The notes beneath the pieces were generated by a model. The model was not told where the DNA came from and searched no databases. It was given only the letters and a program-made list of their open reading frames with translations. A program made the translations under genes and the position numbers. From Shinella granuli (GTDB lineage: Bacteria; Pseudomonadota; Alphaproteobacteria; Rhizobiales; Rhizobiaceae): a DNA stretch of 64,000 bases. Location: the NCBI RefSeq assembly GCF_004341885.1, contig NZ_SLVX01000006.1:1-64000 (forward strand), given 5' to 3'. This document shows, piece after piece, positions 1 through 64,000 of the stretch (the stretch's first letter is position 1; the number at the start of each line of letters is the position of its first letter).

Positions 1-675
1 GCTGTTGGATCGCAAAGTTCCCGTCAACGATCATCGCTGGAGCGATGTAATTTGTTTTCTCGATAATGCGATAATTTCACCGGAAGTCAATGGATGACGG
101 GTGTTTGGCGGGCTTTAGTGTAATCTGTTTTCTTTTCAGGTGAAAATGGGAGAAATTTTCATGGCCTGCGCCTGGTGAAAGCGGTGAGGCTCATCGCGGT
201 TGCCTTGAATCCTGTATCGATTTCAACCCGTTCCAGAGCTGATCTAGAGGCATGGAAAAGGGAAGGAGCCCCGGAAAACCGGCGTAAACGTGAAAATGGG
301 ACCATGTTCGGACGGTCTGATTTTCACGGGTGGCAGGCTTCTGTTTCGCGCCGCGCATCGATTTGGCATCAACACGTAAAAATTTTTCTGAAAAAGAGAG
401 CCCGCCGGCCTGAAAATCCGTGTCGCGACGGCCGCCACGATCCGCTTCGGCGTGAAATCCGCCGTTCTGTCGGTGGGCGGCGCTTTCCATGGCTGAAGAT
501 CCGGGCGGTGTCACGCGGGAGGATGGGAGGGCATCCCGGAACGGTCCGGTGAATTTCAGGCGCCGATCGCCAAGCCCATTGATGCGCGCCGGCACTGTGT
601 TATGACTGGCAGACAAGAAATTCGTTTTCATTTGCGCGCCGGACCGACGCGCCGTGCAGGGGGAGGCCGCAGCCG
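1..675. other. gene-poor left edge, no supported gene
   Basis: I see no gene here. Open frames exist on both strands (175..552 plus, 191..631 minus), but their products are low-complexity, Arg/Ser/Pro-rich and resemble no family. A frame from base 2 to a TGA at 95..97 could be the last 31 codons of a protein entering from the left, but nothing confirms it. The stretch is visibly less GC-rich than the rest of the window. The motif GTGAAAAT occurs at 140..147 and 290..297, both times continuing as GGGA, and inverted at 320..327. These may be regulator sites. Confidence 0.5.
141..161. promoter_or_regulatory. inverted repeat TGAAAAT-N7-ATTTTCA
   Basis: Perfect 7-bp arms separated by 7 bases. The left arm lies within the GTGAAAAT motif that recurs at 290..297 and, inverted, at 320..327. 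RpiR-type regulators often bind A/T-rich GAAA/TTTC inverted repeats, and an RpiR gene starts at 676, so an operator is plausible. No promoter hexamers fit clearly. Confidence 0.35.
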
Positions 676-1539
676 ATGGACCTTTTTCACGCCTTGTCGG
701 ATGAGGACGGCCGGCTGTCGGGGCTCGATCGCAAGCTGGCGCAACTGGCCCTCGACGACGTCGATTTCGTCGTCAATTCGTCGATCGGCGAGCTGGCCGA
801 CCGCGCCGGGGTGTCGCCGCCGACCGTCACGCGCTTCTGCCGCCGGCTCGGCTGCAAGGGCTATCCGGACTTCAAGGTGCAGCTTGCCCGGCTCACTTAT
901 GTGGGCCTGCGCTACGTCAAGCCGGAAGTGCCGACCGAAACGCCCGAGGAAGTGGCCGAGGACATCATCGCCAAAGCGCAGAACGCCCTGTTCCAGCTGC
1001 ATCGCCAGCTCGATTTCGCCTCGCTCGACATGGCGGCCCGCCTGCTGCGCGGCGCCGATTTCATCCAGGCCTTCGGGGCGAGCGGCAATTCGGCGATGAT
1101 CGTCAACGAGCTGCACAACCGGCTCTTCCGGCTCGGCTGCCGCATCAACGCCTCGAACGACCACAACATGAACGCGATGATCTCCGCGGCCGCCCAGCCG
1201 GGCACGGTGGTGTTCGGCTCCTCCTTCACCGGCCGCGACCCGGCGCTCGTCCACTGCCTCGAACTGCTGCGCCGGCGCGGCATCCCCACCATCGTCCTCA
1301 CGCAGGGCGGTTCGCCCGTCGCGGCGGCGGCGGATGTGGTGATCTCCGTCGAGCTGCCGGAGGGCAAGAACATCTTCCGGCCCACCTCGACACGCTATGC
1401 CTATCTCGCGGTCATCGACATGCTGGCCAATCTCGTCGCCTATGCCGACCGGACCAAGGCGATGAAGACCCTGCGCAGCATCAAGGAGGAGCTGGTCAGC
1501 CGGCGCGACGGCGACGACCGCCAGCTCCTCGGCGACTGA
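676..1539 (+). CDS. MurR/RpiR family transcriptional regulator
   Basis: 287-residue DNA-binding repressor or activator of the RpiR class. Residues about 1-80 form the HTH_6 domain; the SIGELADRAGVSPPTVTRFCRRLG stretch (around 33-55) is the helix-turn-helix. Residues about 115-265 form a SIS phosphosugar-binding domain, with GASGNSAMIVNELHNRL and the later GSSFTGRD loop expected to hold a sugar phosphate. Length is normal for the family. GGGGGAG lies upstream of the ATG. The gene stands alone: the left neighbour region is empty and the right neighbour is convergent, so its target genes are probably to the left of the window. The GTGAAAAT repeats in 140..330 could be its sites (inference). Confidence 0.88.
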   Translation: MDLFHALSDEDGRLSGLDRKLAQLALDDVDFVVNSSIGELADRAGVSPPTVTRFCRRLGCKGYPDFKVQLARLTYVGLRYVKPEVPTETPEEVAEDIIAKAQNALFQLHRQLDFASLDMAARLLRGADFIQAFGASGNSAMIVNELHNRLFRLGCRINASNDHNMNAMISAAAQPGTVVFGSSFTGRDPALVHCLELLRRRGIPTIVLTQGGSPVAAAADVVISVELPEGKNIFRPTSTRYAYLAVIDMLANLVAYADRTKAMKTLRSIKEELVSRRDGDDRQLLGD

Positions 1540-1591
1540 CGGGCCGGCCGTCCTGCTGGAGAATTTCCGCTTTTCTTCGAATTGCGAAAAC

Positions 1592-1657
1592 GCTCCATCT
1601 ATTTGTTTTTACGTAATTCCGGACGCAAAACCGCTTCGCACTTTTGCTGGAATTGCT
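1592..1657 (-). repeat. rhizobial palindromic repeat, copy A
   Basis: Read on the minus strand this matches copies at 38869..38931 (B) and 55047..55112 (C). All begin with an AATTCC or GTTCC arm, pass through AGTGCG, GGTTT and GTCCGGAATT, and end in an A/T-containing tail before GGAGCG or a similar end. The AATTCC and GGAATT ends at 1615..1620 and 1649..1654 can pair. The copy fills the space between the convergent RpiR gene and the DUF6522 gene and abuts the TAA of the latter. It is an intergenic repeat without coding potential. Confidence 0.7.
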
Positions 1658-1957
1658 TTACCGCGAGGGTTTCGGCGCCCCGGCGGAAAGCACCTCGACG
1701 TGCTGCGTGCCGACCGTGCCGTCCGCCTCGACGACGGCCTGCCAGCGGCGGTTGCCGCAGCGCACCGAAAGCCGCCAGCGCCCGGCATCCTCGCCTTCGC
1801 CGCGCTCGACGCGCGAGGCGACGAGGCCGCGGCGCATGTAGTCGCGCAGCGTCTGCGTCGGCCAGCCGAAACGCGCGGCGAGCATGTCTGCCGGCAGGAG
1901 GAATTCTCCGGCTTCGTCCCGGCTGAGGACGAGGGGGCTGGCATCGGCGGCACTCAT
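1658..1957 (-). CDS. DUF6522 family protein
   Basis: Small cytoplasmic protein of 99 residues resembling the DUF6522 family; its function is unknown. The visible pattern is an N-terminal segment rich in acidic and hydrophobic residues (DEAGEFLLPADMLAARFGWP), a helix with TLRDYMRRGLV, then beta strands ending in a Gly-Thr turn. No signal peptide or membrane segment. It is the last gene of the cbb3/haemoglobin operon; its ATG overlaps the TGA of the haemoglobin gene by four bases, so it is translationally coupled. Its position suggests an accessory part in oxidase function or nitrosative stress (inference from context only). Confidence 0.75.
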   Translation of the reverse strand: MSAADASPLVLSRDEAGEFLLPADMLAARFGWPTQTLRDYMRRGLVASRVERGEGEDAGRWRLSVRCGNRRWQAVVEADGTVGTQHVEVLSAGAPKPSR

Positions 1958-2421
1958 GAAATTGCTTCCCGCGAAATCGGCGTGACCGCCATGGAATCCT
2001 CGCCGCGGCTGAAGGCGATGGCGAGGCGGAAGGAATGGGCGATGCGCAAGGCCCGGTCGAGGAAGAGATCGGCGACCTCGGGCGGGCAGAGCCGCTCGAC
2101 GGTCGCGCGGAACAGCGTGAGCCAGCGGCGGAAATGCTGTTCCTCAAGCTCGGGTATGGCAAGGTGCGGCGGCAAGGGGCGGCCCTCGTAGCGGTCGGTG
2201 CGCAGAAGCGTTGCAGACCAGAAGTCGCGCATCTTTGCAAGATGCACCGGCCATTCCTCCGGCGCGATCGCGCCGTCGAAGATCGGGCCGAGCAGTGGAT
2301 CCTTGCGGATCCCGTCATAGAAACCGTGCACCACGGCATGGATCATCGCTTCGTCGAGCACTTCCGGCAGCGGCTTGCCGTCGATGACGATGGTGCGGTC
2401 GGGGGCAGGGCGGCCTCTCAT
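1954..2421 (-). CDS. group III truncated haemoglobin
   Basis: 155-residue haem protein of the trHbIII/Ctb type, cytoplasmic, expected to bind O2 or NO. Visible haem-pocket features are the B-helix HGFYDGIRKDPLLGPIF with Tyr at about 35 (B10 position), the W-x(9)-FW region around 57-68 and EEQHFRRWL, in which His96 is the likely proximal ligand. Length is usual for group III. It overlaps the DUF2189 gene upstream and the DUF6522 gene downstream by ATGA, in an operon headed by an NsrR-like regulator and encoding cbb3 oxidase. This fits NO scavenging or peroxynitrite protection of the oxidase (inference). Group III globins are poorly characterised; a role in microaerobic respiration is the main alternative. 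Confidence 0.88.
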   Translation of the reverse strand: MRGRPAPDRTIVIDGKPLPEVLDEAMIHAVVHGFYDGIRKDPLLGPIFDGAIAPEEWPVHLAKMRDFWSATLLRTDRYEGRPLPPHLAIPELEEQHFRRWLTLFRATVERLCPPEVADLFLDRALRIAHSFRLAIAFSRGEDSMAVTPISREAIS

Positions 2422-3203
2422 CGGATCGCCCTGTAGCTGTGCCAGGTGCCATGGCCGAGCAGCGGGAAGATGACGACGAGGCCGAGGAACCCCGTCGCGA
2501 TGGCGACGACGGTGAGCGCCAGCACGATGGCGCCCCAGGCGAGCATGACCGGCAGGTTGCGGAAGGTGAGCGAAATGCTCGTGCCCATCGCGGTGAAGGC
2601 GTCCGTCTTTTCCGCCAGCAGCATGGGAATGGCAAAGGTGCTGATGGCGAAGGAGAAGGCGGCGAAGAGCCCGCCGACCGCCGTGCCGACGACGATCATG
2701 CCGAGCCCTTCCGGCGTGGAGACCAGCATGGCGACGACATGGTCGAGGCCGGGAAAGGGCCTCAGCCCGACGAAGAGCGCGTAGATGATGACGGCGGCGC
2801 GCATCCAGACCAGCATCAGCAGGCAGAGGATCGCGCCCGTATACCAGACCTGCGCGCCGGATTCGGTTTTCACGAAGATCATGCGTGCAAGGCTCGGCGT
2901 CACGCCCTCCTCAAGGTCCCGGCTCTTGCGGTAGAGGCCGATCGCCACCAGCGGGCCGACCACCATGAAGCCGGCAAGCGCGGGGAAGAGGATATAGTCG
3001 AGCTCCAGGCGGAAGAGGCCCCAGACCACCGCCAGCGACAGGAGGAAGACGGCGAAGCCGTAGGCAAGGCTCGGCAGCGGATTGCGCCAGAGGTCGCGCC
3101 AGCCGGCGGCGAGCCAGCCGAGCGCCGCGCCGGCCGGCAGGTTACGGCGGCGCTGTTCGGCGAGCGGCACGGGCGCGTCACCGGTCTTGTCGGTCGTTCC
3201 CAT
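2418..3203 (-). CDS. DUF2189 integral membrane protein
   Basis: 261 residues with a hydrophilic N-terminus (about 1-35) and six or so predicted membrane segments. These lie near residues 45-65, 70-90, 120-145, 165-190, 195-205 and 220-250. This pattern and the WRDLWRNPLPSLAYG entry match the DUF2189 family, which is often found beside cytochrome oxidase genes in proteobacteria. No catalytic residues are obvious. It lies between the 69-residue membrane protein and the truncated haemoglobin gene; its TGA overlaps the haemoglobin ATG. The context suggests an accessory factor in assembly or activity of the cbb3 oxidase (inference). Confidence 0.82.
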   Translation of the reverse strand: MGTTDKTGDAPVPLAEQRRRNLPAGAALGWLAAGWRDLWRNPLPSLAYGFAVFLLSLAVVWGLFRLELDYILFPALAGFMVVGPLVAIGLYRKSRDLEEGVTPSLARMIFVKTESGAQVWYTGAILCLLMLVWMRAAVIIYALFVGLRPFPGLDHVVAMLVSTPEGLGMIVVGTAVGGLFAAFSFAISTFAIPMLLAEKTDAFTAMGTSISLTFRNLPVMLAWGAIVLALTVVAIATGFLGLVVIFPLLGHGTWHSYRAIR

Positions 3204-3218
3204 GATATCCTTCCTCTC

Positions 3219-3428
3219 TCAGCAGGAGGGCCGCGCGGCGCGATACGCACCGTCCCGGCCTTCCGTCTTCAGGTGTTGCACGCAATCGGGCTGGGAGGTC
3301 AGCGCGACATGGACGAGATGCGCATTGGCGCCGGCAAAGAGCGCAAGGCCCGCCGCGACGATGAGGAACGCGGCGCGCCGCCAGTTGATGCGGCCGGGCG
3401 GACGCGTCTCGCTTGCCGCGCTGCTCAT
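3219..3428 (-). CDS. small single-span membrane protein in cco operon
   Basis: 69 residues: a basic N-terminus, one membrane segment (about residues 18-38, AAFLIVAAGLALFAGANAHL), then a short periplasmic tail with two cysteines at about 49 and the C-terminal residue 69. The ATG overlaps the ccoP TGA by four bases and the next gene follows after 15 bases, so it is part of the operon. I do not recognise a named family. Small membrane proteins are common in rhizobial cbb3 loci. The paired periplasmic cysteines could act in redox or metal handling, but that is only a guess. Confidence 0.7.
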   Translation of the reverse strand: MSSAASETRPPGRINWRRAAFLIVAAGLALFAGANAHLVHVALTSQPDCVQHLKTEGRDGAYRAARPSC

Positions 3429-4303
3429 CGCCCGTCCTCCGCCAGCGTGCCGACATAGAGCGCCAGCAGCTTGATATCGACCGGCGAAAGGCGGCCTTCC
3501 CAGTGCGGCATGTGGCCCTGCCGGCCGGAATAGATCGAGGTGAAGACGCTCTGCGCGTCGCTGCCGTAGATCCAGGCGGCGTCGGTGAGGTCGGGCGCGC
3601 CGGCCTCCGTGCTGCCGCGGCCGTCCTCGCCGTGGCAGGCGACGCAGTTGGCGGCGAACACCTCCCTGCCGGCCTCGACCTCAGCGGTGTCGGCCGCGCC
3701 CATCGGCAGGGCGGAGAGCGAGCGCACATAGGCGGCGACGGCCCGCACCTGCCTGTCGTCGAGGATGCCGTCGCGGCCGAAGGCCATCATCTGCGAGATG
3801 CGCGTCTCCTCGTTGGCGGCGTTGATGCCGATGCGGATCGTCTCGGCGATGGTCTCCGGTTCGCCGCCCCACAGCCAGGCCTTCGCCGCAAGGTTCGGGA
3901 AGCCCGGCCCGCCGGTGCCGCGCGTGCCGTGGCAGGCGGCGCAATTGTCGATGAAGAGCGTGCGGCCGGTCTCGCGCACATGCTGCATGAGGGTGTCGTC
4001 CGCGGCGATCTCCTGAAGGCTCGCCCCGGCGATGCGGCCGGTCCAGGCGGCACGGGCCGCGGCGGCGTCCTCGACCTGCCGCGTCACGACATCGCGCTGG
4101 TCGATGCCGAGCAGGCCCTTCGTATAGGAGACGCCGAGCGGCCAGGCCGGCATCAGGATCCAGTAGCCGATGGCAAAGAGCGTGGTGACGGTGAGGAAGA
4201 AAACGACGACGCGCGGGATCGGCGTTTCCAGCTCCTCGATGCCGTTCCATTCGTGCCCGGTGGTGGCCCGTCCGGTGGCGGGATCGTGTCTTTCGGTTGC
4301 CAT
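3425..4303 (-). CDS. ccoP: cbb3 cytochrome c oxidase, dihaem subunit III
   Basis: 292-residue membrane-anchored dihaem cytochrome c that passes electrons from the bc1 complex or soluble cytochromes to CcoO/CcoN. Residues 30-55 are the single membrane anchor (VVVFFLTVTTLFAIGYWIL). Two CXXCH haem c sites are present, at 121-125 (CAACH) and 220-224 (CVACH), each in a separate cytochrome domain with downstream Met candidates. N-terminal motif GHEWNGIEELETPIP is typical of CcoP and FixP. Length is normal. It follows ccoQ after three bases and overlaps the 69-residue gene downstream by ATGA. Confidence 0.96.
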   Translation of the reverse strand: MATERHDPATGRATTGHEWNGIEELETPIPRVVVFFLTVTTLFAIGYWILMPAWPLGVSYTKGLLGIDQRDVVTRQVEDAAAARAAWTGRIAGASLQEIAADDTLMQHVRETGRTLFIDNCAACHGTRGTGGPGFPNLAAKAWLWGGEPETIAETIRIGINAANEETRISQMMAFGRDGILDDRQVRAVAAYVRSLSALPMGAADTAEVEAGREVFAANCVACHGEDGRGSTEAGAPDLTDAAWIYGSDAQSVFTSIYSGRQGHMPHWEGRLSPVDIKLLALYVGTLAEDGR

Positions 4304-4306
4304 GCC

Positions 4307-4477
4307 CTAGTCCCCCGGCCGGTCGTCTTTGTCGAGAATGCTCTTCTTGGCGCGATCGAAACGCTTCCGGTTGCCCGGCCAGAGCGCGTAGACGACGACG
4401 CCCGCGGCAAGCAGGATCAGGTAGAACAGCCCCCAGCTCTTGGCGAAGGCGACGACGCTGTTGTGGTCGATCTCCAT
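4307..4477 (-). CDS. ccoQ: cbb3 oxidase small subunit IV
   Basis: 56-residue subunit with start codon at 4475..4477 and TAG at 4307..4309. It begins MEIDHNSVVAFAKSWGLFYL, has one membrane helix (about residues 15-36), then the family pattern YALWPGNRKRFDRA followed by an acidic tail. CcoQ stabilises the association of CcoP with the CcoNO core. The gene lies between ccoO and ccoP with gaps of 4 and 3 bases, exactly where ccoQ is expected. Confidence 0.93.
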   Translation of the reverse strand: MEIDHNSVVAFAKSWGLFYLILLAAGVVVYALWPGNRKRFDRAKKSILDKDDRPGD

Positions 4478-4481
4478 CGCC

Positions 4482-5213
4482 TCACTCCGCCTTTGCCGTC
4501 TGCTGCTGCGCCGCCTGCGTCAACTGGCCGACGATCTGGAGATAGGCGACCAGCGCGTCCATCTCGGTCAGGAGACCGGGATTGCCGTCGAAGGCGCGCA
4601 CATTGGTCGCCTCGCCGTAGCGCTCGCTGACGCCGGAAGTGCCGGCATCGTCGGGGTTGGCCTGTGCGCGGGCGTCGGCGGTGGCGTTCTCGATCATCGC
4701 ATCCGTATAGGGTACGCCGACGGCGCGCTGGGCGGCAAGGTGCGCGCTAAGATCGTCGATCCTCAGCGCATTGCGCTTCAGCCAGCCGTAGCGCGGCATC
4801 ACCGATTCCGGCACCACGTCGCGCGGATTGACGAGATGGGCGACATGCCAGGCGTCGGAATACTTGCCGCCGAGGCGGGCGAGGTCCGGGCCGGTGCGCT
4901 TGGAGCCCCAGAGCATCGGGTGGTCGTATTTCGATTCCACGGCCAGCGAATAGGGACCGTAGCGCTCCACTTCGTCGCGCAGCGTGCGGATCATCTGCGA
5001 ATGGCAGGCGTAACAGCCCTCGCGGATGTAGAGGTTGCGGCCGGCGAGCTCCAGCGGCGTGTAGAGCCGCATGTCGGGCGCCTCCTCCACCGTCTCGTGG
5101 ATGGTGAAGAGCGGGGCGATCTCGACGAGGCCGCCGATGGAGGCGACGCCGACGATGGCCAGCACGAAGCCGATGGCGTTGCGCTCGAGCTTGCGGTGGA
5201 AGAACTCCTTCAT
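4482..5213 (-). CDS. ccoO: cbb3 cytochrome c oxidase, monohaem subunit II
   Basis: 243-residue membrane-anchored monohaem cytochrome c of the cbb3 oxidase. The N-terminal helix spans about residues 13-33; the haem c motif CYACH is at 67-71 after LYIREG. WGSKRTGPDLARLGGKYS and the conserved MPRYGWL block are hallmarks. Two ATGs are possible: 5217..5219, which overlaps the ccoN stop, and 5211..5213. AGGAG is one base from the first and seven from the second, so I chose the second, giving MKEFFHRKLE and the length usual for FixO. Confidence 0.95.
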   Translation of the reverse strand: MKEFFHRKLERNAIGFVLAIVGVASIGGLVEIAPLFTIHETVEEAPDMRLYTPLELAGRNLYIREGCYACHSQMIRTLRDEVERYGPYSLAVESKYDHPMLWGSKRTGPDLARLGGKYSDAWHVAHLVNPRDVVPESVMPRYGWLKRNALRIDDLSAHLAAQRAVGVPYTDAMIENATADARAQANPDDAGTSGVSERYGEATNVRAFDGNPGLLTEMDALVAYLQIVGQLTQAAQQQTAKAE

Positions 5214-5215
5214 CG

Positions 5216-6874
5216 TCATTCTCCTGCCGGGGCCGCGCCGGCCTTGCCGTAGAGGGGAACGTCGCCGGCAGGCTCTGCAGCGCGCGCCCTTCGCGCCATG
5301 CGGATCGTCATCCAGACGTTGAACGAGCAGACGACGGCGCCGGCAAGGAACAGCAGTCCCCCGAAGGCGCGGGCGATATAGTAGGGATGCATGGCGACGA
5401 GGCTGTCGATGAAGGAATAGGCGAGCGTGCCGCTGTCGTTGTAGGTGCGCCACATCAGGCCCTGGATGATGCCCGAATTCCACATGGCGAAGACGTAGAC
5501 GACGGTGCCGGCGAGCGCGAGCCAGAAGTGCACCTCGATCAGTTTGGGCGAATACATGCGCTCCTGCTTCCACATCCACGGCACGAGGGCGTAGAGCGAG
5601 CCGAAGGTGATCATCGCCACCCAGCCGAGCGCGCCGGCATGCACATGGCCGACGGTCCAGTCGGTATAGTGCGAGAGCGAGTTGACGGCGCGGATCGCCA
5701 TGAAGGAGCCTTCGAAGGTGGAGAGCCCGTAGAACACGGCCGCGACCATCATGAAGCGCAGGGTCGCGTCGTCGCGCACCTTGTGCCAGGCGCCGTTGAG
5801 CGTGGCGAGCGCGTTGCCGGCGGACGCCCAGGACGGCACAAGCAGCACGATCGAGAAGGTCATGCCGAGGGTCTGCACCCATTGCGGCAGGGCGGTGTAG
5901 TGCAGGTGGTGCGCGCCCGCCCACATATACATGAAGGTGATGCCCCAGAAGCTGATGATCGAGAGGCGGTAGGAGAAGATCGGCCGCTCGGCGCGCTTCG
6001 GCAGGTAGTAGTACATCATGCCGAGGAAGCCGGCGGTCAGGAAGAAGGCGACGGCGTTGTGGCCGTACCACCATTGCGTCATCGCATCCTGCACGCCGGA
6101 AAACAGCGAATAGCTCTTGGCATGGCCGAAGGAAACGGGCACGGCGAGGTTGTTGACGATGTGCAGCACCGCCACGACCAGGATGAAGGCCATGTAGTAC
6201 CAGTTGGCGACGTAGATATGCGGTTCCTTGCGGCGCTGCAGCGTGCGGATGTAGATGAGGAAATAGACGACCCAGACGACGACCAGCCAGATATCGGCAT
6301 ACCATTCCGGCTCGGCATATTCCTTCGACTGGGTCATGCCCATCAGGTAGCCGGTCGCGGCGATCAGACAGAAGAGATTGTAGCCGATCAGCACGAACCA
6401 CGGGGCGAACTGGCCGGGCAGTCGCGCGCGACAGGTGCGCTGGAGCACATGGAAGGAGGTGGCGATCAGCGCATTGCCGCCGAAGCCGAAGATGACGCCC
6501 GACGTGTGCACGGGCCTGAGGCGCCCGAAGCTCGCCCAGGCGCTGTCGACGAAGGTCAGCTCCGGCCAGGCGAGCAGCGCGGCCACCCAGACGCCGACGA
6601 ACATGCCGGCCACCGCCCAGGCGAGCGACAGGATGATGCCGGCCCGCGTCGGATCGTCGTAATATTCGGAAAGCCTTTCTTCCGGCGGCTCCGGATCAAA
6701 CAGCGCGGACAGCACAACGAAGCCGAGGCCGAGGCTGAAGACCAGCACGATATAGCCGTGCACGGCCAGCGGATCTCCCCGCCCGGCCACCGCCATGGCA
6801 AGCCCCGTCAGGGCGAGCGCGCCGAGCACGAAGAGGGCCAGATGGCGCTCCGAAACTGTCAATCCCGATATCAT
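5216..6874 (-). CDS. ccoN: cbb3 cytochrome c oxidase, catalytic subunit I
   Basis: 552-residue polytopic haem-copper oxidase subunit that reduces O2 and pumps protons under low oxygen. At least twelve membrane segments are visible. The haem b and b3/CuB histidines lie in HTSGVIFGFGGNALIATSFH, in WYGHNAVAFFLTAGFLG and in the AGAHHLHYTALPQW and DWTVGHVHAGALGW stretches, in the usual order. A longer GTG start at 6898 is possible, but the ATG at 6872..6874 has GGAGGGGAGAG just upstream, so I use that. It follows nsrR within 20 bases. The copy lacks adjacent fixGHIS assembly genes, so maturation must come from elsewhere in the genome. Confidence 0.96.
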   Translation of the reverse strand: MISGLTVSERHLALFVLGALALTGLAMAVAGRGDPLAVHGYIVLVFSLGLGFVVLSALFDPEPPEERLSEYYDDPTRAGIILSLAWAVAGMFVGVWVAALLAWPELTFVDSAWASFGRLRPVHTSGVIFGFGGNALIATSFHVLQRTCRARLPGQFAPWFVLIGYNLFCLIAATGYLMGMTQSKEYAEPEWYADIWLVVVWVVYFLIYIRTLQRRKEPHIYVANWYYMAFILVVAVLHIVNNLAVPVSFGHAKSYSLFSGVQDAMTQWWYGHNAVAFFLTAGFLGMMYYYLPKRAERPIFSYRLSIISFWGITFMYMWAGAHHLHYTALPQWVQTLGMTFSIVLLVPSWASAGNALATLNGAWHKVRDDATLRFMMVAAVFYGLSTFEGSFMAIRAVNSLSHYTDWTVGHVHAGALGWVAMITFGSLYALVPWMWKQERMYSPKLIEVHFWLALAGTVVYVFAMWNSGIIQGLMWRTYNDSGTLAYSFIDSLVAMHPYYIARAFGGLLFLAGAVVCSFNVWMTIRMARRARAAEPAGDVPLYGKAGAAPAGE

Positions 6875-6894
6875 CGATCTCTCCCCTCCGTGTC

Positions 6895-7338
6895 TCACGC
6901 CGCTTCGGCAATGCCCAGCAGCGGCCCGAGCGCGGCCCTGTTGCGGACAATATCCTCGAGCGTGTATTTATCGAGAACCGCAAGGAATGCGGCGAGCGCC
7001 TCGTGCAGCATACCCTTCAGCCGACAGGCCGGCGAGATGGCGCAGGCCCGCCCGCCTGCCTGCATGCATTCGGCCAGCGAGAATTCCTCTTCCGTCGCCC
7101 GGACCAGCGCGCCGACGGCGATCTCGGCGGGCGCCTTCGCCAGCTTGATCCCGCCCGCCCGCCCGCGCGTCGTCTCGACAAGGCCGAGATCGCGCAGGGT
7201 CTGCGCCACTTTCAGGAGGTGGTTGCGCGAAAGCCCGTAGGCCTCGGCCACGTCGTTCACCGTGCATACGCGGTCCGGCCGCGTCGCCACGTAGATCAGC
7301 ATGCGCAGGGCATAGTCCGTGTGAAGCGTCATCCGCAT
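6895..7338 (-). CDS. nsrR: Rrf2 family NO-sensing regulator, NsrR-like
   Basis: 147-residue transcription factor. The N-terminal winged helix (TDYALRMLIYVAT, then AEAYGLSRNHLLKVAQTLRDLGLV) matches NsrR better than IscR or RirA. Three cysteines, C91, C99 and C105 in ECMQAGGRAC and SPACRL, provide ligands for an Fe-S cluster that is destroyed by nitric oxide. It is the first gene of the cbb3/globin operon, 20 bases ahead of ccoN, so it probably autoregulates the whole unit. A candidate operator lies at 7370..7382. The assignment to NsrR rather than another Rrf2 branch rests on the cysteine spacing (C-x7-C-x5-C) and the context. Confidence 0.85.
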   Translation of the reverse strand: MRMTLHTDYALRMLIYVATRPDRVCTVNDVAEAYGLSRNHLLKVAQTLRDLGLVETTRGRAGGIKLAKAPAEIAVGALVRATEEEFSLAECMQAGGRACAISPACRLKGMLHEALAAFLAVLDKYTLEDIVRNRAALGPLLGIAEAA

Positions 7339-7369
7339 GGCGTCGTCTCCCGGCCGGGGCTTTTAAAAA

Positions 7370-7382
7370 GTATTCTGGATAC
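7370..7382. promoter_or_regulatory. candidate NsrR-type operator GTAT-N5-ATAC
   Basis: Perfect 4-bp arms GTAT and ATAC around TCTGG, flanked on both sides by A/T-rich runs (AAAAA before and ACTTTTA after). The site is 32 bases upstream of the nsrR start. It is the only symmetrical A/T-rich element in an otherwise GC-rich gap of 172 bases. NsrR sites are imperfect A/T-rich palindromes of similar form, so autoregulation is plausible. No FixK/FNR box (TTGAT-N4-ATCAA) is present. Confidence 0.45.
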
Positions 7383-7510
7383 CACTTTTAACGCAAGCCC
7401 CGCCCGGTCGAAAGTGCAATAGCGTCGCAGGTGCCGGGATATTGCATGATCCAACGCCAAAGCGTTGCCGGTTGGGCGGGCAAGGCTGCGGGCAGCGGCG
7501 CTGCGGGATG

Positions 7511-8200
7511 TCAGCCGGCGCCGGTGAGGCGCTTCGTCCAGTCCTCGACCCGGTTGCTCTCCAGCCGTCGGGCGGCATGGGCGCGCCAGCCGTCGGCAAG
7601 GCGCCCGAGCGCGGCGATGCCGGCCAGTTCCGCACGGTTGAGCGGATCGATGTAGAAGGCGCGCCAGATGCGTGCCAGCGTCCATTCCGGCGCGCGGCGC
7701 TCGCGCAGGACGAGGCGGTCGGCGGGCGAGACGGTGCCGGGCGTGAGCACCCGGTAGTACCAGCCGGTCCGCCCGCTCGATTGCACCAGGCGCGCCATCT
7801 CCGTCCGGCCGAAGCGCTCGTTCAGCTTCCAGCAGGGCTGGCGTCCCTGGCTAACCTCGATGACCGCGGTGCCGAGCTGGAAGACGTCGCCGATCGCCAC
7901 CATGCGCTCCGTCAGCCCGGCCGTCGAGAGGTTCTCGCCGAAGGCGCCGGGGCCGGCAAGAAGCGGATGCGGCCCCAGATCGCGGGCCCAGTCGGCATAG
8001 TGCTCGAAGGGATAGTGGTGCACGGCCTTTTCCGGCCCGCCATGCCGCATCGTATCGCCCTGCCTGTCGCCGGCAAAACCGGTTTCTGAGAGATGGAGCG
8101 CATGGTGGACCGGCGCCTTCACGATGCCGCTCGGCACGCCGTGCGCGCCGAGCGGCGCGACGGCGCCGATGCGCAGGCTGAGCAGTGTGACCTCCGTCAT
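7511..8200 (-). CDS. MOSC domain protein, YiiM-like
   Basis: 229-residue protein with an N-terminal to central MOSC domain and a C-terminal three-helix segment, the arrangement of YiiM. Marker residues are GFAGDRQGDTMRHGGPEKAVHHYP, the GPGAFGENL loop, GDVFQLGTAVIEVSQGR and the Cys in GRQPCWKLNERFG. MOSC proteins bind molybdenum cofactor or carry sulfur; YiiM reduces N-hydroxylated substrates. The start at 8198..8200 (MTEVTLL) overlaps the redoxin TGA by four bases, so the two form an operon. No molybdopterin synthesis genes are near. Confidence 0.88.
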   Translation of the reverse strand: MTEVTLLSLRIGAVAPLGAHGVPSGIVKAPVHHALHLSETGFAGDRQGDTMRHGGPEKAVHHYPFEHYADWARDLGPHPLLAGPGAFGENLSTAGLTERMVAIGDVFQLGTAVIEVSQGRQPCWKLNERFGRTEMARLVQSSGRTGWYYRVLTPGTVSPADRLVLRERRAPEWTLARIWRAFYIDPLNRAELAGIAALGRLADGWRAHAARRLESNRVEDWTKRLTGAG

Positions 8201-8736
8201 GGTTCGACGACCGGAGGCATCGGTGCCGCGCAGCGGCCGTCGGCGCAGGCGCCGTCCCCGGCCGTGGCGGAAAGCGCCATGGCGATCCGCGCCCCGACGG
8301 CGATGTCGTCCTCCACGCCGAAGGCCTGGTGCAGGATGGTGCCGTCCCGCCCGATCAGCACGGAGGAGGGCGTTCCGCGCAGCCTGAAGCGCTGCATCGT
8401 CACCGGGATATCCGATCCTTCTTCCGCGAGGTCGACGCCCACGGGGGATTTCAGCCGGTATTCGTGGAGGAATGCCCCGAGGGTGACCGGCGACATGGCC
8501 GCATGGTGCTCGAAGACCGTGTGGATGCCGATGACCTGCAGGTCGGTATGGGCGAAGACGCGCTCGATGCGCTGGACCTGAGGAAGGGCCTGCGCCACGC
8601 AGCCGGGGCAGAGAAGCTGGAAACTGTGCAGGAAGACCGGGCGGCCGCGCAGGCCGGCGAGCGTCAGCGGGACCGGCGTGTTGAACCATTCGCTGACGGC
8701 CAGTTCCGGGGCAAGCGGCGTCTCAGGCGCGGTCAT
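8197..8736 (-). CDS. redoxin/TlpA-like thiol protein
   Basis: 179-residue thioredoxin-fold protein. A CXXC site, CPGC, is at 43-46 after RPVFLHSFQLL; IGIHTVFEHH, the GVDLA strand and the cis-Pro loop RGTPSSVLIGRDG follow the TlpA/AhpC-TSA pattern. Two more cysteines sit near the C-terminus (GACADGRC), unusual for the family. No signal peptide is visible at the chosen ATG (MTAPETPL), so it is probably cytoplasmic. A longer start at 8778 would add an Arg/Pro-rich leader without homology. It is translationally coupled to the MOSC gene, which suggests a joint reductive or peroxide role (inference). Confidence 0.8.
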   Translation of the reverse strand: MTAPETPLAPELAVSEWFNTPVPLTLAGLRGRPVFLHSFQLLCPGCVAQALPQVQRIERVFAHTDLQVIGIHTVFEHHAAMSPVTLGAFLHEYRLKSPVGVDLAEEGSDIPVTMQRFRLRGTPSSVLIGRDGTILHQAFGVEDDIAVGARIAMALSATAGDGACADGRCAAPMPPVVEP

Positions 8737-8814
8737 CGTCGCCTCCCTGCCGGCAGGCCTCGGCCGGGCCCGTTGCATCGCGGGGGCCAGTGGGGGTAAA
8801 TCTCGGCACGTTCT

Positions 8815-8836
8815 TTCCTTTCATTTGCCTGGAGGG
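8815..8836 (-). repeat. 22-bp direct repeat, first copy
   Basis: Differs from 9607..9628 by one base; on the plus strand both read TTCCTTTC, then A or G, then TTTGCCTGGAGGG. The second copy provides the upstream ribosome-binding region of the periplasmic protein gene. This copy lies 79 bases upstream of the redoxin start. Here the variable base creates an ATG beginning a 33-codon frame (ending at 8723) that overlaps the redoxin start; I cannot tell whether that frame is used. Confidence 0.6.
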
Positions 8837-8882
8837 GAGGAATGGCCGGTCCGGCAATGGCAGTTGCCGGACCGGCGCCGGA

Positions 8883-9599
8883 TCATTCGGCCGGCACGAC
8901 CTTACCGGGCAGGCTGAGATCGCCCGAGGCGACCTTGAACACGTTGCTGACGCACAGCAGCGGCGCATGCAGGTTGCCGTTGACCTTCAGCCCTGCCGTC
9001 ACGCCGTCGAAGGCGGCGCCCTTAATGCCGCCGATCAGCGACAGGGGAATGGCGACGTCCACCGTGTCGCCCTTGAAGCTGGTCGGGTATTGCGGGCTGT
9101 CGATGAGGAGCGGCACGCCGGGCCAGGTCTCCGGCACCTTCGGCGTGGTGCCTTCCGGGATGTCGATGACCTTGAGCCCGCCGCCGCAGGCCTTGTCCTC
9201 GGCCAGCACCACCCAGTGCGGATGCCAGACATGGCGGTTCTTGCCGCCCTTGACCGCATCGTCGAAATCCGGATGGAAGGTGACGGCCAGCGCGACGATG
9301 CCCTGGCCCGCGTCGAAGCCGATCGCGCCGCTGTCGAGGCTCGTCGGCCAGACATAGGCATAGACGCTGGAGCCTTCGAACCTGCCCGTCGCGTCGGGCT
9401 TGTCCTTACCGGCCTCGCCGCGCACGCGGGTGGTGAAGATCGCGCTGTCGCCCCGTGTGACGATCGTCGTCTCGATGATGTCGAAGGCGGCCTCTACCGC
9501 TTCCGCAGGCTCCGCCTTGATGGAATGGGCCGAGGCTGTCGTCAGCCAGAACAGGGCCGTTCCGGCGGCGAGCGCGCCGGTTGCAAATCTGCCGAGCAT
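8883..9599 (-). CDS. conserved periplasmic protein of unknown function
   Basis: 238 residues with a clear Sec signal (MLGRFATGALAAGTALFWLTT, cleavage after ASA near residue 25). The mature part is beta-rich and contains HPDFDDAVKGGKNRHVWHPHWVVL, a His/Asp-rich stretch that could bind metal, plus two cysteines (ACGGG and LLCVSN). I do not recognise the family. The start MLGRF at 9597..9599 follows AAAGGAAGA; a longer reading frame to 9776 only extends antisense to the MarR gene. It lies 34 bases downstream of the MarR gene in the same direction, so it is probably co-transcribed with that regulator and its likely target. Confidence 0.75.
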   Translation of the reverse strand: MLGRFATGALAAGTALFWLTTASAHSIKAEPAEAVEAAFDIIETTIVTRGDSAIFTTRVRGEAGKDKPDATGRFEGSSVYAYVWPTSLDSGAIGFDAGQGIVALAVTFHPDFDDAVKGGKNRHVWHPHWVVLAEDKACGGGLKVIDIPEGTTPKVPETWPGVPLLIDSPQYPTSFKGDTVDVAIPLSLIGGIKGAAFDGVTAGLKVNGNLHAPLLCVSNVFKVASGDLSLPGKVVPAE

Positions 9600-9606
9600 G
9601 ATGGTC

Positions 9607-9628
9607 TTCCTTTCGTTTGCCTGGAGGG
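9607..9628 (-). repeat. 22-bp direct repeat, second copy
   Basis: Partner of 8815..8836 with one mismatch. It spans the leader and Shine-Dalgarno region (AAAGGAAGA on the minus strand) of the periplasmic protein gene starting at 9599. Confidence 0.6.
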
Positions 9629-9633
9629 TGGAA

Positions 9634-10281
9634 CTATCCCGCTTGGAATGCATCCCAGGTGGCAGCCCGGGATGCGGGATCGGCTTCATCGTGGTCGCGG
9701 CAATCGACGCGCAGGTCTCGCTGGCCGAAGGCGGCATCGACGAAATGGCAATGATGGGGGCGCGCGGCATCCGCATGCGCGAAGGGGGAGAAGTGGCGAC
9801 AGGTCACGCACATGCGCTGGACGGGGATCGCCTCCGCCACCTGCAGGCGGCGGATCATCTTGACCAGCGTGAGGAGCAGGTCCTCCTGCTCGCGGTCATC
9901 GAGCGCGCCGAGGGCCGTGGCGGCAAGGCCGTCGCCGGTGTCCGAGGCCTTGAGGATTGCAAGACCTTCCGCCGTCGGCACCACGCGCACCGCGCGCCGG
10001 TCGCCCGCTTCCGGCCGCTTCTTCAGACAGGCCTTGCGCTCCAGCGCATTGATCGAATCCGTCGCCGTCGGCTGCGAGACGCCGAGATGGGCGGCGATCT
10101 CGCGCACGCCGAGGCCATCCGCCCCGCGCCCTTCCAGCAGTGTCAGGATGGCAAGCTGCGTCGGGTTGAGCCCGCTCGCCTTCGAGCGGTTCCACTCGTC
10201 GATGCGCATGGCCATGCCGATACGGGAAAGGCCTTCGCGAAGGCGCTCGGTGATCGCATGGGGGTTCCTGGGCGTTTCCAT
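9634..10281 (-). CDS. MarR family regulator with C-terminal cysteine tail
   Basis: 215 residues. Residues about 10-150 form a normal MarR winged helix (LNPTQLAILTLL, VREIAAHLGVSQPTATDSINALERKACL, RPEAGDRRAVRVVPT). Residues 151-215 are an extra tail with four cysteines at 158, 161, 178 and 194 and many histidines (CVTCRHFSPF, ARPHHCHF, RVDCRDHDEAD). MarR proteins usually end near 150, so the tail looks like a metal or Fe-S sensor module. A near-perfect operator lies directly upstream (10290..10308). Downstream is the periplasmic protein gene. Only 8 bases separate operator and ATG and no Shine-Dalgarno is evident, so the transcript may be almost leaderless. Confidence 0.85.
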   Translation of the reverse strand: METPRNPHAITERLREGLSRIGMAMRIDEWNRSKASGLNPTQLAILTLLEGRGADGLGVREIAAHLGVSQPTATDSINALERKACLKKRPEAGDRRAVRVVPTAEGLAILKASDTGDGLAATALGALDDREQEDLLLTLVKMIRRLQVAEAIPVQRMCVTCRHFSPFAHADAARPHHCHFVDAAFGQRDLRVDCRDHDEADPASRAATWDAFQAG

Positions 10282-10289
10282 GCGGAGAT

Positions 10290-10308
10290 TATATAGGAGT
10301 CCTATATA
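10290..10308. promoter_or_regulatory. MarR operator, 9-bp inverted repeat
   Basis: TATATAGGA and TCCTATATA flank a single G. Arms are perfect and the site is 8 bases upstream of the MarR start codon on the minus strand. The A/T-rich arms could also hold the -10 region. Size and symmetry suit a MarR dimer, so autorepression is expected. Confidence 0.75.
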
Positions 10309-10333
10309 TATTCAAGGGTGCAGGGAAGATCGA

Positions 10334-10416
10334 GCCGCCCGGGGACGGGCGGCGGCCTGACACAGGAATGAGGGAAGGGGCTGCCGCGGGACGGCGCCGG
10401 GCGGTTCCCCGCCCGG
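10334..10416. terminator. two GC-rich hairpins between MarR and barrel genes
   Basis: GCCGCCCG/CGGGCGGC with a GGGA loop (10334..10353), and CCGGGCGG/CCGCCCGG with a TTCC loop (10397..10416). Both lie downstream of the beta-barrel gene on the minus strand. Neither has a T-run, so factor-assisted termination or mRNA 3' end protection is more likely than classical intrinsic termination. Confidence 0.45.
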
Positions 10417-10467
10417 AGCATTGCGTTTCGAGCCTTGCGCCGCGGCGGGCGCGGCGCCTGGATGGCG

Positions 10468-11862
10468 TCAGAATGACGCCTTCAACTGGCCGCCGATGTT
10501 CCAGTCCGGCTTGTCGTTTTCGCGGAAGGTCGCGGAAACCGCGGTGTCGAGCTGCCAGCGTTCGTCGAACTTCCAGCCGACGCGCCCGCCGAGCGTCGCG
10601 AAGTTCTGGTCGTCTGCCTTGCCCCTGGCATCGCCCACCCAGTCGACCGAGGCCTTTGCGCCATCCTTGCCGGCGAAGGTGCGGCCGACCGCGCCGAGGA
10701 TCGTGTAGTCCAGCTTTTCGTCCAGCCTGCGGCTCCAGGCGAATTCTGCGCTCACCGTGTCCGAGGCCGAACGGCCGCCCTTGATATGGCCTGCGAAGAG
10801 GTTCTTGCCGGACGCGTCCTCGTCATAGCCGTCGAGGTCGAGCCAGGCGCGGGTGAAGCGGGTGGAGAGCGCGAATTCGTTCGCCGCGTCCGGCGCATAG
10901 ATCACGCCGGCCCGGCCATAGGCGCTGAACAGCGAGCCGGAGGCGTTGCCGCTGGCAAGGACGATCGAATCGAGGTTCTGGTAGCTGCGCGAGAACGAGG
11001 CCGAGATGTCGGGCGATCCCCAGGCGCCGACTTCGCCGAAGGCGCGCCAGGTGGCCGGCGCGCTCGTATAGCGCACCGCGCCGGCGAAAAGGCCAAGCGT
11101 GTCGAGCGCGACATCGGTGCGGTTCGCATGAACCACGGCCGCGCCGCCGAGAACGCTGACGCCGCTGCCGGCCTCCCAGCGTCCGTTGAAGCCGGCCGCC
11201 GCATCGGAGCTCGCGAAGGCGGCGACATAGCTGCCCTCGTCGAACCGGCTCTGCTGGCCGAGCAGGTTCTGCGCGGTGTCCATGAGGTCGAGCGCGATGG
11301 ACTGCCGCTGGCGGGCGATCTGGTCGAGCGAGGCGACCACCGAGGCCGTGGTGGTGTAGCCGATGCGGGCGAAATCGATGGAATCGATCGCCAGCGTGGA
11401 TTCGAAGCCGTTCTCGTCGAGCGGCCCGGCCGCGCCGAGGATCACGGCGAGGTCGAGCGTCTCCGAGCCCGAAACGCCCACCCTGTCGGAAATGGCGACA
11501 TCGTCCTGCAGCGGGCCCTTGATCTCGTATTGCAGGATCTGCTTGCCGTCCTGCACGGTGCGCAGCGAGGCGGTCTGGCCGTCCTCGGTCGTGGCGAAGC
11601 CGCGATAGTCCACGGCATAGACCGTGTGCCCGCCCGGCTGGGTGACGGGTACGGAGAGCCTGCAGGTGGTGGTCGCGCGCCTCTTGCCCGATGCGCCGCC
11701 CGCCATCGCGGAAAAATCGTCGAAGAGAATGCTCGTCGCATTGCCGTCGGGCGAATGCGTTGCGGAGAACGTTCCGTCCGCACAGCCGTTCGCCGCATGG
11801 GCAAGCCCTGGAAGCGGGACCGAGGCGGCGGCGAGGAGGGCGAGGCGGATCGGAAGACGCAT
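10468..11862 (-). CDS. DUF4360-like domain fused to outer-membrane beta-barrel
   Basis: 464 residues. Signal peptide about 1-23 (cleavage after AHA). Residues about 24-175 resemble the neighbouring DUF4360 protein: both have GC-[AP]-x-G/N-S/T-x-SATxSPDGxAxSxLFD and VPVxxPxGxxVxxVDYRGF. Residues about 215-464 alternate polar and hydrophobic strands and end in Phe (GGQLKASF), the signature of an autotransporter-type beta-barrel inserted by the Bam machinery. DUF4360 proteins are normally short secreted proteins, so the fusion is notable. No passenger protease site or adhesin repeat is evident. It lies downstream of its paralogue, separated by a hairpin. Confidence 0.75.
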   Translation of the reverse strand: MRLPIRLALLAAASVPLPGLAHAANGCADGTFSATHSPDGNATSILFDDFSAMAGGASGKRRATTTCRLSVPVTQPGGHTVYAVDYRGFATTEDGQTASLRTVQDGKQILQYEIKGPLQDDVAISDRVGVSGSETLDLAVILGAAGPLDENGFESTLAIDSIDFARIGYTTTASVVASLDQIARQRQSIALDLMDTAQNLLGQQSRFDEGSYVAAFASSDAAAGFNGRWEAGSGVSVLGGAAVVHANRTDVALDTLGLFAGAVRYTSAPATWRAFGEVGAWGSPDISASFSRSYQNLDSIVLASGNASGSLFSAYGRAGVIYAPDAANEFALSTRFTRAWLDLDGYDEDASGKNLFAGHIKGGRSASDTVSAEFAWSRRLDEKLDYTILGAVGRTFAGKDGAKASVDWVGDARGKADDQNFATLGGRVGWKFDERWQLDTAVSATFRENDKPDWNIGGQLKASF

Positions 11863-11883
11863 ACGAAAATTCCCTGATGGAGG

Positions 11884-11907
11884 CCGGGCGGCGAGGGCGC
11901 CGCCCGG
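11884..11907. terminator. hairpin between DUF4360 paralogues
   Basis: CCGGGCGGC and GCCGCCCGG arms (9 bp) around GAGGGC. It lies between the DUF4360 gene and the barrel gene on the minus strand, without a T-run. It could attenuate read-through or protect the upstream mRNA. Confidence 0.4.
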
Positions 11908-11963
11908 TTCATGAAGGTGAAGGATAGGGCGTTTTCCCCTTCAGGAAACGCGCCACGCCGGAT

Positions 11964-12554
11964 TTAGCGGCACGTACGCCACTGCAGGCGATAGATGATC
12001 GCGGCCTTCACGTCCTGCGTATCGACCGTCGCCATGGCTTCCTGGCCGCGCGTGGTGTTGACGCGGATGCTGGAATTGGTGCGCAGGTTGATGTCCTCGC
12101 CGCAGGCCGACCAGATCAGCGATTCCGCCGTCAGCTTGTTGGAGATCAGGTAGTCCTTCTCCTGCGGGCCGGTAAAGGTCTGGCGGAACGCCGGGCCGCG
12201 CGTGCCGGCGAAGAAATATTCGACGTTGAACTGCGAGCGGGCGCCGCGCGGCAGCTGGTTGAAGCCGCGATAGTCGATGGCGAGCACCGAGACGCTGCGG
12301 CCCTGCGGCACATGGACCGGGATCGCGACGTTGCAGGTCTTGCGGTCGAAGGACTTTCCGGTCTCGCCGCCGGCTTCCACGACATATTCGTCGAACAGCA
12401 GGCTGAGCGCCTTGCCGTCGGGGCTCAGCGTCGCCGAGACGCTGTTGGCCGGGCAGCCGCTGCCGCCGTAGCCGGGCTTGCCGAGCGAAATGTCGTCTGC
12501 CTGGGCAGCCGTGGCGAGAAGGAGGGATGCAAGCAGGATACCAGCGGTTTTCAT
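11964..12554 (-). CDS. DUF4360 family secreted protein
   Basis: 196 residues with signal peptide 1-19 (MKTAGILLASLLLATAAQA). The mature domain carries the DUF4360 pattern: GGSGCPANSVSATLSPDG, LSLLFDEYVVEAGG, a Cys in DRKTCNVAIPVHVP, VLAIDYRGF and two late cysteines (SACGEDI and the C-terminal WRTCR), suggesting disulfides in the periplasm or outside the cell. Function unknown. It is the paralogue of the N-terminal part of the beta-barrel protein encoded next to it in the same direction, a likely tandem duplication with barrel capture or loss. Confidence 0.82.
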   Translation of the reverse strand: MKTAGILLASLLLATAAQADDISLGKPGYGGSGCPANSVSATLSPDGKALSLLFDEYVVEAGGETGKSFDRKTCNVAIPVHVPQGRSVSVLAIDYRGFNQLPRGARSQFNVEYFFAGTRGPAFRQTFTGPQEKDYLISNKLTAESLIWSACGEDINLRTNSSIRVNTTRGQEAMATVDTQDVKAAIIYRLQWRTCR

Positions 12555-12777
12555 GGGATTTCCTCGATTTCGAACCGAACCTGACGTTCGTTCAAGATAT
12601 GACAGCGGCGACCTGAACCGTCCCTGAGCGATACGTTCATTCTGGAGTCATCCGGCTTGTGCCAATCTGTACGCTGCGCAGTTAACAGCGTTTTAAAGAA
12701 AAATGTCCGTAAACGAGCCTTTAAAGGGCAAAACCGTGGCAACCATCCGCCCGGCCGCCGGAGGCGAGGAGAGCCAG

Positions 12778-13032
12778 ATGCGTATTGTCCCCGCCATTCC
12801 AGGAATGTTCGTGATCGCTCTGGCAGGCGCCGTGCTTGCCGGCTGCACCACGGAGCGCGCGGCGGATGTCCGCCCCGGCTATTCCGGCGCGGTCTCGCCG
12901 GCCATGCGCGCGCACCAGCGGCGGCAGGCGATCCGCGCCGAGGAGGGCGGCTACCGGCGGCTCTACCGGCCGCGCGACTGCCGCTACGGCGCGCGCAATT
13001 GCGGCGGCTATGCGACGTTCGACCCGTCCTGA
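12778..13032 (+). CDS. small putative lipoprotein
   Basis: 84 residues from the ATG at 12778, preceded by GAGGAGAG. The signal peptide (MRIVPAIPGMFVIALAGAV) ends in lipobox LAGC, so lipidation at the Cys at about residue 23 is expected. The mature part is short, Arg/Tyr-rich and has a second Cys pair (RDCRYGARNCGGY). An earlier in-frame ATG at 12703 would bury the signal and is less likely. Small rhizobial lipoproteins of this kind have no assigned role. It diverges from the DUF4360 gene and is convergent with the RuBisCO-like gene. Confidence 0.7.
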   Translation: MRIVPAIPGMFVIALAGAVLAGCTTERAADVRPGYSGAVSPAMRAHQRRQAIRAEEGGYRRLYRPRDCRYGARNCGGYATFDPS

Positions 13033-13041
13033 TCCGCAAGG

Positions 13042-14160
13042 TCAGGCATAGACCGCTTCCGCAAGTCGCCGGCAGCCGTCGATAAGGTTCGGCTCCTGCA
13101 GCAGCGCGCCGCCGACGAGATACATGACGTCCTTGCCGTAGACCGCGCGCATCTCCGGCACGCGGGCGAAATTCACGCCGCCGCCCGGCGCCGGGACGCC
13201 CGCCTTCGGCCCGCCCATCTCCACCGCGCAGGCCTCCGCGATCGACCGGCATTCCTCGCGGGTGAAGCCGAAGCGGCCGCCGAAATTCGGAAACACCACG
13301 GCGTCCGCGCCCATCAGCCGGTGCAGCACGCCGTAGAAGGCGCGGTGCGAGAAACCGCAATCCGGCGAAACGACATTCGCGCCGGAAAAGGCGGGATGCG
13401 CGACGATGGGCAGGGAAAAGTCCGGATCGGCGGCCAGCATGCGCGCCACGTCGTAGCCGGCAAGCGCCGGGGCGATCATGACGGCGCCCGCGCCGGCGGC
13501 CTCCGCTTCCTTCGCCCTTTCGAGGATGGCGTCGGCCGGGCCGGTGATGTTGGGCACGAAGCTGGTCCGTCCGCCGCTCTTCGCATTCGCCTCGCCGACG
13601 GCCTCGACGCAGGCCTTCAGCCGCTCGGAGAAGGGCGCGGTCCTCTGGTCGACCAGCCCGTGGTCGTCCTTCACGTAATGCATGCCGCCGAGCGCGAAAT
13701 CATGGGCGAGGCGGGCCAGCGCGGCCGTGGAAAGGCCGACGGGCTTGATCGCCGACATGAGGAGCGGGATATCGCCGATGCCCGCGCGGGCGCGGAGCCC
13801 CGTGATGCCATGACGCGGCCCCTTGCAGAGCGAAAGAATGCCCGGCGAAAGGCCGATGTCCTCGACCTTGAGGCCCGGCTTGATCGAGCTGTTGCCGAAG
13901 ACGATGTTGAGGAACTGCAGGAAGTCGCCGCCGACATCGTCTTCGGAATAGGAGATCGTCGCGAGAAAGCCCGGTCGACCGTCCGGGGCCTGCTCCAGCG
14001 TTTCCAGCCTGCCGAGGATCTCGTCCTCCACATAGCCCTTCGGCACCACGTCGCGCGGGATCTCGACCGTCTGCTCCAGCGCGATGTCGAGCGCCCGGGC
14101 TTTGGCCTCCGCCGCATCGGCCGCGCGGACGAAATAGCGGACGGTGAAGCGCGGCGCCAT
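13042..14160 (-). CDS. RuBisCO-like protein (form IV)
   Basis: 372 residues with the RuBisCO large-subunit fold: an N-terminal domain (about 1-125) and an alpha/beta barrel. Lys139 in SAIKPVGLS matches the catalytic Lys175 region. The metal-ligand motif is KDDH (164-167) instead of KDDE. His255 (VAHPAFSG) and the phosphate loop APGGGV (324-329) are kept. The loop-6 Lys is absent (PNFGGRFGFT, 291-300), so it should not fix CO2. In Rhodospirillum rubrum an RLP isomerises 5-methylthioribulose-1-phosphate. With mtnK and mtnA upstream in the same operon, a similar methylthio-sugar phosphate isomerase is the best guess. The start overlaps the transketolase stop by one base. Confidence 0.88.
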   Translation of the reverse strand: MAPRFTVRYFVRAADAAEAKARALDIALEQTVEIPRDVVPKGYVEDEILGRLETLEQAPDGRPGFLATISYSEDDVGGDFLQFLNIVFGNSSIKPGLKVEDIGLSPGILSLCKGPRHGITGLRARAGIGDIPLLMSAIKPVGLSTAALARLAHDFALGGMHYVKDDHGLVDQRTAPFSERLKACVEAVGEANAKSGGRTSFVPNITGPADAILERAKEAEAAGAGAVMIAPALAGYDVARMLAADPDFSLPIVAHPAFSGANVVSPDCGFSHRAFYGVLHRLMGADAVVFPNFGGRFGFTREECRSIAEACAVEMGGPKAGVPAPGGGVNFARVPEMRAVYGKDVMYLVGGALLQEPNLIDGCRRLAEAVYA

Positions 14161-15161
14161 CAGAGCGCCTCGGCCTTCTGGGCCGAATGCACGTGATCGA
14201 GGCGCACCTCCGCCAGTTCCTCCTCGCCGATACCAAGCGTCTTGCCGAGCAGCGCCTCGATGGCGGTGACGAGCGCCCCGGCGTCGAGCCCGTATTTCTT
14301 CATGAGATAGGGTTTCGACGCGCCGTGCGCGAAGGTGTCGTCGAGGCCGAGGCGCCTGAGGCGGATGCCCAGCCCCTCCTCGGCGAGGATTTCCGCCACC
14401 AGCGAGCCGAGGCCGCCGACGATCGTGTGGTTCTCCAGCGTCACGATGCCCTTTTTGCCGCGGGCGGCCTGCAGGAGGCCGTCCCGGTCGAAGGGTTTCA
14501 GCGTCGAGGCGTGCAGGTGGTGGACGTAAACGCCGCGCGTCTTCAGCGGCTGGATCGCACGCAAGGCCTCCTCCGTGCAGACGCCCGAGGAGACGACGAG
14601 AATGTCGTCGCCCTCCGAAAGCGTGCGCAGCCGGTTGAATTCGAAGGGCGTCGAGAAGAGGCGGGGCACCTCGCCGCGCAGGACGCGCACATAGACCGGC
14701 CCGTCGATGCTGTCGGCGACGTCGAGCACGGTCTCGACTTCCGTCGCGTCCCCCGTCTCGAGGATCGTCATGTTCGGCACGGCACGCAGCACGGCGATGT
14801 CCTCGATCGCCTGGTGCGTGATGCCGCCGGGCGTGGTGATGCCGGGCAGGAAGCCCATCAGCCGCACCTTGCGGTTGGAATAGGCGATGGAATTGATGAG
14901 CTGGTCATAGGGCCGGCGATAGAGGAAGACCGAGAAGGTGTGCAGGAACGGCCGGAATCCCTGCATGGCGAGGCCGCCGGCGAAGGAGAGCATGTTCTGC
15001 TCCGCCATGCCGAGCGACAGGAATTGGTCCGGATGCCGGTCGCGGAACCCGTCGACCTCGCAGGACGAGGTGAGGTCGGCGGAAAGGCACAGAACCTCCG
15101 GCCGCGCGCTGGCGAAGGCCTCGAACGCCCTGGCGTAGGGACGGTTGACGATCTCGACCAT
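14160..15161 (-). CDS. transketolase C-terminal subunit
   Basis: 333 residues covering the pyrimidine-binding domain and the C-terminal domain of transketolase. Visible are SLGMAEQNMLSFAGGLAMQGFRPFLHTFSVFLYRRPYDQL (the glutamate of MAEQN activates thiamine diphosphate), GVTH-type GGITHQAIEDIAVLRAVPNM, and the C-terminal EEALRAIQPL and NHTIVGGLGSLVAEIL blocks. It works with the N-terminal subunit encoded two bases upstream. In this operon it is expected to act on a methylthio-pentulose phosphate made by the RuBisCO-like protein, transferring or cleaving its two-carbon end (inference). The similarly split transketolases of apulose catabolism are an alternative reading. Confidence 0.85.
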   Translation of the reverse strand: MVEIVNRPYARAFEAFASARPEVLCLSADLTSSCEVDGFRDRHPDQFLSLGMAEQNMLSFAGGLAMQGFRPFLHTFSVFLYRRPYDQLINSIAYSNRKVRLMGFLPGITTPGGITHQAIEDIAVLRAVPNMTILETGDATEVETVLDVADSIDGPVYVRVLRGEVPRLFSTPFEFNRLRTLSEGDDILVVSSGVCTEEALRAIQPLKTRGVYVHHLHASTLKPFDRDGLLQAARGKKGIVTLENHTIVGGLGSLVAEILAEEGLGIRLRRLGLDDTFAHGASKPYLMKKYGLDAGALVTAIEALLGKTLGIGEEELAEVRLDHVHSAQKAEAL

Positions 15162-15163
15162 GG

Positions 15164-16099
15164 TCAGGCCCCTTCCATCGCGTTCACGTCGACGCCGAGT
15201 TCGGCGGCGAGCGCCGCCTGCATTTCCAGCCGTTCCTCGGCGCTCTTGAAGCGAACGTAGTGGAGGCGCGGAAAGCGCTTCTTCAGAAAATCCATGCCCT
15301 GATAGGGCGAGGTGTTGGCGAGGATGACCAGCGGCTTGCCGGCCTCCGCGCTCTCCGCCGCAGCGCGGAGCGCTTCAAGATCGTGTCCGTCCACCGCGCG
15401 GCAGGTGACGCCGAAGGCGGCGACGCGGGCGGCAAGATCGCCGAGGTCGAGCACGGAGGACATCGCCCCGTCGCATTGCTGGCGGTTCACGTCGACGATG
15501 ACGCGGATATTGTCGATCCCGTGATGGCTCATCGCCGCAAGGCATTCCCAGGTCTGCCCCTCCTGGAACTCGCCGTCGGACATGTAGACCCAGATCTTGC
15601 CCCGCTCCTTCTTGCGCAGCCGCGCCCAGGCGACGCCGGAGGCCATGGAAAGGCCCTGCGCCAGCGAGCCCGTCGTCACCTCCATGCCGGGGCTGTGCTC
15701 GGCGCCGATCATCTCGACCGAACCGCCGTCCTTGTTGAAATGGTCGAGCGCATGCTCGTCCATGCGGCCCGTCTCGATCAGCGCGGAATAGATGACGAGC
15801 GCATAATGGGCGGGCGAGATGAAGAAGCGGTCGAAGTCCGGCCCGGCCGGGCCATGGTAGCCCGCGCCGGTGAAGGCGTCGGGATTATGCGCCGAGGGCA
15901 CGCCGCGGAAGGGCAAGGGCACCTTGGGCAGCGTGGGCTCGCCGAGCGTCAGAAGTTCGTTGTAGAGCAGCGCCAGGCTCTCGGCGGCCGAGCAGGCCTG
16001 GCTGAGATAGCCGCCATTGTTCTTCATCGTGTGGAAGAAGACGCGCCGGCGGATGCCGAGCGCGATGTCCTCGGTGGATTTTTCGTTCGCAAGGCTCAT
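15164..16099 (-). CDS. transketolase N-terminal subunit
   Basis: 311 residues matching the thiamine-diphosphate domain of transketolase. SDGEFQEGQTWE with the following VDVNRQQ marks the diphosphate/Mg site (SDG in place of the usual GDG). HNPDAFTGAGYHGPAGPDFDRFFISPAHYALVIYSAL and GSLAQGLSMASGVAWA are further family blocks. Split transketolases are common in catabolic operons. It lies four bases after mtnA and two before the C-terminal subunit, in the order mtnK-mtnA-tktN-tktC-RLP. Confidence 0.86.
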   Translation of the reverse strand: MSLANEKSTEDIALGIRRRVFFHTMKNNGGYLSQACSAAESLALLYNELLTLGEPTLPKVPLPFRGVPSAHNPDAFTGAGYHGPAGPDFDRFFISPAHYALVIYSALIETGRMDEHALDHFNKDGGSVEMIGAEHSPGMEVTTGSLAQGLSMASGVAWARLRKKERGKIWVYMSDGEFQEGQTWECLAAMSHHGIDNIRVIVDVNRQQCDGAMSSVLDLGDLAARVAAFGVTCRAVDGHDLEALRAAAESAEAGKPLVILANTSPYQGMDFLKKRFPRLHYVRFKSAEERLEMQAALAAELGVDVNAMEGA

Positions 16100-16103
16100 C
16101 GTC

Positions 16104-17198
16104 TCAGCTCCGTTCGGGAAAGAGCGCCTTCAGGCCCTCGGGCGAGGGCGTGGCGATGCCGCGTTCCGTGATGAGGCCGGTGATGAGGCGCGCGGGCGTG
16201 ACGTCGAAGGCGGGGTTCGCCGCCGGGCTGCCCTCCGGCGAGATGCGCACGCTGGCGATGGAACCATCCTCTGCGCGGCCCTGCACGAAGCTCACCTCGT
16301 CGCCGGCCCGCTCCTCGATCGGGATGTCCCTGATGCCGTCCTCCACCGTCCAGTCGATGGTGGGCGAGGGGAGCGCCACATAGAAGGGCACGTTGTTGTC
16401 GCGCGCGGCGAGCGCCTTCAGATAGGTGCCGATCTTGTTGCAGACGTCGCCGTTCGCCGTGGTGCGGTCGGTGCCGACGATCACCAGGTCGACGTCGCCG
16501 TGCTGCATGAGATGGCCGCCGGCATTGTCGACGATCAGCGTGTGCGGCACGCCATGGCCGTTCATCTCCCAGGCGGTGAGGTAGGCCCCCTGGTTGCGCG
16601 GCCGCGTCTCGTCGACATAGACATGGACGGGAATGCCTTCCTCGACGGCCATGTAGATCGGCGCGGTCGCGGTGCCGTAGTCGACGGTCGCCAGCCAGCC
16701 GGCATTGCAATGGGTGAGGATGCGCACTGGCTCGCCCGGCTTTTTCTTCGCCGCGATCTCGCGGATCACGTCGAGGCCGTTCGCGCCGATGGCGCGGTTG
16801 AGCTCGACGTCCTCCTCCGCGATTTCAGCGGCGCGCGTATAGGCAGCGGCCGTGCGCTCGCCTTCCGGCAGCGGGCGAAGGTGCTCGCGCATCGCGTTCA
16901 GCGCCCAGCGCAGGTTGATGGCGGTCGGGCGCGTTTCGTTGAGCTCTTCCCAGACGGCGTCGAGATGCGCATCCGACGGGTCCGTCGCCATGGCGATGGC
17001 GACGCCATAGGCGGCGGTGACGCCGATCAGCGGCGCGCCGCGCACCCACATGTCGCGGATCGCGGTGGCGATGTCGGCGACGGTCGTGAGCGTCACGACG
17101 CGGAACTCATGCGGCAGCCAGCGCTGGTCGATGATGTCGACCGAGCGGCCGTCCTCGTTCAGCCAGATCGTATGGTAGTGGCGTTCTCCGACTTTCAC
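16104..17198 (-). CDS. mtnA: S-methyl-5-thioribose-1-phosphate isomerase
   Basis: 364-residue isomerase converting 5-methylthioribose-1-phosphate to 5-methylthioribulose-1-phosphate in methionine salvage. Diagnostic features are [13 protein letters not shown] (about 55-67), the catalytic Cys in [10 protein letters not shown], the [12 protein letters not shown] block and the catalytic Asp in [19 protein letters not shown]. Length is typical of MtnA and of the related eIF2B-alpha-like fold; R15P isomerase is less likely given mtnK next door. Its ATG overlaps the mtnK TGA by four bases. The usual downstream mtnB, mtnC, mtnD and mtnE genes are absent; transketolase and a RuBisCO-like protein follow instead. 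Confidence 0.92.
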
Positions 17199-18466
17199 GC
17201 GAGGATCTCCTTTTCAAGCCGCTCCACGGTCTCGCGGATGTCGCGGAGGCTGTGGATGCGCTGCCGGTTGACGGCGAGGTGACGCCCGAGCTTCAGCGCC
17301 TTGGTCTCGCAGGGCGCGCGGCGGTCGGGGTCGGCGATGGTTTCGAAATCGGCGTTGTGGGCAAGGCCCAGGATGCGGCGATGGATCTCGATGCCGGCGA
17401 AACCCAGCATCTCGCGCCAGATCTCGTCGATGACGATGGCGAGCGCCTGCTCGGCGGCGAGCGGGTCGCCACGATCCTCGAAGAGGCTCGCCTGATAGAG
17501 GATGCCCTTGCGCTCCGTGCGCCAGAGATGGGCGAATTCGGCCCGGAACGTTTCCCAGAGCGTCTCGATCGTATCGAGCAGATAAGCGCGCATGCCGTCG
17601 CGTGCGCCGGGTGCCGCCTCATGGCCGGCTTGCGAAAAATAGCTCATCCAGAAATTGGCGATCAGCATGCCGACGTCGAAGCTGATCGGGCCGTAGAAGG
17701 CGAATTCCGGGTCGATGACGCGCGTCTCGTCGTCCGTCACCATGACGGAGCCGGTGTGCAGGTCGCCGTGGCAGAGCGTCTCGGCCTTGGCGGAGAAGAG
17801 GTGCTTCAGCCGCTGCGCCTCCACCTTGAGGTCGCGGTCGGCGCGCAGATCCGCCACGATCGGGTCGAGCTGCGGCGTGGTGTGGCGGTTGAGCGCCGCC
17901 TCGAAATAGGGATCGGAAAAGACGAGGTTTTCCGTGATGTCGCAAAGCTCGACATTGTCGGCGAAGAGCGCGAGATCCGCCTTCTTCTCCCGCGTTGCCA
18001 TGGAAAGGTCCGAGCCGCGGAACAGCGTGCGGGCGGCAAAGAGCCCGAGGTCGCGGCCGATCCTCGGCAGTTCGCGCCCGTCGATCAGCGCGCGGCGCAG
18101 GATGACGTGCGGCGTCAGGTATTCCATGACGATGAGCGCCTGCGCCTCATCGAAGACGTAGATCTCCGGCACCATGCCCGGATCGCGCGCGGCCTGCCGC
18201 GTCAGCGCGTGATATTCGAAGAAGGAGCGCTTCAGCGGCAGCGGCCAGCTTTCGCCGACGAGCCGCACATAGGGCAGCGCCTGCTTGACGATTGCCGCGC
18301 CCCGATCCCCCGTCACGATGAAGACGAGGTTGAGGTTGCCGTCGCCGACCTCCTTGACGCTCCAATGGGACGAATCCGCCCCGATTTTCGCCTTCAGGAC
18401 GGCGTTGCCGCCCAGCCGATCCGGCAATGTCTCGACGCTCAGCGCCGCGAAGACCTGGCTTTCCAT
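17195..18466 (-). CDS. mtnK: 5-methylthioribose kinase
   Basis: 423-residue kinase phosphorylating 5-methylthioribose at O1 with ATP. The protein-kinase-like fold shows [10 protein letters not shown] (glycine loop), [17 protein letters not shown] (ATP Lys), the catalytic [11 protein letters not shown] and the [15 protein letters not shown] metal-binding block, all typical of MtnK. I use the ATG at 18464..18466, which has GAGGAGGAG seven bases upstream; the upstream extension to 18550 would run into the operator. First gene of the leftward salvage operon, divergent from a ribose-type ABC importer. This implies that exogenous methylthioribose, or a close relative, is taken up and trapped by phosphorylation. 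Confidence 0.92.
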
Positions 18467-18546
18467 ATGCTTCTCCTCCTCGACGGGACGCGGCCTCCGC
18501 CGCCAGTCGTCCCACCATCCTTGCGCACAGCTAAGGCGGCATTCTG

Positions 18547-18573
18547 TCAAATGTCAATGGCCTTGACATTTGA
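18547..18573. promoter_or_regulatory. divergent mtn operator/promoter, 11-bp inverted repeat
   Basis: TCAAATGTCAA and TTGACATTTGA flank TGGCC; arms are perfect. Each arm contains a TTGACA hexamer reading outward, one toward the ABC operon and one toward mtnK, so a bound dimer would cover both -35 elements. The -10 regions are weak (TAACCT at 18587 on the plus strand). A related 13-mer occurs upstream of the SorC regulator at 26159..26171. Confidence 0.8.
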
Positions 18574-18612
18574 TGAGAGCCTATCCTAACCTGCCGTCAT
18601 CGGGAGGAAAGA

Positions 18613-20130
18613 ATGAGCGGTGAGGCGGTGTTTCGCATCGAGGGCGTGCGCAAGTCCTTTGGGCCGGTGACGGTGCTCCAGGGGGTGGACCTCGACCTCC
18701 GGGCCGGCGCGGTGACGGTTCTGATGGGCGCGAACGGCGCCGGCAAATCCACGCTCGTGCGCATCCTCTCCGGCGTCTACACGCGCGATGCCGGCGCCAT
18801 CACGCTCGCTGGCCAGTCCTTCGAGCCGGGAACGCCCGCCGAGGCGATCCGCGCCGGCGTCGTCACCGTGCACCAGAACATCAATGACGGCGTCGTCGCC
18901 GATCTCGACGTCGCCACCAACCTCACGCTCGACCGGCTGAACGGGCGCGGCGCGAAACTGTTCTTCAATCCGCGCCGGGTGCGCCGCGAGGCCGCCGCAG
19001 TGGCCGCCCGCATGGGCCTTGCCATCGATCTTGCCGCCAATATCAACGACCTGACGCTCGCCGACCGCCAGATGGTGGCGATCGCCCGGGCCATGGCGCA
19101 CGAGCCGAAGGTGCTGATCCTCGACGAGCCGACCTCCTCGCTCTCCAGCGCCGAGGCCGACCGCCTGTTCGATCTCGTCGACCGGCTGAAGGCGCGCGGC
19201 GTCGCCATTCTCTATATCTCGCACCGCATGTCGGATATCCGCCGCCTTGCCGACAGCATCCTCTCGCTGCGCGACGGCCGCATCACCGGCCGTTTCGAAG
19301 GGCCGGAGCTCGATTACGAGGGCGCGGTCAACGCCATGCTCGGCCGCAAGGTCTCGGCCGGCGCGGTCGCCGTGCGCGAGGCGGGCGCTCCGGTCTTCAG
19401 CGTGCGGGGCCTGAAGCTCTCCGAGCAGGCGCGGCCGTTCGATTTCGACCTCGGCGACGGCGAGATCGTCGCCGTCACCGGCCTCGTCGGCGTCGGCAAG
19501 ACGGCGCTCGCCGAAACGCTCTTCGGCGCCCGCGCGCCGGCAGCGGGCGAGATGGCACTCGACGGCCGGGGCTATGCGCCGAAAAGCACGGGCCAGGCGA
19601 TCGCCCGCGGCGTCTTCCTCGTCGCCAAGGACCGCGCGATCAGCGGCATCGTGCCTGATTTCAACATCTACGAGAATATCAGCCTGCCGTTCCTGCGCCG
19701 GCTCTCGGCCTTCGGCGTCGCGAGCCGGCGTGCGGAGAGGGCGAAGGCGCGCCGGCAGATCGACGCGCTCGGCGTCGTCTGCCGCAGCGAGCGCGACGAG
19801 ATGCAGACGCTGTCGGGCGGCAACCAGCAGAAGGTCATGGTCGGCCGCTGGCTTTCCGAGCCCGCGCGCCTCCTCATCCTCGACGAACCGTTCCAGGGCG
19901 TCGACATCGCCGCCCGCCGCGACATCGGCGAGAAGCTGCGCGCCTCGGCCGCCGGCCGCTCCACCATCCTCTTCCTCACCGAACTCGACGAAGCCTTCGA
20001 GGTCGCCGACCGCATCATCGTGATGTCGGAGCAGACCATCGTCGGCGCGCACCGCAACGCCGATATCGACGTCGAGCGGCTGCTCTCCGAGATCGCCGGG
20101 CAATTCTATCAACAGGTCCATGCATCATGA
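18613..20130 (+). CDS. ribose-type ABC transporter ATP-binding protein
   Basis: 505-residue cytoplasmic ATPase with two ABC domains, the RbsA/XylG layout. Domain 1 has Walker A GANGAGKST near 36-44 and Walker B VLILDEPTSSLS. Domain 2 has a variant Walker A GLVGVGKTA, the LSGGNQQKV signature and RLLILDEPFQGVD. It powers import by the permease encoded next; its TGA overlaps the permease ATG by four bases. First gene of the rightward operon, facing mtnK across the inverted repeat, which points to methylthioribose or a similar pentose as substrate (inference). A GGGAGG motif lies before the ATG. Confidence 0.93.
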   Translation: MSGEAVFRIEGVRKSFGPVTVLQGVDLDLRAGAVTVLMGANGAGKSTLVRILSGVYTRDAGAITLAGQSFEPGTPAEAIRAGVVTVHQNINDGVVADLDVATNLTLDRLNGRGAKLFFNPRRVRREAAAVAARMGLAIDLAANINDLTLADRQMVAIARAMAHEPKVLILDEPTSSLSSAEADRLFDLVDRLKARGVAILYISHRMSDIRRLADSILSLRDGRITGRFEGPELDYEGAVNAMLGRKVSAGAVAVREAGAPVFSVRGLKLSEQARPFDFDLGDGEIVAVTGLVGVGKTALAETLFGARAPAAGEMALDGRGYAPKSTGQAIARGVFLVAKDRAISGIVPDFNIYENISLPFLRRLSAFGVASRRAERAKARRQIDALGVVCRSERDEMQTLSGGNQQKVMVGRWLSEPARLLILDEPFQGVDIAARRDIGEKLRASAAGRSTILFLTELDEAFEVADRIIVMSEQTIVGAHRNADIDVERLLSEIAGQFYQQVHAS

Positions 20131-21173
20131 GCAGCGAACAGAGCAAACAGGCGGCCGCCGGCCCCGTCCCGCCGGCCCTCAATGTCAGGGAAGCCGCCAT
20201 CAAATACGGCTTCCTCGTGCTGCTCGCCGGCATGGTGCTCTATTTCTCGCTGGTGACGGGCGGTTTCGCCTCGCCGCAGAGCGCTGTCTTCATCCTGCAG
20301 TCCGTCTCGATCACCGGCATCCTCGCGCTCGGCGTCACGGCGACGCTGGTCGTCGGCGGCTTCGACCTTTCCATCGGCTCCGTCGCCACCACGGCGATGA
20401 TGGCCTCGTCCTATGTCATGGTGGTGATGGGCGGCGACGCGCTGACGGCGACGCTGGTCTGCCTTGCCGTCGGCGTGCTCGTCGGCCTCGTCAACGGCAT
20501 CATCATCGTCTACATGCGCGTGCCGGATCTTCTCGCCACGCTCGGCATGATGTTCCTCCTGCTCGGCCTCCAGCGCATCCCGACCGAGGGGCGCTCCATC
20601 GCGACCGGCATGACGCTGCCGGACGGCTCGACGGCGACGGGCGCCTTCAGCCCCGCCTTCCTCGCGCTCGGCCGCCACCGCTTCGATCTGGTCCTGCCCA
20701 ATCTCGTGCCGGTCTCGGTCGTCGTGCTGATCGTGCTCGCCATCGTCATATGGTTCTTCTTGGAATACACCCGCTTCGGCCGCATGATGTACGCCGTCGG
20801 CTCGAACGAGCGGGCGGCGAGCCTCGCCGGCGCCCCCGTCAACGCCTACAAGATCTCGGCCTACATCATCTCCGGCGTCTTCGCCTCGATCGGCGGCATT
20901 CTGCTCGCCGCCCGTCTCGGCCGCGGCGACATCGCCTCCGGCAACAACCTGCTTCTCGACGCCGTCGCCGCCGCGCTGATCGGCTTCGCCGTGCTGGGCG
21001 CCGCCAAGCCGAACGCCTTCGGCACCGCCGTCGGCGCGCTCTTCGTCGGCATCCTCCTGCAGGGCCTGACGATGATGAACGCGCCCTATTACACGCAGGA
21101 TTTCATCAAGGGCGCCGTGCTCGTCATCGCCCTGATCTTCACCTTTGCGCTCTCGAAAAGAGGCAAACGCTGA
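20127..21173 (+). CDS. ribose-type ABC transporter permease
   Basis: 348-residue inner-membrane permease of the RbsC/AraH class. About nine hydrophobic helices are visible. Conserved elements include GGFDLSIGSVATTAMM (the family LDLSVG region), MLFLLLGLQRIPT-type stretch, the cytoplasmic EAA-like loop GRMMYAVGSNERAASLAGAPVNAYK, and the QGLTMMNAPYYTQDFIKGAVL ending. It makes the translocation channel for the ATPase upstream and the binding protein downstream. Length is at the upper end for the family because of a longer periplasmic loop near residues 150-180. Confidence 0.93.
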   Translation: MSSEQSKQAAAGPVPPALNVREAAIKYGFLVLLAGMVLYFSLVTGGFASPQSAVFILQSVSITGILALGVTATLVVGGFDLSIGSVATTAMMASSYVMVVMGGDALTATLVCLAVGVLVGLVNGIIIVYMRVPDLLATLGMMFLLLGLQRIPTEGRSIATGMTLPDGSTATGAFSPAFLALGRHRFDLVLPNLVPVSVVVLIVLAIVIWFFLEYTRFGRMMYAVGSNERAASLAGAPVNAYKISAYIISGVFASIGGILLAARLGRGDIASGNNLLLDAVAAALIGFAVLGAAKPNAFGTAVGALFVGILLQGLTMMNAPYYTQDFIKGAVLVIALIFTFALSKRGKR

Positions 21174-21219
21174 GACCGCTCAGCGGACAACCAAAAGTTC
21201 ACCAGTGGAGGAGACTGAC

Positions 21220-22263
21220 ATGAACCTTACTCGCAGAACCCTGGGCAGGATAACGCTCGGGCTGATGGGCGCGGCGGCCTTCGCCGTGCCGTCCTTCGCC
21301 GCCGACATGCCGGCGCCCTTCGACAAGCCGGGCGACGTGAAGATCGCGCTCGTGCGCTACCTTTCGACCGGCGACTTCTTCCAGTCCTATCTCGCCGGCG
21401 TCGAGGCGCAGGCGAAAGCCATCGGCGTGGAGTTGCAGGTCTTCGACAGCCGCCAGGACGCGGCCCTCCAGGCCGACATGGTCGACCAGGCGATCGCGCT
21501 CGGTGTTCAGGGCATCATCATCCAGCACGGCCTGACGGAATCCATGAAGGAGGCCGCCCAGCGCGCGGTCGACGCCGGCATCAAGGTCGTCGCCTTCGAC
21601 GTCAACGTCGAGAACGAGAAGATCCCGCAGATCGAGCAGTCCGACCGCGACCTCGCGCGCCTGGCCCTCGAGCAGGCGATCAAGGACAATGGCGAGAGCT
21701 TCAAGGCGGGCTATGTCTACGTCGCCGGGATCGCGCCGCTCGACCGCCGCGACGAGACCTGGAAGGAATTCAAGGCGAAGTATCCGGGCATCAACGAGGC
21801 CGCCCAGTTCGGCACGATGGACAACCCGATCGCCAACTCGGTCGCCAACCAGGCCCGCTCGGTGATCTCCGCCAATCCCGACATCACCGTGATGTTCGCC
21901 CCCTATGACGAATTCGCCAAGGGCGTGAAGATCGCCGTCGACGAGGCGGGCCTCTCCTCCAGCGTGAAGATCTACTCCGCCGACATCTCGACCTCCGATA
22001 TCGCCGCCATGCGCGAATCCGGCTCCGCCTGGGTGGCGACGGCCGCGACGAACCCGGCCGTGGTCGGCCAGGTCTCCGTCCGCTCGCTGGCCATGCTGCT
22101 CGCCGGCGAGGATCCCGGCAAGCAGGTCATCGTCCCGCCAACGCTGATCACCCAGCAGGACCTCAACGACCAGGACATCAAGAACATGGAGGAGCTCGGC
22201 GCCAAGCTGCCGCAGTTCGCCCATGCCGACGTCGCCATGCCGGCCTGGATGCCGAAGCCCTGA
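21220..22263 (+). CDS. ribose-type ABC sugar-binding protein
   Basis: 347-residue periplasmic binding protein of the RbsB/peripla_BP_4 class. A signal peptide with twin basic residues (MNLTRRTLGRITLGLMGAAA) is cleaved after FAA near residue 27. KIALVRYLSTGDFFQSYLAGVEAQAKAIG and DMVDQAIALGVQGIIIQHG define the first lobe; the second begins near residue 115. GGAGGAG precedes the ATG at 21220; the longer frame from 21145 overlaps the permease. It determines importer specificity. The divergent mtnK suggests methylthioribose. Aromatic and acidic residues at the cleft (DSRQD, FDVN, YDEF) are compatible with a pentose-like ligand. Confidence 0.92.
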   Translation: MNLTRRTLGRITLGLMGAAAFAVPSFAADMPAPFDKPGDVKIALVRYLSTGDFFQSYLAGVEAQAKAIGVELQVFDSRQDAALQADMVDQAIALGVQGIIIQHGLTESMKEAAQRAVDAGIKVVAFDVNVENEKIPQIEQSDRDLARLALEQAIKDNGESFKAGYVYVAGIAPLDRRDETWKEFKAKYPGINEAAQFGTMDNPIANSVANQARSVISANPDITVMFAPYDEFAKGVKIAVDEAGLSSSVKIYSADISTSDIAAMRESGSAWVATAATNPAVVGQVSVRSLAMLLAGEDPGKQVIVPPTLITQQDLNDQDIKNMEELGAKLPQFAHADVAMPAWMPKP

Positions 22264-22285
22264 TTTTCGGGCACGTTGTGATTGA

Positions 22286-22315
22286 GGAAGGGCGGTCCAC
22301 AAGGCCGCCCTTTCC
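22286..22315 (+). terminator. hairpin after sugar-binding protein gene
   Basis: AAGGGCGG and CCGCCCTT arms, extended by a wobble and a G-C pair, with a 9-base loop, 23 bases after the stop codon. Only three T residues follow the stem's C-run, so it is a weak intrinsic terminator for the importer operon. Confidence 0.5.
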
Positions 22316-22328
22316 ATTCGGCCCAAGG

Positions 22329-22363
22329 TTGTCCCGGACCATTTAAAGGACTATATTTGGTCC
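22329..22363 (+). promoter_or_regulatory. toxin-antitoxin promoter with overlapping operator
   Basis: A -35 like TTGTCC (22329..22334) and a -10 like TATATT (22352..22357) are 17 bases apart. The -10 sits inside an inverted repeat whose outer arms are GGACCA (22336..22341) and TGGTCC (22358..22363). AAAGGAG follows at 22364..22370, nine bases before the antitoxin ATG. This is the arrangement expected for autorepression by a Phd/YefM-type antitoxin. Confidence 0.6.
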
Positions 22364-22378
22364 AAAGGAGCCGTCGCG

Positions 22379-22654
22379 ATGAAGCTTTCCGAACAGGTCC
22401 GGCCGATCAGCTACTTGAAGGCGCATGCGCCGGAGGTCGTCCGCTCGCTGGCGGAAACCCGCAGGCCCGTGGTGCTGACCGTGCATGGCGAGGCCAAGGC
22501 CGTGCTTCAGGACGTCGGCCAATATGAAGAGACCCAGGAGACCCTGGCCCTCCTCAAGGTGCTGGCGCTGACCAATCGCCAGGTGGACGAGGGCAAGGTG
22601 CGCCCCGCCGGCGAAGCCTTCCCGCAGATCCGCCGGCGCCTCGCCGAACGCTGA
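22379..22654 (+). CDS. type II antitoxin, Phd/YefM family
   Basis: 91-residue antitoxin. The N-terminal half (VRPISYLKAHAPEVVRSLAETRRPVVLTVHGEAKAVL) is the Phd/YefM DNA-binding fold that forms a dimer on its own operator. The C-terminal half (about 50-91) is helical and charged, expected to wrap around the toxin. The TGA overlaps the toxin ATG by one base, so the two are translationally coupled. It sits between the methylthioribose importer and the aldolase gene, with no visible link to either. Confidence 0.9.
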   Translation: MKLSEQVRPISYLKAHAPEVVRSLAETRRPVVLTVHGEAKAVLQDVGQYEETQETLALLKVLALTNRQVDEGKVRPAGEAFPQIRRRLAER

Positions 22655-22977
22655 TGGGCTGGCGCGTTCTTCTCTCCGAGGACGCCGAACGGGATATCGA
22701 AGACCTCTATCGCTTCATCGCGCGCCGCGACGGGGCAGAAACCGCCGAGCGCATTCTCGGCGAGGTCGAGGCGGCCGCGATGAGCCTCGAAGAATTCCCG
22801 GAGCGCGGGAACATCCCGAAGGAATTGGTTTCCATCGGGATCAGCGACTATCGCGAGATCCATCACAAACCCTGGCGCGTGATCTACCGCATCATGGGAT
22901 CGGACGTCGTCATCTATTGTGTCGTCGACGGCCGCCGGGACATGCAGTCGTTTCTCGAGCGCCGGCTTCTTCGATAG
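22654..22977 (+). CDS. type II toxin, RelE/ParE family
   Basis: 107 residues with the ParE/RelE pattern: WRVLLSEDAERDIEDLYRFIARRDGAETAERIL at the N-terminus, then SLEEFPERGNIPKEL, YREIHHKPWRVIYRIMGSDVVIYCVVDGRRDM and an Arg-rich end. The family inhibits gyrase (ParE) or cleaves mRNA at the ribosome (RelE); the helical hairpin and the HKPWRVIYRI strand fit ParE or RelE equally, so the target is open. Paired with the antitoxin upstream and followed by an intrinsic terminator. Confidence 0.9.
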   Translation: MGWRVLLSEDAERDIEDLYRFIARRDGAETAERILGEVEAAAMSLEEFPERGNIPKELVSIGISDYREIHHKPWRVIYRIMGSDVVIYCVVDGRRDMQSFLERRLLR

Positions 22978-22983
22978 GGTTTC

Positions 22984-23014
22984 GGGGCGAGCCGCAAGTC
23001 GCCCCTTTGTCTTC
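22984..23014 (+). terminator. intrinsic terminator after toxin gene
   Basis: GGGGCGA and TCGCCCC arms (22984..22990 and 22999..23005) followed by TTTGTCTT. It lies in the short convergent gap between the toxin gene and the aldolase/dehydrogenase gene and may serve both. Confidence 0.65.
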
Positions 23015-23027
23015 TCTCTTCGATAGC

Positions 23028-25082
23028 TCAGCGCATCGCTGCCGCGATATTGCCGCCGTCGACGGTGGTCACGTCGGCGGTCGTGCGTTCGGCGAGCGCG
23101 TGGTGCACGAAGGCGCGGGCGACGTCGTCCGCGGTCACTTCGAGGCCGAGCAGGTTGCCGCCCATATAGTCCTTGACGGAAAGGCCGCGGGCCGCGGCGC
23201 GGCTCTCGATCATCTCGTCATTGAGCAGGCCCGAGCGGATACGGTCGGCGTTGACGGCGTTGACGCGGATATGGTCGGCGCCGTGCTCCAGCGCGTATTG
23301 CCGCGAGAGGAACAGCGTCGCGGCCTTGGGCAGGCCGTAGGCGCCGAATTTCGCCCCCGGATTGACCGCCTGCTTGGAGGCGTTAAAGAGCAGCACGCCG
23401 CCGGTCTTCTGCGCCTTCATGATGCGCACGGCGTTCTGCGCGACGCTCTGGTGGGCGAAGAAGTTCAATTCGAAGCTCTTGCGCAGCAGCGCGTCGTCCA
23501 TCGTGGCGATCGGGCTTTCCCATGCCGCGCCCGCATTGGAGACGACGATGTCGACGCCGCCGAAGGTGGCGACGGCCTGATCGAAGGCGGCGCGCACGCA
23601 GGCGGGATCGGTGATGTCGGCGGCGATGCCGATCGAATGGTTGCCGGCGGCCTTCGCCACCGCGGCCGCCTTCCCGCCGTCGAGGTCGAGCACGACGGCA
23701 TGCGCGCCTTCCGCCACGAAGGCCTTGACGATCGCCGCGCCGATGGCGCCCGCGCCGCCGGTGACGAGCACGACCTGGCCGGTGAACGGCTTCGGCCTGG
23801 CGCCCGCCAGCTTCGCCTGCTCCAGCGACCAGTATTCGAGGTCGAAGAGGTCCGGCCGGCTGACCGGCTCGAAGCGGCCAAGGGCTTCCGCGTCGCGCGC
23901 CGCCTCGATCCACATCTCGCCGACATCGACGGCAATCGTCGCGTCCTTGTAGGTGCGGCCATGGCCGAACATGCCGAGGCCGGGCACCAGCGTCAGGCGC
24001 GGCATCGGATCGAGCATGATGCGCTTGACGTCGTCGCGGGCGTCGTTGCTGCGGAAATAGTCGGTGTAGTCGGCCGCGAAGGCGGCGACCCGTTCGTCGA
24101 TCACGGCGCGATAGCCCGCAAGGTCGTCCTTCGCCGGGGCCGGCAGCACCATCGGCCCCGTCTTGATGCGGATCGAGAGGTCGGGCGTCGAGACGCCGCG
24201 GGCGGCCATGTCCGCGACTTGCGCCGCGTTGACGAAATCAAGGATCGCCGGGGAGGCGCGGAAGACGCTGACCATGCGGTCGTAGCGGCCTTCGCCCCTG
24301 TCGACGGCGACGGCGCCGCGCAGCATCGGCGCGATGTCGCCGGGGTCGGCGAGCGCGGCGGGAAGGGCGGCCGGCGTAAACGGGTTGCGGCCGTTCCGCT
24401 TCACATGATCCTCGGCCAGCGTGACATGGTGGATCATCCGGTCATAGGCTTCCTTCGCCGTCTCGCCGAAGGTGAAGATGCCGTGCTTGTCGAGGATCAG
24501 GCCCTCGACCGTCGGATCCCGGTCGAACACCTCGGCGGCCGCCTTGGCGAGGGCGAAGCCGGGCATGATATAGGGCACGAAGCCCATCTTCCTGCCGAAG
24601 AGCTCGGCGCACATGCTTGCGCTCTCCGCCTGGTCGGCGATGGCGAGGATGGCGGTCGAATGGGTGTGGTCGACGAACTTGTGCGGCAGGAAGGCGTGCA
24701 GCAGCGCCTCGACGGACGGGTTCGGCGCGCCGGGATCGATGAGGTTGGCGCGCAGCAGCGTCACCATGTCCTCGTCCGAGAGTTTTGCGAGCTTGCGGCT
24801 CTTCAGCAGCGGGCCGATCTTCACCGCGGGCAGGCCCGGCGGCTCAATCGTGCCCATGTCCCAGCCGCTGCCCTTGACGCAGAGCACGGCATGCACGTCG
24901 CCGACGAGGTCGGTCATCTCCGTCTTCACCGAGGTGTTGCCGCCGCCATGCAGCACGAGCCGCGGCTCGCCGCCGAGAAGCCGCGTCGTATAGGTGCGCA
25001 GCGCCAGGTCGCGGTTGACGCCCTTTGCCGCATAGCCGGCGACGACCTGTTCCGCCTCGTCGTCGCGCCAGAGATTTTCCAT
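23028..25082 (-). CDS. bifunctional class II aldolase/short-chain dehydrogenase
   Basis: 684 residues. The N-terminal region (about 1-400) is a class II aldolase/adducin domain. DHTHST provides two Zn histidines and LILDKHGIFTFGE a third. The C-terminal region (about 430-684) is a complete SDR: TGGAGAIG coenzyme loop, SNAGAAWESP, and the catalytic Tyr-Lys in AYGLPKA. The layout and length are those of rhamnulose-1-phosphate aldolase/lactaldehyde dehydrogenase (RhaD type), which yields dihydroxyacetone phosphate and an aldehyde. No rhamnose isomerase or kinase is nearby. Its regulator carries a site like the mtn operator, so methylthioribulose-1-phosphate or another ketose-1-phosphate is also conceivable (inference). 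It forms an operon with the SorC gene. Confidence 0.88.
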   Translation of the reverse strand: MENLWRDDEAEQVVAGYAAKGVNRDLALRTYTTRLLGGEPRLVLHGGGNTSVKTEMTDLVGDVHAVLCVKGSGWDMGTIEPPGLPAVKIGPLLKSRKLAKLSDEDMVTLLRANLIDPGAPNPSVEALLHAFLPHKFVDHTHSTAILAIADQAESASMCAELFGRKMGFVPYIMPGFALAKAAAEVFDRDPTVEGLILDKHGIFTFGETAKEAYDRMIHHVTLAEDHVKRNGRNPFTPAALPAALADPGDIAPMLRGAVAVDRGEGRYDRMVSVFRASPAILDFVNAAQVADMAARGVSTPDLSIRIKTGPMVLPAPAKDDLAGYRAVIDERVAAFAADYTDYFRSNDARDDVKRIMLDPMPRLTLVPGLGMFGHGRTYKDATIAVDVGEMWIEAARDAEALGRFEPVSRPDLFDLEYWSLEQAKLAGARPKPFTGQVVLVTGGAGAIGAAIVKAFVAEGAHAVVLDLDGGKAAAVAKAAGNHSIGIAADITDPACVRAAFDQAVATFGGVDIVVSNAGAAWESPIATMDDALLRKSFELNFFAHQSVAQNAVRIMKAQKTGGVLLFNASKQAVNPGAKFGAYGLPKAATLFLSRQYALEHGADHIRVNAVNADRIRSGLLNDEMIESRAAARGLSVKDYMGGNLLGLEVTADDVARAFVHHALAERTTADVTTVDGGNIAAAMR

Positions 25083-25143
25083 CGTGTTCAGCCTCCCGAT
25101 AAACCGGCCCGGCCGGCATCGGCGGACCGCATATTTTCCTGGC

Positions 25144-26115
25144 TCAGCGCCCGGCCTTGCCGAGCCCCTCGCGGTTCCAGCGGTCCAGCACCCGCCGCGC
25201 CATCGATGCCGTGACGATGAGATGCGAGGCGAAGCCGCCCTTCAGCGCCGCCATCAGCGGCTCGAACTTGCTGTCCTCCTGCACGACGAGCATGCGCTTG
25301 CGGATCGCGCGGATGGAGGCGAGGTCGGCGGAGATGCAGCGCCGGTTGTGCTCGCAGTCCATCCACTGGCCGTCGTGGTCGATGAGCTGCCCGGCGATGA
25401 CGCCGGCCGCGCCCCGCTCGCCCATCGCGTGCATGTCGGCGGCCGAGAGCGCACCGCATTTGACGAGATGGCTGTCATCCTCGATGCCACCGACGGAATA
25501 GAGCGCGAGCTGGCAGTCGGAAATCGTCGCGAGCTGTTCCCGGATGACCGGCTCGCCGCGCAGCTCCTCGGCCAGCCGCTCGGAGGACAGCACGAGCGGT
25601 GCGTAGAAATTGATGCCCTCCGCATTGAGGCGGCGGGCGATTTCCGTGGTGCACTGGTCGGGACGATAGGAATAGGGCGCGCCGAGATTGCCGCAGAGTT
25701 GCACGACGGTGACGCCGCTGAGATCGGCGAAGGGCATGACATCGGCGATGTGATAGACGGTGCGGCCCCAGGCGACGCCGATCCGGTCGCCCTTGTTGAT
25801 GAGTTCGAGGAAGACCGAGGCGGCGACAACGGGCATTTCGGCGGCCGGGTCCATGGCCTGCCGGTCCTCCGGCACCAGCCAGGCCGTCGTCAGCCCCGTG
25901 GCGTCCTCCAGTTCGCGGGCGAGAACGTCGTCGGAAAAGAGGTCCGTCGAGGTGGTGATGGTGACGATGCCCATCTCGCGCGCCTTGCGCAGATACATGG
26001 CGATGGAGGCGCGGGAGATTTCCAGCTTCTGCGCCACTTCATCCTGCCGCAGCCCATGCGTATAATAGAGCCAGGCGGCCTTGTGGATGATCTGGTCGTT
26101 GGCGCGGATGGGCAT
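25144..26115 (-). CDS. SorC/DeoR-type sugar-binding transcriptional regulator
   Basis: 323 residues. The N-terminal HTH (HKAAWLYYTHGLRQDEVAQKLEISRASIAMYLRKAREMGIV, about 8-48) and the C-terminal sugar-binding domain (RIGVAWGRTVYHIADVMPF, ALYSVGGIEDDSHLVKCGALS, GVIAGQLIDHDGQ) are typical of SorC regulators, which respond to sugar phosphates. I use the ATG at 26113..26115 because the family usually starts close to the HTH; an ATG at 26145 would add 10 residues and lacks a ribosome-binding site. It is 61 bases upstream of the aldolase gene in the same direction, so it probably controls that gene and itself. Confidence 0.85.
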   Translation of the reverse strand: MPIRANDQIIHKAAWLYYTHGLRQDEVAQKLEISRASIAMYLRKAREMGIVTITTSTDLFSDDVLARELEDATGLTTAWLVPEDRQAMDPAAEMPVVAASVFLELINKGDRIGVAWGRTVYHIADVMPFADLSGVTVVQLCGNLGAPYSYRPDQCTTEIARRLNAEGINFYAPLVLSSERLAEELRGEPVIREQLATISDCQLALYSVGGIEDDSHLVKCGALSAADMHAMGERGAAGVIAGQLIDHDGQWMDCEHNRRCISADLASIRAIRKRMLVVQEDSKFEPLMAALKGGFASHLIVTASMARRVLDRWNREGLGKAGR

Positions 26116-26139
26116 TGAGGGTCTCTCGCGAAGGGGTTC

Positions 26140-26171
26140 TGACATTATTCATTGTCGCTGACAAAAGTCAA
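26140..26171. promoter_or_regulatory. candidate SorC operators upstream of sorC gene
   Basis: Two small inverted repeats lie side by side: GACA-N8-TGTC (26141..26156) and TGAC-N4-GTCA (26159..26170). Read on the minus strand, 26159..26171 is TTGACTTTTGTCA. This matches TTGACATTTGACA on the minus strand of the mtn operator (18545..18557) in 11 of 13 positions. Confidence 0.45.
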
Positions 26172-26225
26172 TGCGCCGGAAACGCGCTGCCCGGAAGCCT
26201 TACGGCTATGCGTTTTCCTTCACAC

Positions 26226-26260
26226 GAAAACAGCGGAAGGGCATCGGCCGCTTCCGCTGT
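26226..26260 (-). terminator. intrinsic terminator of the SDR gene
   Basis: Perfect 10-bp stem ACAGCGGAAG/CTTCCGCTGT with an 11-base loop. On the minus strand it is followed by TTTTCG. It lies 32 bases after the SDR stop codon and upstream of the SorC promoter, insulating the two. Confidence 0.75.
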
Positions 26261-26292
26261 CCGGGTCTTCCATGAAAGGCGCGCCGCGCGTC

Positions 26293-27033
26293 CTATGCGT
26301 TGGTGCCGCCGTCGATGACGTGTTCGGCGCCCGTCACGAAGCGGGCCTGCGGGCCCGCCAGCCAGGCGACGAATGCCGCGATGTCGTCCGGGCTGCCGAA
26401 GCGTGGGATCGCCATCGTCGCGCGCTGCATGTCCGCCGTCTCCCCTGTTGCCGGGTTCATGTCCGTATCGGTGGAGCCCGGATGGATGATGTTGGCGGTG
26501 ATCCCTCTTGGCCCGAGGTCGCGGGCGATGCCGCGCGTGAAGCCTGACAGCGCCGCCTTGCTCAGCGCATAGAGGCTGATGCCCGGCCAGGGCACGCGCT
26601 GCGCCAGGTTGCTGCCGATGGTGATGATCCGGCCGCCATCGGGCATGTGGGCGATGGCCTGCCGGGTGGCGACGAAGACGGCGCGCACATTGACGTCGAT
26701 CGTGTGGTCGAAATCCTCCAGCGTCAGGTCGGAGAGCGGCGCGGCATGGAAGATGCCGGCATTGTTGACGAGGATGTCGATGCGGCCCCCGGCCTTCGCC
26801 GTTGCGTCGACGGCCGCCGCAAGGGCCGCGGCGTCGCGATTGTCGGCCTTGATGGCGACGGCCTTCCCGCCGGCGGCCTCGATGGCCGCAACGGTGGCCG
26901 CGGCTGCCGCCTCCGCGCTGGCATAGGTGAGAGTGACGCGCGCGCCTTCCTGCGCCAGCCGCCGGGCGATCGCCGCGCCCATGCCCCTGCTGCCGCCGGT
27001 GACGAGGGCGGTTTTTCCGTCGAGATTTGCCAT
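26293..27033 (-). CDS. SDR family oxidoreductase
   Basis: 246-residue classical short-chain dehydrogenase. Coenzyme loop TGGSRGMG (12-19), NNAG (about 90-93), catalytic Ser in ITIGSN with Tyr-x3-Lys in YALSK, and C-terminal VTGAEHVIDGG are all present. The YAS-type segment after the second strand suggests NADP(H) preference. Substrate unknown. It diverges from a TetR regulator over a 98-base gap that contains two near-identical operator sites. It is therefore very probably repressed by that TetR protein and induced by a small hydrophobic or electrophilic compound. Confidence 0.92.
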   Translation of the reverse strand: MANLDGKTALVTGGSRGMGAAIARRLAQEGARVTLTYASAEAAAAATVAAIEAAGGKAVAIKADNRDAAALAAAVDATAKAGGRIDILVNNAGIFHAAPLSDLTLEDFDHTIDVNVRAVFVATRQAIAHMPDGGRIITIGSNLAQRVPWPGISLYALSKAALSGFTRGIARDLGPRGITANIIHPGSTDTDMNPATGETADMQRATMAIPRFGSPDDIAAFVAWLAGPQARFVTGAEHVIDGGTNA

Positions 27034-27045
27034 GTCCTACCTTTC

Positions 27046-27061
27046 TGTATTGATCGATACA
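27046..27061. promoter_or_regulatory. TetR operator, site 1
   Basis: TGTATTGATCGATACA is a palindrome with one mismatch (TGTAT, a pyrimidine, GATC, a purine, ATACA). It is 12 bases upstream of the SDR start. Site 2 at 27102..27117 matches it in 13 of 16 positions. Confidence 0.7.
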
Positions 27062-27101
27062 TAATTACTGGCCGTCTTGCCGAAGCGCGTCAAGTGAATT
27101 A

Positions 27102-27117
27102 TTTATCGGTCGATACA
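27102..27117. promoter_or_regulatory. TetR operator, site 2
   Basis: TTTATCGGTCGATACA resembles site 1 in sequence and spacing. It is 14 bases upstream of the TetR start, immediately before the AAAAAGGAGG ribosome-binding region, so it should mediate autorepression. Confidence 0.65.
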
Positions 27118-27131
27118 AAAAGGAGGCGAGA

Positions 27132-27755
27132 ATGGCGCCACGCGGCCGACCCCGGGCGTTCGACAGGGATGCGGCCCTGCGCAAGGCCATGGAGGTCTTC
27201 TGGGCGAAGGGGTATGAGCGCGCCTCGCTCGCGGACCTCACCGAGGCGATGGGCATCAACGCGCCCAGCCTCTATGCGGCGTTCACCAGCAAGGAAGCGC
27301 TGTTCCAGGAGGCGCTGGCGCTCTATTCCGCAACGGAAGGCTGCGACATCTGGGAAGGCGTGCCGGCCGCCCCGACCGCGCGAGCCGCCTGTGCGCACCT
27401 GCTGCGCGCCACCGCCGAGGCCTTCGCGCGCGACGAAAAGCGCCGTGGCTGCCTGGTCGTGTTGTCCGCGCCGCAGACGGAAGGGTCCAGTCCCTCCATA
27501 TGTGAGGCGCTGAAACACCATCGCGCGGCGACCACGGCCGTGCTGCGCGAGCGCCTGCGGCGGGCGGTTGCGGAGGGCGACCTTCCCGCGGCGGCCGATG
27601 TCGAAGCCATCACGGCCTATGTCGTCACCGTGCAGCACGGCCTCTCCATCCAGGCGCGCGACGGCGCGTCCCGCGAGACGCTGCTGGCCATCGCCGACTG
27701 CGCGATGGCGGGCTGGGAGAACCTCGTGTCCGTCGGCCGCCCGCCGGCGGCGTAG
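27132..27755 (+). CDS. TetR/AcrR family regulator
   Basis: 207 residues. The N-terminal HTH starts PRGRPRAFDRDAALRKAMEVFWAKGYERASLADLTEAMGINAPSLYAAFTSKEALFQEAL (about 3-62), a textbook TetR domain of the AefR/RutR-like branch (GRPRAFD). The C-terminal half (63-207) is helical with Cys residues in EGCDIW, RAACAHLL, RRGCLVVL and SICEAL, a possible thiol or electrophile sensing pocket. AAGGAGG lies six bases before the ATG. It diverges from the SDR gene, its presumed target. Regulators of this branch often control aldehyde or quinone reductases. Confidence 0.9.
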   Translation: MAPRGRPRAFDRDAALRKAMEVFWAKGYERASLADLTEAMGINAPSLYAAFTSKEALFQEALALYSATEGCDIWEGVPAAPTARAACAHLLRATAEAFARDEKRRGCLVVLSAPQTEGSSPSICEALKHHRAATTAVLRERLRRAVAEGDLPAAADVEAITAYVVTVQHGLSIQARDGASRETLLAIADCAMAGWENLVSVGRPPAA

Positions 27756-27758
27756 TTG

Positions 27759-28175
27759 TCAGCGGAGCAGTTTCAGGGAACCCGTCAGGGATTTGATCCA
27801 TCGGCTTTCGCCGACGAGCCCGAGCCCATCGATGCTCTCCTCGCCGAGATCGCGCTCGGGGAACGTCGCCTCGTAGTCGGCATAGCTGTGCAGTGCGCGC
27901 GCGAAGGACGGGAAGGCGACGATGACGCGGCCGTCCTGCCGCGGCAGCGCCTTGGCCAGCAGCGCGCCGATCGTCCGGCTGTTCGCCTGCAGCACCGGCA
28001 CGGGCCTGTTGGCGCTGATGTCGATCGTCGCCTGTCGGCGGTCGGTGAGCTGGCGGGCGCCGAGCGCCGGCATGGCCGCCCCCATGCCGATCGAGACGGC
28101 CGCGATCGTATTGGCGAGATGGCCCGGCGGCAGGTCGGGATTGACGATGATGGCGAGGCGGATGTCCTGAAGCAT
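27759..28175 (-). CDS. DUF2000 family protein
   Basis: 138 residues matching DUF2000, a small cytoplasmic family related in fold to peptidyl-tRNA hydrolase II: LAIIVNPDLPPGHLANTIAAVSIGMGAAMP at the N-terminus, then PVPVLQANSRTIGALLAKAL and a C-terminal TGSLKLL. The start MLQDIRLAIIV at 28173..28175 is preceded by AGGAGAAAG. Function is not established. It diverges from an Lrp-type regulator over 129 bases, so that regulator probably controls it; such pairs are recurrent in proteobacteria. It is convergent with the TetR gene, with three bases between stop codons. Confidence 0.85.
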   Translation of the reverse strand: MLQDIRLAIIVNPDLPPGHLANTIAAVSIGMGAAMPALGARQLTDRRQATIDISANRPVPVLQANSRTIGALLAKALPRQDGRVIVAFPSFARALHSYADYEATFPERDLGEESIDGLGLVGESRWIKSLTGSLKLLR

Positions 28176-28304
28176 GATGGCCTTTCTCCTGGTTGCGGTG
28201 CCGGCAAGACTACAGGGGGAAGGCAGGCAGGTTCTTTCTGATCTTGCTGGAAAGAGCGAAATAAAGGTAGATTCTGCCCGTTGTAGCAAACATAGGGGCA
28301 GGAT

Positions 28305-28796
28305 ATGCCGGATACGCTCGCCGCATCGGATGTGAGGATCCTGAAGGCGCTTCAGGAGGACGGGCGCTTGAGCAATCAGGCGCTTTCGGGCACGGTGGGC
28401 ATGTCCGCCTCGCCGTGCTGGCGGCGGGTGCGGCAGCTGGAGGACGAGGGGATCATCCAGCGCTACATGGCGGTGCTGGGGCGGCGGGAGATCGGCCTCG
28501 GGGTCCTCGCCTTCATCCGCGTCAAGATCGACAGCCACACCGAGGCGGAGGCAGAGGCCTTTGCCAGCGCGGTGATGAAGCTCGATTGCGTTGTTGCCTG
28601 CTACAGCATCGCGGGGGATGCGGATTTCCTGCTGCAGGTCGTCTCGCAGGATCTCGACACCTATTCCGACTTCGCCATGAGCGTCGTGCGGCGGCTGCCG
28701 GGCATCAAGGAGATGCAGACCACCTTCGTCCTCAAGGAGATCAAGCCCTTCAGCGGCCTGCCCTTGCCTGCCGAAAACGCCCGCCGCGGCCGCTAG
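28305..28796 (+). CDS. Lrp/AsnC family transcriptional regulator
   Basis: 163 residues. HTH at about 7-55 (DVRILKALQEDGRLSNQALSGTVGMSASPCWRRVRQLEDEGII) and an AsnC ligand-binding RAM domain at about 65-145 (AFIRVKIDSHTEAEAEAF, CYSIAGDADFLLQVV, PGIKEMQTTFVLKEIK). Acts as an octameric amino-acid-responsive regulator. The Cys in SASPCWRRVR marks the alphaproteobacterial subgroup. It diverges from the DUF2000 gene, its likely target. The GC-rich hairpin after it ends the transcript. Confidence 0.92.
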   Translation: MPDTLAASDVRILKALQEDGRLSNQALSGTVGMSASPCWRRVRQLEDEGIIQRYMAVLGRREIGLGVLAFIRVKIDSHTEAEAEAFASAVMKLDCVVACYSIAGDADFLLQVVSQDLDTYSDFAMSVVRRLPGIKEMQTTFVLKEIKPFSGLPLPAENARRGR

Positions 28797-28804
28797 GGTT
28801 TCGA

Positions 28805-28829
28805 CCGGGCGCGGGATCGCCGCGCCCGG
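28805..28829 (+). terminator. hairpin between lrp-like and GntR genes
   Basis: Perfect 10-bp stem CCGGGCGCGG/CCGCGCCCGG with loop GATCG, nine bases after the Lrp-type stop codon. No T-run follows. It sits in a convergent gap and could stop transcription from either side. Confidence 0.5.
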
Positions 28830-28918
28830 CCCGGCACAAGCGCTTCACCGAGGAATGGACCATCGTCATGGAGGGCAGGCAGCCGTGACCGGGGCTGCTT
28901 CCTCCGGGCGTGCGGCGG

Positions 28919-29839
28919 TCAGTCGCGTTCGCCCGTGCCGTATTCCAGCGCCTGTTTCAGGTGCTGGCGCAGCAGGGCCTCGGCCCAGTCGAGATCGCCG
29001 TTTTCCACCGCGTCGAGAATGGCGAGGTGCTCGCGGCAGGACTGCTCGATGCGTTCGGCCGGCAGCTCGAAGAAGGCGGCCGATTCCTGCATGCGGCGCA
29101 GGTTGTTCTGGTGGCGGATCGCGTCGGTGAGGAACCGGTTGCCGGAAAAGCCGGCAAGGTTCTCGTGGAAGAAGGCGTTGACGCGGAACCACTCGTCGCT
29201 GCCCGAGCGGCTGGCGGGATCGCCAAGGATGCGCTCGTGCGCGCGGCGGATCTGCGCGGCGATCTCCCTGTCCACCTTGAAATACGGCGTGCGCAGCGCC
29301 GAACATTCGACGATGGTGCGGAACTCGTAGCTCTCCCGATAGGCGTCGTCGCCGACCAGCGTATCGACGAAGCGCCAGCCATGGCCGGGCAGGCGCTGCG
29401 CCAGCCCCTCGGCGGCAAAGCGCATCAGGAGCTTGCGCACGGTGCCGCGCGACACGCCGTAGCGCGGCATGAGCTCGGCCTCCGACACGTCCTGCGGCAG
29501 GGCGCCCTGTGCCCGCTCGCGCAGCATGCGCCGGTAGAGGTCCTCGATCGGCGAGACCGGCAGGATTTCGGCAAGGTCGAGCGTCGAGACGTCGCGCGCG
29601 ACGCGCAGGCCTCGTTTCTCCATCGGCTGCAGCACGCCCTTTTCCACGAGCAGGTCGAGCGCGCCCGCTATCGGCGAGCGCGACACGCCGAAGAGCCGCG
29701 CCAGCTCGGGCGCCGAAATGCGGGTGCCGACCGTCAGGTCCGCATCGCGGATCCGGTCGATGATCCGGCGGGCCAGATCGAGCTGCAGGGTGCTGGGGCC
29801 GTCCGCCTGCTCGGCGTCCGAAAGGTCCGTGTCGTCCAT
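28919..29839 (-). CDS. GntR/FCD regulator with two winged-helix domains
   Basis: 306 residues. Residues about 20-82 form a GntR-like winged helix (ISAPELARLFGVSRSPIAGALDLLVEKGVL), and residues about 95-158 form a second one (SEAELMPRYGVSRGTVRKLLMRFAAEGL). An FCD effector domain fills about 165-300 (YEFRTIVECSALRTPYF, FHENLAGFSGNRFL, EHLAILDAVENGDLDWAEALLRQHL). Ordinary FadR-type regulators have one HTH and about 230 residues. I use the ATG at 29837..29839 (MDDTDLSD); the frame extends to 30064 but that part overlaps the divergent gene. It faces the C45 acylase operon and is the likely regulator of that operon. Confidence 0.87.
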   Translation of the reverse strand: MDDTDLSDAEQADGPSTLQLDLARRIIDRIRDADLTVGTRISAPELARLFGVSRSPIAGALDLLVEKGVLQPMEKRGLRVARDVSTLDLAEILPVSPIEDLYRRMLRERAQGALPQDVSEAELMPRYGVSRGTVRKLLMRFAAEGLAQRLPGHGWRFVDTLVGDDAYRESYEFRTIVECSALRTPYFKVDREIAAQIRRAHERILGDPASRSGSDEWFRVNAFFHENLAGFSGNRFLTDAIRHQNNLRRMQESAAFFELPAERIEQSCREHLAILDAVENGDLDWAEALLRQHLKQALEYGTGERD

Positions 29840-29893
29840 GGGTTCCTCATGATCATTCGCATTATAGCGCGAACACAACGCAATGCGACCCGG

Positions 29894-29909
29894 TAAATTT
29901 CCAAAATTA
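29894..29909. promoter_or_regulatory. candidate operator TAAATTT-CC-AAAATTA
   Basis: A/T-rich near-palindrome (arms differ at one position) in the 133-base gap between the divergent GntR gene and the C45 gene. It is the most symmetrical element there and the gap is clearly A/T-rich. Downstream TATCTACAAAATACATTA could supply the promoter -10. Suggestive only. Confidence 0.35.
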
Positions 29910-29972
29910 GTGCTTTTCATATCTACAAAATACATTAAGCTGCGATCAAAGACGGAACCGAGGCAGCGGCAT

Positions 29973-31157
29973 ATGGCAGAGATCACCCCTTTTCCCCTCA
30001 TCGAGATAAGCGGCCCGCCGCGCGAGCGTGGCCGCCTGTACGGCGAGAAGGCGCGCGAGCGCATCCGCCTCTCGGCCGGCCTCTACACCAGCCAGCTCCA
30101 CAGGCTCGGCTTCGACGACGCCAATATCGAGCGCCTTGTCGCCGCCTTCCTGCCGCGCATCCGCGACTGGGCGCCGGACCTGGTGGCGGAGATGGAGGGC
30201 ATCGCCGAAGGGGCGGGCATCGGCCTCTCGGCCATCGTCCTCGTCAATGCGCGCACCGAGGTGCTGCAGCTTGCAAGGCTGGAGGCGGGCGCTGCCGACG
30301 AGGAGCCGGACGGCTGCACCGGCGCCGTGCTGCTGCCGGAGGTGACGCGCGACGGCACGGTCATCCACGGCCAGAACTGGGACTGGCGCGCCGAATGCGC
30401 CGATACCTCCGTCGTGCTGCGCATCCTGCGCGACGACGGGCCGGATATCCTGACCTTCACCGAGGCCGGCGGCCTTGCCCGCAGCGGCTTCAACGCCGCC
30501 GGCATCACGATCACCGCCAACTATCTCGAAAGCGACCGCGATTATCGCGAGATGGGCATTCCGCTGCCCTTCATCCGCCGCCGGGCGCTGGAGGCGCGGC
30601 ATTTCGCGATGGCGCTGCGCGTCGTCGCCATCACGCCGAAATCCGGCTCCAACAACATGATGCTGAGCACCGCCGAGGGTTATGCGGTCGATCTCGAATG
30701 CGCGCCGGACGAGGCCTTCCCGATCTACCCGCAGGACGGCATGATCGTGCATGCCAACCACTGGCAAAGCGCCGTCGCCCTTTCCAAGCTAAAGGAAACC
30801 GGCCTTGCCAATGTGCCCGACAGCCTCTACCGCGATCACCGCGTCCTGACGGTCCTGCGGGAAAGCGGCGGCAAGCTCGGCGTCGAGGACCTGAAGCGCG
30901 CCTTCTTCGACGATTTCGCCGCGCCCTTCTGCGTCTGCCGCGCGCCGCTCGCCAAGGAGGGCGGCAATCTCTCGGCGACGGTGGCGATGATCCTCTGCGA
31001 GCCGGCGAAGGGCGTCATGGAGATCGCCCCGCTGCCGGCGATCAACCGCACCTTCGCGCGCTATGAGCTGGCCATGGACGACGACGCCTTCGCCCGTGCG
31101 GCCGGCGCCGCCGATGAAACGCTCGGCAGGGGGAAACGATGGTCCGCTTCCTCCTGA
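29973..31157 (+). CDS. C45 family autoproteolytic acyltransferase/hydrolase
   Basis: 394-residue Ntn hydrolase of the isopenicillin N acyltransferase (peptidase C45) family. The proenzyme should cut itself before Cys115 in EPDGCTGAVL, making Cys115 the N-terminal nucleophile. Supporting blocks are HGQNWDWRAEC after the nucleophile, EAGGLARSGFNAAGITITANYL and STAEGYAVDLECAP. No signal peptide, so it is cytoplasmic. It heads an operon with a peptide-type ABC importer, an alpha/beta hydrolase and a second C45 gene. It probably hydrolyses the amide or acyl bond of the imported compound. Its stop lies inside the start of the permease gene (19-base overlap). Confidence 0.88.
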   Translation: MAEITPFPLIEISGPPRERGRLYGEKARERIRLSAGLYTSQLHRLGFDDANIERLVAAFLPRIRDWAPDLVAEMEGIAEGAGIGLSAIVLVNARTEVLQLARLEAGAADEEPDGCTGAVLLPEVTRDGTVIHGQNWDWRAECADTSVVLRILRDDGPDILTFTEAGGLARSGFNAAGITITANYLESDRDYREMGIPLPFIRRRALEARHFAMALRVVAITPKSGSNNMMLSTAEGYAVDLECAPDEAFPIYPQDGMIVHANHWQSAVALSKLKETGLANVPDSLYRDHRVLTVLRESGGKLGVEDLKRAFFDDFAAPFCVCRAPLAKEGGNLSATVAMILCEPAKGVMEIAPLPAINRTFARYELAMDDDAFARAAGAADETLGRGKRWSASS

Positions 31158-32080
31158 CCCGCATCGCCACGGCGATCCCCACGCTGTTCCTCGTCTCCGT
31201 CACCGTCTTCGCGCTGATGCGGGCGATCCCCGGCGATCCGGCGGCCCTGATGCTGGGGGACCTCGCCCAGCCCGGCCAGCTGGAGGCGCTGCGCGCCGAG
31301 ATGGGCCTCGACCAGCCGATCATCGTGCAATATCTCTACTGGCTCGGCGACGTGCTGAGTGGCGATTTCGGCCGATCGATCGCGACGCGCCAGCCGGTGC
31401 TGCCGCTGATGCTGGACCGCTTCTCCGTCTCGGCCACCATCGTCCTCGTCGCCGTCTTCTTCGCGACGCTGATCGCGGTGCCGGCCGGCATGTTCGCCGC
31501 CTGGCGGCAGAACCGCGCCGGCGACATTGCCGTCATCGCCACCTCAACGCTGCTGCTCTCCATCCCCAGCTTCTGGCTCGGGCTGATGCTGCTCTTGATC
31601 TTCGGCCTGCAGCTCGGCTGGTTGCCGGTGGTCGGCTACGTGCCGTTCAGCCGCGATTTCGGCAGCGCGCTGCTCTACATCATCCTGCCCGTCGTGACGC
31701 TGGTCCTGGTGGAATCCGGTTCGATCACCCGCATGGCGCGGGCGAGCACCATCGAGGTGGCGCGGCTGGAATACATCACCCATGCGCGGGCCAAGGGGCT
31801 TTCGGAGGCGACCGTCATGTGGCGCCATGCCTTCAAGAACGCCTTCGCTCCCACCCTGACGCTGATCGGCCTCGTGCTCGGCAGCCTGCTCGCCAACATC
31901 GCCGTCATCGAGACCGTCTTCACCATTCCCGGCCTCGGCCGTCTGCTGGTGGATGGCATCTATGCCCGGGACTATCCCGTCGTGCAGGGCTGCATGCTGT
32001 TCACCGCCTTCCTCTACGTGGTGGTCAACCTGCTGGTCGATCTCCTCTATCCGCTTCTCGATCCAAGGGTGACGGCATGA
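31139..32080 (+). CDS. dipeptide-type ABC permease (DppB-like)
   Basis: 313-residue inner-membrane permease. The N-terminal TM and motif FLLTRIATAIPTLFLVSVTVFALMRAIPGDPA and the EAA loop RMARASTIEVARLEYITHARAKGLSE are standard for the DppB/OppB class, with about six helices. It pairs with the DppC-like permease; stop and start overlap by ATGA. It overlaps the C45 gene by 19 bases, so the operon is tightly coupled. Confidence 0.93.
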   Translation: MVRFLLTRIATAIPTLFLVSVTVFALMRAIPGDPAALMLGDLAQPGQLEALRAEMGLDQPIIVQYLYWLGDVLSGDFGRSIATRQPVLPLMLDRFSVSATIVLVAVFFATLIAVPAGMFAAWRQNRAGDIAVIATSTLLLSIPSFWLGLMLLLIFGLQLGWLPVVGYVPFSRDFGSALLYIILPVVTLVLVESGSITRMARASTIEVARLEYITHARAKGLSEATVMWRHAFKNAFAPTLTLIGLVLGSLLANIAVIETVFTIPGLGRLLVDGIYARDYPVVQGCMLFTAFLYVVVNLLVDLLYPLLDPRVTA

Positions 32081-32910
32081 TCGCGCGGGCATTCGGCCTT
32101 CCGGCACTGCGTTTCAACGGCCTGATCGGCGTCCTCGTCGTCGGCCTCCTTCTCCTCGTCGCAGTCTTCGGCCCGTGGCTCGCGCCCTACGATCCCCTGA
32201 AGCTCGATCTCATGGCCCGCTTCCAGGGCCCGTCCGCGGCGCACCTGCTCGGTGCCGACGAGTTCGGCCGCGATCTCCTCAGCCGGCTGATCCACGGCGC
32301 GCGCACCAGCGCCTGGATCGCCTTCGCCACCGTGGTCTTCGCCATCGTCTTCGGCACGGTCCTCGGCGTGCTCGCCGGCTTCCTGCGCGGCTGGACGGAC
32401 CGCATCCTGATGATGGTCAACGACGCGCTGCTCGCCTTTCCCGGCCTGCTGCTCGCGCTCGGCTTCATGGCGGTGTTCGGCGCCAGCCGCAACGGCATCA
32501 TCGTGGCGCTCGGCATCGCCTACATGCCCGTCGCCGTGCGCGTGGTGCGCGGCACGGTGCTGTCGATCCGCGAGCGGGAATTCGTCGAGGCCTCGCGGGT
32601 GATCGGCAACAGCGGCGTCGTCACCATGCTGCGCCATGTGCTGCCCAACTGTCTCGCGCCGATCATGGTGCTGGCGACGACGATGTTCGGCTGGGTCGTG
32701 CTGTCGGAAAGCGCACTCTCCTTCCTCGGTCTCGGCGTGCCGCCGCCGGCGCCGAGCTGGGGCAACATGCTCTCCACCGGCCGCCCCTACATCAACCAGG
32801 CGCCGTATATCATCATCCTGCCCGGCCTCTGCATCTCCATCACGCTGCTCGGCGTGAACCTGCTCGGCGATGCGGTGCGCGACTGGCTCGACCCCAAGAT
32901 GCAGGATTGA
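32077..32910 (+). CDS. dipeptide-type ABC permease (DppC-like)
   Basis: 277-residue permease with the OppC N-terminal helix, LLGADEFGRDLLSRLIHGARTS (the family entry motif), the EAA loop VLSIREREFVEASRVIGNSG and SALSFLGLGVPPPAPSWGNML near the end. Six membrane segments. Partner of the DppB-like subunit upstream and of the double ATPase that follows after four bases. Confidence 0.93.
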   Translation: MIARAFGLPALRFNGLIGVLVVGLLLLVAVFGPWLAPYDPLKLDLMARFQGPSAAHLLGADEFGRDLLSRLIHGARTSAWIAFATVVFAIVFGTVLGVLAGFLRGWTDRILMMVNDALLAFPGLLLALGFMAVFGASRNGIIVALGIAYMPVAVRVVRGTVLSIREREFVEASRVIGNSGVVTMLRHVLPNCLAPIMVLATTMFGWVVLSESALSFLGLGVPPPAPSWGNMLSTGRPYINQAPYIIILPGLCISITLLGVNLLGDAVRDWLDPKMQD

Positions 32911-32914
32911 TCCC

Positions 32915-34585
32915 ATGGCTGGCATCGAGACCGTGCTTTCCGTCGAAAACCTTTCCGTCCGCATGGGGCAGACCGGCCTCACCGTGGTCGACCGCCTCGA
33001 CTTCGCCCTGCCGGCCGGCGAGATGCTGGCGCTGGTCGGCGAATCCGGCTCCGGCAAGACCATGGCCGCCCGCTCCGTGCTCGGCCTCCTGCCGCCGCCC
33101 TTCATGGCGACGCCGGAAAGCCGCATCCGCTTCAGGGGCACGGACCTCGTCAGCGCCCCGCCGGAGACGCTGCGGCAGATCCGCGGCGCCGGCATCGGCA
33201 TGGTGTTCCAGGAGCCGATGGTCTCGCTCAACCCCGCCATGACCATCGGCCGGCAGATGGCCGAGGGGCTGGCGCTGCACAGGAAGCTCGGCAAGGCCGA
33301 GATCCGCGACATGAGCCTTGCCATGCTGGAGCGCATCCGCATCCAGGATCCGGCACGCTGCCTTGCCGCCTTCCCGCACGAATTCTCCGGCGGCATGCGC
33401 CAGCGCATCATGCTCGCCTCCGTCATGCTGCTGAAGCCGGCGCTGCTCATCGCCGACGAGCCGACGACGGCGCTCGACACGCTGATCCAGCGCGACGTGC
33501 TCGACCTGATGGTGGAGCTGACGCAGGAGAACAACACCGCGGTCCTCCTCATCAGCCACGACCTCGGCATGGTCTCGCACTATGTCCGCAACGTCGTCGT
33601 CATGCACAAGGGCAGGGCGGTGGAGCACGGCGACAGCCGGGAGGTGCTGCACGCCCCGAAACACGACTACACCCGGCGCCTCGTCGACGCCCTGCCGCGC
33701 CGCAGCGCCGGCGGCAGTCGGTCGGGGGGCGCGCCGGCCGAGCCGCTGATCGAGCTCAAGGACGTGGTCATCGATTATCCCGGCCGCGCAAGGCTCTTCG
33801 GCCGGGCGGAGGGCAAGCGCGCCGTGCACGGCGTCGATCTTGCCATCAACCGCGGCGAGACGCTGGCGCTGGTCGGCGCTTCGGGCTCCGGCAAGACGAC
33901 GCTCGGCCGGGCGATCGTCGGGCTGGTGACGCCTTCCAGCGGCACGATGGCCTTCCGCGGCGCGCCGCTCGCCTACCGGAGCGATGCCGGCGGCCGGGCG
34001 CTGCGCCAGGCGATCCAGATCGTCTTCCAGGATCCCTATTCCTCGCTCGACCCGCGCCAGCGCATCGCCGGCATCGTCGGCGAACCGTTGAAACTCGATC
34101 CGGCGCTGGACCGGGCACAGCGGCAGGCGCGGGTGGAGGAGGTCTTTGCCGAGGTCGGGCTTGCCCCGGAACTCGCCGACCGCTTCCCGCACCAGCTTTC
34201 GGGCGGCCAGCGCCAGCGCGTGGCGATCGCCCGCGCCATCGTCAGCCGCCCCGCCTTCGTCGTCGCCGACGAACCCGTCTCCGCGCTCGACATGACCGTG
34301 CAGAAGCAGATCCTGAAGCTCTTCCGCGATCTTCAGGCCCGCTACGGCTTCGCCTGCCTGTTCGTCTCGCACGATCTCGGCGCGGTCGAGCAGGTGGCCG
34401 ACCGGGTGGCGGTGATGGAGAACGGCCGCATCGTCGAGACCGGCACGCGCGACGACGTCTTCGACCGGCCTGAGCACCCCTATACCCGCCGCCTGCTCGA
34501 CGCCGCCATGCTGCTCGACCGCACCTTCGCGGGCGCGGATGGCGCGGGCGGTTCGCGCCTCCTGTCGGGTACGGCGGGCTCATAG
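32915..34585 (+). CDS. fused dipeptide-type ABC ATPase (DppD-DppF)
   Basis: 556 residues holding two ABC domains. Domain 1 (about 5-265): Walker A GESGSGKTM, signature FSGGMRQRI, Walker B LLIADEPTTALD. Domain 2 (about 285-540): Walker A GASGSGKTT, signature LSGGQRQRV, FVVADEPVSALD. Each ends with an oligopeptide-transport C-terminal segment (APKHDYTRRLVDALPR and RPEHPYTRRLLDAA). The ATG at 32915 (MAGIETV) is used rather than the upstream frame. The fusion replaces separate DppD and DppF and is common in rhizobia. It energises the importer encoded around it. Confidence 0.93.
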   Translation: MAGIETVLSVENLSVRMGQTGLTVVDRLDFALPAGEMLALVGESGSGKTMAARSVLGLLPPPFMATPESRIRFRGTDLVSAPPETLRQIRGAGIGMVFQEPMVSLNPAMTIGRQMAEGLALHRKLGKAEIRDMSLAMLERIRIQDPARCLAAFPHEFSGGMRQRIMLASVMLLKPALLIADEPTTALDTLIQRDVLDLMVELTQENNTAVLLISHDLGMVSHYVRNVVVMHKGRAVEHGDSREVLHAPKHDYTRRLVDALPRRSAGGSRSGGAPAEPLIELKDVVIDYPGRARLFGRAEGKRAVHGVDLAINRGETLALVGASGSGKTTLGRAIVGLVTPSSGTMAFRGAPLAYRSDAGGRALRQAIQIVFQDPYSSLDPRQRIAGIVGEPLKLDPALDRAQRQARVEEVFAEVGLAPELADRFPHQLSGGQRQRVAIARAIVSRPAFVVADEPVSALDMTVQKQILKLFRDLQARYGFACLFVSHDLGAVEQVADRVAVMENGRIVETGTRDDVFDRPEHPYTRRLLDAAMLLDRTFAGADGAGGSRLLSGTAGS

Positions 34586-34612
34586 ATTTTCGATACGGAG
34601 AGGAGACCATCC

Positions 34613-35464
34613 ATGCGCAATGTCAGCGGTCACGGCCGGAAACTGTCCTATTACGATTTCGGCCACACGACCGTCTATGCCTCGCGGCTCGACCCGCGCT
34701 TCCCCTATTGCGCCTATGTGCCCGACGACTACGAGGAGGACGGCGAGAAGACCTATCCGCTCGCCGTCATCGTGCACGGCACGGAGCGCGGCATGCAGGC
34801 CTATCGCGATGCCTTTGCCGATTTCGCCGAGGCCAACGGCGTCATCGTGCTGTGCCCGATGTTTCCCGCGAACATCTGCTTTCCGGGCGATCTCTCCTCC
34901 TACAAGATGCTGCGGGACGGCGACCTGCACTATGACGCCGTCATGCTCGATATGATCGCCGAGATGCAGGAAAAGTACCGCATCGCGGGCGACCGGGTGA
35001 TGATGTACGGCTTTTCCGGCGGCGGGCACTTCACCCACCGGTTCCTCTACCTCCACCCCGAGCGCCTGCTCGCCGCCTCGATCGGCGCGCCCGGCGTCGT
35101 GACGCTGCTCGATTTCGACCACGATTTCTGGGTCGGCCTGCGCGATTTCGAGAAGGTCTTCGGCAAGCCGGTCGATCTCGACGCAATCCGCAAGGTCGCC
35201 GTGCAGATGGTGATCGGCGGCGACGACCGGGAGACCTGGGAGATCACCATCACGCCCGACGACGCCTGGTACATGCCCGGCGCCGACCTTGCCGGCGCCA
35301 ACCGCAACGATCGCATGCGCGCGCTGAAGAAGAGCTTCGAGCAGCACGGCATCGCCGTGCGCCACGACATCGTGCCGGGCATCACCCACGATGACCGCCA
35401 GCTCATAGGCAAGGTCAAGGACTTCTTTGCACAAACGCTGGACGCAATCCGCGAGCGCTCCTGA
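34613..35464 (+). CDS. alpha/beta hydrolase family protein
   Basis: 283 residues with an alpha/beta hydrolase fold. VIVHGTERGMQAYRDAFADFAE carries the oxyanion region, GFSGGGHFTHRF provides the nucleophile elbow (G-x-S-x-G, Ser near residue 130), an Asp follows in GGDDRETW, and the His candidate is in VPGITHDDRQL. It resembles poly(3-hydroxybutyrate) depolymerase-like and Tol-Pal-associated esterase families without a clear match. No signal peptide. Within an operon of a C45 acylase and peptide importer it probably cleaves an ester or lactone of the same imported compound (inference). GGAGAGGAG precedes the start. Confidence 0.82.
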   Translation: MRNVSGHGRKLSYYDFGHTTVYASRLDPRFPYCAYVPDDYEEDGEKTYPLAVIVHGTERGMQAYRDAFADFAEANGVIVLCPMFPANICFPGDLSSYKMLRDGDLHYDAVMLDMIAEMQEKYRIAGDRVMMYGFSGGGHFTHRFLYLHPERLLAASIGAPGVVTLLDFDHDFWVGLRDFEKVFGKPVDLDAIRKVAVQMVIGGDDRETWEITITPDDAWYMPGADLAGANRNDRMRALKKSFEQHGIAVRHDIVPGITHDDRQLIGKVKDFFAQTLDAIRERS

Positions 35465-35497
35465 CGATAACGAAGCGGGGAACACCAGGAGATCACC

Positions 35498-37042
35498 ATG
35501 AAACGCACATTCCTGATTTCGACGGCGCTGGCCGCGGGCCTGCTGCTCGGCGCCTCGGCCGAGGCGGCAACGCTGAACATCCGCATCAACGCCGATATCC
35601 GCGGCACGGAAGGCATCGACCGCGACGCCAATACCGACACCGTGCTGCACCATATCTTCGAGACGCTGGTCGGCTTCCGCGCCGATCTCAGCATCGGCCC
35701 CGCGCTCGCCGAGAGCTGGACGGTGTCGGAGGACGGCAGGGCCTACACCTTCACCATCCGCGAGGGCGCGACCTTCCATAACGGCGATCCCGTCACGTCG
35801 GCGGATATCAAATGGAACTGGGACCACCGCGTCGCGGCGGGCGCCGAATGGTTCTGCAACGGCTTCTTCGACGGTTCGCAGGGCCTGAAGGTCGAGGCGC
35901 TGGAAACGCCCGATCCCCGCACCGTCGTCTTCCGCATCAACGAGCCGAACGCGCTCTTCCTCGCCCAGCTCGCCAACATCCAGTGCAACGGCTGGGTCGC
36001 CAGCCCCAAGAATGCCGGGCCGGACGGCAAGTGGATCGACGGCAGCGCGATCGGCAGCGGCTCCTTCAAGCTGAAGGAATGGGTGAGAAGCCAGTACATC
36101 ACGCTGGAGAAATACGACGGCTACACGCCGCCGAAGGAAAAGGCGAGCGGCTATGCCGGCGACCGCACGGCACTGGTCGACGAAGCGAAATTCCTGATCA
36201 TCCCCGATACGTCGGCCGCCGAGACGGCGCTCTTCGCCGGCGAGATCGACGTGCTGCCGAACTTCGAATCCCAGCGCATCGAGGATGCCAGGGCGCGCGG
36301 CCTGAAGGTTATGACGACGTCGGGCCTTTCCCTGACGCCGCTGCTCATCCAGACGACCGACCCGTTGATGTCGAACGTCAAGCTGCGCCAGGCGATCGCC
36401 CGTGCCATCGATTTCAAGCAGATCGCCGCCGCCCGCACGGCGAACCTTGCCGATTTCAACCCTTCCGGCGTGCCGCAGGCGAGTGCCTTCTTCGATGAGG
36501 ATTTCCTGAAATGGCCGGAATACGATCCGGAGGCCGCCAAGGCGCTGCTGGCTGAAGCCGGCTACAAGGGCGAAGTGATAAAAATCCAGACCAACACCCG
36601 CTATCAGGGCATGTATGAAAACAGCATCCTGGTGCAGGCCATGCTGGCCGGCGCCGGCATCAATGCCGAGCTGGAAGTGCTGGACTGGGCCGCGCAGCTC
36701 GACAATTACCTCGCCGGCAAGTTCCAGATGCAGTCCTTCGGCTATTCCGCCCGCCTCGATCCTTCGCAGTTCTACGGCGTCATCATCGGCGACAAGAAGG
36801 CCGAGCCGACGGCACAATGGGACAATCCCGAGGCCTGGCAGCTTTACCTGAAATCGACCAAGACGACGGATTTCGAGGCGCGCAAGGCCGTTTTCAAGGA
36901 AATCCACGCGCTGATGGCGAAGGACCTGCCGATCTTCGGCCTCTATTATGAGCCCGTCGTCGCGGCGGTGGGCGCCAGGATCGAAGGCTTCGACGTCTGG
37001 GCGGCCGACAAGGAGCGGGCCTGGGGCGTGAAGAAGGACTGA
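35498..37042 (+). CDS. peptide-type ABC substrate-binding protein
   Basis: 514-residue periplasmic binding protein of family 5 (DppA/OppA). Signal peptide 1-23 (KRTFLISTALAAGLLLGASAEA). ESWTVSEDGRAYTFTIREGATFHNGDPVTSADIKWNWDHRV is the classical SBP_bac_5 signature region. The ligand cleft lies between lobes around residues 250 and 450. It gives the importer its specificity, presumably for an amide-linked compound processed by the C45 enzyme. A 9-bp hairpin follows the stop, typical of binding-protein genes that need more transcript. Confidence 0.93.
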   Translation: MKRTFLISTALAAGLLLGASAEAATLNIRINADIRGTEGIDRDANTDTVLHHIFETLVGFRADLSIGPALAESWTVSEDGRAYTFTIREGATFHNGDPVTSADIKWNWDHRVAAGAEWFCNGFFDGSQGLKVEALETPDPRTVVFRINEPNALFLAQLANIQCNGWVASPKNAGPDGKWIDGSAIGSGSFKLKEWVRSQYITLEKYDGYTPPKEKASGYAGDRTALVDEAKFLIIPDTSAAETALFAGEIDVLPNFESQRIEDARARGLKVMTTSGLSLTPLLIQTTDPLMSNVKLRQAIARAIDFKQIAAARTANLADFNPSGVPQASAFFDEDFLKWPEYDPEAAKALLAEAGYKGEVIKIQTNTRYQGMYENSILVQAMLAGAGINAELEVLDWAAQLDNYLAGKFQMQSFGYSARLDPSQFYGVIIGDKKAEPTAQWDNPEAWQLYLKSTKTTDFEARKAVFKEIHALMAKDLPIFGLYYEPVVAAVGARIEGFDVWAADKERAWGVKKD

Positions 37043-37054
37043 TCCCGGAGCTTG

Positions 37055-37079
37055 CGTCGGGGCTTTCCGCGCCCCGACG
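37055..37079 (+). terminator. intercistronic hairpin after binding-protein gene
   Basis: CGTCGGGGC/GCCCCGACG, 9 bp, loop TTTCCGC, 13 bases after the stop. No T-run. Probably protects the upstream mRNA or attenuates transcription into the C45 pseudogene. Confidence 0.5.
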
Positions 37080-37103
37080 GCCGTGTCCTGTCTGGAGGAA
37101 ACC

Positions 37104-38201
37104 ATGCGTACCGAAGATCTTCCCGTCATCGATTGCCCGAAGGCGCCGCTTGCCCGCGGGCGGGCGCATGGCGAGGCGCTGCGCGGCACGATCGCGGGCA
37201 AGGTCGAGCGCTGGCAGGCGGCGATCGGCAAGGCCTATGGCCGGTCGGCGGCGGCCTTCCTGCCCGTCTTCCTGTCGGTGACGGACTTCCGCACGGCGAT
37301 CGCCGCCCATGTGCCGGATCTCCTGTAGGAGGTGCGCGGCATTGCGGAAGGTGCCGGCATTTCCGAGGAGACCGCCTATGCCCTCCAGCTTATGGACGAG
37401 GAATGGTGGTTCGGCGGCTTCGACGGCGAGGGCCATTGCAGCAGCCTTGCCGTCGCGCCGGTGGCGGGACGCGGCACGATTGTCGGCCAGACCATGGACC
37501 TGCCGCGCTGGCACGATGGCGCGCAGGCCGTGCTGCGGCTCGATGACGGCGACAGCGAAACGCTGGTCTACACCTCCGCCGGCCTGATCGGCCTGATGGG
37601 CATCTCCGGCCGCGGCCTCGGCATCTGCGTCAACACGCTCGCCCAGCTCGACTACAGCCCGTGCGGGCTTCCCGTCTCCTTTGCCATGCGCGGCGCGCTG
37701 GCGCAGGAAAACGCGGCCGCGGCCGCGGACTTCCTTTCCCGCGTCCCGCATGCCTCCGGTCAGACCTACCAGATCGGCGACCGCGACGGCATCCGCACGC
37801 TCGAATGCGCGGCCGGCAGTGTTGCCGAAATCGCCATTGCCGGTGGCCTCTCGCTCCACACCAACCACCCGCTCGCCAACACGTGCGTTGCGCCGAATGC
37901 CAGGCTGGAGGGCAGCGGCGATTCGCGAACCCGCCTTCGCAGCCTGCACACCGATTTCTCGCGCGGGCCGGCGGATGCCGAGACCGCAAGACGCGCCCTT
38001 GCGGCGCAGCGCAAGGGCGGCGCCGTCTCCATCGTGCCGAAGGGTCCGCCGCGCAGCGATACCAGGCTCGGCCTCATGCGGCAGATGACGGTCGGCGCCG
38101 TCGTCTACGAGATCGACAGGACGGTGTCGCTCTCCGTCGCCGCCGGGCCGCCGAGCGTTGAAAGCTGGCGGCGGCTGGCGGTGCGCGGCGGCCGCGGCTG
38201 A
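37104..38201 (+). pseudogene. second C45 acylase gene, interrupted by in-frame TAG
   Basis: The reading frame is continuous from the ATG at 37104 (GGAGGAA upstream) to TGA at 38199..38201, except for a single TAG at 37326..37328 (codon 75). No frameshift is needed. Around the stop the sequence reads PDLL, stop, EVRGIAEGAGIS. The intact paralogue has PDLVAEMEGIAEGAGIG, so one residue is replaced. The predicted nucleophile is Cys112 (GEGHCSSLAV), in the distal part, with GQTMDLPRW after it. The distal 289 codons could only restart at a GTG directly touching AGGAG. Either a recent nonsense mutation, a sequencing error or amber read-through. Confidence 0.8.
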
Positions 38202-38845
38202 TGTACACGTCCCGGCATTTCGCCATGGCGGATGAACGCGACATGCGTGCCGCCATCGCGCGCTACGGGCTGGCGACGCTGGTCTCGCACAGCCCGTCCG
38301 AAGGATTGCAGGCGACCGCCGTGCCCGTGCTGTTCGACCCGGATGATCCATCGGGACAGCGCCTGATCGCGCACATGGCGCGGGCCAATCCCCATTGGCG
38401 CGCCATCGCGGATGACGAGATGGTGCTCCTGCTCTTCCGGGGACCGGATGCCTATGTCAGCCCCGGCCATTACCGCATGGAGGAGGATGTGCCCACCTGG
38501 AACTATTCGGCGGTGCAGGTGCGGGGCCGGCTCGCTCATGCACGCGATGCGGCGGAAAACCGCCGCGTGCTGGAGCGTACGGTGGAGCATTTCGAGGCAA
38601 GGCTCGGCACCGGCTGGCGCCTGTCGGGTATCAGCGCGGCGGTGGTGGAGATGTATGCTCGCGGCACCGCTTCCTTCTCGGTTGTGATCGACAGGATGGA
38701 TGCGGCGCACAAGATGAGCCAGGACAAGCTGCGGGAGGATGTCGCGGCGGTTATCACGGGCCTGTCCGCCACCGAGGACGAACAGGCCCGCGCGGTCGCG
38801 GAGGTGATGACGTCGGTGACACTGGTCCCCGGCCGCCATCGTTGA
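38201..38845 (+). CDS. FMN-binding PaiB-like protein
   Basis: 214 residues of the PaiB/FMN-binding negative regulator family with a split-barrel flavin-binding fold. Markers: MYTSRHFAMADERDMRAAIARYGLATLVSH at the N-terminus, HMARANPHWRAI, FRGPDAYVSPGHY, VPTWNYSAVQVRG and a C-terminal KMSQDKLREDVAAVI. In Bacillus PaiB represses protease and sporulation genes; in other bacteria the family may simply be flavoenzymes. Its ATG overlaps the stop of the C45 pseudogene by one base, so it belongs to the acylase operon. Confidence 0.85.
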   Translation: MYTSRHFAMADERDMRAAIARYGLATLVSHSPSEGLQATAVPVLFDPDDPSGQRLIAHMARANPHWRAIADDEMVLLLFRGPDAYVSPGHYRMEEDVPTWNYSAVQVRGRLAHARDAAENRRVLERTVEHFEARLGTGWRLSGISAAVVEMYARGTASFSVVIDRMDAAHKMSQDKLREDVAAVITGLSATEDEQARAVAEVMTSVTLVPGRHR

Positions 38846-38868
38846 GGCACCTGCGGCGAGGTTCGTGC

Positions 38869-38931
38869 GGTTCCAGCAGAAGTGCGCAGCGGTTTGCGTC
38901 CGGAATTGCGTTAGAACAAAAGTTGGAGCGG
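38869..38931 (+). repeat. rhizobial palindromic repeat, copy B
   Basis: Runs from GGTTCCAGCAGAAGTGCGC through GGTTTGCGTCCGGAATTGCG to GTTGGAGCGG. Same element as copies at 1592..1657 and 55047..55112. It fills the convergent gap after the PaiB-like gene and abuts the TGA of the C39-like gene at 38932. Confidence 0.7.
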
Positions 38932-39855
38932 TCAGGTCGGCAGGGCCTCAAGGAGGGCGTCGTAAGTCGGGGCGAGCGCCCGCAGGTGCGCGGCGGCGGT
39001 TGCATCGTCCCGGTTGACCAGCGGATATTGCAGGGAGCCGATGAGCCGGGCCTGCCGGTCGAGGATCGCCGCTGCCCGCGTCTCGCCGATCTGCATGAGG
39101 CAGGTGGCGGCGTCCGCGGTGCGGCGGGCGCCGACCCGGACGGCGAAATGGATGAGGTGGTTGCGCAGGTCCTCCTTCATGTCCTTTTCGACCATGGCCG
39201 CAAGAGCCTCGGCCGCCTCGCCGTTGCCGATCGTCCCCGGCGGCACCTCGCTGGTGCCGGTGCAGGACAGCCATTTGCGCGCGGCGGGCAGGGCAGCGCG
39301 GATGACATCCGCGCCGGAGCGCGCGGTGATCCGGCGGAAGCCGCAACGCAGGGTGAAGGGTGTGCCGTAGTCGAGGGTTTCCATGCGCCAGGCCTTCAGG
39401 AAAAGGTCGAGCGGCAGCCGCGCATAGGGATAGCCCTCCGGATCGTGCATCAGGACCGATGTCTCATCCATCTCGATGACGACGACATAGTGATCCGCCC
39501 CGATCGGTCCCACCCGTCCCGGCTGGTGCCCGAGATGGCCCATCTCCACGGGGCCGATCCAGACCGGCCCATCGGCCAGCGCCGCCTTGAGCGTGCTAAG
39601 CGCCGATTGCGGATCGTCGCCGCGCACGAGGTCGGATGCCCAGCCCAGTGCCGCCAAGGCATCGTCGAAGCTTGCTTCCGGCGTCCAGCCATAGGGATCG
39701 AAAAACGGTAGGGTCCCCCCGAGCAAATGCATGCCGAAAGCGCTGCTCGTTGCAAATTCAATTACATTGGGCGGCGGCGACATTTCGCCGAACATCATGG
39801 CGAAGGCGTTTGAAAAACAATAAGGTCCGGAGCCGGTATAGGAAAAATGTTTCAT
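38932..39855 (-). CDS. BtrH/C39-like protein of unknown function
   Basis: 307 residues, cytoplasmic. The N-terminal half looks like the BtrH/peptidase C39-like papain fold: a Cys at 13 in GSGPYCFSNAFAMMFG, His in GADHYVVVIEMD and Asp in LMHDPEGYP give a plausible Cys-His-Asp set. In butirosin synthesis BtrH transfers an acyl group. The C-terminal part (about 190-307) is helical. No partner genes for a natural product are near, and the gene stands alone between a repeat and a chemoreceptor. Its promoter region is A/T-rich (a TTGACA on the minus strand at 39911..39916). This suggests a recent arrival. Assignment is moderate. Confidence 0.65.
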   Translation of the reverse strand: MKHFSYTGSGPYCFSNAFAMMFGEMSPPPNVIEFATSSAFGMHLLGGTLPFFDPYGWTPEASFDDALAALGWASDLVRGDDPQSALSTLKAALADGPVWIGPVEMGHLGHQPGRVGPIGADHYVVVIEMDETSVLMHDPEGYPYARLPLDLFLKAWRMETLDYGTPFTLRCGFRRITARSGADVIRAALPAARKWLSCTGTSEVPPGTIGNGEAAEALAAMVEKDMKEDLRNHLIHFAVRVGARRTADAATCLMQIGETRAAAILDRQARLIGSLQYPLVNRDDATAAAHLRALAPTYDALLEALPT

Positions 39856-40037
39856 TCTTACTGTCTCCTTGTTGAAAGAGACGGAGATAGAAGAAGAAAC
39901 TCACAAATTTTGTCAACGGACGCAAATTTCTTTCTTTTCGCTGCATCAGGGAGAGACGGACGATGGGACGGTCCGGGGTCTTGTGGGAGCCCGGCTTCGG
40001 GTCGCAAGCGGGCCGGCCGGGACCGCGTTCCCTGACG

Positions 40038-40076
40038 ATGCCGGGCCAACCGCGAAGGCCGCAGGTGGCCCGGCAT
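40038..40076 (-). terminator. hairpin after chemoreceptor gene
   Basis: ATGCCGGGCCA/TGGCCCGGCAT, perfect 11-bp stem with a 17-base loop, four bases beyond the chemoreceptor stop codon on the minus strand. No T-run follows. Probable 3' end of the chemoreceptor transcript. Confidence 0.5.
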
Positions 40077-40080
40077 GGTC

Positions 40081-42105
40081 TCAGAATTCCTCCCAGTCGC
40101 TCTTGGTGTCGAGCGCCGCATTGCCGCTGAAGGCGGCCGCGACCTTGCGGCCGAGCGTGCGGGCGGGGGAGGCGATGGCAGGGTCGATGCTCCGGGCGGT
40201 GCGCGGCCCGCCGGCCTGGGCGGCGGAGGTGCCGTCCAGCCGGAACTGGCTGACCAGTTCGCGCAGGCGCACCGCCTCGTTGGCGAGCGTGTTGGAGGCC
40301 GCATTCGACTGCTCCACCATCGCCGCATTCTGCTGCGTCGTCTGATCCATGGCATTGACCGCGGTGTTGACCTCGGCAAGCCCGACGGACTGCTCCTTGG
40401 CCGATGTCGCGATCGATTCCATATGTGTGTTGATCTCGACGATGAAGCCGCTGATGGTCTTCAGCGCCGAGCCTGCATCGCGCACCAGCTTCACGCCGTT
40501 GCCGACTTCCGTCGAGGAGTTCTGGATCAGGCCTTTGATTTCCTTGGCCGCCTGGGCGGAGCGCTGGGCGAGCTCGCGCACTTCCTGGGCCACGACCGCA
40601 AAGCCCTTGCCGGCCTCGCCCGCGCGGGCTGCCTCCACGCCCGCATTGAGGGCGAGCAGGTTGGTCTGGAAGGCGATCTCGTCGATGACGCCGATGATGT
40701 TGGAAATCTGCTGCGAGCTCTCCTCGATCTTGCGCATCGCCTCTTCGGCATGGGACACGACCTCCGCGGATGCGGCCGCCGATTGGTTGGCGCGGCCGGC
40801 AACGTCCTTGGCCTCCTCGGTGCGCTTGGAGGAGTTGGCGACGTTGACGGTGATCTCGTCGAGGGCTGCAGCGGTTTCCTCCAGCGAGGCGGCCTGCTGC
40901 TCCGTCCGCTTCGAAAGGTCGTCCGTGCCGACCGCGATTTCACGGGTACCGGTGTCGAGCGTCGAGATGGAGCCGGAGATTTCCGAAAGCGTGGTGCGGA
41001 GCTGGGCGACCGAGCGGTTGAAATCGTGGCGCAATGCCTCGAAATCCTGGGCGAAGGCGTCGTTGAGCTGGAAGGCGAGGTCGCCGGAGGCGAGGCGTTT
41101 CAGGCCGGCGGCAAGACCGGAGGTCGCAATGCGCAGCCGCTCGGCGGCGTCGGCCTCGGCCTTTTCCTGCATGGCGATGCGCTCGGCTTCCGCGCGCTTG
41201 CGGTTTTCCGTTGCCTCCTGCTCCAGCCGCCGGTTGGCGATGGCGCCCTGGCGGAAGATTTCCAGCGCCTTGCCCATGTCGCCGATCTCGTCGTTGTTCT
41301 TGGCAAGGTCGATCTGCGTGTCCAACTGGCCATCGGCCACAAGACCCATGGAATTGCCGAGCTGGTACATGCCGCCGATGATGCGCTTGAAGGTCACGTA
41401 GCCGACGATGGCGAGCATCAGCAGGAGCGCGCCCAAGGCCGTGAGGGTCAATGTCCAGTAGAAGGCGGCGCGGGCGTTCGCCGCGTCGACGGCGCCCTGC
41501 GTGCGGTGTTCGAGCTTCACGAAGAAGGCATCGACCGGCTTCATGATCTCGGCCTTGAACTTGTGATACTCGGGCGAAGCGAGCATCTGCGCCGCCTTGG
41601 CCTTGGCCTCCGGGCCCAGCGTGGCGGTGCTGTCCACGAGGTTCATCGCCTCGGTCTCGAGCTTGACCAGGGCATCGGAGCGCTTGCCGGCCTCATCGAG
41701 CAGGGCGAATTCCTCGTCGGCGAAACCGGCCTGTTTCATCAGGTCGAGGATGGAGATGGCGGGACCGTCGGGACGCGGCTTGGCTTCTCCGCCCGCGACG
41801 AAATCCCAGTAGATGCGGTGGTAGTCTTCCGGGCGCGGCCGCGTGCCGTTGCGGATCTCGATGACGGCGTTGTACTGGTGCTTGTAGGACGCATCCCCCG
41901 TTTCGGCATAGGTGCGCACCAGGCGGGTCAGATCGTCGGACGACTGGCGGAAACCGTCGGCGAGCAGATAGGACCGGTATTTCTGGTCATAGGCGTTCGT
42001 GACGTCGCCGGCCGCACCGGCATATCCCCACAGGCTGCCCGCAAGGCCGGCAATGGCAATGCCGGTGGCCGAGGCGAGAATGAGGAATTGGGTCTTGATT
42101 CTCAT
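40081..42105 (-). CDS. methyl-accepting chemotaxis protein
   Basis: 674-residue transducer. One membrane helix near 8-30, a helical periplasmic sensor region (about 31-210, with few recognisable motifs), a second helix near 218-240, a HAMP segment (about 240-295), a coiled linker with a second HAMP-like part around 340-390, and the signalling domain. The hairpin tip VVAQEVRELAQRSAQAAKEIKGLI is conserved. The C-terminus DWEEF fits the xWxxF tether for CheR and CheB. Ligand unknown. It is monocistronic, with a long A/T-rich upstream region and no chemotaxis operon near. Confidence 0.93.
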   Translation of the reverse strand: MRIKTQFLILASATGIAIAGLAGSLWGYAGAAGDVTNAYDQKYRSYLLADGFRQSSDDLTRLVRTYAETGDASYKHQYNAVIEIRNGTRPRPEDYHRIYWDFVAGGEAKPRPDGPAISILDLMKQAGFADEEFALLDEAGKRSDALVKLETEAMNLVDSTATLGPEAKAKAAQMLASPEYHKFKAEIMKPVDAFFVKLEHRTQGAVDAANARAAFYWTLTLTALGALLLMLAIVGYVTFKRIIGGMYQLGNSMGLVADGQLDTQIDLAKNNDEIGDMGKALEIFRQGAIANRRLEQEATENRKRAEAERIAMQEKAEADAAERLRIATSGLAAGLKRLASGDLAFQLNDAFAQDFEALRHDFNRSVAQLRTTLSEISGSISTLDTGTREIAVGTDDLSKRTEQQAASLEETAAALDEITVNVANSSKRTEEAKDVAGRANQSAAASAEVVSHAEEAMRKIEESSQQISNIIGVIDEIAFQTNLLALNAGVEAARAGEAGKGFAVVAQEVRELAQRSAQAAKEIKGLIQNSSTEVGNGVKLVRDAGSALKTISGFIVEINTHMESIATSAKEQSVGLAEVNTAVNAMDQTTQQNAAMVEQSNAASNTLANEAVRLRELVSQFRLDGTSAAQAGGPRTARSIDPAIASPARTLGRKVAAAFSGNAALDTKSDWEEF

Positions 42106-42774
42106 GATGGACAGTTCCTGATGTGGACATGCCTCTTCTGCCGCGCCGAACTCATTTCTGACGTCATGAAGTCATGCCGCACATGAGTGCTATACCCGAC
42201 GCCATCGTCGGAATGCATACAGGATTTGCTCTATAATAGTTAGGGAATTGATAATTCCTCCTGATGTTCTTCTAATGTCAGTATTTTTACAGTATGCACC
42301 TGTTGCGTGTATTGCGTATTTCGGAGGCCACAATGAATTCTGACAATTGTTATTTCAGAATTCTGGATTTTTTGTCACTTATTTTTCATGTTCAGACGTG
42401 ACGCTGAAGTTGTATTTTTGATTACATTCAATGTTAGCGAATATTAGAATTTAAGAAAAAAGGAATTCGAAGCAGGTCAAGCCGATGGAATTCCGGTTCT
42501 ATTCCGGTTTTCCCGAATGCCATTGCGTAAGTGCGGGGGATATCTTTATTCGGTAGCCTGTCCTGACGGACGACGGTGAGGGTTATTGTCGAAGGATGCG
42601 GCAACCCGGCCATGCGGAAGAGGCGCGCGAAACCCGCAAGGGGCAGGCGCGAGCGCAGGGGGCGAGGATCTTGCAACGCGAGGCTGCGCGCCATTGCCGA
42701 TTTCGGCATGTTTTTTTACCGCCGGTGCATCTGGACGCGGTCAATTTTTTGCGTCGGAGCGGTCCGAACGCGCC
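42106..42774. other. AT-rich intergenic region
   Basis: About 670 bases without a convincing gene. The part from 42200 to 42480 is strikingly A/T-rich for this replicon. It contains a perfect inverted repeat GAATTCTGA-N11-TCAGAATTC (42335..42343 and 42355..42363). It also holds a 22-codon frame with a good ribosome-binding site (42333..42401). A minus-strand frame at 42434..42709 gives a low-complexity product and is not supported. Promoter elements for the leftward chemoreceptor gene must lie at the left end. Confidence 0.6.
42333..42401 (+). CDS. possible 22-residue small protein
   Basis: ATG at 42333 follows CGGAGG at six bases' distance and the frame ends in TGA at 42399..42401. The product would be short and hydrophobic (MNSDNCYFRILDFLSLIFHV, then QT). 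The first codons lie within the GAATTC inverted repeat, so translation could be controlled by, or be incidental to, that structure. Codon use is A/T-rich, unlike neighbours. No homologue comes to mind. Confidence 0.25.
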   Translation: MNSDNCYFRILDFLSLIFHVQT

Positions 42775-44447
<1,673 letters not shown>

Positions 44448-44451
<4 letters not shown>

Positions 44452-45392
44452 GCGAAGACGATCCTCGGGAAGTAGAAGGAGACGACCCAGTTCGGCATGT
44501 CGACGATCTCGCTGATCCTGAGATCGCCGCAGACGGAGCAGAGCATGTAGGCATCGACGGGACTGTAGCCGTGCTCGGCGACGAGGAGGTCGATCATGCG
44601 CATCAGCGCCTCGCGGGCGCCGGTCATCAGGTCGGGGCCGATGCCGGTCGTCACCTCGTAGCCGGCGCCGTCGAGATGGCGCGTCACAGGCTCGCTCGTC
44701 GTGAAGCGCGGCGTCTGGAGGTTGGCGCCCTTCACGAGGTCGAGCGTGAGTTCGACATTCATCTGGCTCTCGATCGCGGTGCCGCAGACCTCGCCGTCGC
44801 CCTGCGCGGCATGGGTGTCGCCGACGGAGAACAGTGCGCCCTCCACCTCGATCGGCAGATAGAGCGTCACGCCCGCCGTGAGGTCGCGGATATCCATGTT
44901 GCCGCCGACGCGGCGCGGCGGCACGACGGAGTGGAGGCCGGCTTCGGCCGGGGCGACGCCGATCGTGCCGGTGAACGGCTTCAGCGGCACGCGGCCGCCG
45001 GGGCCGAAGGCGGAGGGCGCCATGCTCGCCGTGTCATAGGACCAGATGTGCAGCGCCGGCTCCTTGAACTGGTCGGCGAGCAGGCCGAAGCCGGGAATGT
45101 TCGCCGTCCAGCCGTGGCCGGAGGGGTGGAACTTGCGGATCGTCACCTTCAGCGCATCGCCGGGCTCTGCGCCTTCCACATAGACCGGGCCGGAGACCGG
45201 GTTCACCTTGGCGAAATCGAGCGCGGCAAGCGTTTCCAGCGTCGAATCCCGGCCGAGCTGGCCGCCGGAGGAATCGAGGCATTCGAAGAGGATGGTCTCG
45301 CCTGGCCTCGCCGTCAGTGCGGGCGGAAAGGCGCGGTCCCAGCCGAAATTATGCTGCGCGCGGTGGATGGTGTGGGTGCAGGCGACGCACAT
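44448..45392 (-). CDS. fmdA: acetamidase/formamidase family protein
   Basis: 314-residue cytoplasmic amidohydrolase releasing ammonia from short amides. Family blocks: GETILFECLDSSGGQL, NPVSGPVYVEGAEPGDALKVTI, GGNMDIRDLTAGVTLYLPIEVEGALFSVGDTHAAQGDGEVCGTAIE (metal and catalytic residues), and YMLCSVCGDLRISEIVD. Start at 45390..45392 (MCVACTH). Embedded in an operon with an AmiC/AmiR-type amide sensor and a peptide-type importer. This strongly suggests uptake and hydrolysis of small amides such as formamide or acetamide, or a larger amide precursor, as nitrogen source. Confidence 0.9.
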
Positions 45393-45467
45393 GGAAGGCC
45401 TCCCGGTCGTTTGTTGTTCTCTTGTCTGCAATGCCCCGTGGAGGCGGGGCATATGCGTTTCGAAAGC

Positions 45468-45600
45468 CGGCGATATCCCCTCTGCCTGCCGGCATCTCCC
45501 CCACAAGGGGGAGAAAGCTTGCAGCCTGCTTGGCGCCCGAAATTTCGCCGGCGCCGCCGCCGGGCAAGCCCTCCCCCTCATGGGGAGGGGTCTTCGCATC
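45468..45600. repeat. RIME-like intergenic mosaic element
   Basis: Begins near CGATATCCCCTCTGCC and contains two strong hairpins: TCTCCCCC/GGGGGAGA with ACAA loop (45495..45514), and CCCTCCCC/GGGGAGGG with a 5-base loop (45569..45589). The CTCTGCC-x-GCCGGCAT-CTCCCCCACAAGGGGGAG order is the recurrent rhizobial mosaic element. It sits between the binding-protein and acetamidase genes inside the operon. A further hairpin ATGCCCC/GGGGCAT lies at 45431..45452. These may set relative expression. Confidence 0.75.
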
Positions 45601-45607
45601 GACCACC

Positions 45608-47224
45608 TTACGGCTTCACGAAGATCGCGTCGTAATTGATGACGCGCGTCGGATCGATGTAGATGTTGTCCGGCCCGCCCATGCGCAGCGACTTGGCGAC
45701 GACGCGGCGCTCGTTGATGACGGGCACCCAGGGCGCATCCGCCATGATGTCGGTGAAGATCTTGCCCCAGGCCGCCTGGCGCTCCGCCGCCTTGGCGGGA
45801 TCGGACATGGCGTCGGCCTCCGCCGCGCGTTTGTCGATCGCCTCGTTGCAGTACCACGGCCAGTTCCAGCCGCCGGAGACGGCGCCCGAGCAACCGAGGA
45901 TCGGGCCGTAGAAGTTGGACGGATCGGGGAAGTCGGCGATCCAGCCCATGCCGCCGGACCAGATCATCGGCGCCTCGCCCTTCGTGCCGCCGGCGGCGAT
46001 CACGTTGCCCTGCGCCAGCGCCCGCACCTCGGCCTTGATGCCGATGGCGGCGAGATCCTGCTGGATCGCCTGGGCGATGCGCGGCTGCGGGTCGGTGTTG
46101 GTGGAATAGAGCACCGTCTCGAAGCCATCCGGATGGCCGGCCTCGGCGAGCAGCGCCTTGGCCTTCTCCACGTCATAGGCATAGCCGGTGAAGGCCTTGT
46201 CGTAGCCGGGCATCAACGGCGGCAGGATCTGCGTGGCGGCGGTCGCGCGGCCGTTCAGGATGCGCGTGATGCGCTCCTTGTTGATCGCCATGTTGACGGC
46301 TTGGCGCACCTTCACGTCGTCGAAGGGCTTCACCTTGGTGTTGAGCGTGACGTAGCCGGTGTGCAGTTGCTCGCCGTCGACGATCATCGCCGCGCCGTCG
46401 GGCGAGTTCTTGATCTCCAGGAACTTTGCCGGCGGAATGCCGTCGCCGGCAATGTCCACCTCGCCCTTCTGGAGCCGGAGGAGCGCGACGAGCGGCTCCT
46501 GGCCGACCTCGATCGTCACCTTGTCGACATGCGGCACGTCCTTGACGAAATAATCGGGGTTGCGCTCGAAGACGAGCTTCTGGCCGATCGTCCAGTCCTT
46601 CAGCACCAGCGAGCCGGAGCCGACCGGCTTCTTGCCGAAGTCGCCGGCGGCCGCGTCCACCGCCTCCTTCGGCACGACGGAGGCGAAGTTGATCGCCATG
46701 ACATGCAGGAAGGTCGCGTCGGGCCGCGACAGGTGGAAGACGACGGTCGCATCATCGGGCGTCTCGATGCCCGAAAGCACCTCGGACGTGCCGTTCGTCA
46801 GGTCGTCGAAGCCCTTGATCGGGCCGAAGAAGCCGGCGCCGGGGCCTTGCGTCTTCGGGTTGACGGCGCGCTCGATGGAATATTTCACGTCGGCAGCAAC
46901 GATCTCGCGGCCATTGGTGAACTTCACGCCCTTGCGCAGCTTGAACGTATAGGTGAGCCCGTCGGGCGCGACCTCGAAGCTTTCGGCCAGCGAGGGCACG
47001 AGATTGGCGGTGCCGGGCTCGTAGTCCATCAGGCGCGAGAACAGGCTCTTGATCATCGACCAGTTGACCCAGTCATAGCCGATATGCGGATCGAGCGTGG
47101 TGATGTCGTCCTTGTAGGTGACGACGATCTCGCCGCCCTGGGCGGGCGTTTCGGCCTTGGCCGAGAGTGCGGACAAGGCGAGCACGGCCGCCGTCGTCGT
47201 TGTCAGTAACCAGCGATTGAACAT
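45608..47224 (-). CDS. amide/peptide ABC substrate-binding protein
   Basis: 538-residue family 5 periplasmic binding protein with signal peptide 1-24 (FNRWLLTTTTAAVLALSALSAKA). The SBP_bac_5 signature lies in SFEVAPDGLTYTFKLRKGVKFTNGREIVAADVKYSIERAV. The C-terminal lobe contains WSGGMGWIADFPDPSNFYGP. Encoded between permease genes and the acetamidase gene, so the ligand is probably an amide or amide-containing peptide. A RIME-like element follows the stop. Confidence 0.93.
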   Translation of the reverse strand: MFNRWLLTTTTAAVLALSALSAKAETPAQGGEIVVTYKDDITTLDPHIGYDWVNWSMIKSLFSRLMDYEPGTANLVPSLAESFEVAPDGLTYTFKLRKGVKFTNGREIVAADVKYSIERAVNPKTQGPGAGFFGPIKGFDDLTNGTSEVLSGIETPDDATVVFHLSRPDATFLHVMAINFASVVPKEAVDAAAGDFGKKPVGSGSLVLKDWTIGQKLVFERNPDYFVKDVPHVDKVTIEVGQEPLVALLRLQKGEVDIAGDGIPPAKFLEIKNSPDGAAMIVDGEQLHTGYVTLNTKVKPFDDVKVRQAVNMAINKERITRILNGRATAATQILPPLMPGYDKAFTGYAYDVEKAKALLAEAGHPDGFETVLYSTNTDPQPRIAQAIQQDLAAIGIKAEVRALAQGNVIAAGGTKGEAPMIWSGGMGWIADFPDPSNFYGPILGCSGAVSGGWNWPWYCNEAIDKRAAEADAMSDPAKAAERQAAWGKIFTDIMADAPWVPVINERRVVAKSLRMGGPDNIYIDPTRVINYDAIFVKP

Positions 47225-47245
47225 TTTTCGTTCCCCTTTTTGGTT

Positions 47246-48166
47246 TCAATGCGAACGGATGCGCGGATCGATCATCGGCGCGATGAGGTCTGCGACGAGA
47301 TTGCCGAGGATGATGGCGAAGGCGGAGGTGAGCGTGACGCCCATGATGATCGGGATGTCGACCTGCTGGATCGCCTGCCAGGCGAGCTGGCCGATGCCCG
47401 GCCAGCCATAGACCGCCTCCACCACCACGACCCCGCCCATGAACTGGCCGATATCGATGCCGATCATCGCGACGACGGGCAGGATGGCGTTGGGCAGGGC
47501 ATGGCGCAGCACGACGCGTCGGCCGGAAAGCCCTTTGGCGCGGGCGGTGCGGATGAAGTCCTGGTTGAGCACGTCGATCATCGCCGAGCGCGCCATGCGC
47601 GCATACCAGCCGGCGCCGAGAATGCCGAGCGTCATGGCGGGCAGCACGACATGGGCGGCCGTGCCGTAGCCGCTCATCGGGAACCAGCTGAGCGTCGCGG
47701 CGAAGACATAGAGCAGCAGCAGCGCGACGACGAATTGCGGGGCGGAAACGCCGACGAAGGCCGATGCCATGACGAAGCGGTCGAGCGCCCCGCCGCGGTT
47801 CAGCGCGGCGACGATGCCGAAGGTGAGGCCGAGCAGCACCTCGACGAAGATGCCGGCCGCCATCAGCGTCAGCGTCGCCGGCAGGCGGGCGGCGATCAGC
47901 GTCGCGACCTCGGTCTTCTGCGCATAGGACCGGCCGAGATCGCCCTGAACGAGATTGCCGAGATAGGCGAGGAACTGGGTCAGCAGCGGCTGGTCGAGGC
48001 CGAGCTCGCGGCGGATGTTCTCCACGGTCTGCGCCGTCGCGCTGCGCCCGGCGAGCATGCGCGCGGGATCGGCGGGCAGCGCATAGAGCAGCACGAAGGT
48101 GATGGCGGCGACACCGAAGAGGATGAGGCAGGACTGGACGAGGCGCCTTGCGAGAAGTCTTGCCAT
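47246..48166 (-). CDS. amide/peptide ABC permease (DppB-like)
   Basis: 306-residue inner-membrane permease beginning MARLLARRLVQSCLILFGVA, with the DppB motif VLLYALPADPARMLAG, the LGLDQPLLTQFLAYLGNLVQGDLGRS segment and EAA loop RSAMIDVLNQDFIRTARAKGLSG. Six helices. The start overlaps the DppC-like gene stop by one base, and the binding protein gene follows after 21 bases. Confidence 0.92.
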   Translation of the reverse strand: MARLLARRLVQSCLILFGVAAITFVLLYALPADPARMLAGRSATAQTVENIRRELGLDQPLLTQFLAYLGNLVQGDLGRSYAQKTEVATLIAARLPATLTLMAAGIFVEVLLGLTFGIVAALNRGGALDRFVMASAFVGVSAPQFVVALLLLYVFAATLSWFPMSGYGTAAHVVLPAMTLGILGAGWYARMARSAMIDVLNQDFIRTARAKGLSGRRVVLRHALPNAILPVVAMIGIDIGQFMGGVVVVEAVYGWPGIGQLAWQAIQQVDIPIIMGVTLTSAFAIILGNLVADLIAPMIDPRIRSH

Positions 48167-49014
48167 CAGCCGCGGCCCCGCTGGGTCGGGTCGAGGATGT
48201 CGCGCAGCGCATCGCCCACCAGGTTGAAGGCGAGTGCCGTCAGCAGGATGACCGCGCCGGGGAAGAAGACGAGCCAGGGCGCCGCCTGGAAATAGCTCTG
48301 GCTCTCGAAGATGATGTTGCCCCAGGAGGGTTCCGGCGGCTGCACGCCGATGCCGAGGAAGGAGAGGGTGGCTTCCAGGAGCACGGTCGTCGCGATGCCG
48401 AGCGTGCCCCAGACGATGGCGGTCGGCACGAGATGCGGCAGGACGTGCCTCAGCACGATGCGCGCATTGCCGGCGCCGAGCGCCCGTTCGGCCATGATGA
48501 AGTCGCGCTCCACCAGCCCGCGCGTCTCCGTATAGACGATGCGCGCCACCTGCACCCAGTTGACGAGCGCGATGACCATGGCGACGATCCACAGGCTCGG
48601 CTTCAGGATGGCGGCGAGCACGATGGCGAGCAGCAGCGCCGGAAAGGCCATCATCAGGTCGGTGAAGCGCATCATGGTGCCGCCGACCCAGCCGCGCATG
48701 TAGCCCGCCGTGACGCCGACGAAGAGGCCGATGGCGACGGCGACGCCATTGGCGACGAGGCCGATGATCAGCGAGGTGCGCGCGCCGTAGAGAAGGCGGG
48801 AGAGCAGGTCGCGGCCGAGCGTGTCGGTGCCGAGCAGGAAGTCTTCGCCCGGCGGCATCGGCGCGCCCTCGAGTGTCAGGCCCTCGAACATCTGGTTGTC
48901 GGGCGCATAGGGCGCCAGCCACGGCGCGGCGATGGCGGCGATGACCACGGCAAGAACGATGACGAGACCGAACACCGCCGCGGGCTGGCGGCACAGCTCC
49001 TTCAGCACCCGCAT
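48166..49014 (-). CDS. amide/peptide ABC permease (DppC-like)
   Basis: 282-residue permease: OppC N-terminal helix, DFLLGTDTLGRDLLSRLLYGARTS, EAA loop ETRGLVERDFIMAERALGAGN and the C-terminal EATLSFLGIGVQPPEPSWGNII. Six membrane helices. It starts at 49012..49014, overlapping the AmiR-like gene stop by one base, so the regulator and transporter genes are translated as one coupled unit. Confidence 0.92.
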   Translation of the reverse strand: MRVLKELCRQPAAVFGLVIVLAVVIAAIAAPWLAPYAPDNQMFEGLTLEGAPMPPGEDFLLGTDTLGRDLLSRLLYGARTSLIIGLVANGVAVAIGLFVGVTAGYMRGWVGGTMMRFTDLMMAFPALLLAIVLAAILKPSLWIVAMVIALVNWVQVARIVYTETRGLVERDFIMAERALGAGNARIVLRHVLPHLVPTAIVWGTLGIATTVLLEATLSFLGIGVQPPEPSWGNIIFESQSYFQAAPWLVFFPGAVILLTALAFNLVGDALRDILDPTQRGRG

Positions 49015-49598
49015 CAACCGACCTCGCGCAGGGATTCCGAGCCGCCGAGGAAGAAGGCGGCGAGCTGTTCGATCGGCAGGCGGCGGCGCATGGCGCAGTC
49101 GCGCAGGATCGCATAGGCGCGTTCCTCGTCGATATGGCGTTCGGCGGCAAGGCGTTTTACGGCGGCGAAGACGAGCGGGCGCAGCTTCAGTCGCTCCTCC
49201 AGATGGGCGATGCGGCGGCGCGCCTCCAGGCGCTCCTCGTGCAGCGAGACGGCGAGCACCAGAGCCGGATAGACGGTGGCGGCGGAGACCGGCTTGGGGA
49301 TGATCGCGCCCGCGCCGTGGCGCAGCGCCCAGGCAATGCGGCCCGGCGCTTCCGAGCCGAGCAGCGCCACGACCGGGCAGGCCGGCGCGGCGTCGGAGAA
49401 GGGCAGCAGCTCGTCCCAGCCCCGGTCGGCGTCGATCAGCACGAGGTCCGGCAGGTCGGCGGCGGAAAGCGGCGTCCACTGCACCGCCACCGAAACGCCG
49501 AGCAGGCCGAGCTGGCGGCGCAGGCGGTCCGTGTTGCCGTCCGCCTCGCTGAGGACGACGGCGCGCCAGCCGGTGAAGTTCGGGGTCTTCAGCGTCAT
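49014..49598 (-). CDS. amiR: ANTAR domain antiterminator, AmiR-like
   Basis: 194 residues. Residues about 10-120 form a receiver-like domain without the usual phosphorylation Asp pocket (VVLSEADGNTDRLRRQLGLLG, LVLIDADRGWDELL, GAIIPKPVSA). A coiled coil follows (about 120-140), then the C-terminal ANTAR RNA-binding domain (about 140-190, KLRPLVFAAVKRLAAERHIDEERAYAILRDCAMRRRLPIEQLAAFFL). In Pseudomonas AmiR binds leader RNA and prevents termination when amide releases it from AmiC. Here it overlaps the amiC-like gene by ATGA, and a terminator hairpin sits in the operon leader at 50745..50787. Start at 49596..49598. Confidence 0.88.
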   Translation of the reverse strand: MTLKTPNFTGWRAVVLSEADGNTDRLRRQLGLLGVSVAVQWTPLSAADLPDLVLIDADRGWDELLPFSDAAPACPVVALLGSEAPGRIAWALRHGAGAIIPKPVSAATVYPALVLAVSLHEERLEARRRIAHLEERLKLRPLVFAAVKRLAAERHIDEERAYAILRDCAMRRRLPIEQLAAFFLGGSESLREVG

Positions 49599-50731
49599 GA
49601 CACGATCCTCAGGCGCGGGGCGGGCCGTGTCGTGGCGCCCGTCAGATAGGGATCGGCGGCAAGCGCCGGGGCGGACGCGATGACGTCGAAGCCGTGCCGC
49701 TCGTTGATGCGGCCGAGCAGGAAGGGCAGGGCCGCATGGTTGGTCGCCGCATCCACCCGCATGTCGCCGAAGAGCGAGGGCCAGTCGCGGGCCAGCACCT
49801 CGGCGCGCACGCGCTCCGGCGCATCGGAGCCGGCGGCCTCGATCGCGGCGATGCACAGGCTGACGGCGGTATAGGCGCTGGCGAACAGGCTGGAGACGAT
49901 GCGCTCCCCGCCACTCCAGTCCTTCAGCCGCGCCTTGAAGGCATGGTTGCCGGCCGTGTCGAGCGTATCGAAATAGGAAGCCGCGCAGAGCTGGCCGGTG
50001 GCGACGCCCGCGCCGATGTCCGACAGTTCGCATTCCTGCAGGTCGCAGCTCGCGACGGGGCAGTTCTCCGGCAGGAAGGCGGGGTCGCGCGCGCCGAGCG
50101 CCCGCATGGCGGCAAGGAAGGCGTAGCTGGAGGGGCCGACGAGGTTGTTGAGCACGAAGCTCGGCCGCTTTTCCGCGATGTCGGCGACGATGCGCTCGAC
50201 GGCGGTCTCCTCCAGCGGCAGGTAGCGTTCGCCGAGCACCGTGCCGCCGGCATTGTGGATGAGCTCGCGGGCCAGCCGGTTCATCTCCCAGCCCCAGACA
50301 TAGTTGGCGCCGACGAGATAGGGCCGCGCACCGTGGCGTGGCAGGAGATAGTCGAAGAGCGGGATGAGGTGCTGGTTCGGGCAGCCGCCGATATAGATGA
50401 CGTTCTCGTTGGCCTCGAAGCCCTCGTAGGGACACATGTACCAGAGCAGGCCGTCATGCTTCTCGACGAGCGGGATGACCTCCTTGCGCGCCGTCGAGGT
50501 GATGGTGCCGATGATGTGCCGGCAGCCTTGGTCGCGGATCAGGCTGCGCGCGCCCTCCAGGTAGGCGGCCAGGTCCGCCCGCGGGTCGAAATAGGCGGGC
50601 TCGATGCGCTCTCCGCCGCGCTGGCGATAGTCGTGGAAGGCGAATTCAGCGCCCTCGCGCGCATCCCGTCCCATCGAGCCATAGGGCCCGGTGGTCGAAT
50701 AGAGGATGCCGATCTTCACGCGGTCTACCAT
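49595..50731 (-). CDS. amiC: amide sensor/binding protein, AmiC-like
   Basis: 378-residue type I periplasmic-binding-protein fold lacking a signal peptide, so cytoplasmic, as in AmiC. Features: KIGILYSTTGPYGSMGRDAREGAEFAFHDYRQRGG, GCRHIIGTITSTARKEVIPLVEKHDGLLWYMCPYEG, YLVGANYVWGWEMNRLARE and SFVLNNLVGPSSYAFL. It should hold the AmiR-like protein inactive until an amide binds. First gene of the operon. The ATG at 50729..50731 (MVDRVKIG) lies 13 bases after the T-run of the leader terminator. UrtA-like transporters are the alternative, but absence of export signal and pairing with ANTAR support AmiC. Confidence 0.88.
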   Translation of the reverse strand: MVDRVKIGILYSTTGPYGSMGRDAREGAEFAFHDYRQRGGERIEPAYFDPRADLAAYLEGARSLIRDQGCRHIIGTITSTARKEVIPLVEKHDGLLWYMCPYEGFEANENVIYIGGCPNQHLIPLFDYLLPRHGARPYLVGANYVWGWEMNRLARELIHNAGGTVLGERYLPLEETAVERIVADIAEKRPSFVLNNLVGPSSYAFLAAMRALGARDPAFLPENCPVASCDLQECELSDIGAGVATGQLCAASYFDTLDTAGNHAFKARLKDWSGGERIVSSLFASAYTAVSLCIAAIEAAGSDAPERVRAEVLARDWPSLFGDMRVDAATNHAALPFLLGRINERHGFDVIASAPALAADPYLTGATTRPAPRLRIVS

Positions 50732-50744
50732 TGGCCACCAATAC

Positions 50745-50787
50745 AAAAAGCCCACAGCGATGGTCCCGGAAGCCGGGTCGCTGTGGG
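50745..50787 (-). terminator. leader terminator of the amide operon
   Basis: On the minus strand a perfect 10-bp stem CCCACAGCGA/TCGCTGTGGG encloses a second stem CCCGG/CCGGG and is followed directly by CTTTTTG. It is a classical intrinsic terminator, but it sits only 13 bases before the amiC start codon and after a leader of roughly 100 bases. That is where an ANTAR-controlled attenuator belongs. A GC-rich hairpin lies further upstream (GCGGGC/GCCCGC with a 6-base loop, about 50826..50843). A TTGACA reads leftward at 50880..50885. Confidence 0.75.
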
Positions 50788-50913
50788 CGCTATTGCCCTT
50801 CGACGAACGAGGTCATGTGAAAGCGGCGGGCAAGGCCGCCCGCGCATTGAAAACGATTGAAATACGCTGAAACCGTCTTTGTCAAGCACCCCGCCGCACG
50901 CGGCGGAGGCGGG

Positions 50914-51618
50914 TCAGGCGAGGCCTTCGGCCGCCGCGTAGGCGCTGAGCACGTCCTTGATGTTGCGGTCGTCCTCGCGCGGCAGCAGGGCGCGCGTGGT
51001 GATGGAATCGAGATGGTGCGTCATCAGCTTCGAGGCGACGTCGGCGTTGCCGGCGATCAGGCTGTCGAGCAGTTCCTGATGCTCGGAAACGGCGCATTCG
51101 GAGGAATGCGGCCGGCCGTAGAGCGCCAGGATCAGCGAACTGCGGGCGACGAGCTCGTTCACGTAGCGGATCAGGCTGGCATTGTTCGTCATCTGCGCCA
51201 AGAGGGTATGGAACTCGCCGGCAAGGCGGATGGAGGTGGCGTGCTCCTTCTTGGCGGCGTCCTCGGCCTCTATGTGGGCGGACAGCGTCTCGATCTGGTC
51301 CGGCGTCAGCCTGCCGGCGAGGGTCTCGACGACGAGGCGCTCCAGCGCGGCGCGCGTCAGGAACAGGTTGCGGCCCTCCTCGAGCGTCGGCCGCGCCACG
51401 GTCGCGCCCTTGTTCGGCCTGAGGTCGACGAGGCCTTCCTCGCTGAGGCGTACCAGCGCCTCGCGCACCAGCGTGCGGCTGACGCCCAGCCGCTCGCCGA
51501 TCGAATCCTCCGGCAGCTTGGCGCCGGGCGACAGGGCCTGGTCGAGAATGGCGCGCTTCAATGCACGGTGAACGGCCTGCGAACGACCGCGGCCGGATTC
51601 GCCAACTGTCTTTGCCAT
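50914..51618 (-). CDS. GntR/FCD family transcriptional regulator
   Basis: 234 residues from the ATG at 51616..51618 (MAKTVGESGRGRSQ). HTH at about 12-75 (ALKRAILDQALSPGAKLPEDSIGERLGVSRTLVREALVRLSEEGLVDLRPNKGATVA), FCD effector domain at about 85-215 (TRAALERLVVETLAGRL, AGEFHTLLAQMTNNASLIRYVNELVARSSLILALY, EHQELLDSLIAGNADVASKLMTHHL) with metal-binding-type His residues. A longer frame reaching 51960 lacks a ribosome-binding site. It diverges from a flavin reductase gene; a GntR-type box ATTGCATACAAT lies between them. Confidence 0.92.
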   Translation of the reverse strand: MAKTVGESGRGRSQAVHRALKRAILDQALSPGAKLPEDSIGERLGVSRTLVREALVRLSEEGLVDLRPNKGATVARPTLEEGRNLFLTRAALERLVVETLAGRLTPDQIETLSAHIEAEDAAKKEHATSIRLAGEFHTLLAQMTNNASLIRYVNELVARSSLILALYGRPHSSECAVSEHQELLDSLIAGNADVASKLMTHHLDSITTRALLPREDDRNIKDVLSAYAAAEGLA

Positions 51619-51794
51619 GCGGCAGTCTCCAGAATCGCAAAAGTGGCGTGCAAATTGCACACAAACGGCAGGCCTGTCCACCGGTGTGCACTTCGGTGCC
51701 GGCGATCCGGCCGGTTCCGCCAACCGGGCGGCCTTCGGCCGTGTCCGGATCTCGTCGATGGCTGCAGATTTTGAAAGCGCAGGAGCGCAGATAT

Positions 51795-51806
51795 ATTGCA
51801 TACAAT
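51795..51806. promoter_or_regulatory. candidate GntR operator ATTGCATACAAT
   Basis: ATTG and CAAT arms around CATA, the form expected for FCD-type GntR regulators. It is followed on the plus strand by a -10-like TATAAA at 51817..51822 that would serve the flavin reductase gene. A related ATTGTATACGTT lies at 52674..52685 in the promoter of the downstream importer operon. Confidence 0.55.
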
Positions 51807-51901
51807 AATTGCATCCTATAAATAGAGATATCGCATGCGTGACGGAGACTGGCAACTGGCCGTCTTCGGCGCCGGCGAGCGAAAGCCGGAGAGGAGCGCC
51901 G

Positions 51902-52546
51902 ATGGATAGCCGCAGCACCGAAATCGAGAAGGGCGAGAGGACCGCCTTCGACTTCACCAAACTCAGCGCGCGCGAGCGCTACAAGCTGATGATCGGCACG
52001 ATCATCCCGCGCCCCATCGCACTGGTGACGACGGTCGACGAAAACGGCCGCTACAACGCCGCCCCCTTCAGTTTCTTCAACTGCCTTTCGGCCGACCCGC
52101 CGATCCTTGCCATCGGTGTCGAGAACAATCCGGACATGTCCTTCAAGGACACCGGCCACAACATCCGCGTGACGGAGGTCTTCACCGTCAATATCGTCTC
52201 GCGTGCCATTGCCGAGGCGATGCATGTCTGCGGTGCTAAGTATCCGCGCGGCATAGATGAATTGAAGGAGGCGGGCCTTACCGCCATGCCCGGCGAGCGG
52301 ATCGCCGCGCCCTGGATCAAGGAGGCGCCGGCGGCTTTCGAATGTCGCCGCCATGTCACGCTGGAGCTTGGCAAGTCGCGCCAGATCATCATGGGCGAAA
52401 TCCTTTTCGCGCATTACCAGGCGGGCGCCGTGGACAGCGCCATGCATGTCGATCCGAACGTCATCGACGCCATCGCGCGCCTCGGCGGCGACACCTGCTC
52501 GACCATCCGCGACCGGTTCGAGATGCTGACCCCCAAGCTCGGCTGA
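51902..52546 (+). CDS. flavin reductase-like FMN-binding protein
   Basis: 214 residues with the split-barrel flavin reductase fold: YKLMIGTIIPRPIALVTTVDENGRYNAAPFSFFNCLSADPPILAIGV is the FMN-binding core, followed by FTVNIVSRAIAEAM, an RHVTLELG strand and SRQIIMGEILFAH. It supplies reduced flavin or acts as a flavoenzyme. The ATG at 51902 has GGAGAGGAG upstream; an earlier start at 51809 would overlap the promoter. It diverges from the GntR regulator and precedes the amino-acid-type importer. Confidence 0.88.
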   Translation: MDSRSTEIEKGERTAFDFTKLSARERYKLMIGTIIPRPIALVTTVDENGRYNAAPFSFFNCLSADPPILAIGVENNPDMSFKDTGHNIRVTEVFTVNIVSRAIAEAMHVCGAKYPRGIDELKEAGLTAMPGERIAAPWIKEAPAAFECRRHVTLELGKSRQIIMGEILFAHYQAGAVDSAMHVDPNVIDAIARLGGDTCSTIRDRFEMLTPKLG

Positions 52547-52651
52547 TCCGCGCCGTTGCTCCCCGAACCGTTCCACGCCCCGCATCGGCCCGCCGGCCCG
52601 CGGGGCGTCGTCTTTTCGCGGAAGACGGCACGCGAAAATCGGATTCTTCTA

Positions 52652-52690
52652 TTGTCAGTTAATTGACAAGAAAATTGTATACGTTATAAA
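52652..52690 (+). promoter_or_regulatory. importer operon promoter with operators
   Basis: A near-consensus sigma-70 promoter: TTGACA (52663..52668), 16-base spacer, TATAAA (52685..52690). The inverted repeat TTGTCA-N6-TGACAA (52652..52669) covers the -35. The spacer contains ATTGTATACGTT (52674..52685), resembling the GntR box at 51795..51806. Transcription would begin near 52697 and run into the leader ORF and ABC genes. Confidence 0.7.
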
Positions 52691-52750
52691 GCTGACATCG
52701 TCCGTCGAAACGGGCCGGCCGCGGGGAGTGCGGCCGCAGGAGGAGCAGCG

Positions 52751-52819
52751 ATGATTGAAAAACGGTGGCTGACCGCCCCCGGCGGAGGCGGCTTGCCTGC
52801 CGTACGGGGAGGCGCCTGA
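52751..52819 (+). CDS. 22-residue leader ORF coupled to ABC permease
   Basis: ATG at 52751 follows AGGAGGAG at six bases' distance; the frame ends in TGA at 52817..52819, whose A is the first base of the permease ATG (TGATG). The product would be MIEKRWLTAPGGGGLPAVRG plus GA, with no membrane segment. Strong ribosome-binding site and stop-start coupling suggest real translation, either as a leader peptide that feeds ribosomes to the permease gene or as a small protein. Confidence 0.5.
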   Translation: MIEKRWLTAPGGGGLPAVRGGA

Positions 52820-53538
52820 TGCAGGGTCCGTCCTTCCTTGATCTTGTCGGTTTCGGCCCGGAGGGCTGGGGCGCCGCGCTCTTGATGGCGACCGGCATGA
52901 CGCTGGCCGTCGCCACCGGCGGCTTTGCGGCGGGTTCCGTCATCGGCGCGGGCGTCGCCGGCGCAAAGCTGTCCCGCAGCCGGGCGCTGCGCGCCTTCGG
53001 CGACGGTTATACGACCGTGCTGCGTGGCATTCCCGACCTGCTCGTCATCTATCTCTTCTATTTCGGCGGCAGCGCCGCGCTCGGCGTGGTGGGGCAGCTC
53101 TTCGGCGCGGACGGGTTCATCGGCATGCCGGCCTTCCTGACCGGGGTCCTCGCCATCGGCGTCGTTTCCGGCGCCTACCAGGCGGAGGTCTTTCGCGGGG
53201 CGTTCAACACGATCAGCCGCGGCGAGCTGGAAGCCGCCCGCGCGGTCGGCATGCGAACGGGGCTGCGGCTGCGCCGCATCATCGTGCCCCAGGTGCTGCG
53301 CTATGCCATTCCCGGCCTCGGCAACACCTGGCAGCTCGTCTTGAAGGAATCGGCGCTGATATCCGTCACCGGCCTCGTCGAGCTCCTGCGCCAGTCGCAG
53401 ATCGCCGCCGGCTCCACCCGCCGGCCCTTCGACTTCTACATCACCGCCGCCGTGCTCTATCTGGTGATAACCGCCGTCTCCTCCTACCTCTTCCGCCAGG
53501 CGGAAGCCCGCGCGCTGCGCGGCGTCAGGAGGGCGTGA
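52819..53538 (+). CDS. amino-acid/opine-type ABC permease (HisQ-like)
   Basis: 239-residue permease of the HisQ/OccQ class. LLMATGMTLAVATGGFAAGSVIGAGVAGAKLSRSRALRAFGDGYTTVLRGIPDLLVIYLFYFG carries the polar amino acid uptake N-terminal motif (RGIPDLL). GAYQAEVFRGAFNTISRGELEAARAVGM is the EAA loop and GNTWQLVLKESALISVTGLVELLRQ the end motif. About five helices. Its start is coupled to the 22-codon leader ORF and its stop to the next permease (TGATG). Confidence 0.92.
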   Translation: MQGPSFLDLVGFGPEGWGAALLMATGMTLAVATGGFAAGSVIGAGVAGAKLSRSRALRAFGDGYTTVLRGIPDLLVIYLFYFGGSAALGVVGQLFGADGFIGMPAFLTGVLAIGVVSGAYQAEVFRGAFNTISRGELEAARAVGMRTGLRLRRIIVPQVLRYAIPGLGNTWQLVLKESALISVTGLVELLRQSQIAAGSTRRPFDFYITAAVLYLVITAVSSYLFRQAEARALRGVRRA

Positions 53539-54263
53539 TGGATTTCACCTTCCTCTGGGAAACGTTCCTCAAGCTTCTCTCCGGCGTGCCGCTGACGCTC
53601 AACCTGGCGCTCGTCTCCACGGCCTTCGGCGCGCTGCTTGCGGTGCTCCTGACGCTGATGCGGCTGTCGTCCTGGCGCCCGGTCGGCTGGGTCGCGCAGT
53701 TCTACGTCTTCGTCTTCCGCGGCACGCCGCTGCTCGTGCAGATGTTCGTCATCTATTACGGCCTCGGCCAGTTCCGCCCGACGCTGCAGGCCTGGGGCCT
53801 GTGGGTGTTCTTCCGCGAGCCCTACTGGTGCGCCATCTTCGCGCTCAGCCTCAACACGGCGGCCTACGGTTCGGAAATCCTGCGCGGCGGTCTCCAGGCC
53901 GTGCCGCACCGGGAGGTCGAGGCGGCGCGGGCGAGCGGCATGTGGGGCTTCCTGCTCTATCGCCGCATCGTCTTCCCGATCGCCATCCGCCAGGCGCTGC
54001 CGGCCTATGGCAGCGAGATCATCCTGATGGTCAAGGCGACCTCGCTCGCCTCCGTCATCACCATGCTCGAAGTGACCGGCCTTGCCGCAAAGCTCATCTC
54101 GCAGTCCTACCGGGCCGTGGAGGTCTTCGTCGTCGCGGGCCTCATCTATCTCGTGCTGAACTTCGCCATCACGCGCCTTATCGCGCTCATCGAATGGTGG
54201 CTGTCGCCCCATCTGCGCCCCGCCCCAACCGTGTCTTCCGGAGCTGCGTTGCACCATGCTTGA
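53538..54263 (+). CDS. amino-acid/opine-type ABC permease (HisM-like)
   Basis: 241-residue permease of the HisM/OccM class: [57 protein letters not shown] loop [26 protein letters not shown], and [30 protein letters not shown]. It pairs with the HisQ-like subunit. Eight bases of its end overlap the ATPase start. Confidence 0.92.
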
Positions 54264-55047
54264 ACCTGCGCCCCTTACCGCCGCCACCACGCCGGCCGTC
54301 TCCGTCCGCAACCTGCGCAAGAGTTTCGGCGCGCTGGAGGTGCTGAAGGGCATTTCCTTCGACGCGCGGGAGGGCGAGGTCATTTCCGTGCTCGGCTCGT
54401 CCGGCTCCGGCAAGTCGACCATGCTGCGCTGCATCAACATGCTGGAAGTGCCGAGCGAGGGCGAGGTCCGCATCGCGGGCGAGGCGATCCGCCTGAAGGA
54501 CGGCCGTCACGGCCGCCAGCCCGCCGACAACAGACAACTGAGCCGCCTGTGCACGAATGTCGCCATGGTGTTCCAGAGCTTCAATCTCTGGTCCCACATG
54601 ACGATCCTCGAAAACGTCATGGAAGCGCCGGTCCATGTGCAGAAGCGGCCGAAGGCGGAATGCCGGGAGGAAGCGCTGGACCTGCTTGCCAAGGTCGGCA
54701 TCGCCGACAAGCGCGACTTCTACCCGAGCCATCTTTCCGGCGGCCAGCAGCAGCGCGCGGCGATCGCCCGGGCGCTTGCCATGAAGCCGAAGGTCATGCT
54801 GTTCGACGAGCCGACCTCGGCGCTCGATCCGGAACTGGTCGGCGAGGTGCTGCGCGTCATGCGGGCGCTGGCGGACGAGGGGCGCACCATGCTCGTCGTC
54901 ACCCACGAAATGGCCTTCGCCCGCGACGTCTCCAACCGCGTCATCTTCCTGCACCAGGGCCTGGTGGAGGAGGACGGCGATCCGGCCGACGTCTTCACGG
55001 CGCCGCGCTCGGACCGCTTCCGCAAGTTCATCTCGTCCCATGGCTAG
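54256..55047 (+). CDS. amino-acid/opine-type ABC ATPase (HisP-like)
   Basis: 263-residue ATPase. Walker [10 protein letters not shown] (about 53-61), Q-loop in [18 protein letters not shown], signature LSGGQQQRA, Walker [17 protein letters not shown]-loop VVTHEM. The Arg/Asp insertion between strands ([20 protein letters not shown]) is typical of HisP/OccP/NocP rather than GlnQ. A copy of the palindromic repeat starts at its stop codon. Confidence 0.94.
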
Positions 55048-55112
55048 AGCAATTCCAGCAAAAGTGCGCAACGGTTTTCCGTCCGGAATTGCGCTGAAAC
55101 AACGCGCTAGGG
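55047..55112 (+). repeat. rhizobial palindromic repeat, copy C
   Basis: GAGCAATTCCAGCAAAAGTGCGC, written here in two overlapping parts, starts at the ATPase stop; then GGTTTTCCGTCCGGAATTGCGC and a tail ending GCTAGGGC. Same family as copies A and B. It occupies the convergent gap before the RpiR stop codon. Confidence 0.7.
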
Positions 55113-55132
55113 CATCGCGGGCGATGATGCCG

Positions 55133-56017
55133 CTATTTCGGACCCCGGCTGTAGCCGACGAAGCTCTCGTAGAGGCTGGCGACGCTGTTCAGCCGCTCCT
55201 CGACCGAAGGCCCCCGGTGGGCGAAGACGCTGTTGAGCAGCAGCTGCATCAGCGTCCACATGCCGGAGGTCGCGTCCCAGAAGAGGTTGAGGTCCGTCGG
55301 CACGGCGAAGACCTCGTCGCCGTAGCTTGCCGCCCAGTCGCAGTAGAGGTCGGTGACGATGGTGATCGGCATGCCGCGCTCGGCCGCCTTGGCGGCCAGC
55401 AATTGCGACTGGCGGGAATAGCGCCGGGCATCGATCAGCACCAGCGTGCAGCCGGCGGGATCCGTCAGCAGCACCTCGGCGAAGTTGCCGCCGGCAATGT
55501 CGACCAGTTGCACCTCGTCGCGCAGGTAGCGCAGCATGTGCACGAAGGCCTCGGCGAGGCCCCGTTCGGTCTGGAAGCCGGCGACGAACACCCGGTCGGC
55601 CTCCGCGATGCGCTTGGCCGCGCGGTTCCAAGCCTCGGTATGGGCGTGTTCGTAGACGCGCACGACCGAGGCGACGGCAAGCTCCAGGCTGCGGGCGAGG
55701 GCGGCGTCGGTGCTGCTCTTCTGCTGCAGGTCGCGCAGCCGGTCGCCGATGAGCCAGGGGCTGTCGCTGATGTCGTCCTTCAGCCGCTCCTTGAGGTCCT
55801 TGAGCCCGTCATAGCCGATCGAGCGGCAGAAGCGGCCGACGGTCAGCTCGCTGACGCCCACCTTGTCGGCGACGCTGCGCGAGGTTTCGAAGGGCAGGCT
55901 GCTGATATTGGCCAGCATGAAGTTCGCCAGCGCCTTGCCGGAGGCCGAGGCCTCCGTGAGTGCCGCGGTGAGCCGCTGCCGCACCGAGCTGTTGTCCATC
56001 CAGTTCTCGTTCCGCAT
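55133..56017 (-). CDS. MurR/RpiR family transcriptional regulator
   Basis: 294 residues. HTH_6 at about 5-85 (FMLANISSLPFETSRSVADKVGVSELTVGRFCRSIGYDGLKDLKERL) and SIS domain at about 125-265 (RIAEADRVFVAGFQTERGLAEAFVHML, TLVLIDARRYSRQSQLLAAKAAERGMPITIVTD). The sugar-phosphate residues of the SIS domain are altered, as in amino-acid-related RpiR branches. It diverges from the FAD oxidoreductase gene; a nested 51-bp palindrome at 56118..56168 lies between. It is embedded within the importer/catabolic cluster, so it most likely regulates it. Confidence 0.9.
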   Translation of the reverse strand: MRNENWMDNSSVRQRLTAALTEASASGKALANFMLANISSLPFETSRSVADKVGVSELTVGRFCRSIGYDGLKDLKERLKDDISDSPWLIGDRLRDLQQKSSTDAALARSLELAVASVVRVYEHAHTEAWNRAAKRIAEADRVFVAGFQTERGLAEAFVHMLRYLRDEVQLVDIAGGNFAEVLLTDPAGCTLVLIDARRYSRQSQLLAAKAAERGMPITIVTDLYCDWAASYGDEVFAVPTDLNLFWDATSGMWTLMQLLLNSVFAHRGPSVEERLNSVASLYESFVGYSRGPK

Positions 56018-56117
56018 GTCGCGCCCGTCCGCCCTTCGTCACCGCCTGTTCCCCGAATAGCACGATGCGCGGCAAGGTCCAGCACGGCCCGCGGCCTTCG
56101 TAGGAGGCCGGTTTCGG

Positions 56118-56168
56118 AAATGTTATATAGTTGACTTTTAATGAAATAAAGTCAGAAAACTAACATTT
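56118..56168. promoter_or_regulatory. nested palindromic operator for RpiR
   Basis: Outer arms AAATGTTA (56118..56125) and TAACATTT (56161..56168); inner arms TGACTTT (56132..56138) and AAAGTCA (56148..56154). Spacing between outer and inner arm is six bases on both sides, and the centre is TAATGAAAT. All arms are perfect. It lies in the divergent region of the RpiR and FAD oxidoreductase genes; TTGACT at 56131 could be a rightward -35. Confidence 0.8.
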
Positions 56169-56194
56169 CTTCCCCTCCAGAACGGATTGCTGCC

Positions 56195-57454
56195 ATGACC
56201 CCGACAGATCGCCCCGACAAAGACGTGCTCGTGCTTGGTGCCGGCATCATCGGTGTTTGCGTGGCCCTGCATCTGCAAAGGCGCGGAAAGTCCGTGCTGC
56301 TCGTCGATCGTCGCGCGCCCGGCGAGGAGACGAGCTACGGCAATGCCGGCCTCATCGAGCGGGCGAGCGTCATTCCCTACGGCTTTCCGCGCGAGATCCC
56401 GACGCTGCTGAAATATGCGACGAACCGCTCCGCCGACGTGCGCTTCCGCTGGACCTTCCTGCCGAAGCTCTTGCCCTGGATCGCCCGTTTCTGGCGCGAA
56501 TCCTCCAGCCGCCGCCTGCGCCGGGCGGCCATGGACATGCTGCCGCTGATCGAGCGCTCCGTCGTCGAGCATACGGACCTGATGGCCGAGGCGGGCATCC
56601 TGCACCGCGCCCGCCGCACCGGATGGATGGAGGCCTACCGCACGGAAAAGGCCTTCGCCGCCGCCAAGGCTGCCGCCCGCGCGCTGGACGAATTCGGCAT
56701 CCGCTACGATTTTCTCGGGCCGAAGGAACTGCAGGCGCGTGAGCCGCATCTTGCCGGCAGCTTCGCCGGGGCCGTGCACTGGCTCGATCCCGTGACGCTC
56801 GCCGATCCCGGCGGGCTGGTGAAGGACTATGCCGGCCTCTTCCAGCGCAAGGGCGGCGAGATTATCGAGGCCGATGCGGCGACCCTTGCCGAGGGCGAGG
56901 GCGGCTGGAGCATCCGCGCGAAGGGCGGCGAGGTGCGCGCCCGCGAGGCCGTGGTGGCGCTCGGCCCCTGGTCGGATGCGGTCTATCGCCGGCTCGGCTA
57001 TCGCGTCCCGCTCGCCGTCAAGCGCGGCTACCACGTGCATATCGAGCCGGCGGGCGATGCCGTGCTCAACCATCCCGTCGTCGATGTCGAGCGCGGCTAC
57101 CTGCTGGCGCCGATGACGAAGGGCATCCGCCTGACCACCGGCATCGAGTTCGCCGAACGCGACGAAGCCCCGACGCCGGTCCAGGTCGACCAGACCGAGC
57201 CCCATGCCCGTGCGATCTTTCCGCTCGGCCGGCGCGTCGAGCCGGCGCCATGGATGGGCGCGCGGCCCTGCCTGCCCGACATGCGCCCGATCATCGGCCC
57301 GGCGCCGCGCCACAAGGGCCTGTGGTTCGCCTTCGGCCACAATCACCACGGCCTGACGCTCGGCCCGGCCACCGGGCGGCTCCTGGCGGAAATGATGACG
57401 GACGAAAAGCCCTTCGCCGACCCGGCACCCTACGCAATGAGCCGGTTCGGCTGA
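56195..57454 (+). CDS. FAD-dependent amino-acid oxidoreductase (DAO family)
   Basis: 419-residue flavoenzyme of the D-amino acid dehydrogenase (DadA) type. VLVLGAGIIGVCVALHLQRRGKSVLLVDRRAPGEETSYGNAGLI contains the dinucleotide fold and the SYGNAG motif of DadA. RGYHVHIEP and GARPCLPDMRPIIGPAPRHKGLWFAFGHNHHGLTLGPATG are the C-terminal FAD blocks. It oxidises a C-N bond of an amino acid, opine or cyclic amine and probably passes electrons to the respiratory chain. First gene of the rightward catabolic run behind the nested operator. Confidence 0.9.
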   Translation: MTPTDRPDKDVLVLGAGIIGVCVALHLQRRGKSVLLVDRRAPGEETSYGNAGLIERASVIPYGFPREIPTLLKYATNRSADVRFRWTFLPKLLPWIARFWRESSSRRLRRAAMDMLPLIERSVVEHTDLMAEAGILHRARRTGWMEAYRTEKAFAAAKAAARALDEFGIRYDFLGPKELQAREPHLAGSFAGAVHWLDPVTLADPGGLVKDYAGLFQRKGGEIIEADAATLAEGEGGWSIRAKGGEVRAREAVVALGPWSDAVYRRLGYRVPLAVKRGYHVHIEPAGDAVLNHPVVDVERGYLLAPMTKGIRLTTGIEFAERDEAPTPVQVDQTEPHARAIFPLGRRVEPAPWMGARPCLPDMRPIIGPAPRHKGLWFAFGHNHHGLTLGPATGRLLAEMMTDEKPFADPAPYAMSRFG

Positions 57455-57478
57455 ATTTTCGGAGATTAGGAGACAGCA

Positions 57479-58675
57479 ATGCGGGAAGACTTCGTTCTCA
57501 TCAATGTGCGGCCGAATGGCGAGGCGGCGAAGGATGTCGTCGTCAGGGACGGGCGTTTTGCCGACATCGTCGCGCACGGCTCCCGCGCCTTCGACGGGAT
57601 GCGCGTGGTGGACGGCGAAGGGCTCCTGCTGCTGCCCGGTCTCGTCGATGCCCATACCCATCTCGACAAGACCCTGCTCGGCATGCCCTGGTATCGCAAC
57701 GATGTCGGCCCCGAACTGATCGATCTCATCGAGAACGAGCGCCGCATGAAGCGCGCGCTCGGCATCGATCCGCAGCGCCAGTCCGCCGCCCAGATCGAGC
57801 GTTCCGTCGCCAACGGCACCACCCATATCCGCACCCATGTCGATATCGACACGGAATACGGCCTTGCCGGGCTCGAAGGCGTGCTGGCCTCGCGCGAGCG
57901 TTACCGTGACATTGTCGACATCGAGATCGTCGCCTTCCCGCAGAGCGGCATGCTGATCCGCCCCGGCACGGTGGAACTGATGGACCGGGCGATGCGCGAG
58001 GGAGCGGACGTGGTCGGCGGGCTCGACCCGTCCGGCGTCGATCGCGACCCGAAGGGCCATCTCGACACGGTCTTCGCCCTTGCCGAACGCTACGGCAAGC
58101 CGGTCGACATCCATCTGCACGAGCCCGATTCGCTCGGCGCCTTCGCGATCGAGCTGATCGTGGAGCGCACGAAGGCACTCGGCATGGCGAACCGGGTGAC
58201 GGTCAGCCACGGCTTCTGCCTCGGCATGCTCGCCGACAAGCCGCTGGCAAGGCTCGGCGGCATGATGGCCGAGGCCGGCGTGCACCTGATGACCAAGGGC
58301 GGTGCGGCAAGCCCGCGCCCGCCGGTGCTCGATCTCACCGAGATGGGCGTCAACATCGCCTCCGGCTGCGACGGCGTGCGCGATACGTGGCAGCCCTTCG
58401 GCAATGCCGACATGCTCGACCGCGCGGCGATCGTCTCCCAGCGCAACGATTTCATCAACGATGTCCACATCGAGCTGGCGCTTCGCCTCTGCACCTATGG
58501 CGGCGCGACGATGATGGCCATCGACGGCTACGGCCTTTCGGCCGGCTGCGATGCGAGCTTCGTGCTCGTCAGTGCCGAGACGCCGGCCGATGCCGTGGCA
58601 TCCCGCCCGGTTCGCCGGACGGTCTACCGGAAAGGGGTTCCGGTTGCCCGGGACGGCGCGCTCGTCGCCGCCTGA
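57479..58675 (+). CDS. amidohydrolase, cytosine deaminase-like
   Basis: 398-residue metal-dependent hydrolase. Metal ligands: His59 and His61 in VDAHTHLDKTLLG, His in DIHLHEPDS, His in VTVSHGFCLG and Asp in ASGCDGVRDTW. These match the CodA/ATZ-type barrel and predict deamination or ring opening of a small nitrogen heterocycle. The FAD gene precedes it by 24 bases and a binding-protein gene follows, so the substrate is probably the imported compound or its oxidised product. Substrate cannot be named from sequence. Confidence 0.88.
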   Translation: MREDFVLINVRPNGEAAKDVVVRDGRFADIVAHGSRAFDGMRVVDGEGLLLLPGLVDAHTHLDKTLLGMPWYRNDVGPELIDLIENERRMKRALGIDPQRQSAAQIERSVANGTTHIRTHVDIDTEYGLAGLEGVLASRERYRDIVDIEIVAFPQSGMLIRPGTVELMDRAMREGADVVGGLDPSGVDRDPKGHLDTVFALAERYGKPVDIHLHEPDSLGAFAIELIVERTKALGMANRVTVSHGFCLGMLADKPLARLGGMMAEAGVHLMTKGGAASPRPPVLDLTEMGVNIASGCDGVRDTWQPFGNADMLDRAAIVSQRNDFINDVHIELALRLCTYGGATMMAIDGYGLSAGCDASFVLVSAETPADAVASRPVRRTVYRKGVPVARDGALVAA

Positions 58676-58720
58676 GGCAAGGGGAAGGTTTTGGAACATA
58701 GGCTAGGAGGAACTGCCATT

Positions 58721-59560
58721 ATGTTGAAGTCGCTTGGTAAGACAGTCATCGCCCTCGGGGTGATCCTCGGCGCATCCGCGGCGCAGGCCGAGGAGCGCAC
58801 GATCACGATCGCGACGGAAGGCGCCTATGCGCCGTGGAACTTCACGGAGGCCGGCGGCAAGCTGGCGGGCTATGAGATCGACATGCTGGAGGATCTCTGC
58901 CCGCGCATGAAGGTCAAGTGCGAGATCGTCGTGCAGGACTGGGACGGGCTGATCCCGGCGCTGAACGCCGGCAAGTTCGACGCCATCGTCGCCGGCATGC
59001 TGCAGACCGAGGAGCGGGAAAAGGTCATCACCTTCTCGCGCAACTACGGCACCGGCTCGGCCGCTTTCCTGGTGCGCAAGGATTCGCCGCTCGCCGATAT
59101 GCCGGTCGGCAAGCAGGTCGACATGGGCAAGGACAAGGAGGCCGCCAAGGCCGCCGCGGCGGAAATGCTGCCCTTCATGGACGGCACCGTCATGGGTGGC
59201 CAGGGCGCGACGACGGCCGGCCAGATCATGGCCGAGCTGTTTCCGGGCGTCGAGTTCCGCGAATACAAGTCGACCGAGCAGCATGACCTCGACCTCGAAG
59301 CGGGCCGCATCGACGGCGTGATGGCCTCGCCCGTCGCGCTCGACCGCACGCTGGAGAAGATCGGCGCCGACCAGGTGGTCTTTGCCGGCACCGAGTTCAC
59401 CGGCGGCCCGCTCGGCGGCGGCCAGTCGGTCGGCCTGCGCAAGGCCGATACCGAGCTGAAGGCGATGTTCGACGCGGCGATCAACGCGGCGATCGACGAC
59501 GGAACGCTGTCGCGCCTCGCCGTCAAATGGTTCAAGCGGGACATCTCGCCGAAGAAGTAA
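58721..59560 (+). CDS. opine/basic-amino-acid-type ABC binding protein
   Basis: 279-residue family 3 periplasmic protein with signal peptide 1-22 (LKSLGKTVIALGVILGASAAQA). TITIATEGAYAPWNFTEAGGKLAGYEIDMLEDLCPRM and FDAIVAGMLQTEEREKVITFSRNY are close in style to the octopine/nopaline binders OccT and NocT. The gene is separated from its permease and ATPase genes (52819..55047) by the regulator and two enzymes. AGGAGG precedes the ATG at 58721. A GAAA-capped hairpin follows the stop. Confidence 0.92.
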   Translation: MLKSLGKTVIALGVILGASAAQAEERTITIATEGAYAPWNFTEAGGKLAGYEIDMLEDLCPRMKVKCEIVVQDWDGLIPALNAGKFDAIVAGMLQTEEREKVITFSRNYGTGSAAFLVRKDSPLADMPVGKQVDMGKDKEAAKAAAAEMLPFMDGTVMGGQGATTAGQIMAELFPGVEFREYKSTEQHDLDLEAGRIDGVMASPVALDRTLEKIGADQVVFAGTEFTGGPLGGGQSVGLRKADTELKAMFDAAINAAIDDGTLSRLAVKWFKRDISPKK

Positions 59561-59577
59561 TTCGGCATGGAAAGACC

Positions 59578-59599
59578 GGGCCGCGCGAAAGCGCGGCCC
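59578..59599 (+). terminator. intercistronic hairpin with GAAA tetraloop
   Basis: GGGCCGCGC-GAAA-GCGCGGCCC, 9-bp stem with a stable GNRA loop, 17 bases after the binding-protein stop. No T-run. It probably raises binding-protein mRNA stability relative to the next gene. Confidence 0.6.
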
Positions 59600-59632
59600 G
59601 CGCATGATCGATAGAACGATAGGACGAGCACC

Positions 59633-61132
59633 ATGACGAGACTTCCCGTTTCCGGCCGCATCGACGGCCCGGTCCTTCTCACCGCCCGCTGGGTCGTCGG
59701 CCATCGTGATGGCCGCCATGTGATCTATGACGACGGCGTCGTCGTCTTCGAGGGCGACGAGATCGTCTTCGTCGGGCACGACTATCCGGGCGCGGTCGCC
59801 GAGCGCATCGACTACGGCAATGCCATCCTGTCGCCCGGCTTCGTCGATCTCGACGCGCTCTCCGATCTCGACACGACGGTGCTCGCCTTCGACAACCAGC
59901 CGTCCTGGAAGAAGGGCCGGGTCTGGCCGAAGAGCTACATGGACCGCGCCTACGAAATGTACACGCAGGAAGAGCTCGCCTTCCAGAAGCGCTACGCCTT
60001 CGCCCAGCTCATCCGCAACGGCATCACCACCGCGCTGCCCATCGCCTCGCTGTTCTACCGCGAATGGGGCGAGACGGATGCGGAATTCTCCGCCGCCGCC
60101 GATGCCGCGCATGAGCTCGGCCTGCGCGTCTATTTCGGCCCGGCCTACCGCTCCGGCAACAGCTATGTCGACGAGAACGGCAAGATCGCCTTCTTCTACG
60201 ACGAGGAGCGCGGCTTCCGCAGCCTTGCCGAATCGCTCGCCTTTGCCGAGCGCATCGAGGGGCTGGCCTCGCCGCTGGTGCGCGCCATGCTGGCGCCGGA
60301 CCGCCTCGAGACCAACACGCCGGACCTTTTGCGCCGCACGGCGGATGCCGGCCGCGATCTCGATATCCCGATCCGCCAGCATTGCTGCCAGTCGGGGCTC
60401 GAATTCGACCGCATCACCGGCGCCTACGGCATGACGCCGCTGGAATGGATGGATTCCCTCGGCGTGCTGAACGAGCGCATGCTGTTGCCGCATGGCGAAT
60501 ATGTCGCGGGCACGCGCAATGTCGATCGCCCCGGCCGCGACCTGGATATCCTGAAGAATGCCGGCGCGACGCTGGTGCATTGCCCGGTCGTCTCGGCCCG
60601 CCACGGCGGCTTCATGGACAGTTTCTCGAAGTTTCGCGACATGGGCGTGCGCATCGGCCTCGGCACGGATACCTGGCCGCCGGATTTCATCCAGAACATG
60701 CAGATCGGCATCTTGCTTTCGCGGGTGACGGACGGCTCGATCGAGAGCGTGCGCGCGGAACACTATTTCGACGCCGGGACGCTCGGCGGCGCCGATGCCC
60801 TGAGACGGCCCGATCTCGGCCGCCTGCAGGCCGGCGCGAAGGCCGACATCATCGTCATCGACATGGGCCACGACCGCATCGGCCATGTCATAGACCCGAT
60901 CCAGACGCTGATGATGTCGAGCTCCGGCCGCGACGTCACCAATGTCGTCATCGACGGCAGGTTCGTCATGGTCGATGGCCGGATCCCCGGCTTCGATGCC
61001 AAGGCGGAACAGGCGCGGGCGCAGCGCCAGTTCGACGGCCTCGTCGCCCGCTATCCCGAGCGCACCTACGGTCATCCTCCCGTCGAGGAGATTTTTTCCT
61101 CCGCCTATCCGCGCCTCGGCCGGAAGGGATGA
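59633..61132 (+). CDS. amidohydrolase lacking the N-terminal HxH motif
   Basis: 499 residues of the chlorohydrolase/deaminase-like amidohydrolase superfamily: N-terminal beta-sandwich, barrel, and C-terminal composite domain with DIIVIDMGHDRIGHVIDPIQTLM and VIDGRFVMVDGR. The usual metal pair HxH after the first strand is replaced: GFVDLDALSDLD has Asp74 and Leu76 at those positions. His250 (RQHCCQSG), His287 (LLPHGEYV) and Asp346 (GLGTDTWPPD) are kept. It may bind one metal, as some deaminases do, or act differently. Last gene of the catabolic run; a 13-bp hairpin terminates it. Confidence 0.88.
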   Translation: MTRLPVSGRIDGPVLLTARWVVGHRDGRHVIYDDGVVVFEGDEIVFVGHDYPGAVAERIDYGNAILSPGFVDLDALSDLDTTVLAFDNQPSWKKGRVWPKSYMDRAYEMYTQEELAFQKRYAFAQLIRNGITTALPIASLFYREWGETDAEFSAAADAAHELGLRVYFGPAYRSGNSYVDENGKIAFFYDEERGFRSLAESLAFAERIEGLASPLVRAMLAPDRLETNTPDLLRRTADAGRDLDIPIRQHCCQSGLEFDRITGAYGMTPLEWMDSLGVLNERMLLPHGEYVAGTRNVDRPGRDLDILKNAGATLVHCPVVSARHGGFMDSFSKFRDMGVRIGLGTDTWPPDFIQNMQIGILLSRVTDGSIESVRAEHYFDAGTLGGADALRRPDLGRLQAGAKADIIVIDMGHDRIGHVIDPIQTLMMSSSGRDVTNVVIDGRFVMVDGRIPGFDAKAEQARAQRQFDGLVARYPERTYGHPPVEEIFSSAYPRLGRKG

Positions 61133-61141
61133 GGCCAATCC

Positions 61142-61175
61142 CAGGTTCCGGCGGGAGGAGAGCCGCCGGAACCTG
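61142..61175 (+). terminator. terminator hairpin of the catabolic operon
   Basis: CAGGTTCCGGCGG/CCGCCGGAACCTG, perfect 13-bp stem with an 8-base loop, nine bases after the amidohydrolase stop. No strong T-run follows, but the stem is very stable. Confidence 0.65.
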
Positions 61176-61226
61176 CGCCGCATTCCGGCCGTTTCCCTTT
61201 GCGCACCGTGCTTGATAATAGTCTAT

Positions 61227-61245
61227 AGATTTACTGGATAAATCT
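61227..61245. promoter_or_regulatory. inverted repeat AGATTTA-N5-TAAATCT
   Basis: Perfect 7-bp A/T-rich arms around CTGGA, in the leader region 39 bases upstream of the FAD/NAD(P)-binding gene. Rrf2-type regulators bind such palindromes, and an Rrf2 gene follows in the same direction, so autogenous control is plausible. TAATAGTCTATAG just upstream may be the promoter. Confidence 0.5.
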
Positions 61246-61283
61246 CGCTAGAGTGTCGGCACGGTCTTCGCAGGAGGAAATGC

Positions 61284-62639
61284 ATGACGCTGCAAACGGA
61301 TGTGGCCATCATCGGCTCGGGTTACTCGGCTGTCGCTTTGGCGCTGAATCTCGTCGATCTCCTGCCGCCGACGGCAAAGGTCAGCCTGGTCGGCAAGGCG
61401 GCCGGGCAGGGCCGGGGCATTGCCTATGCCACCAAGGCGGAATGCCACCTCCTCAACGTGCCGGCCGGCCGCATGAGCCTTTTTGCCGACCGGCCGAACC
61501 ATTTCCTCGCCTGGCTCGCCGGGCAGGGCTATCCCTGGTCGGCCGACGATTTCGTGCCGCGCCGCATCTACGGCACCTATGTGCGCCATTGCCTCGACGA
61601 GACGATGAAGCGCACCGGAAACCGCGCCGCGCTCACCCTTGTCGACGCCGAAGCGCTGGGTGCCGAGGCCTTGCAGGATGGCGGGCTCGTCTTCACGCTT
61701 TCCGACGGGGAACGGCTGTCGGCCCGCGTCTCGGCGCTCTGCACGGGAGCCGGCACGCGCCGTCTGCCGCTGCCGGAGGCGGCGATCCCGGCCGCGGCGC
61801 GGCCCTTCGTCGTCGAGGATCCCTGGGCCGATGCCTGGTGGGAGCGTCTGCCGGCGGATGCGGATGTGCTCTTCGTCGGCACGGGCCTCACCACAATCGA
61901 CCAGTTGCTGCTGCTGAAGCGCCGCGGCTTTCGCGGCACCATGCATGCCCTGTCGCGGCACGGCCTGTTGCCGCAGCCGCATCTCGCCCACCGGGCCGAT
62001 CCGGTGGAGACGGTGCTCGTTCCGGGTGGGGGCGAGGTCAGCGCGATGCTCGCGGCCCTGCGCAGGCAGGCCGAGGGAGCGACGGACTGGCGCGCCGTCA
62101 TGGATGGCCTGCGGCCAGTCACGCAGGATCTCTGGAAGGGCTGGACCGCCGCCCAGCGCAGCCGTTTCCTGCGCCATGCCGCCTCCTTCTGGAATGTCCA
62201 CCGCCACCGCATGGCCCCGGCCGTCGCCGAGGAGATCGAGGCCTTGCGCCGGTCCGGACAGCTCGTCATCCACCGTGGCCGGCTGGACGCGCTGCGCCTT
62301 GCGGACGGACGGCTTGCCGCCGTTCTGCGCGACGGTACGCCGCTGGCGGCCCATCTGGTCGTAAACTGCACCGGTCTCGACCGATGTACGGTTGCCGCCT
62401 CGCCGCTGCTGACGAGCCTTGCCGATCGCGGCCTCCTCCAGCCCGATCCGCACGGCCTCGGCATCCGCGTCGATGACGCGGCGGCGGTTCGTGCCGGCGA
62501 AGGCGTCGGCAGGACACGCCTCTACGCCCTCGGCCCGCTCACCGCCGGCCATAGCTGGGAGATCACGGCCGTTCCCGATATCCGCGTCCAGGCGCGCGCC
62601 GTCGCAGCAAGCATCAATGCCGAGGTCGTCGCCGGATGA
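61284..62639 (+). CDS. FAD/NAD(P)-binding protein
   Basis: 451 residues of the FAD-NAD(P)-binding (PF13454-like) family. Rossmann motif IIGSGYSAVALALNL at about 9-23, GRGIAYATKAECHLLNVPAGRMSLFADRPNHFLAWL (the family GxAY-x-HLLNV block), a second nucleotide motif LFVGTGLTTIDQLLLL, and a C-terminal LYALGPLTAGHSWEITAVPDIRVQA. Thought to be a flavin oxidoreductase or monooxygenase; substrates unknown. It is followed by an Rrf2 regulator and a second member of the same family. Confidence 0.88.
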   Translation: MTLQTDVAIIGSGYSAVALALNLVDLLPPTAKVSLVGKAAGQGRGIAYATKAECHLLNVPAGRMSLFADRPNHFLAWLAGQGYPWSADDFVPRRIYGTYVRHCLDETMKRTGNRAALTLVDAEALGAEALQDGGLVFTLSDGERLSARVSALCTGAGTRRLPLPEAAIPAAARPFVVEDPWADAWWERLPADADVLFVGTGLTTIDQLLLLKRRGFRGTMHALSRHGLLPQPHLAHRADPVETVLVPGGGEVSAMLAALRRQAEGATDWRAVMDGLRPVTQDLWKGWTAAQRSRFLRHAASFWNVHRHRMAPAVAEEIEALRRSGQLVIHRGRLDALRLADGRLAAVLRDGTPLAAHLVVNCTGLDRCTVAASPLLTSLADRGLLQPDPHGLGIRVDDAAAVRAGEGVGRTRLYALGPLTAGHSWEITAVPDIRVQARAVAASINAEVVAG

Positions 62640-62702
62640 CGAAGGGCTCCGGCGCCCCGAGCGGCGTGCCGGTTCCGCGCCTTCAGCGCGCGGCCTGACG
62701 CC

Positions 62703-63167
62703 ATGATCGCGCTGAAATCGAAATACGCCCTGCGTGCGCTCATCGCGCTGGCGCGCGCCGGTCCGGGCGAAACCCTGCAGATCGGCACCATCGCCGCGCG
62801 CGAGGCGATCCCGAAGAAGTTCCTCGAACAGATCCTGCTCGACCTCAAGCATGCCGGCCTCGTCGCCAGCCGCAGGGGCCAGCACGGCGGCTATCACCTG
62901 CTGCGCGCGCCGCAGGAGATCGCCTTCGGCGAGGTGCTGCGCATCCTGGAAGGCCCCTTCGTGCCGCTCGCCTGCCTTGCCAATGGCGGGCACCGGCGCT
63001 GCGCCGATTGCCGCGACGAGCGCCTTTGCGCCGTGCGCCGCGTCTTCGCGAAGGTGGCCGCCGCATCCGGCGAAATCCTCGACGGCACGACGCTGGCGGA
63101 TGTCCTGTCCGACCCTGCCGAAAGGCCGGACGGCGAGCGGCCGTCAATTATTCTAGTAAAAAGGTAG
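62703..63167 (+). CDS. Rrf2 family regulator with four cysteines
   Basis: 154 residues. Winged helix at about 3-65 (SKYALRALIALARAG, AREAIPKKFLEQILLDLKHAGLVASRRGQHGGYHL). The sensor segment has Cys91, Cys100, Cys103 and Cys109 (ACLANGGHRRCADCRDERLCAVRRVF), spacing C-x8-C-x2-C-x5-C, suitable for an Fe-S cluster or metal. It differs from the three-cysteine NsrR at 6895. Located between two FAD/NAD(P)-binding genes, all rightward, it probably controls both. An A/T-rich stretch after its stop (63145..63190) could promote the next gene. Confidence 0.9.
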   Translation: MIALKSKYALRALIALARAGPGETLQIGTIAAREAIPKKFLEQILLDLKHAGLVASRRGQHGGYHLLRAPQEIAFGEVLRILEGPFVPLACLANGGHRRCADCRDERLCAVRRVFAKVAAASGEILDGTTLADVLSDPAERPDGERPSIILVKR

Positions 63168-63236
63168 AAAATTATCGGACGCTACGCTATCATGGCGATC
63201 GGGCGTCTCGGATCATCGAGAGGGAAAGGACAGCGC

Positions 63237-64000
63237 ATGTTCTTCGAAAGGGCCGTCAGGGAAGAGGGCGCGCGGCCGGCAGGCCTGCCGGTCATGCGCA
63301 TCGCTGTCATCGGCGCCGGCCCGTCCGGCCTTGCCACGACCATCGCGCTGATGCGGCGGTTCCATCGCCCCTTCGAGGCCTGGCTGATCGATGCCGAGGA
63401 TGCGCCGGGCGCCTTCGCCGACGGCGCGGCCGGCCGGGCGCTGACGACGGAACCGGCGCGCGATCTTTCCGTCGTGCCGGATCGTCCGGACGATTTTTGC
63501 GACTGGCTGAAATCGGGCCTGCTTTCCGGCGGCGCCGTTGCGGCGCTGCGCGGGGCGCAGGACCTGCATGTGCCGCGCAGCCTGTTCCGCGACTATGTCA
63601 TGGCCCGTTTCGCCGAGGCGCTGAGCTTGCGCCGGGACGTGTGCATCCGTACCTTCCGCGGCACCGTGCGCCATATCGGCGATTGCGCGGAAGGGCTGCG
63701 CATCGGTTTTCGCGATGGGGAATGCGCAGATTTCGACCATGTCGTCGTCGCCACCGGTTTCGGCATCGCCCAGCGCGAGGCGGCCTCCTGGCGTAGTGCG
63801 CGGGCCGCCGCCGAACGGCTGTCGCAGGCAGAGGTCCCGCCGCCGCTGACGCTGGTCGGCAACGGTCCGCGCCTTGCCGCCATCCTGCTCGATCTCAGGG
63901 CCGAGGGTTATGCCGGCGATATCCATGTCGCGGCCGCCGCGGGCCGCCTGCCGCAGCCGCACGGCCAGGGTGAAGGCGGCATGACGCTCGGTGTGCCGCC
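63237..64000 (+). CDS. FAD/NAD(P)-binding protein, partial at window edge
   Basis: At least 254 codons from the ATG at 63237, open to the window end, so the 3' part is missing. MRIAVIGAGPSGLATTIALMRRF (from codon 20) is the FAD fold; DLSVVPDRPDDFCDWL and the later HVVVATGFGIAQREA and LTLVGNGPRLAAILLDLRAEGY (second nucleotide motif) mirror the protein at 61284. A second start at codon 20 is possible, but GGGAAAGGA precedes the first. It is probably a paralogue acting in the same redox pathway and regulated by the Rrf2 protein. Confidence 0.82.
   Translation, partial: MFFERAVREEGARPAGLPVMRIAVIGAGPSGLATTIALMRRFHRPFEAWLIDAEDAPGAFADGAAGRALTTEPARDLSVVPDRPDDFCDWLKSGLLSGGAVAALRGAQDLHVPRSLFRDYVMARFAEALSLRRDVCIRTFRGTVRHIGDCAEGLRIGFRDGECADFDHVVVATGFGIAQREAASWRSARAAAERLSQAEVPPPLTLVGNGPRLAAILLDLRAEGYAGDIHVAAAAGRLPQPHGQGEGGMTLGVP

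Follow-up and report, generated by a model that had tools for sequence, protein, structure and literature searches.

Few RuBisCO-like proteins (RLPs) have a known partner, and for the branch considered here that partner is a glutathione-using cupin. What, then, does an RLP of this branch do in the soil bacterium Shinella granuli, where its gene lies beside genes for the two chains of a split transketolase (TktN and TktC, together TktNC)? The locus was analysed within a window comprising the first 64,000 nucleotides of contig NZ_SLVX01000006.1. The genes mtnK-mtnA-tktN-tktC-RLP form a tight operon, oriented divergently to an RbsABC-type importer, with gaps of -4, 4, 2 and -1 nt between the five minus-strand genes (Table 1). 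Gap sizes, coordinates and strands thus bear out the arrangement proposed in a first-pass annotation, whose gene list held for operon and importer but overlooked an aldolase/dehydrogenase and a SorC/DeoR-type regulator, both of which recur in the same neighbourhood among related loci. The likely start of MtnK is the ATG at 18466, which gives 423 aa and corresponds to the start annotated in the R. rosettiformans homologue.

Table 1. Features of the S. granuli locus, in positions of the 64,000-nucleotide window.
Feature	Position	Strand	Remarks
RLP	13042-14160	-	372 aa; putative isomerase; shares its branch with cupin-linked relatives resembling the 5-methylthioribulose-1-phosphate 1,3-isomerases of R. 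palustris and R. rubrum
TktC	14160-15161	-	333 aa; pyrimidine-binding and C-terminal chain of the split RLP-linked transketolase
TktN	15164-16099	-	311 aa; N-terminal thiamine-diphosphate-binding chain of the split RLP-linked transketolase
MtnA, 5-methylthioribose-1-phosphate isomerase	16104-17198	-	364 aa; TIGR00512, 441 bits (cut-off 279)
MtnK, 5-methylthioribose kinase	17195-18550	-	TIGR01767, 490 bits (cut-off 275)
RbsA-type ATPase, sugar importer	18613-20130	+	NCBIfam/Pfam-type profile comparison
RbsC-type permease, sugar importer	20127-21173	+	NCBIfam/Pfam-type profile comparison
RbsB-type periplasmic binding protein, sugar importer	21145-22263	+	putative start within the ORF
Bifunctional class II aldolase/short-chain dehydrogenase, PRK08324.1-6 type	23028-25082	-	1152 bits (cut-off 639)
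SorC/DeoR-type regulator with sugar-binding domain	25144-26145	-	NCBIfam and Pfam matches; recurs in the neighbourhood

The first-pass annotation had also reported that MtnB, MtnC, MtnD and the cupin are missing. For MtnD and the cupin this extends to the whole Shinella genome (97 contigs, with a listed completeness of 100 and a contamination of 3.52): a search for the ARD domain of MtnD gave no match at E <= 0.001, nor did one for relatives of the methylsulfurylase-type cupin at E <= 1e-6. Nor was an MtnB seen among the four class-II-aldolase domains present: the FucA-like one scores 63 bits on the MtnB model (cut-off 137), the short RhaD-like domain has no MtnB match, and for the two RhaD-type fusions MtnB is not among the best 25 matches listed. 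As regards MtnP, PF01048 occurs in three places: a PNP (371 bits, against 93 of 275 for MTAP), an AMP nucleosidase, and a match of 33 bits.

TktN, TktC and RLP all score below every NCBIfam cut-off and above the Pfam domain cut-offs. The closest solved relative of the RLP is 3qfw (241 bits), which we take to be an R. palustris protein, followed by 4nas (152) and the MtnW structure 2zvi (141). Residues K139, K164, D166 and H167 are invariant in 13/13 rows, which include both partner types. In the RLP tree the Shinella protein falls on one well-supported branch with cupin-linked RLPs, with the outgroup apart, and so belongs to the clade for which we adopt the name DeepYkr-type from PMC5893883. 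According to passages of that paper, R. palustris RLP1 makes 1-methylthio-xylulose-5-phosphate in vitro, and mutation of the cupin gene next to it causes this compound to accumulate, making the cupin step the next one. By analogy, the Shinella RLP is probably a 5-methylthioribulose-1-phosphate isomerase. TktNC scores best on transketolase models, its closest solved relative being the split transketolase of Carboxydothermus; for TktC the second-best NCBIfam model is DXS, at 165 bits and below cut-off. Among 51 genomes the RLP-linked transketolases form a separate score class, with at least 513 bits versus at most 280 for the others. Current annotations are vague, reading 'transketolase C-terminal domain-containing protein' and 'RuBisCO large subunit C-terminal-like domain-containing protein'.

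The suggestion that the five-gene order be sought in other Rhizobiales was followed, and the set was found across many genera and several phyla, a recurrence of neighbours that is more than chance. The five genes mtnK, mtnA, tktN, tktC and RLP also occur together in Clostridium ljungdahlii, Pseudovibrio and others, tktN-tktC-RLP occurs in several further phyla, and MtnA was found in 14/14 RLP-bearing genomes searched, in one only as a contig-end fragment. In a nucleoside-type variant in Ponticoccus, TktN-TktC-RLP is accompanied by a BMP-type importer, a purine-nucleoside phosphorylase and an amidohydrolase akin to deaminases of MTA and 5'-deoxyadenosine (all below cut-off), as well as by MtnA. 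Nearby lies a relative of the BisC-family S/N-oxide reductases (901 bits, cut-off 1018), which hints at a sulfur-bearing substrate. At another locus, L130, MetX and a Cys/Met PLP enzyme follow shortly after the triplet; the pair at first resembled methanethiol-to-methionine genes, but the PLP enzyme scores 541/594 bits as cystathionine gamma-lyase versus 330/495 as O-acetylhomoserine sulfhydrylase, so that the pair lends the route weak support.

Transketolase and cupin were not found together beside any of these RLPs. Among 132 distinct RLPs, 97 have a transketolase partner, 24 a cupin, none both and 11 neither, several of the last at contig ends. The corresponding counts for 51 whole genomes are 29, 21, 0 and 1 (Fisher p = 2e-13, a value that ignores kinship); they cover 51 of the 56 RLP-bearing genomes then known, all except G006, G012, G015, G018 and G376, with 15 later genomes outside the count. 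At one locus with neither partner near the RLP (L109), a cupin was found elsewhere in the genome. The matches of two Chloroflexota cupins are weak (77-78 bits), and two Thiotrichaceae loci (L114 and L122) carry TktC and RLP without a TktN directly before them.

The best RLP tree implies about six switches of partner, or four when well-supported branches only are counted, and cupin-type rows are nested among transketolase-type Bacillota. The main tree, in which the bootstrap had not settled, holds 93 of 136 rows (an earlier tree held 81 of 121) and leaves out near-duplicates within the rhizobial set, three partial rows (L103, L104 and L140), the truncated L044, and L113; this last row, whose contig starts inside TktC, counts as transketolase by BLAST and as neither by profile. 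Independent-pairs tests (5/5; 4/4 on starred branches) added nothing beyond the counts because, without 'neither' rows and with no row carrying both partners, the labels are opposite by construction. The exchange shows TktNC to be a putative functional alternative to the cupin, though it does not name the bond that is broken. Since the two partners replace one another, the most likely substrate of TktNC is 1-methylthio-xylulose-5-phosphate, which it would convert instead of the cupin.

The RLP-linked transketolases are a family of their own with constant, unusual motifs. IG(A/G)EHSPG in TktN and FLPG..(T/S)PGG.THQ in TktC are present in 25/25 RLP-linked enzymes compared, all of which also retain the thiamine motif and the catalytic Glu. 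In transketolases the usual sugar-pocket His, that of the QGHPD-type motif, serves the donor's C1 hydroxyl; it is absent from TktN in 25/25 RLP-linked members and present in 13/15 paralogues. In TktC, the His and Asp of the THAG..GEDG-type motif, which have roles in canonical transketolase, are likewise absent in 25/25. On recount, of 19 paralogues, four of which look like DXS, 7 also lack this His and 8 the Asp. Loss of the TktC pocket residues was accordingly dropped as a family diagnostic, and the changes do not name a substrate because many paralogues share them. NNGGYLSQ is a second TktN motif, at a position that the paralogue stretches compared do not span.

These observations can be assembled into a route. 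The importer would bring in 5-methylthioribose, a sulfur-containing sugar that arises as waste, and possibly related 5-substituted riboses; by analogy with characterized enzymes, MtnK would phosphorylate it, MtnA would make 5-methylthioribulose-1-phosphate, and the RLP would isomerise this to 1-methylthio-xylulose-5-phosphate. TktNC would then take the place of the cupin methylsulfurylase, its thiamine most likely adding at C2 and cutting the C2-C3 bond so that glyceraldehyde-3-phosphate is freed. The resulting methylthio-ethylidene-thiamine intermediate would most likely expel methanethiol, as phosphoketolase expels water, and the acetyl-thiamine left behind would give acetate by hydrolysis or acetyl phosphate by phosphorolysis; the methanethiol would feed methionine synthesis. 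The first-pass proposal that MtnK, MtnA and RLP act ahead of a thiamine enzyme gains strong comparative support, cupin and transketolase never occurring together across 132 RLP loci and 51 genomes, while the products of TktNC we infer from chemistry alone. Taking all steps together, we put the probability of this route, methanethiol release included, at roughly 0.6. More tentatively, and at clearly less than even odds, TktNC may be a methanethiol-releasing, phosphoketolase-like enzyme catalysing 1-methylthio-xylulose-5-phosphate + Pi -> glyceraldehyde-3-phosphate + acetyl phosphate + methanethiol.

Alternatively, TktNC might cleave the RLP product without releasing methanethiol, either handing the two-carbon fragment with its methylthio group over to an acceptor aldehyde, in the manner of an ordinary transketolase, or freeing (methylthio)acetaldehyde for another enzyme. 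Its likeness to transketolases, the Carboxydothermus enzyme included, is consistent with transfer, and the aldolase/dehydrogenase or aldo-keto reductase found at some transketolase loci could take the aldehyde; however, the missing TktN His speaks against it, and exchange with the cupin suggests the same end result, namely freed methanethiol, so that we regard this as unlikely. Quite improbable in our view is a 5-deoxyribose pathway, in which the RLP would convert 5-deoxyribulose-1-phosphate to 1-deoxy-xylulose-5-phosphate and TktNC would run a DXS-like reaction backwards. The DXS score of TktC fits such a scheme, and part of PMC10986504 describes how the DHAP shunt of E. coli, which uses MtnK and MtnA, takes both 5-deoxyribose and methylthioribose. 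Yet the cupin that is exchanged is a dethiomethylating enzyme, the Ponticoccus reductase relative hints at sulfur, and aldolases already serve 5-deoxyribose elsewhere, according to a passage of PMC6079011.

The aldolase/dehydrogenase of the locus has a paralogue elsewhere in the Shinella genome, which is of the rhamnose type (1244 bits, cut-off 634); because that enzyme exists, the protein of the locus is not simply the rhamnose enzyme, and this assignment was rejected. The aldolase/dehydrogenase is present in 41/97 transketolase loci; it is seen in 33/50 loci of the window's own alphaproteobacterial group and at transketolase loci of other phyla. This distribution, together with the known DHAP shunt of MtnK or MtnP, MtnA and a class II aldolase, could mean that the aldolase is the real outlet and that RLP-TktNC handles a different or side product. 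We consider this very improbable: the clostridial and Ponticoccus loci show no such aldolase in the stretches read, while TktNC and RLP stay together, and the aldolase may form a second branch alongside the main one. Its presence suggests such a DHAP-shunt-like branch and offers another outlet for the same intermediate. Apiose-type pathways also join a split transketolase to an RLP, the transketolase acting on apulose-4-phosphate and the RLP being of the OiaX type. RLPs of apiose catabolism are mentioned in a passage of PMC6302742, but the Shinella RLP reaches 58 of 700 bits on the OiaX model, MtnK and MtnA fill the places of kinase and isomerase, and the exchange is with a methylsulfurylase-type cupin. 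A D-apiose-type pathway is hardly credible here and was rejected on the OiaX score and the MtnK/MtnA pair.

If TktNC is indeed such a methanethiol-releasing, phosphoketolase-like enzyme, RLP and TktNC would constitute an oxygen- and glutathione-independent path from methylthio-sugars to methanethiol in several phyla; the better-known cupin route would be the alternative to it, and the two would have displaced one another on several occasions. In taking over from the cupin, TktNC would carry out a new thiamine-dependent reaction on a methylthio-sugar; we found no description of such an RLP-TktNC route in the open-access literature searched. Anaerobes such as Clostridium ljungdahlii would gain a plausible use of methylthioribose, methanethiol, an important sulfur volatile, would have a further biological source, and two vague annotations would acquire a function.

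The closest known system is the MTA-isoprenoid shunt of R. rubrum and R. palustris, which shares MtnA, the RLP branch and the presumed common intermediate 1-methylthio-xylulose-5-phosphate. That shunt starts with MtnP and ends in DXP through a cupin methylsulfurylase, for which part of PMC4334135 describes the use of glutathione in R. rubrum. The Shinella locus instead starts with MtnK and an importer, has no such cupin and carries a thiamine-dependent split enzyme; DXP would not be expected as its product because no reductant is involved. The DHAP shunt (MtnK or MtnP, MtnA and the class II aldolase Ald2) shares MtnK and MtnA, and the Shinella operon also has a class II aldolase-dehydrogenase fusion in its vicinity; the shunt proceeds without RLP and transketolase. 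In phosphoketolase and sulfoacetaldehyde acetyltransferase (Xsc), both thiamine enzymes, acetyl-thiamine arises through loss of a beta leaving group; they belong to other protein subfamilies than TktNC, and we know of no case in which methanethiol is the leaving group in chemistry of this type. The split transketolase of Carboxydothermus hydrogenoformans (6yaj/6yak) shares the two-chain architecture, the thiamine motif and the catalytic Glu with the RLP-linked family, in which, by contrast, the pocket motifs are replaced throughout and the scores form a class apart.

Five minus-strand genes of the window, mtnK-mtnA-tktN-tktC-RLP, follow one another at spacings of -4 to 4 nt, and an RbsABC-type importer is divergent from them. 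MtnK and MtnA score above their NCBIfam cut-offs. The two chains of the split thiamine-dependent transketolase (TktN and TktC, together TktNC) and the RuBisCO-like protein (RLP) pass Pfam domain cut-offs and no NCBIfam cut-off, and are therefore named by family only. Promoter-like patterns (2 versus 1.4) and terminator-like patterns (10 versus 7.5) were about as many as in shuffled sequences. Loci on Shinella plasmids are 97% identical to that of the window. A ParE-type toxin gene lies between the importer and the fused class II aldolase/short-chain dehydrogenase; a relative occupies the same place in loci L037, L038 and L039, and none was detected in L040-L043.

Features in the window, elsewhere in the source genome (G000) and in one Ponticoccus locus (L060)
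Feature	Position	Strand	Observation
mtnK-mtnA-tktN-tktC-RLP	window 13042-18550	-	
RbsABC-type importer	window 18613-22263	+	
ParE-type toxin gene	window 22654-22977		74.5 bits
Aldolase/dehydrogenase (class-II-aldolase domain 1 in G000)	window 23028-25082	-	
SorC/DeoR-type regulator	window 25144-26145	-	
Class-II-aldolase domain 2 in G000			rhamnose-type fusion, 1244 bits
Class-II-aldolase domain 3 in G000			fuculose/ribulose-1-phosphate-aldolase-like; 63 bits on MtnB, cut-off 137
Class-II-aldolase domain 4 in G000			short, RhaD-like
Second, stronger RubisCO-large-chain match	G000:C9:193668-194486		249 bits on PF00016; probably true RubisCO
Protein directly after RLP in Ponticoccus	L060 17157-18164		336 aa, no Pfam match

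A domain search of the whole source genome found no acireductone dioxygenase domain and four class-II-aldolase domains. No MtnP or MtnN was recognised there, two of the three PF01048 places having been classified (a purine-nucleoside phosphorylase and an AMP nucleosidase), which is compatible with a pathway for imported methylthioribose.

The RLP was matched in 84 of 151 relatives, many with ordinary RubisCO-like scores. Eighteen of the best places were viewed at length: 13 carry TktN-TktC, three a cupin (L052-L054), and two a truncated copy standing alone (L044, L045). When 84,980 genomes were scanned, at least 581 relatives were confirmed, and the analysis retained the best 80. Among these 80, Clostridium ljungdahlii and C. 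drakei (L135, L123) have rbsBAC-mtnK-mtnA-tktN-tktC-RLP in one row; Pseudovibrio (L126) has rbsACB-mtnK-mtnA-tktN-tktC-RLP, and L107, L110, L131 and L240 have the same gene set in other orders. The tktN-tktC-RLP triplet also occurs in contigs, many of them metagenome-assembled, labelled Chloroflexota, Spirochaetota, Planctomycetota, Calditrichota, Nitrospirota and Deinococcota. In two Thiotrichaceae loci TktC adjoins RLP and TktN is not directly before it, although the sequence extends 9 kb upstream in L114 and 0.9 kb in L122; the contigs of L105 and L139 begin at TktC. Fusion of TktN and TktC into one 634-aa protein in L136 supports the view that the two chains form one enzyme. In L102, L103 and L104 some of these genes are spread across two or more reading frames.

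Across 97 distinct transketolase-type loci, MtnA was found in at least 65, MtnK in at least 58, RbsB in at least 59, the aldolase/dehydrogenase in at least 41 and the regulator in at least 18, all lower bounds as many stretches are short. Within the window's alphaproteobacterial group (50 loci, in stretches that often end at this point), 33 have the aldolase/dehydrogenase, eight the regulator without it and nine neither; in Pseudovibrio the importer has a separate class II aldolase beside it. The aldolase/dehydrogenase is thus accessory or variably placed, and may serve a 5-deoxyribose or DHAP-shunt branch. An RbsD/FucU-type gene adjoins TktN in L051 and L131. In Ponticoccus (L060) the sugar importer and kinase are replaced by an importer of the BMP type, a purine-nucleoside phosphorylase and a relative of MTA/5'-deoxyadenosine deaminases. 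The last is an amidohydrolase that scores highest on a TRZ/ATZ model (360 bits) and reaches no cut-off. Between mtnA and tktN of this locus lies a BisC-family S/N-oxide reductase, with 901 bits against a cut-off of 1018. In L110 (Chloroflexota) the stretch between RLP and importer genes holds an aldo-keto reductase and the dihydroxyacetone kinase subunits Dak1 and DhaL. In L130 the triplet is followed at a short distance by MetX and a gene resembling cystathionine gamma-lyase/synthase.

In the MTA-isoprenoid shunt a cupin methylsulfurylase acts after RLP; the Rhodopseudomonas palustris pair is RLP1 (RPA2169) and cupin (RPA2170) (PMC5893883). Partner genes were counted in four samples. Such an RLP occurs in 17 of 385 genomes drawn evenly across the Alphaproteobacteria, counting that of the window; in the other 16 loci a cupin adjoins RLP in 13, TktN-TktC in two and neither in one, near a contig end. 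Among 398 genomes of the clostridial phylum there were 47 matches at 1e-40: nine at 453.9 bits or more (six transketolase, three cupin) and the remainder at 262 or less, which were treated as RLP or RubisCO of other kinds. The 398 Pseudomonadota genomes gave six matches, three of them new (two transketolase, one cupin), and the 400 Chloroflexota genomes 13, of which 12 were new (six transketolase, three cupin, two of these weak at 77-78 bits, and three neither). Overall, 132 distinct RLPs comprise 97 with transketolase, 24 with cupin, none with both and 11 with neither, a total that leans to the window's kin because the scan sample is the best 80 of at least 581 relatives.

The exchange also holds genome-wide, in the 51 of 56 RLP-bearing genomes searched for partners. 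The RLP-linked TktC class (at least 513 bits; all else at most 280) is present in 29/29 transketolase-type genomes and 0/22 others. The cupin (at least 209 bits) is present in 20/20 cupin-type genomes and in G544, though the RLP locus of that genome (L109) showed no partner, and in none of the 29 transketolase-type genomes, which score 37.6 at best. Fisher's test over the 51 genomes gives 2e-13, a value that ignores kinship. On the larger RLP tree there are about six partner changes, or four independent pairs if only well-supported branches are used, and on the smaller tree five; cupin-type rows are nested among transketolase-type Bacillota and Chloroflexota. Confidence in the readings offered here comes mainly from this exchange. 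In G002 neither partner was found genome-wide, and the sole RLP of this branch found is a plasmid-borne copy of 336 aa, next to a diguanylate-cyclase gene. Such copies (L044/L059, on a Shinella zoogloeoides plasmid, and L045/L085) are ~80% identical to the window's RLP, are missing ~40 N-terminal residues and adjoin a diguanylate cyclase/phosphodiesterase gene; G009 has one besides a full locus.

An alignment compared 25 RLP-linked enzymes with paralogues encoded in RLP-bearing genomes, at 15 loci for TktN and 19 for TktC; four of the TktC paralogues are DXS-like. The catalytic Glu (EQ) and the thiamine motif (SDGE, DxN) are retained in all 25, and all have IG(A/G)EHSPG in TktN and FLPG..(T/S)PGG.THQ in TktC. 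The His of the QGHPD-type motif of TktN, present in 13 of 15 paralogues, is missing from all 25, as are the His and Asp of the THAG..GEDG-type motif of TktC. The TktC change is not special to the RLP-linked family, since seven and eight of the 19 paralogues, respectively, also lack these residues. In known transketolases the residues at these positions presumably contact hydroxyl groups of the sugar.

No paper joining this RLP with a transketolase was found in the accessible parts of the open-access literature, including PMC6302742, PMC5893883, PMC6079011, PMC10986504, PMC8307300, PMC10173188, PMC10663253 and PMC4334135; subscription papers may hold a description.

The MtnK, MtnA and RLP steps would follow those of characterised homologues. 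The presumed common intermediate of cupin and TktNC is 1-methylthio-xylulose-5-phosphate, which the thiamine enzyme would cleave to glyceraldehyde-3-phosphate and an enamine with a beta methylthio group. In our preferred reading, this enamine would lose methanethiol to leave acetyl-thiamine, a last step argued from chemistry alone. Phosphoketolase provides a precedent, as loss of water there gives acetyl-thiamine. The TktNC route would need neither oxygen nor glutathione; the cupin route uses glutathione (PMC4334135).
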